A stretch of DNA of 19,052 nt, from assembly GCA_905372345.1 (NCBI GenBank), contig CAJPPE010000003.1, positions 1-19,052 of the forward strand. The letters run 5' to 3'. Below, piece by piece: positions 1 to 19,052 of the stretch. The first letter of the stretch is position 1; every line of letters starts with the position of its first letter. Under the pieces are notes generated by a model. It did no database searches and had not been told where the DNA came from. It saw only the letters and a list, made by a program, of their open reading frames with translations. A program made the position numbers and the translations under genes. This DNA comes from an uncultured Treponema sp. (GTDB taxonomy: Bacteria > Spirochaetota > Spirochaetia > Treponematales > Treponemataceae).

Positions 1-1354
1 AAAGATTTTTTTCGTGGGACGGAAGAACTGTTCCTTTGGGTGCATTTTTTGCTCTGCGTAAATGTTTTACCTGAGTGGTATACAAATCTGCTTGTCCGTT
101 TTTTCTCGCCTTTGAATAAAAGACTGTGAGGTTTCCGGCCTTAATCAAAACAGACAAAGGTATACTCTTCCCTGCCCTAGCCTTTATAAAAACATAGCCG
201 CCTGCATAATCCCTTGTGTGAAGCCAAAGGTCTGCCCCCTTAACAAAATGACGCAAAAGCTCATCATTTTCGGCTGCCGTTCGGCCTACTAAAATGGTCC
301 ACCCTTCCGAAAAGAATTTTAAGCCCGGAGCGGTTTTCGTATTTTTTGCTTTTTGCTGAACCGGAATTTTTTCCTTTTGAAGAATTTTTTGAATTAAATA
401 AGGGTTTTCTTCCGTTTTAATTTTTTCTATTTTTTCTTTTAGTTTTTCTATTTCTTTTTCGGCCGATATAATATCTTCTTCCAAGGCCTCTAAACCCGAA
501 ACGGCTTTTTTATATTTTTCGTAATAGAGATTTGCATTTTCTTGGGGTGTTTTTAAGGGCTCCAAAGTAATATTTATTTTTGCACCGTTTTTTGTGTAAT
601 CTTCAAGTTCTATAAATTTCATTCCTTTTTTTATCAGATGAAGGTTTGAAAAAAGCAAATCTCCTGCATTTTTTAAACTTTGAGCATTTAAAAATTCTTC
701 CCTTTTTGCTTTAAGTTTTGATAGAGCTTTTTCGATTTTTAATATTTTAGTTCCGTAAAGGTTTTCGGCTTCGTCCAGCAGGGCTTCTTTTGAAACTTTT
801 GGAGCATTATTAATATACCATTCTTCGACAGCTTCATTAAAACTTTTTGTTTTGTCATACTCGCGAACACAATAATCTTGTTTTTTTATTTTTTGAGGTT
901 CGGGAGTCAGCCAAGTTCCGCCTGATACTTCGCCCTTCTTGGGCCGTCGGTAAAAAGCGTCGATTATAAGGTTATTTTCATCGGTTAAAACTATGTTTGC
1001 TGCCCCGCTCCACAGCCTTAAATATAAAAAAAAGCCCCCTGCTCCGCTTGCAATATTAAGGCGTATAATTCTGTCTTCGTTGAGTTGTTCCGCTTTTAGG
1101 ATTTTTCCGCCCTTGATTCTGGATTTTAAAAGCTCCATAAAACGCATAGGCTTATCGAATTTAGGAATTTTTTTATGTGTAGAATGAAGCCGGCATGCTC
1201 CGGCATCAAGAGAAATAAAAAGAGTAAGAGGCTTATCCTTATATAAATAAAAGACCAAGGCTGTATAAGAGGGCTGAATTATTTTTTGAATAAAATAGCC
1301 CTCTAATTTCAGCTCTTCAAGAATTAGATCTATTTCTTTATTGTTTAAGGACAT
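1..1354 (-). CDS. rqcH: RqcH/NFACT-family ribosome quality control protein (partial, 3' end outside window)
   Basis: The first 451 codons run off the left edge. Family role: RqcH/Rqc2 binds split 50S subunits carrying peptidyl-tRNA and, in bacteria, drives alanine tailing of stalled chains. Seen: an NFACT-N domain at about residues 1-170 with the Asp-Arg pair (D94-R95, context NEDRII) that matches the functionally required DR motif of RqcH; a Lys/Glu-rich helical coiled-coil region at about 200-335; and the NFACT-R domain from about 345 (GWTILVGR, then AENDELL, DLWLH, and FYSKAR followed by VKH). The usual PGSHV motif reads AGGYV here. It looks shorter than the ~570 residues usual in Firmicutes, inferred because 451 residues already reach near the end of NFACT-R. 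Its ATG overlaps the preceding stop codon as TAATG, so translation is probably coupled. The older name 'fibronectin-binding protein' is a family label I would not rely on. Confidence 0.88.
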   Translation of the reverse strand, partial: MSLNNKEIDLILEELKLEGYFIQKIIQPSYTALVFYLYKDKPLTLFISLDAGACRLHSTHKKIPKFDKPMRFMELLKSRIKGGKILKAEQLNEDRIIRLNIASGAGGFFLYLRLWSGAANIVLTDENNLIIDAFYRRPKKGEVSGGTWLTPEPQKIKKQDYCVREYDKTKSFNEAVEEWYINNAPKVSKEALLDEAENLYGTKILKIEKALSKLKAKREEFLNAQSLKNAGDLLFSNLHLIKKGMKFIELEDYTKNGAKINITLEPLKTPQENANLYYEKYKKAVSGLEALEEDIISAEKEIEKLKEKIEKIKTEENPYLIQKILQKEKIPVQQKAKNTKTAPGLKFFSEGWTILVGRTAAENDELLRHFVKGADLWLHTRDYAGGYVFIKARAGKSIPLSVLIKAGNLTVFYSKARKNGQADLYTTQVKHLRRAKNAPKGTVLPSHEKNL

Positions 1355-3603
1355 TAAAACCCGAATCCTTTTAAAAGATCTTTTACCTTGTTTTCAGCTT
1401 CTTTTTTTACCTCGTTTTGTGCTTCTTTTATTTTTCCTGCGGCAATATCTTTTATACGTTTTTCGGCTTCAGCCTTCTTTTTGTCTAAGATTTTTTCATA
1501 ATTTTTTACGTCATTAAGAAGTTTTTTAGCCTTATTTGCTGAGGACATAAAGGTGTCAATTTCTTTTTTGTAAGTTTCTTTTTGCTCATCAAGCCATTTT
1601 TGTCCCTGCTTTAAAAGTTCTGCTTTTACTTTTTCAACCTGACGGGCAAATTCTTTTTTTAAGGCTGCCGCTATCTGATTATCTACATCCGTATCGACAT
1701 CAAGGCTAAACCTTTCTCCCTTATTGATTGTAAGAGTTGTTTTTATGTTTATTTTTTTTATATCGGATAAAATGTTTTGATAGATTTCAAAAACAAAGGC
1801 CGGTTCAAATTTTTGAACGGTAAGAACGCTTTTCATGATTTCCATATTTGCATTTATAACTACATCCTTATTTTTAGAAACCTTTACACCGCCTCCGGTT
1901 TTTAAGATACCTGTAAGAGAAGGAACGGCATCTGCCGGCGAAGGAATATCCATATCCAAGCCTTCAAATGTAAAATCGGTATCGACGAGCTCATTGGTAT
2001 AAGAGCGTAAATCGATAATACCCTCTGCAGTTTCTTTTAATTTTCCGTGGGCTGCATTTAAATTAATTGTAAGAGGAATACCGAGTTTATCGTAATCATT
2101 AGTTATGGCCTTAGCTCTTCCTCCGATTTCAAAAACTTCCTTTTCGGGATGATGACCTGAAAGCGAAATATTCCTTATCAAGAAAGTCGGAACCGAATCC
2201 TTACCGAAGATAAAGGTTTTGCCGGGAAGGCGTTCCATAGCCTTAGATTTTTGAGCCAATGTAAGTTCCTTTTCTTGTTTAGGCTGTTTTTGAGAGCTTT
2301 GTAAAAGTTCCATTCCTTGAACAAAATAAGGATAATATGTACCAAGAGTATTTACTATAAAAGTGTTTATAAGATCGGCAACCAGTTTTTTTCCGGTATC
2401 GATATTGATAGATTTTATTTGCCCTGCAATTTTGTTTAGGCGGTTTAAGTCATTTTTAATTGACTCGCCTGCTTCCCGTGCCAGCCGGTCAACATCCTTT
2501 ATATCGTTTTGAACATCATTAAAAAGGCGGTTTGCCAAATCAAAATCATCCTGCCCTGTTTTAACAACTTTTTGAATAATTTCGATTAATTCTTGAAGCT
2601 GTTTTATATCATTAATCTTATTTATGTCTATGGCCATTAGTTTTTGAACAGCCTCAACGGTATCGGCGACCTGTTTTTCTACATCGTCCTTAGTCTTAAT
2701 CCATTTTTGAGCCATCGGATCTACGGAATTTATAATTTTCTCGGTAATTTCAGGAGTTTTAAAAGCCGCCTTTTCGCGTTCAAGAATTTTTCTCGGATCT
2801 ATTTGATCTTGAACGGCTTTTAAACCGCTGTCAACGGATACTTGGGACTGCACTTTTTTTAGTTCAGCATTTATAAGTTCCGTTATGGGATTTGGCTTCT
2901 TATTGGGATCTACAGGTTTTTGTTTTTTTGGAGGCAAGGCTCCGGAAGTTGTTCTTTCGGTATTCCATGTAAAACCTTCAATCGCCATATTTTCTGCAAC
3001 AAATTTTCCTCGGCTTAATTCCAAAAGGTTAAAATAAAAGTCTATATTTTGGATTTCAAATAAATTGCGCATGGGCTCTTTTTTATTTGCAACCTTATAT
3101 CCTTGGATTCTAAATCTAGTGTTAAACAAGTCGAAGTCTACAAGGCTTACCTCACATTTCGCACCGAAGGCAGCTTCCGAACCTCCGACTACAATTTTTT
3201 TTGCCAATACGTTTCTAAAAATATATACAAAGAATAGAACGGCAAAAACGCAGGCCAAAGCACCTAGTACTGCCGGAAAATTTACCCTTCCCTTTTGTCT
3301 GCCTATTTCCAAAGCTATTTTGTTTATTCGTTTTAATTGGGTTTTATCGTTTATCTTTGTTTTATCGAATTGGAAATACTCTTTGTTTGTTTTTTCATCG
3401 ATACTTGAAACTATAAAACCTTGGATAAAATCTTTATCTGCCGGTATGAAAATCTTTTTATAGATTTTTCGATTAAGAGATCTTTTTGTATAGCGCTTTT
3501 TAAAAAGTCTTTTTACCTTTTCAAGTTTTTTAGCTTCTTTAGCGGCCCTTTTGGCAGCTTTTATTTCATCTTTTTGCAATGATTCGTTATTTTTATCCGT
3601 CAT
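1354..3603 (-). CDS. AsmA-like single-pass envelope protein, TIGR03545-like family
   Basis: A 749-residue protein. Seen: a highly basic, Lys-rich cytoplasmic N-terminus (1-108), one transmembrane segment (about 109-129), then an AsmA-like start with alternating hydrophobic strands, a short VANKKEPMRNLFEI stretch and a Leu/Gly-rich repeat (about 135-225). After a Pro-rich linker come a long helical section (about 235-440), a second beta-rich section (about 470-650), and a Lys/Glu/Ala-rich coiled coil to the end. The layout suggests a protein anchored in the inner membrane and reaching into the periplasm. From memory, family TIGR03545 is uncharacterised, found in outer-membrane bacteria and usually encoded beside TIGR03546, which is what is seen here. 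The resemblance to AsmA-type lipid-transport bridges is inferred from the pattern only. It starts 1 nt after the upstream gene and overlaps rqcH by 1 nt. Confidence 0.75.
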   Translation of the reverse strand: MTDKNNESLQKDEIKAAKRAAKEAKKLEKVKRLFKKRYTKRSLNRKIYKKIFIPADKDFIQGFIVSSIDEKTNKEYFQFDKTKINDKTQLKRINKIALEIGRQKGRVNFPAVLGALACVFAVLFFVYIFRNVLAKKIVVGGSEAAFGAKCEVSLVDFDLFNTRFRIQGYKVANKKEPMRNLFEIQNIDFYFNLLELSRGKFVAENMAIEGFTWNTERTTSGALPPKKQKPVDPNKKPNPITELINAELKKVQSQVSVDSGLKAVQDQIDPRKILEREKAAFKTPEITEKIINSVDPMAQKWIKTKDDVEKQVADTVEAVQKLMAIDINKINDIKQLQELIEIIQKVVKTGQDDFDLANRLFNDVQNDIKDVDRLAREAGESIKNDLNRLNKIAGQIKSINIDTGKKLVADLINTFIVNTLGTYYPYFVQGMELLQSSQKQPKQEKELTLAQKSKAMERLPGKTFIFGKDSVPTFLIRNISLSGHHPEKEVFEIGGRAKAITNDYDKLGIPLTINLNAAHGKLKETAEGIIDLRSYTNELVDTDFTFEGLDMDIPSPADAVPSLTGILKTGGGVKVSKNKDVVINANMEIMKSVLTVQKFEPAFVFEIYQNILSDIKKINIKTTLTINKGERFSLDVDTDVDNQIAAALKKEFARQVEKVKAELLKQGQKWLDEQKETYKKEIDTFMSSANKAKKLLNDVKNYEKILDKKKAEAEKRIKDIAAGKIKEAQNEVKKEAENKVKDLLKGFGF

Positions 3604-3604
3604 A

Positions 3605-4123
3605 TTAAAAATTGTCCTTTATATCAGATATTTTTGTCAAATGTCGAAGAAGCGGTATCTTACCCAAAAGGCCGACACCCTTTACATTTACAGCAGGCTG
3701 CATATATTTTCTATATTTTGCTACTATAATTCTTGTTAAGATGTATACTGGAGTATACAGTGTAAGTCCCCAAATTATGCCTCCTAAGACCATTGTGTTC
3801 GAAAGCTTAAAAAGAGCGACAAAAGGTATGTTTTCTAAGGCGATAAAGATGGGGCGTAAAAATGATAATTGAACAGCCCAAAAGCCTATATTGTTTATTA
3901 TTATATCCATAAAGGGGGTTACAAAGCCTAATAAAATAAAAGAGATAAAAAAGGCTCCTTTATTTATGCGGATAAAAATAGACAAAAAAAACAAAAATGT
4001 AAAGGTTAAATTATTTTTTGGCAATATTGCCAAAAAAAGACCTAAGGCAACAGCGTGAGCTATATCACCGGGGTGAGCATTTGCATTAATAGCTTTAAAA
4101 AATGAAGTTACATATTTTATCAT
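3605..4123 (-). CDS. Small polytopic membrane protein, TIGR03546/DUF2062-like
   Basis: A 172-residue hydrophobic protein. Seen: an amphipathic N-terminus, then the stretch from HPGDIAHAVALGLF to ILP (about 17-35), which resembles the DUF2062/TIGR03546 entry motif; hydrophobic segments at about 24-34, 39-52, 57-76, 80-97 and 112-134; and a basic tail. It lies directly upstream of the AsmA-like gene with a 1-nt gap, the pairing I remember for TIGR03546 and TIGR03545, so the two probably form one membrane assembly. No catalytic residues are evident. The ATG at 4121-4123 is the only plausible start, since an in-frame stop lies five codons upstream. It has no properly spaced Shine-Dalgarno; a strong AGGAGG-type sequence sits 25 nt away. 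Function is unknown; a role in envelope lipid handling is a guess from its partner. Confidence 0.72.
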   Translation of the reverse strand: MIKYVTSFFKAINANAHPGDIAHAVALGLFLAILPKNNLTFTFLFFLSIFIRINKGAFFISFILLGFVTPFMDIIINNIGFWAVQLSFLRPIFIALENIPFVALFKLSNTMVLGGIIWGLTLYTPVYILTRIIVAKYRKYMQPAVNVKGVGLLGKIPLLRHLTKISDIKDNF

Positions 4124-4148
4124 AGAAATAAGGCTTTAAAAACCTATT

Positions 4149-4156
4149 ACCTCCTC
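4149..4156 (-). promoter_or_regulatory. Strong Shine-Dalgarno sequence at non-functional spacing
   Basis: On the minus strand the sequence GAGGAGGT lies between the glgA remnant and the TIGR03546-like gene. It is 25 nt from the ATG at 4123, far beyond the usual 5-10 nt, and no ATG, GTG or TTG occurs in between. It may be a relic of a lost gene start, or a ribosome standby site. Confidence 0.4.
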
Positions 4157-4187
4157 TATAAACAGTTTTTGCAAGGATTACTTAAGT

Positions 4188-4334
4188 CTATAGCATAGAA
4201 GCTTTTTTTTCAATAGCGTCGGCATATACTTTTAGATATTTTTCCGCAGCTATAGTCCAGCCGAACTTTTTAGACATGGCCTTGGTTCTCATCTTTTTTA
4301 TGTGATCTTTTTTATTATACCAAGCATAACAAAA
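4188..4334 (-). pseudogene. C-terminal remnant of glycogen synthase (glgA)
   Basis: Read on the minus strand, this open stretch ends at a TAG (4188-4190). It encodes AWYNKKDHIKKMRTKAM, then SKKFGWTIAAEKYLKVY and ADAI, which matches the C-terminal signature of bacterial and plant ADP-glucose glycogen synthases (a Trp-Tyr, a Met-Arg region, 'FSW..SA..Y...Y'). Upstream of about 4330 the similarity stops, and an in-frame stop occurs at 4368-4370. About 45 codons of a ~480-residue enzyme therefore remain, with none of the catalytic residues. It shares its strand with the AsmA-like operon downstream, so it is best read as the tail left by a deletion or a recombination breakpoint. A free-standing 34-residue peptide starting at an internal ATG cannot be excluded but seems unlikely. 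Confidence 0.68.
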
Positions 4335-4345
4335 AATCGTAACTT

Positions 4346-4351
4346 TATAAT
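4346..4351 (+). promoter_or_regulatory. Possible -10 box (TATAAT) for the SIMPL lipoprotein gene
   Basis: A perfect TATAAT lies 79 nt before the lipoprotein ATG, upstream of the leader hairpin. I see no good -35 at 16-18 nt and no TG extension, so this is only a candidate. Confidence 0.3.
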
Positions 4352-4374
4352 GCAAAATTTTGTTGTTTTACTGT

Positions 4375-4419
4375 ACTTACAAATGCTTTTTTCGGCTTTT
4401 GTAAGTGCTTGTTTTTTTT
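4375..4419 (+). terminator. Terminator-like hairpin plus U8 in the leader of the lipoprotein gene (possible attenuator)
   Basis: ACTTACAAA (4375-4383) pairs perfectly with TTTGTAAGT (4398-4406). After one T-T mismatch the stem continues with G-C, C-G and T-G pairs, closing a 6-nt loop. Five bases later comes a run of eight T (4412-4419), and the Shine-Dalgarno GGAGG starts on the next base. The upstream genes run on the opposite strand, so this cannot be an ordinary end-of-operon terminator on the plus strand; it would act on the lipoprotein mRNA leader. The stem is AT-rich and so only moderately stable. Confidence 0.5.
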
Positions 4420-4429
4420 GGAGGCTTTT

Positions 4430-5179
4430 ATGAAAGATTCTATTATTAAAGGCATAAAACTTATCGGCGTTTTATGTATCGGTTTTGTTTTATTTGGAGC
4501 ATGCAGTCCTCAAGCAAGCGAAAAGCGTTTTGTAAGCGTTACAGGACGATCTTCTATTTCTAAATCTCCTGATCAGGTTTCAATTTCGTTTTCGGTTTTT
4601 TCTAAGGATAGGGACTTATCCGCGGCAAAAAAGAAAAATGATGCGGCAATTTTAAAATTAAAAGAGCTTTTTGAAAAATATAAAATCGAACAAAAAAATA
4701 TAAGTATTGAACGCATAAATATTAACCCTAGATCCAGATATAGAGACAATGGTGATGAATATTTTGACGGATATGAGGTGGTACAAAACATAGCCGTTCT
4801 TCTTACAAAGATAGAAGATTACGAAGTATTTTTAACCGACCTTTTAAATACGGGGGTAGATAGAATCTACAATGTAGGCTTTTCGGTTGCCGATATGAGA
4901 AAACTAATGGACGAGGCAAGGGCTGAGGCTGTAAAAGCAGCTGAAGAAAAAGCTCTCCTTCTTTGTAAGGCAGCCCCCAACGGCGGAAAATCCATTTCTT
5001 TAGGAAAAATAATCAGCATAAGCGAGGAACCTACAGGTATGTTCCAACGAAACTATTATAATTATGCTGCCCAAAATATGAAACAAGCCGCCGATTATGA
5101 GGCAGCAGGCGGAAATTTTTCTCCCATGGGACAGATTGAAGTTTCTGCGGAAATAAGCGTTGTCTTTGAATTAGAGTAG
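4430..5179 (+). CDS. SIMPL-domain (DUF541) lipoprotein
   Basis: A 249-residue exported protein. Seen: a lysine-containing N-terminus, a hydrophobic segment (about 11-24) and a Cys at residue 25 in the context LFGAC, a relaxed lipobox of the spirochaetal kind. The mature part carries the SIMPL/DUF541 pattern: FVSVTGRSSISKSPDQVSIS at the start, a long helix with LFEKYKI, a central YEVVQNIAVLLTKIEDYE, a helix rich in Ala/Glu (ARAEAVKAAEEKALLL), and a final beta strand (IEVSAEISVVFEL). Family members are periplasmic or outer-membrane-associated and mostly of unknown function; some are linked to oxidative stress. I chose the ATG at 4430 because GGAGG ends 5 nt before it; an in-frame TTG at 4409 has no ribosome site. 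It is a single gene, preceded by a terminator-like leader hairpin and followed by the permease promoter. Confidence 0.85.
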   Translation: MKDSIIKGIKLIGVLCIGFVLFGACSPQASEKRFVSVTGRSSISKSPDQVSISFSVFSKDRDLSAAKKKNDAAILKLKELFEKYKIEQKNISIERININPRSRYRDNGDEYFDGYEVVQNIAVLLTKIEDYEVFLTDLLNTGVDRIYNVGFSVADMRKLMDEARAEAVKAAEEKALLLCKAAPNGGKSISLGKIISISEEPTGMFQRNYYNYAAQNMKQAADYEAAGGNFSPMGQIEVSAEISVVFELE

Positions 5180-5215
5180 GTTTTTTAAATATTCATTTTT
5201 TGTTTTATTCCCCGA

Positions 5216-5244
5216 TTGACTGTCTTTTTATTTTGATGTAAACT
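5216..5244 (+). promoter_or_regulatory. Sigma-70 promoter of the permease gene
   Basis: TTGACT (5216-5221), 17-nt spacer, TAAACT (5239-5244). The predicted start point near 5251 leaves a short leader that contains AGGAG (5261-5265), 8 nt before the ATG. Confidence 0.62.
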
Positions 5245-5273
5245 GAGGTTAATTTTATAAAGGAGTTATTCTT

Positions 5274-6692
5274 ATGCAGAAAACGAATGAAGCAAAAAAA
5301 ATTTTCTGGTACACGTTGGCTTTTATGGCGTTTTCAACCGTCTGGAGTATGGGAAATATCATCAATGGATATTCCGAATACGGCGGATTGAAGGCCATAA
5401 TTTCATGGGTTTTAATTTTTTCAATTTATTTTATTCCTTATTCGCTTATGGTCGGTGAATTAGGTGCCACTTTTAAAAATTCCGGTGGAGGAGTGAGTTC
5501 GTGGATTGATGGTACAATCGGAAAAAAGATTGCATATTATGCTGGTTGGACTTATTGGGTTGTCCATATGCCGTATATTTCTCAAAAACCGTCAAGAGTG
5601 TTAATCTCATTTAGTTGGATGATTTTTCAGGATAAGAGTATAAGCAGTGCAAATATCACTATTCTATCTCTTGTTTCCTTAGTAATTTTCTTGGTTGTAT
5701 TATATTTGGCATCAAGAGGTGTTAACTTTATAAAGAAAGTTGCAACAGTTGCTGGTTCTTCAATGTTCATAATGTCAATTATGTTCATCTTTATGGCTAT
5801 CTCCGCTCCTTATATTACAGGTGCAAAGGTATTAAGCAATACTTATTCTTTAAAAACCTTTATGCCGGCATTTGATGTTAAATTCTTTACTTCACTGTCA
5901 ATTTTGGTTTTTGCCGTAGGCGGATGTGAAAAGATTTCTCCTTATGTAAATAAGATGAAAAATCCTTCAAAAGATTTTCCTAAGGGAATGATTTCTCTTG
6001 TAATAATGGTTTGTTTTACTGCAATTATTGGAACTTTTGCATTGTCATTAATGTTTGATACAAACAATGTTCCCAAAGATTTAATGACAAACGGAGCTTA
6101 TTACGCATTTGCAAAATTAGGAGAATATTACGGTCTCGGAAATTTCTTTATGATAGTGTACGCTATTGTAGATTTTTGCGGACAGATTTCGGTCATGGTT
6201 CTTTCAATTGATGCTCCTTTAAGAATATTACTTGAAAGTACTGATGATGAATTTATTCCTAAAACTTTGTTTAAGAAAAATAAGTTCGGCTCATACGTAA
6301 ACGGTCTTAAATTAATAGGTATAATAGTTTCTATTCTTATCATAATTCCGATATTTGGAATAAAACAAGTTGATGAATTGGTAAGATGGCTTGTAAAACT
6401 TAATTCAGTTTGTATGCCTCTTCGATACTTATGGGTATTTGTAGCTTATATTGCTCTTAAAAAACACGCTGAGAAATTTAATTCCGAATATTATCTTACA
6501 AAGAATAAAACTATCGGCTATATCTTAGGCGGCTGGTGCTTTTTCTTTACAGCATTTGCCTGTGTTTTGGGGATGTACTCTGAAACATCTCCATTCCAGA
6601 CAATATTGAATATCTGTACCCCAATCGTTTTAATAGTTTTAGGTCTAATAATGCCTACAATTGCAAAAAAACAAAGAGAGAACGTCAGGTAA
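5274..6692 (+). CDS. APC-superfamily amino-acid permease
   Basis: A 472-residue integral membrane protein with about twelve hydrophobic helices, the usual length and number for APC-type amino-acid transporters (the AA_permease_2 type that includes glutamate/GABA and arginine/agmatine antiporters). Seen: TM1 with SMGNIINGYSEYG at the expected broken helix, TM2 followed by GELGATFKNSGGGVSSWI and GKKIAYYAGWTYW, the central FAVGGCEKISPYVNKMKNPSKDFP resembling the TM6 substrate region and its following loop, and a basic C-terminus (KKQRENVR). The substrate cannot be told from sequence. It stands alone, with its own promoter and a strong terminator 27 nt after the stop codon. By eye its coding sequence is more AT-rich than its neighbours (many TTA, ATT, AAT, GTT), which could mean acquisition by transfer or simply the bias of a membrane protein. 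Confidence 0.85.
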   Translation: MQKTNEAKKIFWYTLAFMAFSTVWSMGNIINGYSEYGGLKAIISWVLIFSIYFIPYSLMVGELGATFKNSGGGVSSWIDGTIGKKIAYYAGWTYWVVHMPYISQKPSRVLISFSWMIFQDKSISSANITILSLVSLVIFLVVLYLASRGVNFIKKVATVAGSSMFIMSIMFIFMAISAPYITGAKVLSNTYSLKTFMPAFDVKFFTSLSILVFAVGGCEKISPYVNKMKNPSKDFPKGMISLVIMVCFTAIIGTFALSLMFDTNNVPKDLMTNGAYYAFAKLGEYYGLGNFFMIVYAIVDFCGQISVMVLSIDAPLRILLESTDDEFIPKTLFKKNKFGSYVNGLKLIGIIVSILIIIPIFGIKQVDELVRWLVKLNSVCMPLRYLWVFVAYIALKKHAEKFNSEYYLTKNKTIGYILGGWCFFFTAFACVLGMYSETSPFQTILNICTPIVLIVLGLIMPTIAKKQRENVR

Positions 6693-6718
6693 TAACAGCT
6701 GAATGTTTTAATTATTTT

Positions 6719-6755
6719 GCCGATGCTTTTTAACATTAAAGCATCGGCGTTTTTG
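6719..6755 (+). terminator. Rho-independent terminator after the permease gene
   Basis: A perfect 11-bp stem, GCCGATGCTTT (6719-6729) with AAAGCATCGGC (6738-6748), encloses an 8-nt loop and is followed by GTTTTTG. It separates the permease from the aspS promoter. Confidence 0.88.
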
Positions 6756-6802
6756 TTTATATTTGCTATTACATAATTTACGAAGTATTGATTTTTTCCC
6801 TA

Positions 6803-6831
6803 TTGCATAGCTTTTGCATTTTAACTATAAT
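6803..6831 (+). promoter_or_regulatory. Sigma-70 promoter of aspS, predicted leaderless
   Basis: TTGCAT (6803-6808), 17-nt spacer, perfect TATAAT (6826-6831). The expected start point (6837-6839) falls 1-3 nt before the aspS ATG at 6840, and no Shine-Dalgarno is present. Confidence 0.75.
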
Positions 6832-6839
6832 ATTCAATT

Positions 6840-8612
6840 ATGGAAAAAATGCAAAGAACCGTAACCTGCGGCGGATTAAATAAGGATTTTGCAGGAAAAA
6901 CTGTTGTTTTAAACGGCTGGATTCACCGAAAAAGGGATCACGGCGGTATTACTTTTTTAAATTTACGCGACCGTTACGGTTTAACTCAGGTAGTTGTGGA
7001 CGATGATGCAAGCGAAGAATTAAAAAACCTTGCAGTAAGCCTCAAGCAGGAATTCTGTATTGCCGTTGAAGGGCTTGTAAGGCCGCGCCCCGATTCTATG
7101 ATAAACAAAGAAATGGCAACCGGAGAAATCGAAGTTAAGGCCTTAAAGATTAAAGTGCTTTCAAAAAGTGAGGTGCTTCCTTTTCAGATTGACGAAAAAA
7201 CAAATGCAAACGAAGATTTACGGCTTAAATATAGGTATTTGGACTTGCGCTCAAAGGCAATGCAGGACCATATTATTTTGCGTTCAAAATTCGCCTTTGC
7301 TGTCCGCGAATTTTTAACTTCAAAAGATTTTTTGGAAATTGAAACCCCGACCTTTATTAAGTCCACGCCGGAAGGAGCCCGTGACTATCTGGTTCCATCC
7401 CGACTTTATCCGGGAAAATTCTATGCCCTACCCCAATCTCCGCAGATTTACAAGCAGATTTTAATGGTCTCCGGTTTTGATAAATATTTTCAGATTGCAC
7501 GCTGCTACCGCGACGAGGATGCCCGAGGCGACAGACAGCCCGAGTTTACTCAAATCGACCTTGAAATGAGCTTTGCTTCCCGCGAAGATGTTTTAAGCTT
7601 AACCGAAGGGATGATGCAGTATGCTTTTAAAAAGAGCATAAACGTAGACCTTCCGAAAACCTTTGAACGCATAAGCTATGACGAAGCTATCGATGTTTAC
7701 GGCACCGATAAGCCCGATCTCCGTTTTGAAATGAAGATGCAGGATGCAGCCTTTATGGCCGAAATCGGAAACTTTGCAGTATTTAAAGATGCTGTTTCTT
7801 CAGGCGGAGCCGTCAAGGCCTTGGTTGTAAAAGGACAGGCTGAAGCCTATAGCCGCAAAAAAATTGAAGAGCTTGAAGCCGCAGCCAAAATATACAAGGC
7901 TAAGGGCTTGGCTTGGATTAAGGTAACGGAAGGCGGTGCAAAACTTGAAGGAGGTATTTCCAAATTCTTTGAAGGAAAGGAAGCGGAAATTTGCTCAAAA
8001 CTCGGAGCCGAAAAAGGCGACTTAATTCTTTTTGTAGCCGATAAGTACAAGATTGCCTGTACAGCCTTGGGAGCCGTCAGAAGCAAGCTCGGAAAGGATT
8101 TAGGCCTTTTAAACCCTGCCGAATTTAAATTTGCTTGGATTGTGGACTTCCCCCTCTTTGAATGGAATGAGGAAGAAAACAAATGGGATCCGGCTCATCA
8201 CATGTTCTCGGCTCCTCAAGAAAAATATCTTGCAACAATGGAAGAAAATCCCGAACCCGTAAAAGGCGATCTTTATGACCTGGTCTTAAACGGATATGAG
8301 GTAGCCTCCGGCTCCATAAGAATCCATAATCCAGAACTGCAAAAGCGTATCTTTAAGATTGTCGGCTTTGATGAAAGCGAGGCGGAAAAGAAGTTCGGCT
8401 TTTTAACGGAAGCCTTTAAATACGGTGCCCCGCCCCACGGCGGCATTGCTCCGGGACTTGACCGCATAGTGATGATTATGGCAGGCGAAACATCGATAAA
8501 AGAAGTAATCGCCTTCCCTAAAAATTCCTTTGCAGTAAGCCCCATGGACGACAGCCCCAGCGAAGTAGACCAAAAGCAGCTGGACGAATTGCATTTGGCG
8601 ATTAAGGAATGA
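6840..8612 (+). CDS. aspS: Aspartyl-tRNA synthetase
   Basis: A 590-residue class II synthetase of the bacterial type, which charges tRNA-Asp in the cytoplasm. Seen in order: an N-terminal OB-fold anticodon domain (about 5-110, with LNGWIHRKRDHGGITFLNLR); motif 1 around 150-172 (ending FLEIETPTF); the motif 2 region TPEGARDYLVPSR to YKQILM and FQIARCYRDEDARGDRQPEF (about 177-236); a GAD insertion domain (about 290-420); and motif 3 GLDRIVMIMAG near the end. The length is normal. The start is either the ATG at 6840 or the ATG at 6849; neither has a ribosome site, and 6840 is preferred because the promoter places transcription initiation just before it. Counted from the second Met, His31 is the residue typical of non-discriminating AspRS, while position 83 is Ser. 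trpS follows after 7 nt, so they form an aminoacylation operon. Confidence 0.97.
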   Translation: MEKMQRTVTCGGLNKDFAGKTVVLNGWIHRKRDHGGITFLNLRDRYGLTQVVVDDDASEELKNLAVSLKQEFCIAVEGLVRPRPDSMINKEMATGEIEVKALKIKVLSKSEVLPFQIDEKTNANEDLRLKYRYLDLRSKAMQDHIILRSKFAFAVREFLTSKDFLEIETPTFIKSTPEGARDYLVPSRLYPGKFYALPQSPQIYKQILMVSGFDKYFQIARCYRDEDARGDRQPEFTQIDLEMSFASREDVLSLTEGMMQYAFKKSINVDLPKTFERISYDEAIDVYGTDKPDLRFEMKMQDAAFMAEIGNFAVFKDAVSSGGAVKALVVKGQAEAYSRKKIEELEAAAKIYKAKGLAWIKVTEGGAKLEGGISKFFEGKEAEICSKLGAEKGDLILFVADKYKIACTALGAVRSKLGKDLGLLNPAEFKFAWIVDFPLFEWNEEENKWDPAHHMFSAPQEKYLATMEENPEPVKGDLYDLVLNGYEVASGSIRIHNPELQKRIFKIVGFDESEAEKKFGFLTEAFKYGAPPHGGIAPGLDRIVMIMAGETSIKEVIAFPKNSFAVSPMDDSPSEVDQKQLDELHLAIKE

Positions 8613-8619
8613 GGCTTAA

Positions 8620-9693
8620 ATGAAAAACATTATTTTGACCGGGGATAGACCCACAGGAAAACTTCATATAGGGCACTATGTAGGCTCCTTAAAAAACAGG
8701 GTGGCTTTGCAGAATTCGGGCAAGTACGATGAAATTTATATTATGATTGCCGATGCGCAGGCTACAACCGACAATGCGGATAATCTTGAAAAAGTGCGTA
8801 CAAGCGTTATCGAAGTGGCTTTGGATTATCTTGCCTGCGGAATAGATCCTCAAAAATCGACAATCCTCGTGCAGACTCAAATCCCTGAACTTTGCGAGCT
8901 TACCTTTTATTATATGAATCTCGTTACCCTGGCCCGCCTTGAACGGAACCCTACAGTAAAAAATGAGATTAAGCTGAGAGGTTTTAACACAGGTGCCAAC
9001 GCCGGCGATAACACCGGTATCCCTGTAGGATTTTTAACCTACCCTATAAGTCAGGCTGCCGATATTACGGCTTTTTTGGCAAATACGGTTCCTGTAGGTG
9101 AAGACCAGATGCCGATGATTGAGCAAACGCGCGAGATAGTCCGCTCCTTTAATTCTCTTTACGGGGAAACCTTGGTAGAGCCCAAGGAGCTTTTGCCTGC
9201 AAACAAAACCTGCGGCCGGCTTCCCGGAACCGACGGAAAGGCTAAGATGAGTAAGTCGCTCGGCAACTGTATTTATATTTCGGACAGCCCCGAAGAAATC
9301 AAAAAGAAGGTAATGGGAATGTTTACAGACCCGAATCACCTCCGGATTGAAGACCCTGGAAAAGTTGAAGGAAATCCGGTATTTACCTATCTTGACGCTT
9401 TTGCCCAAAATGAGCACTTCCCTGAGTTTTGGAGCGATTATTCATGCTTGGATGAAGTTAAGGAACATTATCAAAAAGGCGGCCTAGGCGATGTTAAAAT
9501 TAAAAAATTCTTAAACAATATTTTACAGGAAGAACTAAAGCCCATCAGGGAAAAAAGAGAGACCTTTCAAAAAGACCTCCCTTCAGTTTATCAAATCCTG
9601 ATTGAAGGCTCAAAAAAAGCAAGGGAAAAAGCCGCAGCTACAACTCATTCTGTCCGCTCTGCAATGAAAATAAACTATTTTGAAGGAATGTGA
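8620..9693 (+). CDS. trpS: Tryptophanyl-tRNA synthetase
   Basis: A 357-residue class I synthetase that charges tRNA-Trp. Seen: the ATP-binding signature [10 protein letters not shown] at 11-20 (a true HIGH motif), a Rossmann core with [12 protein letters not shown] (42-52), the tryptophan-site region including [21 protein letters not shown] and PVGEDQMP (129-165), and the second ATP signature KMSKS at 209-213. The C-terminal helical part has [11 protein letters not shown], followed by a stretch ending in [16 protein letters not shown], usual for TrpRS. The length is at the upper end of the bacterial norm. The start is supported by GAGG 5 nt upstream. It is co-transcribed with aspS (7-nt gap). 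No strong terminator follows; only a 6-bp hairpin with one wobble pair is seen at 9697-9711. Confidence 0.97.
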
Positions 9694-9756
9694 CACATCG
9701 GCAAAGCTGATAACGAGTTTTAATTAAATAAAAACCGAAACATCTCCATTTTCCCC

Positions 9757-9785
9757 TTGAATTTTATGTGTTTATATGATAGTAT
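9757..9785 (+). promoter_or_regulatory. Candidate sigma-70 promoter for cheW
   Basis: TTGAAT (9757-9762), 17-nt spacer, TAGTAT (9780-9785). An alternative -10, TATGAT at 9775-9780, has poor spacing. The likely start is near 9792, leaving a leader of about 20 nt that carries GGAGGAAGGA (9796-9805). Confidence 0.5.
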
Positions 9786-9811
9786 TTTAAGTATTGGAGG
9801 AAGGAAACTAT

Positions 9812-10318
9812 ATGGCAAATACAGGAAGCCTTAATAAAAAGGCTAAAGTCGAAAATGATAACCTTTTAAAATTAGTTACATTCCAGCTCGGAGAAGAACT
9901 TTACGGTGTAGAAATTATGGATGTTTATCAAATAGTCAGGGTTCAAGATGTAAGACCTATTCCAAATGCTCCGTATTATGTTGAAGGAATTTTTAACCTA
10001 CGAAGCGAAATTATTCCGGTAATAAGTCTTCACAAGAGATTTCACATAAAAAAGGCTTCTTTAGATGAAGGCGATGAGTTTTTGGGCGGCTTTATAATCA
10101 TAAAGGTTGAAAACAACAAAATCGGTATTATAATCGATAGAGTAGCCCGTGTTGTTGACGTAAAAAAAGATGAAGTACAGCCTCCGCCCCAGATGATTGC
10201 AGGTATCGGAGCAGAATACATTAACGGCGTTGTCCGCCGAGATCCGGGGTACCTAATAATCTTGGATATTCACAGGCTATTTAATCCGAAAGAATTACAG
10301 AAGATTACGAATTTATAA
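9812..10318 (+). CDS. cheW: Chemotaxis coupling protein CheW
   Basis: A 168-residue protein. CheW links methyl-accepting receptors to the kinase CheA in polar signalling arrays. Seen: one CheW domain over nearly the whole length, with LVTFQLGEELYGVEIMDVYQ, IPNAPYYVEGIFNLRSEIIP, then a strand with LHKRFHI, and IGIIIDRVARVVDV before the closing LIILDIHRLF; these fit the two five-stranded beta-barrel subdomains. The N-terminal ~20 residues are polar and extended. I chose the ATG at 9812, with AAGGA 6 nt upstream; the in-frame TTG at 9794 lies upstream of the ribosome site itself. No receptor, CheA or flagellar gene is nearby, so this copy is placed apart from a chemotaxis operon. The next gene follows after 5 nt. 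Confidence 0.95.
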   Translation: MANTGSLNKKAKVENDNLLKLVTFQLGEELYGVEIMDVYQIVRVQDVRPIPNAPYYVEGIFNLRSEIIPVISLHKRFHIKKASLDEGDEFLGGFIIIKVENNKIGIIIDRVARVVDVKKDEVQPPPQMIAGIGAEYINGVVRRDPGYLIILDIHRLFNPKELQKITNL

Positions 10319-10323
10319 AAATT

Positions 10324-11349
10324 ATGAAAATACCCGTTTACAGTTCCACTATAAGACGCTCCGAAATGGATGCGGTTCTTACATGTATGGTCGAGGAAAA
10401 AATAGGCCCCGGCGAGATGAACCAAAAGCTTATCAAGCAGGTTTGCGAAACATTTCAAACAGCCGGAGCTGCTGCATTTAGAAGCCCGTCCATAGCTTTA
10501 AACTATGCTTTAAAGGCCTTAAATCTTGAAAACGGTTCATCGGTTATTATCTCAAGCCTTGCACCCTCGTGGCAATATGTAGAATTAAACCGCCAAGGGT
10601 ATAAGCCGATTGTGCTTGATGTAGAAGCAGATTCCGTTTTTCCTTCTTTTGAGAGCATTGAAAATGCGGTTCAAGCAGGCGGAAGAGTTCTTGTTCTACA
10701 TGAAACCTTGGGCTTTTTACCTGAGATGGAAAAGATATTAAGCTTAAACATTCCCGTAATAGAAGATATTTCTCAAAGTGCAGGAGCTGCCTATAAGGAA
10801 AAATATGCCGGCAGTATGGGAGTCTTTTCGATTTTGGGACTGGAAGAAAAGGATATTCTAACAGGTGGCGGCGGCGCCGTATTACTTGCTCCCGAAAGGC
10901 GGAATGCAATAGTTTTAAAAAAACTTTATGACGAATCCCCTCTTACGGACCAATTACCCGACATAAATGCGTCCTTAGCCTTTGTTCAGTTGAAGCAGAT
11001 GGCAAAAAACATGGAGCAGCGCAAGGAAATGCACGAGTCCTATATCCGCTCTTTGATGCAGGGAAAACATAAAACGATTGCTCAAAAAGAAGACACGGTA
11101 AATCCGGTTTATTCTTTTCCGGTTATTTTAAATTCCGGAGTTTCGGATGTGCAAAAATATGCGGCAAAAAAGGATATAGACATAGAGCTTGCTTTTAAAA
11201 ATTCTACCGTCGAATACTTAAAAGAAAGTCAAGAAAGTTTTATAAATGCATCTTCTCTTTTATTAAGATGTGTTCTTTTTCCTCTTTATCCGCGATTAGG
11301 TGCAAAAAAGTCGTCAGAGATTGCAAGAGTTTTAGCTACCCTGCCCTAA
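10324..11349 (+). CDS. Divergent DegT/DnrJ/EryC1-type PLP-dependent protein
   Basis: A 341-residue protein with the fold-type I pattern of sugar aminotransferases. Seen: GPGEMNQKLIKQV near 28-40 (compare the family's GPG...E), SPSIALNYALKALNL (54-68; compare SGTAALHLAL), VIEDISQSAGA (145-155; the PLP-binding Asp148 and Gln151), and Ser169 ... Lys176 followed by DILTGGGGAVLL, where Lys176 is at the right distance from the glycine run to be the Schiff-base lysine. The S-to-K segment is two residues longer than the family norm and the protein is shorter than the usual 360-400, so substrate choice or even activity may differ. No nucleotide-sugar genes lie nearby. It begins 5 nt after cheW without a clear ribosome site, suggesting translational coupling. 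Moderately sure of family, unsure of reaction. Confidence 0.75.
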   Translation: MKIPVYSSTIRRSEMDAVLTCMVEEKIGPGEMNQKLIKQVCETFQTAGAAAFRSPSIALNYALKALNLENGSSVIISSLAPSWQYVELNRQGYKPIVLDVEADSVFPSFESIENAVQAGGRVLVLHETLGFLPEMEKILSLNIPVIEDISQSAGAAYKEKYAGSMGVFSILGLEEKDILTGGGGAVLLAPERRNAIVLKKLYDESPLTDQLPDINASLAFVQLKQMAKNMEQRKEMHESYIRSLMQGKHKTIAQKEDTVNPVYSFPVILNSGVSDVQKYAAKKDIDIELAFKNSTVEYLKESQESFINASSLLLRCVLFPLYPRLGAKKSSEIARVLATLP

Positions 11350-11368
11350 TTTCTTTTATAAAATTAGG
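11345..11368 (+). repeat. Intercistronic inverted repeat overlapping a stop codon
   Basis: CCTAATTT (11345-11352) and AAATTAGG (11361-11368) form an 8-bp stem with an 8-nt loop. The left arm includes the TAA of the DegT-like gene. No T run follows, so it is not a convincing terminator; it may be an mRNA stability element or chance. Confidence 0.3.
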
Positions 11369-11390
11369 CCCGAGCTTTTAAGGAGAAATT

Positions 11391-12260
11391 TTGAAAAAAG
11401 CCCTTATAGTTTTAAGTATCGAAAAACCCAATGCAAAAAAGATTTGTAAAGAAATCGAAGCTTTTTTATCGGCAAAGGGAATCGATTCTTTTGTATATAA
11501 ATATGACGACATCTCCCATTCTCCCGAATTAAATGAAGACTATGACCTTGCAATAAGCCTTGGCGGAGACGGTACGGTTTTATTTACTGCCCGTTACAGT
11601 GCTCCGCGGCACATCCCCGTTTTTCCGATAAATTTAGGACGGTTCGGTTTTATAGCAAATATCGAACCTAAAGAATGGGAAGGAGAACTTTTACAGCTCT
11701 TAAACGGAAAACAAGCCTTACATAAAAGGATGCTCCTTTCAGCTTCGATAAAACGGAAAAATAAAGAAATTGTAAAATATGAAGCTTTAAATGATGCCGT
11801 TGTTTCCGGTTCGGGCATAGCAAAGCTGATAAACTTGGATATTTCCTTTAACGGAATTTCTTTCGGTGTTTTTAGAGCTGACGGGGTAATTGTTTCGACT
11901 CCTACAGGTTCAACTGCCTACTCGGCAGCTTCAGGAGGGCCGATCTTAGATCCTGATGTATCTGCATTTGTTTTAACCCCTATTTCTCCTTTTTCCTTAT
12001 CGAACCGCCCCTTGGTTCTTCCATCGTCGGGTCAAATGAAGATAAAAATTCTTCCTGCAAGAGTGAAAGATATTATAGTTTCAATTGACGGACAGGAGAT
12101 GGTTTCTTTACAAGAAGATGATGAGATTATAATAAGCGAATCTCCCAATAAGGTAAAAATGGCAGGCTGTTCTCCCGATAATTTTTACAAGGCCCTGCGC
12201 TCAAAGCTCGGCTGGTCTGGTTCTTCATCGCCTGCTGATTTGATGCAAAAATTGAATTGA
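11391..12260 (+). CDS. nadK: NAD kinase
   Basis: A 289-residue enzyme that phosphorylates NAD to NADP, the only route to NADP in most bacteria. Seen: LAISLGGDGTVLFTARY with the GGDG motif at 58-61, NLGRFGFIANI (81-91), EALNDAVVSG with the conserved Asn-Asp (134-135), DGVIVSTPTGSTAYSAASGG (164-183), and LTPISPFSLSNRPLVLP (195-211). Length and order are typical of bacterial PpnK/NadK. The start is a TTG at 11391 with AAGGAG ending 5 nt upstream, and the protein begins KKALIVLS as a Rossmann first strand should, so the TTG is well supported. It probably shares a transcript with cheW and the DegT-like gene. The product would supply NADP(H) for flavoproteins such as the one on the right side of the window, but no link is shown. 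Confidence 0.96.
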   Translation: MKKALIVLSIEKPNAKKICKEIEAFLSAKGIDSFVYKYDDISHSPELNEDYDLAISLGGDGTVLFTARYSAPRHIPVFPINLGRFGFIANIEPKEWEGELLQLLNGKQALHKRMLLSASIKRKNKEIVKYEALNDAVVSGSGIAKLINLDISFNGISFGVFRADGVIVSTPTGSTAYSAASGGPILDPDVSAFVLTPISPFSLSNRPLVLPSSGQMKIKILPARVKDIIVSIDGQEMVSLQEDDEIIISESPNKVKMAGCSPDNFYKALRSKLGWSGSSSPADLMQKLN

Positions 12261-12289
12261 TTGACATTTTATCCCCTTTATTGTATTAT
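12261..12289 (+). promoter_or_regulatory. Near-consensus sigma-70 promoter of the ABC-F gene, predicted leaderless
   Basis: A perfect TTGACA (12261-12266), 17-nt spacer, TATTAT (12284-12289). The -35 begins on the base after the nadK stop codon. The expected start point (12295-12297) is 1-3 nt before the ATG at 12298, and no Shine-Dalgarno is present. Confidence 0.82.
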
Positions 12290-12297
12290 GACAGCTT

Positions 12298-13950
12298 ATG
12301 ATTACAGTAAGCGATTTAAGTTTAAAGTTCGGCGACAGGCCGCTTTTTAAGGATGTTAATTTAAAATTTACAAAAGGCAACTGCTACGGAATTATCGGTG
12401 CAAACGGAGCCGGAAAGTCTACTTTTTTAAAAGTGCTTTCGGGAGAATTAGAGCATGACTCAGGTGAGTTCAGTATTACCCCCGGAGAGCGAATGGCTGT
12501 TTTAAGGCAGGATCACTTTGCCTTTGACGAATACAGTGTAAAAGACACGGTTTTTATGGGCTATCCTAAGCTCTACAATATTAGAAATGAAAGAGAAGCC
12601 ATTTATGCAAAAGAAAATTTTAGCGAAGAAGACGGAATAAGGGCTTCGGAATTGGAGGCCGAATTTGCAGATTTAAACGGCTGGGAAGCTGAAAATCAAA
12701 TAGAGCAGATTCTTTCAGGTTTGGGCCTTGATGAAAACTACCATGACAGAATGATGAGCGAACTGGATGAGGGACAGAAGGTGCGGGTTTTGCTGGCTCA
12801 GGCTATCTTCGGCACCCCCGATATTCTTCTTTTGGACGAACCTACAAACGGTTTAGACCTTGAATCCATAGCATGGCTTGAAGAGTTTTTAATAGACTTT
12901 CCCAATATTATAATTGTTGTTTCTCACGACAGACATTTTTTAAATACGGTTTGTACCCATGTCTGCGACATTGACTACGGAAAAATCCGCATGTATTCCG
13001 GTAACTACGATTTCTGGTACCAGATGAGCAGGATTATGCAAAGGCAGGCTAAGGACCAACAAAAGAAGCGAGAAGAAAAGATGAAGGATTTGAGGGAGTT
13101 TATCCTACGCTTTGCTTCAAATGCTGCAAAGAGTCGTCAGGCAACCAGCCGAAAAAAAGTTTATGATAAACTGGCCTTAGAAGAAATTGAAGTTACGAGC
13201 CGTAAATTCCCTTATGTCCATTTTAAGCCCAATAGGGAAATCGGAAACAATGTTGTCCGCACCGAAAAAATTTCTTATAAAACCCCCGACACTGCGGAAG
13301 AAAAGGGCATTCAGCTTTTAAGCGATTTTTCGTTTACGGTAAACAGAACTGATAAGATAGCCTTTGTAGGCCAAGAGCATAATTCAAAAACAGCCCTCTT
13401 TGATATTTTAACCGGAAAATTAAACCCCGATTCGGGAGATGTTTACTGGGGACAGACCGTATCCCATGCTTACCTTAATAAGGACAATGCCGAGTACTTT
13501 AATAACGATTTAAATATTACCGAATGGCTTAAACAATATTCCCCCGACCAAGATGATGCATATGTAAGAGGCTTTTTAGGCCGAATGCTTTTTTCGGGTG
13601 ATGAGTCCTTAAAGCCCGTAAATGTTCTATCCGGAGGCGAAAAGGTACGCTGTATATTGAGTAAGCTCATGCTTTCGGGAGCAAATGTTTTAATATTGGA
13701 TGAGCCGACAAACCATCTCGACCTTGAAGCTATTACGAGCTTAAATGATGCCCTTGTGGAATTCCCCGGTGTTATACTTTTTAACTCTCACGACCATGAA
13801 TTTATTTCTTCAATCGCAAATAGAATTATCGAAATTACCCCTAACGGCGTAATCGACAGGATGATGAATTTTGATGACTATATAAAAGATGAACAAGTCA
13901 AAAAGCTGCGTGAAGAATTATACGGCAACACCAAAAAGATGCAGATTTAA
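12298..13950 (+). CDS. ABC-F family ATPase, YbiT-like
   Basis: A 550-residue soluble protein with two ATP-binding cassettes and no membrane segments, the ABC-F layout (translation factors acting at the ribosomal E site). Domain 1: Walker A GANGAGKST (34-42), Walker B with D180-E181, H-loop His210. The linker at about 245-305 contains FASNAAKSRQATSRKK, as in YbiT/EttA-type proteins. Domain 2: signature LSGGEK (444-449), Walker B D468-E469, H-loop His498. Sequence such as VLRQDHFAF, LLAQAIF and VSHDRHFLNTVCTH closely follows E. coli YbiT. Two motifs are off: the first signature reads LDEGQK (156-161) and the second Walker A reads GQEHNSKT (358-365), lacking the glycine before Lys. These two belong to the same composite ATP site, so one site is intact and one degenerate. 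It is a single gene with its own promoter. Confidence 0.93.
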   Translation: MITVSDLSLKFGDRPLFKDVNLKFTKGNCYGIIGANGAGKSTFLKVLSGELEHDSGEFSITPGERMAVLRQDHFAFDEYSVKDTVFMGYPKLYNIRNEREAIYAKENFSEEDGIRASELEAEFADLNGWEAENQIEQILSGLGLDENYHDRMMSELDEGQKVRVLLAQAIFGTPDILLLDEPTNGLDLESIAWLEEFLIDFPNIIIVVSHDRHFLNTVCTHVCDIDYGKIRMYSGNYDFWYQMSRIMQRQAKDQQKKREEKMKDLREFILRFASNAAKSRQATSRKKVYDKLALEEIEVTSRKFPYVHFKPNREIGNNVVRTEKISYKTPDTAEEKGIQLLSDFSFTVNRTDKIAFVGQEHNSKTALFDILTGKLNPDSGDVYWGQTVSHAYLNKDNAEYFNNDLNITEWLKQYSPDQDDAYVRGFLGRMLFSGDESLKPVNVLSGGEKVRCILSKLMLSGANVLILDEPTNHLDLEAITSLNDALVEFPGVILFNSHDHEFISSIANRIIEITPNGVIDRMMNFDDYIKDEQVKKLREELYGNTKKMQI

Positions 13951-13958
13951 AAATCTGT
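13941..13958. terminator. Small hairpin between convergent genes
   Basis: CAGATT (13942-13947) and AATCTG (13952-13957) pair around a loop that contains the ABC-F stop codon. Read on the minus strand, a run of five T follows three bases after the stem, so it could end the hydrogenase transcript; on the plus strand there is no T run. It is short and AT-rich. Confidence 0.35.
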
Positions 13959-13965
13959 GCTATAA

Positions 13966-15756
13966 TTACGATTGAAATCTCTCGTTTATAACATAGCCCT
14001 TTCGATCCCGCTTTGGACTTCTCGGCATTTCCCATATAAAATGGTCCGTATGCAAAAGACTGTGAGCTTTATGACTGTTCGGCTTTTCAAAGAAGTTATT
14101 GTATAAATTCTTTATGTCCTCATTTTCATGCGAATATCTTAATTTTGAATTGCTGTCGATAAAATAAAGATTTTGGCCTCGTTCAAAGGCCAATTCAAAG
14201 CCGTCATGTATGGGCTGACCTCCACCTCCTACACAGCCGCCGGGGCAAGCCATAATTTCGACAAAATCATAATGCTTTTCTCCTGCTTCGATAGAATCTA
14301 TAAGCCGCCTTGTATTGGCAAGTCCGCTGGTCACGGCAACACTCAAATTATTCTCTTTTAGTGTAAAAGAAGCTTCAATAATTCCCGTCTCTTCTTGCGA
14401 AGAATGCCTTACAACTTTAAAAGCATCCGGCGGACAATTTTCTCCCATTATGGCATAATAGGCTGTACGCAAGGCCGCTTCCATAACACCGCCTGTAGCT
14501 CCGAAAATAATTCCCGCACCTGAAGCATCATGGAAAAGCTTATCAGGTTCCGTTTCTTTAAGGGTTTCGGGGAGAATATGAGCAGACTTAATCATCCTTA
14601 CAAATTCCCGCGTAGTCAAAACACAGTCCATATCATGTCCTGCATACTCGCCGTAGAAAAGCTCCATATTAATCTCGCCTTTTTTTGCAACACAGGGCAT
14701 AATTGCAACGGAAAAAATATCCTCAGGTCTTTTACCGATTGATTCAGCAAAATACGACTTCATAACCGCACCGAACATCTGCATGGGAGACTTAGCGGAA
14801 GATAAATGAGAAACCAAATGAGGATATTGGCTTTTTATAAAACGAACCCACCCCGGACAACAGGAGGTAAACATCGGTTTATCTTTTAGCTCTCCCTTAG
14901 AAAAACGCTCAAGGAATTCATAGGCTTCTTCCATTATGGTTAAGTCGGCCGAAAAACTTGTATCAAAAACATAGTCGGCTCCCATTCGTTTTAGGGCATC
15001 GAATATTTTGTTGACGGAAGCGTCTTTTAGATCAAGCCCTAAGTGTTCTCCCCAAGCCGTACGGATTGCAGGAGCCACTTGCACAACAACAACCTTATCA
15101 GGATCGGCAACTGCCCGCCAGAATTTTTCCGTGTCATCTCTTTCACGCAAGGCTCCTACAGGACAATGGGTAATACACTGACCGCATAGTGAGCAGTCTG
15201 CTTCGGCTATAGTCCTTGAGCCTGAAACATTTATTGTAGTTCTTGCTCCCGTTCCTTCCAATTCCCAGATATTAAGACCTTGAACTTTATCACAAACCTG
15301 AATACATCGCATACATTTAATACATTTTTTTGAATCCCGTATAAGAGGAAAATTTTTATCCCATGGCTGGTGTTCAAGCTGTTCTTCATATAATACATCT
15401 TGAATATTAAGATCGTTTGCAAGGGTTTGTAAGGAACAGTTTCCGCTTCTTACACAGGTTGCACACTTACAATCATGCTGAGACAAAATCATCTGAACGG
15501 TTCTTCTTCTGTCAAGCCTTACTTTTGGGCTATTGGTATACACAACCATCCCTTCTTCAACAGTGTTGTTACAAGCTGTTATAAGTTTTTCCTTTCCTTC
15601 CAGTTCAACAACACATACGCGGCATGCAGCAATTTCATTGATCCCCTTTAAAAAACAAAGTTTTGGTATAGGAATACCGGCCTGTGCCGCAGCTTCCATA
15701 ATTGTCATATCTTTATCAACATTTATTTTTATATTATCTATTGTTAAGTTTACCAT
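13966..15756 (-). CDS. hydA: [FeFe] hydrogenase catalytic subunit (group A, CpI-like)
   Basis: A 596-residue enzyme catalysing reversible 2H+ + 2e- to H2 in the cytoplasm (no signal peptide). Seen in order: an N-terminal [2Fe-2S] domain (Cys34, 45, 48, 62); a His-Cys3 [4Fe-4S] site (His94, Cys98, 101, 107); two [4Fe-4S] sets (Cys145/148/151/155 and 188/191/194/198); then the H-cluster motifs L1 TSCCPGW (297-303), L2 MPCVAKKGE (353-361) and L3 MACPGGCVGGGGQP (502-515). The cysteine spacing is nearly co-linear with Clostridium pasteurianum CpI, including the proton-relay Cys299. A ~40-residue C-terminal tail follows, with several His (SHKAHSLLHTDHF), and there is no extra C-terminal [2Fe-2S] as in T. 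maritima HydA. The start overlaps the upstream flavoprotein gene by 7 nt (ATGGTAA), and GGGAGGG lies 11 nt before it. The maturases HydE, HydF and HydG are not in the window. Confidence 0.95.
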   Translation of the reverse strand: MVNLTIDNIKINVDKDMTIMEAAAQAGIPIPKLCFLKGINEIAACRVCVVELEGKEKLITACNNTVEEGMVVYTNSPKVRLDRRRTVQMILSQHDCKCATCVRSGNCSLQTLANDLNIQDVLYEEQLEHQPWDKNFPLIRDSKKCIKCMRCIQVCDKVQGLNIWELEGTGARTTINVSGSRTIAEADCSLCGQCITHCPVGALRERDDTEKFWRAVADPDKVVVVQVAPAIRTAWGEHLGLDLKDASVNKIFDALKRMGADYVFDTSFSADLTIMEEAYEFLERFSKGELKDKPMFTSCCPGWVRFIKSQYPHLVSHLSSAKSPMQMFGAVMKSYFAESIGKRPEDIFSVAIMPCVAKKGEINMELFYGEYAGHDMDCVLTTREFVRMIKSAHILPETLKETEPDKLFHDASGAGIIFGATGGVMEAALRTAYYAIMGENCPPDAFKVVRHSSQEETGIIEASFTLKENNLSVAVTSGLANTRRLIDSIEAGEKHYDFVEIMACPGGCVGGGGQPIHDGFELAFERGQNLYFIDSNSKLRYSHENEDIKNLYNNFFEKPNSHKAHSLLHTDHFIWEMPRSPKRDRKGYVINERFQS

Positions 15757-17579
15757 AATCGTTCACGCCCTCCCTTAAATATTCCAAAGCCGAAGTGATC
15801 GCATTTAAGACAACGGTTCGATTCCTGACAAGCCTCTTTTTTACTCATACAGAACTCTACACCTTCAAAATCCTTAATCCTTTCTGAGGCTTCTCTTTCT
15901 CCAAGCTCAACCCTTCCGCAGGCAAGGCGGTCATCTATATTGGGAATGGGGATTTCTATATCACAGCTTATAGTGTGGCTGTAACCTAAATATTCGTCTA
16001 TATTTGCAGCCATAACCTTTCCTGCGGCAATGGCCTTTATAACTGTAGAAGGGCCTGAAGCACAATCCCCTCCTGAAAATAAGCCCGGCATTCCTTTAAA
16101 ACTTGCGCTGGGCATCGTAAAAAGCTTGCCCCTATCAATCGGTATACCTGCTTCTTCATAATGCTGAGTTTCGATATCCTGTCCTATTGCAACAACAAGC
16201 ACTTCACACGGAATAAAAATATTAGGTTCCCCCGTAGATACAACGGAGGCTCGGCCGTCTTTTATTTTGGAAATCATCTGGGGAGTAACCCAAACGCCTG
16301 TGAGTTTTCCATTCTTTACTTCGAGTTTTGAAGGAGCTTTTAGGGTCATCATTTCTACCCCTTCGGCTAAGGCTCCTTCTATTTCGGCAGGAAGAGCTGT
16401 CATATCGGCTACACGCCTTCGATAAAGACAGGTAACTTTTTCCGATTTTAGGCGGACAGCCGTCCGCACTGCATCCATAGCAACATTTCCGCCTCCTATT
16501 ATTGCAGTTTTTTTACCTGTTAAATCCATGCCCTTATCCATTCCTACATCCCTAAGAAATTGAACGGCAGAGATAACGCCTTCGGCATCTTCTCCTTCAA
16601 GGCCTAGTTTTTTGTCGGTTGAGGCTCCAATTGCTATAATAGCCGCATCATTATCTTTTATAAGCTCATTGAGTTCTATGTCGGTTCCTATTTTTTTACC
16701 GTAAACAACTTTAACTCCGGTTTCGAGAATTGCATTTATATCTTCGTCCAATCTATCCTTAGGAAGACGGTAATTAGGTATACCGTAACGGAGCATTCCT
16801 CCTAATTTGGGCAGCATTTCATATACGGTTGTCTGATGCCCCATGAGCTGTAAATAATAAGCCGCGGTGAGCCCTGCAGGACCGCCCCCGACTATGGCTA
16901 TAGTCTTTCCTGTAGAAGGGGCACATGGAGGGGGCGGAACTTTTCCGGAAAATTCAACGGCAACTCTTTTTAGTCCTCGTATATTTATGGCACTGTCTAC
17001 CATGTTTCGCCGGCACCTATGTTCGCAAGGATGTTCACAGATAAAGGCACATGTAGAAGGAAAAGGATTGTCCTTTCTGATAAGCCGGACGGCATCAGCA
17101 TACCTTTCATCCCTGACAAGGGCAATATAGCCCGGAATATCCACATTTGCAGGACAGAGGGCCACACAGGGTACGGGCTGAGTTGTTATACAGCCGCATC
17201 TTCCGTGTTTTATATGCTCTTCAAAGTCATCACGGCAATAGATTATGCTTTTATAAACCATATCGGCAGCTTCATATCCCAGAGCACAGTCAGCTGTCTC
17301 TCTTATCGACTTTGCAGTTTCTTCGATAAGTTTGATGGTTTCCATTTCAGCTTTTCCGTTTAGAACATCAGTTAAAATATGCTTTAACTGTAAAAGGCCG
17401 ATACGGCACGGCACACATTTTCCGCAAGTTTGGGCATGACACATTTCGATAAAGGCACGTGTTATGTAAACGGGACAAAGTCCGGGAGGACTCGCTTCAA
17501 TTCGATGTTGAAGATTCTCATACAGTTCTTCAATTATAATTTGAGACCGGTTTTGTGAAAATATCTCAAGTCGACTCAT
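15750..17579 (-). CDS. Fusion of a NuoF-type Fe-S domain with a GltD-like FAD/NAD(P)H oxidoreductase, hydrogenase partner
   Basis: A 609-residue cytoplasmic protein. N-terminal part (about 30-130): the NADH_4Fe-4S domain of NuoF/HydB, TCGKCVPCR with Cys52/55/58 and the distal Cys98 (DCALG); the FMN- and NADH-binding parts of NuoF are absent. Middle (about 138-200): a GltD-type Fe-S domain, ALCPANVDIPGYI followed by FICEHPCEHRCRR. Then an FAD Rossmann motif, IVGGGPAGLTAAYYL (about 229-243), a pyridine-nucleotide motif, IIGGGNVAMD, with downstream LYRRR (about 360-389) suggesting NADPH preference, and the closing FAD motif GLFSGGDCASGPSTVIKAIAAG. A short Cys tail (CQESNRCLKC) ends it. I chose the second Met (17577-17579) because AAGGAG is 7 nt upstream; the Met at 17585 would leave 1 nt. 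It is first in a two-gene operon with the hydrogenase, so it should feed electrons between NAD(P)H and that enzyme. Confidence 0.88.
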   Translation of the reverse strand: MSRLEIFSQNRSQIIIEELYENLQHRIEASPPGLCPVYITRAFIEMCHAQTCGKCVPCRIGLLQLKHILTDVLNGKAEMETIKLIEETAKSIRETADCALGYEAADMVYKSIIYCRDDFEEHIKHGRCGCITTQPVPCVALCPANVDIPGYIALVRDERYADAVRLIRKDNPFPSTCAFICEHPCEHRCRRNMVDSAINIRGLKRVAVEFSGKVPPPPCAPSTGKTIAIVGGGPAGLTAAYYLQLMGHQTTVYEMLPKLGGMLRYGIPNYRLPKDRLDEDINAILETGVKVVYGKKIGTDIELNELIKDNDAAIIAIGASTDKKLGLEGEDAEGVISAVQFLRDVGMDKGMDLTGKKTAIIGGGNVAMDAVRTAVRLKSEKVTCLYRRRVADMTALPAEIEGALAEGVEMMTLKAPSKLEVKNGKLTGVWVTPQMISKIKDGRASVVSTGEPNIFIPCEVLVVAIGQDIETQHYEEAGIPIDRGKLFTMPSASFKGMPGLFSGGDCASGPSTVIKAIAAGKVMAANIDEYLGYSHTISCDIEIPIPNIDDRLACGRVELGEREASERIKDFEGVEFCMSKKEACQESNRCLKCDHFGFGIFKGGRERLW

Positions 17580-17635
17580 TTGCATACTCCTTATGTCATA
17601 TATATTAACCTAAGTTGAATCCACTCTCATCTTTA

Positions 17636-17664
17636 ATTGTACAATATGTTTATTAAAATAGCAA
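17636..17664 (-). promoter_or_regulatory. Sigma-70 promoter of the hydrogenase operon with palindrome at the -10
   Basis: On the minus strand TTGCTA (17664-17659), 17-nt spacer, TACAAT (17641-17636). The predicted start is near 17629, giving a leader of about 50 nt. The -10 lies inside the perfect 10-bp palindrome ATTGTACAAT (17636-17645), a possible but unproven operator. Confidence 0.62.
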
Positions 17665-17705
17665 GTTTTAATTTGATAACTTTAGAATTTTTTTCTATAA
17701 ATTGT

Positions 17706-18797
17706 TTATTCTACAAGGCCGTACTTCATCGAATATATTAAAACCCTTATCGAAAGGCTGTCATCCTTGAGGTATTTTTTGATTCTTTCTTCGGCTCCTC
17801 TTTCCATGGCTTTAAGAATCATTTCCATCTTGTTTTCAACAAGATAGTTGAAGGCTTCTTCAGCCGTTAAAAAGGCATTGACCGTTTCGATTATTTTTTT
17901 TTCTGCCCCATGCATGGCAAGGTAGTAGACAAAGGCTTCCATGCGCGTGTCGGCGGTGCGGTTATGGGTGTTAAAAATGCCTATGGAAAGTTTAGCGAAT
18001 TTACCTATGTGTCCTAGTAAGGTCATGGTTTTAAAACCTTTAGAATAGGCATAGCTTAAACTATCCCCTATATAGTTTGAAATTTTTACGGTGGGAAGGT
18101 CTATTATAGTGTTTAGTTTTTCTTTAAGGCCTTCCCCGTAGTTTCCCGGCACCAAAAGTATTTCTTTTTTTTTCGAATTTTGTAATATTCCGTCTATTTC
18201 AAGGTAGATAGTTTTTTTGATGGCATCTTCGCTCATAGGATAGACTATGCCCTTTGTGCCGATAATAGAGATGCCGCCTTCAACACCGATATTTTTATTA
18301 AAGGTTTTTTTGCCGATTTCGGCTCCTTGAGGACTGAAAATTTCTACATTGAAACCCTTTTCTGAAACCTTTAAAACTTCTTTTTCTATCATTTGACGGG
18401 GTACGGGATTAATGGCAGCCTCCCCTACTTCTCCGAAAAGCCCTTTTTTGGTAATTCTTCCTATACCCTCTCCCCCGTCAATTAGAACCTTACCATCATT
18501 TCTATAAGAGACCCGAGCATGGATGTAGATGCCATCGGTGCTGTCCGGGTCGTCCCCCGCATCTTTTTGAACGGCGGCCTCTCCAATAGCTGTTCCGTCT
18601 TTGTCTTTATAGGAGCGGCAATGCTCTACCGGGAGGTCAAGGACAAGTCCTGCAGGCGTATCGATTTTAACCGAGGTCATAGTTTCACCGCCCAAAATCA
18701 AGGCCGCAGCCTTAGCCGCCGCCGCCGCACAGCTCCCCGTCGTATATCCGCATCTTAGCTTTTGTCCGTCTTTGTCGATATATAAATCCAGTTTCAT
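17706..18797 (-). CDS. cbiD: Cobalt-precorrin-5B C1-methyltransferase CbiD
   Basis: A 363-residue enzyme of the anaerobic cobalamin pathway, which methylates C-1 of cobalt-precorrin-5B using S-adenosylmethionine. Seen: the diagnostic N-terminal LRCGYTTGSCAAAAAKAAALIL (about 14-35), VKIDTPAGLVLDLPVEHC, DAGDDPDSTDGIYIHARV, GEGIGRITKKGLFGEVGEAAINPVP, and LLVPGNYGEGL (about 215-225) before a small central Gly-rich segment (MTLLGHIGKFAKLSIGIFNTHN) with TADTRMEAF. Length and order match CbiD. No other cobalamin gene is in the window, so it sits apart from a cbi operon here. The ATG at 18797 has no Shine-Dalgarno; an extended -10 box suggests a leader of about 6 nt. The hydrogenase operon follows 120 nt downstream on the same strand with its own promoter. 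Confidence 0.95.
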   Translation of the reverse strand: MKLDLYIDKDGQKLRCGYTTGSCAAAAAKAAALILGGETMTSVKIDTPAGLVLDLPVEHCRSYKDKDGTAIGEAAVQKDAGDDPDSTDGIYIHARVSYRNDGKVLIDGGEGIGRITKKGLFGEVGEAAINPVPRQMIEKEVLKVSEKGFNVEIFSPQGAEIGKKTFNKNIGVEGGISIIGTKGIVYPMSEDAIKKTIYLEIDGILQNSKKKEILLVPGNYGEGLKEKLNTIIDLPTVKISNYIGDSLSYAYSKGFKTMTLLGHIGKFAKLSIGIFNTHNRTADTRMEAFVYYLAMHGAEKKIIETVNAFLTAEEAFNYLVENKMEMILKAMERGAEERIKKYLKDDSLSIRVLIYSMKYGLVE

Positions 18798-18809
18798 TTT
18801 ATAGATAAG

Positions 18810-18818
18810 ATTATAGCA
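18810..18818 (-). promoter_or_regulatory. Extended -10 promoter of cbiD
   Basis: On the minus strand the sequence TGCTATAAT is a perfect extended -10 box, ending 12 nt before the cbiD ATG. The -35 region is poor (TTCTCT at 17-nt spacing), which extended -10 promoters tolerate. Transcription should start about 6 nt before the start codon. Confidence 0.5.
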
Positions 18819-18873
18819 TTAAAAATGGGTTTAGAGAAGATGAGAAAAATATAAAAGCTTTGGAACATTCTTA

Positions 18874-19052
18874 TCACAACCTCCTCAATACTCTCTGCTG
18901 CATGATAAAACCGATGAGTATCATTGTAAAATCAACGGCAGGAGCTGCCCACCATACGGCGAGGCTTCCGAATAAGTGCGGCAAAATCAGCATGGCGGGA
19001 ACAAAGAGGATGAGCTGACGCAAGAGGACAATCGCTCCGGCTTTTTTGGCAT
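18874..19052 (-). CDS. MATE-family efflux transporter (C-terminal 59 codons, partial)
   Basis: The reading frame enters from the right edge and stops at a TGA (18874-18876). It encodes AKKAGAIVLLRQLILFVPAM, then LILPHLFGSLAVWWAAPAVD, a last hydrophobic stretch FTMILIGFIM, and a basic end QQRVLRRL. The pattern of a Leu-Arg-Gln turn, a Pro-containing helix, 'LFG...VWWA.P..D' and a final helix is typical of helices 11-12 of MATE multidrug/Na+ antiporters. The ligand cannot be inferred. There is a 76-nt gap to cbiD with no clear terminator, so read-through into cbiD is possible alongside the cbiD promoter. Confidence 0.8.
   Translation of the reverse strand, partial: AKKAGAIVLLRQLILFVPAMLILPHLFGSLAVWWAAPAVDFTMILIGFIMQQRVLRRL

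Follow-up and report, generated by a model that had tools for sequence, protein, structure and literature searches.

A NuoF–GltD fusion flavoprotein is encoded with a group A [FeFe] hydrogenase in Treponema and may connect it to NADP(H)

The window analyzed here, a 19,052-nucleotide stretch of DNA from an uncultured Treponema sp., contains two overlapping genes on its reverse strand: the first encodes a fusion flavoprotein, and the second, hydA, a hydrogenase catalytic subunit (Table 1). Upstream of the fusion gene, on the same strand and 120 nt apart, lies cbiD; downstream, 15 nt separate hydA from the end of a convergent ABC-F gene. The coordinates and the 7-nt overlap given in the first-pass annotation proved correct at base level, as did its convergent downstream gene. 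Its further claim that the operon has its own promoter is upheld to the extent that a candidate exists (Table 1); it is no more than a candidate, in a scan that found 14 sites, where shuffled sequence gave 9.2 (sd 2.8). Fusion residues are numbered from the 611-aa longest frame, which begins at 17585, but we prefer the start at 17579 because M3 is nearly invariant in an alignment of 41 homologues and an AAGGAG sits 7 nt ahead of it.

Table 1. Features of the fusion–hydA locus (window positions; fusion residues numbered from the 611-aa frame)
Feature	Position	Strand	Details
Promoter-like site (tentative)	17636..17664	(-)	TTGCTA-17-TACAAT; 9/12 consensus match
Likely ribosome-binding site	17587..17592	(-)	AAGGAG, 7 nt ahead of ATG 17579
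Fusion flavoprotein gene	15750..17579	(-)	609 aa, ATG at 17579; NuoF-type [4Fe-4S] domain plus GltD-like FAD/NAD(P)H module
NADH_4Fe-4S domain PF10589 (C-terminal Fe-S domain of NuoF)	17214..17465	(-)	residues 41-124, 85 bits
Fer4_20 domain	16950..17192	(-)	residues 132-212; two [4Fe-4S] expected
Lys206 codon	16968..16970	(-)	aligned with StnC Lys170; Glu in NfnB
Pyr_redox_2	16020..16904	(-)	residues 228-522; FAD and NAD(P)H Rossmann folds
C-terminal CLKC	15801..15812	(-)	Cys592, Cys595; invariant
Overlap of both reading frames	15750..15756	(-)	7 nt
hydA	13966..15756	(-)	group A [FeFe] hydrogenase catalytic subunit, 596 aa
HydA N-terminal NuoG-like [2Fe-2S] domain (Fer2_4)	15529..15756	(-)	expected docking site for NuoF-type cluster
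H-cluster domain PF02906	14221..15096	(-)	305.7 bits; motifs TSCCPGW, MPCVAKKGE, EIMACPGGCVGGGGQP
Fe_hyd_SSU domain	14038..14184	(-)	

HydA carries, by Pfam, Fer2_4, NADH-G_4Fe-4S_3, a Fer4 pair, Fe_hyd_lg_C and Fe_hyd_SSU; with its intact H-cluster motifs and a TIGR02512 score of 444.6 bits (cut-off 405.95), it is a group A [FeFe] hydrogenase. The domain order agrees with an earlier description of this protein as CpI-like, but descent does not: among solved chains, HydA1 subunits of hydrogenases that bifurcate electrons come nearest (8a6t_A, 523 bits; 7q4v_A, 495 bits), with clostridial 'Iron hydrogenase 1' lower at about 403-410 bits, and we reject a CpI-like ancestry. When the window's HydA was aligned with 55 of the 56 HydA proteins from homologous loci (that of L003, scoring 164 bits at a contig end, was left out), motifs L1 and L2 were present in 56/56 rows, the L3 core in all 56 and the full L3 in 53. 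Both genes are under purifying selection, with dN/dS against six genomes of the genus of 0.035-0.046 for the fusion and 0.033-0.082 for hydA.

In the fusion, Pfam domains bear out the initial proposal that the Fe-S domain of NuoF alone is joined to a GltD-like FAD/NAD(P)H module. The NuoF C-terminal Fe-S domain is present and the NuoF flavin domain is absent: the glycine-rich NuoF motif (pattern GxGGxGFP) is missing, and the NuoF model TIGR01959 matches only residues 37-125, with 46.6 bits against a cut-off of 558.65. NCBI already groups such proteins as 'NAD(P)-binding protein' (NF009410/PRK12771), a model that the fusion passes (589.3 versus 516 bits, residues 92-595), although that name is free of function and the match misses most of the NuoF-type domain. 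Across all 41 homologues, Cys54, 57, 60 and 100 of the NADH_4Fe-4S domain are invariant, as are Cys140, 144, 183, 187 and 191 together with Lys206 of Fer4_20, and Arg273 and the Tyr388-Arg389-Arg390-Arg391 (YRRR) motif of Pyr_redox_2. Four further cysteines (37, 130, 179 and 460) are likewise invariant in this alignment, which leaves the number of clusters in the fusion unsure.

The two genes travel together. HydA directly follows the fusion in 56 of 59 homologous loci, and the other three are cut by contig ends; this count leaves out L060 and L061, which match the NuoF-type domain alone (55.6 and 33.6 bits). Among the 576 ORFs of these loci there is no match to HydC (NuoE), and the 59 HydB-type matches are in every case the fusion itself. 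Clustering of neighboring ORFs of at least 100 aa revealed no further partner that is conserved beside these two; the cluster ranking next occurs in 16/59 loci. Within the window's genus, six of eight genomes encode the fusion beside a PF02906 protein and three of eight contain NuoE (PF01257), while neither PF01257 nor a second NADH_4Fe-4S domain was found in five of the six pair-bearing genomes (G001-G004, G008); the exception, G005, also has a full HydABC. A search for NuoF through PF01512, made in G001, returned RnfC as its sole match. The survey of neighborhoods thus favors the original view of a self-contained pair with no need of NuoE or NuoF, and the routine co-occurrence with those proteins that would have spoken against it was not seen in the genus genomes covered, G005 apart. 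The pair family is spread across many gut and oral Bacillota, and the treponemal pair was apparently acquired from that phylum. The available text of PMC13277313, PMC4478896 and PMC8924675 contains nothing on the fusion–HydA arrangement.

We consider it somewhat probable that the pair forms a non-bifurcating [FeFe] hydrogenase of two subunits, located in the cytosol, with NADP(H) as its electron partner; its cofactor, electron path, docking and direction are what we infer from domains and motifs. NADPH would reduce the FAD of the GltD-like module, and electrons would then pass singly through the two Fer4_20 [4Fe-4S] clusters, with Lys206 as a ligand or modulator of the FAD-proximal one. From these they would reach the NuoF-type [4Fe-4S] cluster, which, by analogy with complex I, HydABC and Stn, probably docks with HydA at its NuoG-like [2Fe-2S] domain; the remaining HydA clusters would complete the route to the H-cluster. 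At low H2 the complex would dispose of NADPH as H2; high H2 could turn it into a producer of NADPH. Both the domains and the YRRR motif (41/41) are consistent with the NAD(P)H–FAD–Fe-S–HydA path first suggested for this locus, and the motif argues for NADPH over NADH: NfnB is described as binding the extra phosphate of NADP+ through two conserved arginines (PMC6405883), probably the equivalents of the YRR arginines. Against the NADPH reading, the best NCBIfam model of HydA is NF040763, 'NADH-dependent, group A6', yet the score is just below the cut-off (729.6 versus 765 bits).

An enzyme of this design would resemble several known systems in part. HydABC (group A3; PDB 8a6t, 7q4v) has the nearest HydA by sequence and a NuoF-type Fe-S domain in HydB, but it bifurcates between NADH and ferredoxin and includes a HydB FMN domain and HydC, neither of which the window pair possesses; the FMN/NADH domain of NuoF in a HydABC-like enzyme would have been swapped for a GltD module, with the NuoF Fe-S 'plug' retained. 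StnABC shares a GltD module in which Lys stands at the cluster nearest the FAD, an RCLxC motif behind the GltD fold and the sending of NADPH electrons through NuoG/NuoF-type clusters; unlike the fusion, StnC includes NuoG and inactive FdhF domains in its own chain, and its electrons go to StnAB, a bifurcating module with FMN. The window pair has neither the StnAB module nor the FdhF-like domain, and its output is a hydrogenase, with no FMN module. A functional parallel is HydAB of Syntrophus aciditrophicus, described in PMC7311640 as a two-subunit, non-bifurcating and ferredoxin-independent pyridine-nucleotide [FeFe] hydrogenase which, when purified, needed no ferredoxin to make H2 from NADH, at 2.2-40.2 Pa; its beta subunit, however, is a flavin-containing NADH subunit that is compared there with NADH:quinone oxidoreductases and not with GltD. 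In this small system, the NuoF Fe-S domain would be a transferable adapter that joins the hydrogenase to an NADPH module.

A challenge to H2 chemistry comes from the maturases. HydE and HydG were each found in none of the eight genus genomes, though these carry hydrogenases; HydF was likewise over cut-off in none, and no member of the genus is among 44 PF18133 matches. Frames of ~400 aa at weak TIGR03918 matches in G001 and G007 were both HflX (2/2 examined). A treponemal HydF used as homologue query gave a list of 120 unnamed proteins, which did not decide the matter. In Treponemataceae, neither HydF nor HydG was found in 59 of 107 hydrogenase-bearing genomes. Outside the treponemes, where 20 of 58 loci were searched, HydE was present in 16 of these 20 carriers of the pair; one HydE-bearing carrier is Catonella morbi. 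The first-pass annotation had not foreseen that no maturase would be found in the genus.

With no known maturase found, a complete H-cluster, and hence the activity of the treponemal HydA, is in doubt. One reading, which we rate as unlikely, is that HydA of oral treponemes lacks the 2Fe subcluster and that the complex is an NADPH-oxidizing Fe-S flavoprotein with another acceptor, or is idle; in keeping with this, Rhodospirillum rubrum hydrogenases without maturases are held in PMC4967309 to be probably inactive or different in role. Set against it are the intact H-cluster motifs of the treponemal HydA, a hydA dN/dS that is far from neutral drift, and the retention of all motifs in the three HydABC-type HydA proteins of the genus (L071, L077, L079). 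In group B hydrogenase copies, L1 and the L3 core were matched and the L2 pattern was not (4/4). We suggest, tentatively and with more doubt than belief, that oral treponemes, and perhaps about half of hydrogenase-bearing Treponemataceae, where the search covered HydF and HydG, make working [FeFe] hydrogenases without HydE, HydF or HydG, by a route that is new or strongly diverged and on which the pair imported from Bacillota now depends. If a member of the genus makes H2, bacterial H-cluster assembly without the known HydEFG exists; if none does, a conserved 'hydrogenase' has another role.

Ferredoxin bifurcation, raised in the first-pass annotation, would have the GltD module split electrons from NADPH (or H2) between HydA and ferredoxin, as the FAD of NfnB does. 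The fusion has an NfnB-homologous fold (5jca_L, 216 bits; 4ylf_B, 222 bits), and NfnAB offers the same GltD fold, NADPH, FAD and two [4Fe-4S] clusters; at the place of StnC Cys114 the fusions have Ile (39/41) or Val (2/41), and NfnB, too, has Ile. Arg273 is also conserved, but it corresponds to both Arg201 of NfnB and Arg239 of StnC and so does not tell the mechanisms apart. What distinguishes them is the cluster-ligand motif, given as Gx2ER for NfnB (PMC6405883): here the fusion reads GLKR, with Lys206 in place of Glu. Lys also occupies this position in all three best structure matches, which are large fused proteins (9bov_A, 331 bits; 8oh5_C, 313 bits; 9n5u_A, 307 bits). We take 8oh5_C, by length and domains, to be StnC, whose Lys170 lies at the corresponding site and whose FAD is held to be non-bifurcating (PMC10482914). 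The equivalent of RCLxC is N-terminal in NfnB, while in StnC it lies near residue 566, on the C-terminal side as does CLKC in the fusion. NfnAB further differs in its bifurcating FAD, its partner NfnA and its lack of a hydrogenase. Given Lys206, and with neither NuoE nor an FMN domain turning up in the sequences searched to serve a second branch, we reject bifurcation as improbable: the sequence marks match those of StnC, whose GltD site does not bifurcate, and not those of NfnB.

The pair also bears on hydrogenase classification. HydDB lists its group A2 as putative, glutamate synthase-linked and of undetermined role (PMC5037454), and in 2025 A2 was still listed as needing characterization (PMC12578642); in another scheme, 'group A2' denotes CpI (PMC9431212). 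The window pair shares with HydDB A2 a group A catalytic subunit, a GltD-type protein encoded next to it and the lack of a NuoF flavin domain, so the likeness noted at the outset holds for adjacency and for a poorly characterized class, but not for gene order: the printed rule calls for a downstream protein, whereas here the GltD partner lies immediately upstream, carries the NuoF Fe-S domain, and has the convergent ABC-F gene on the far side of hydA. HydDB further asks of an A2 partner that it be free of a NuoF domain; the fusion lacks the flavin domain of NuoF and keeps its C-terminal Fe-S domain. The partner is upstream in 56/56 loci, no second GltD-like ORF follows hydA wherever 1 kb or more of sequence is available behind it (52 loci), and the family therefore would not be called A2 by HydDB's printed rule. 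That rule defaults to A1, the ferredoxin type, and such calls would distort surveys of GltD-linked hydrogenases, which are still uncharacterized (PMC5037454, PMC12578642). That the pair oxidizes H2 to supply NAD(P)H as biosynthetic reductant for glutamate synthase, as the GltD homology and the HydDB table ('may couple H2 oxidation to NAD reduction, generating reductant for glutamate synthase'; PMC5037454) might suggest, is very improbable, as a Pfam scan of 11 window proteins showed no glutamate synthase large subunit, no third gene family adjoins the pair in more than 16/59 loci, and the name derives from a domain common to many enzymes.

Published T. denticola arrays include TDE1593, an 'Fe-hydrogenase', and TDE1594, which by their product names may be the window's pair. 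The two genes shift together in both of two such arrays: -1.70/-2.16 with P. intermedia (PMC3914990) and +2.38/+2.41 in a prtP mutant (PMC7586716).

The two overlapping reading frames on the minus strand (7 nt in common; see the table) are a real, conserved and uncharacterised hydrogenase variant, probably of NADP(H) type, whose wiring, as read from the sequence, appears clear and testable. The fusion flavoprotein joins the C-terminal Fe-S domain of NuoF to Fer4_20 and Pyr_redox_2 domains; the glycine-rich FMN motif of NuoF was sought in it and is absent. It scores 589.3 bits against NCBIfam PRK12771 ('NAD(P)-binding protein'), above the cut-off of 516. HydA comprises a NuoG-like N-terminus, an H-cluster domain and a small-subunit domain; in sequence it comes closest to the HydA1 chains 8a6t_A (523 bits) and 7q4v_A (495 bits), both from bifurcating enzymes, clostridial 'Iron hydrogenase 1' lying further off (about 403-410 bits), and its 729.6 bits against NF040763 ('NADH-dependent, group A6') fall below the cut-off of 765. 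Comparison of the window with six genomes of its genus gives dN/dS values of 0.033-0.082 (hydA) and 0.035-0.046 (fusion gene), dS being near saturation for genome G005.

Coordinates of the two-gene hydrogenase pair
Feature	Position	Strand
Fusion flavoprotein, 609 aa	15750-17579 (longest frame from 17585)	minus
hydA	13966-15756	minus

We scored ligand conservation on an alignment of 41 fusions (numbering of the 611-residue frame): the NuoF-type ligands Cys54, Cys57, Cys60 and Cys100, the Fer4_20 cysteines Cys140, Cys144, Cys183, Cys187 and Cys191, and Cys592, Cys595 and Lys206 are each invariant (41/41), as are Cys37, Cys130, Cys179 and Cys460, which stand outside the assigned ligand sets. Measured against published motifs (PMC6405883), seven cysteines and one other residue would correspond to the NfnB set for two clusters. 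Two features recall StnC: the fusion has the same C-terminal RCLxC, which is shifted relative to NfnB, and its Lys206 aligns with Lys170 of StnC, where NfnB has Glu. In StnC this lysine is at the FAD-proximal cluster, and the FAD was concluded to be non-bifurcating (PMC10482914). Counting against full likeness to StnC, the place of its Cys114 is taken in the fusions by Ile or Val, as in NfnB; Arg273 is common to both types. The stretch Tyr388-Arg389-Arg390-Arg391 is invariant in the alignment, and the two conserved arginines through which NfnB binds the additional phosphate group of NADP+ (PMC6405883) probably have their counterparts within it.

The invariant ligands, the match of Lys206 to Lys170 of StnC and the Tyr388-Arg391 stretch lead us to propose a path without bifurcation: NADPH would reduce the FAD, from which electrons would pass through two [4Fe-4S] clusters to the NuoF-type [4Fe-4S] cluster, then to the [2Fe-2S] cluster of HydA and finally to the H-cluster. 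Because the potential of NADP+/NADPH in anaerobes is -370 mV and that of H2 is -340 mV at 250 Pa (PMC6288185), release of H2 from NADPH becomes feasible when H2 is low, and its uptake when H2 is high. HydAB of S. aciditrophicus performs the NADH analogue of the proposed reaction (PMC7311640).

The nearest known class is HydDB group A2, the role of which is listed as 'undetermined' (PMC5037454); a 2025 paper still calls for its characterisation (PMC12578642). The printed A2 rule specifies a GltD-type protein downstream and no NuoF (PMC5037454). Since the window pair departs from this gene order and is ambiguous with respect to NuoF, we classify it as an A2-like variant rather than an A2 member. 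We found no biochemistry of the fusion-HydA arrangement in the literature searched, which was mostly outside subscription journals.

Scanning contigs of species genomes with the fusion gave 61 loci, of which 59 were counted as real; the loci were found through short exact words, and distant relatives are therefore under-sampled. HydA lies directly behind the fusion in 56 of the 59, and the other three (L044, L050, L059) stop at a contig edge. No third partner is fixed (the next commonest neighbour cluster occurs in 16/59 loci). Among the 576 ORFs of these loci there is no match to HydC, and all 59 HydB-type matches are the fusions. A Lachnospiraceae MAG carries a second, more distant fusion copy (L007:581-2431, minus strand; 643 bits), adjoining a HydA fragment at the contig end. 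Named carriers are Bacillota, mostly Lachnospiraceae, with the exception of T. putidum (L030). In a 64-row HydA tree (midpoint rooting, three HydABC-type HydA forming the far group), the seven treponemal sequences form a single clade (support 100/100) inside a 12-row clade (100/100) that also holds two Peptoniphilus, Brotaphodocola, a Eubacteriales MAG and Catonella morbi; support for Catonella as nearest sister is just 97/61. This nesting of one treponemal clade among Bacillota suggests a single transfer of the pair into oral treponemes.

The genus set comprised eight genomes (G001-G008), the window's own assembly not being among them; G001 is nearest to the window (35% of sampled 31-mers in common), and close proteins in a large database carry the name Treponema denticola. 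The fusion occurs in six of the eight (88-99% identity, PF02906 adjoining), G006 and G007 being without it. NuoE-type PF01257 is limited to G005, G006 and G007, where it belongs to HydC-HydB-HydA operons (L109, L110, L111; the G005 proteins were family-scanned), and in G001-G004 and G008 the NADH_4Fe-4S domain occurs once, within the fusion; the pair thus stands alone in five of its six carriers. That G006 and G007 have the HydC-HydB-HydA operon and no pair, and G005 has both, suggests that one hydrogenase type has been replaced by another. A second PF02906 frame (496-508 aa) is present in G001, G002, G003 and G008; the G001 copy scores 548 bits against TIGR04105 (monomeric group B), and all four copies (L080-L083) contain TSCCPAY and CEGGCIGG. 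G007 has a further hydrogenase-like gene (593 aa; TIGR04105 240 bits, below cut-off) that overlaps a 408-aa ORF by 4 nt (both within L112:1344-4348); the product of this gene (L084), without the L1, L2 and full L3 patterns, is possibly, at a guess, of sensory type. Additional GltD-like proteins, whose identity with the GltD part of the fusion is about 35-37%, have frames of ~920 aa in G002, G003, G004 and G008 and of ~500-530 aa in all eight.

In the window, an ABC-F gene converges with hydA across a 15-nt gap, and cbiD lies 120 nt upstream of the pair on the same strand; a weak promoter-like site may be present at 17664-17636. A 749-aa protein elsewhere (1354-3603, minus strand) has no Pfam match at E <= 1e-5. 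Judged from product names, the pair would be T. denticola TDE1593 (Fe-hydrogenase) and TDE1594 (oxidoreductase or 'glutamate synthase small subunit'), which co-vary in published arrays: the paired values are -1.70 and -2.16 in the array with P. intermedia (PMC3914990), and +2.38 and +2.41 in that of a prtP mutant (PMC7586716). TDE1592 and TDE1595 are absent from the main texts of both papers, and our literature search with the TDE1593/TDE1594 tags returned only these two.

The treponemal hosts of the A2-like pair present an unexpected maturation puzzle. Neither HydE nor HydG is found in any of the eight genus genomes, nor is HydF (TIGR03918) above cut-off; weak TIGR03918 matches in these genomes are partial and fall on the GTPase domain, and the two inspected are HflX. 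The HydF-only domain PF18133 matches 44 genomes of the family, none from this genus. The models do work within the family: of 118 Treponemataceae genomes, 43 have HydG above cut-off (48 with any match) and 44 have HydF. A HydE search covering 20 of the 58 non-treponemal loci found it above cut-off in 16 of these clostridial carriers, two others giving weak matches only and two none. By the printed genome lists, all 44 HydF genomes also match HydG and every maturase genome has PF02906, which occurs in 107/118; 59 of these 107, including all eight of the window's genus, have neither HydF nor HydG, and 30 of the 59 show a strong group A-like best match (E <= 1e-85; 21/30 at least 90% complete). 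The H-cluster motifs are intact in the treponemal A2-like HydA and in the three HydABC-type HydA; group B copies match L1 and the L3 core and miss the L2 pattern used here. Our literature search found no account of this gap in Treponema. It means either an unrecognised maturation route or proteins that act without a complete H-cluster; action of the latter kind has been proposed for R. rubrum hydrogenases (PMC4967309).
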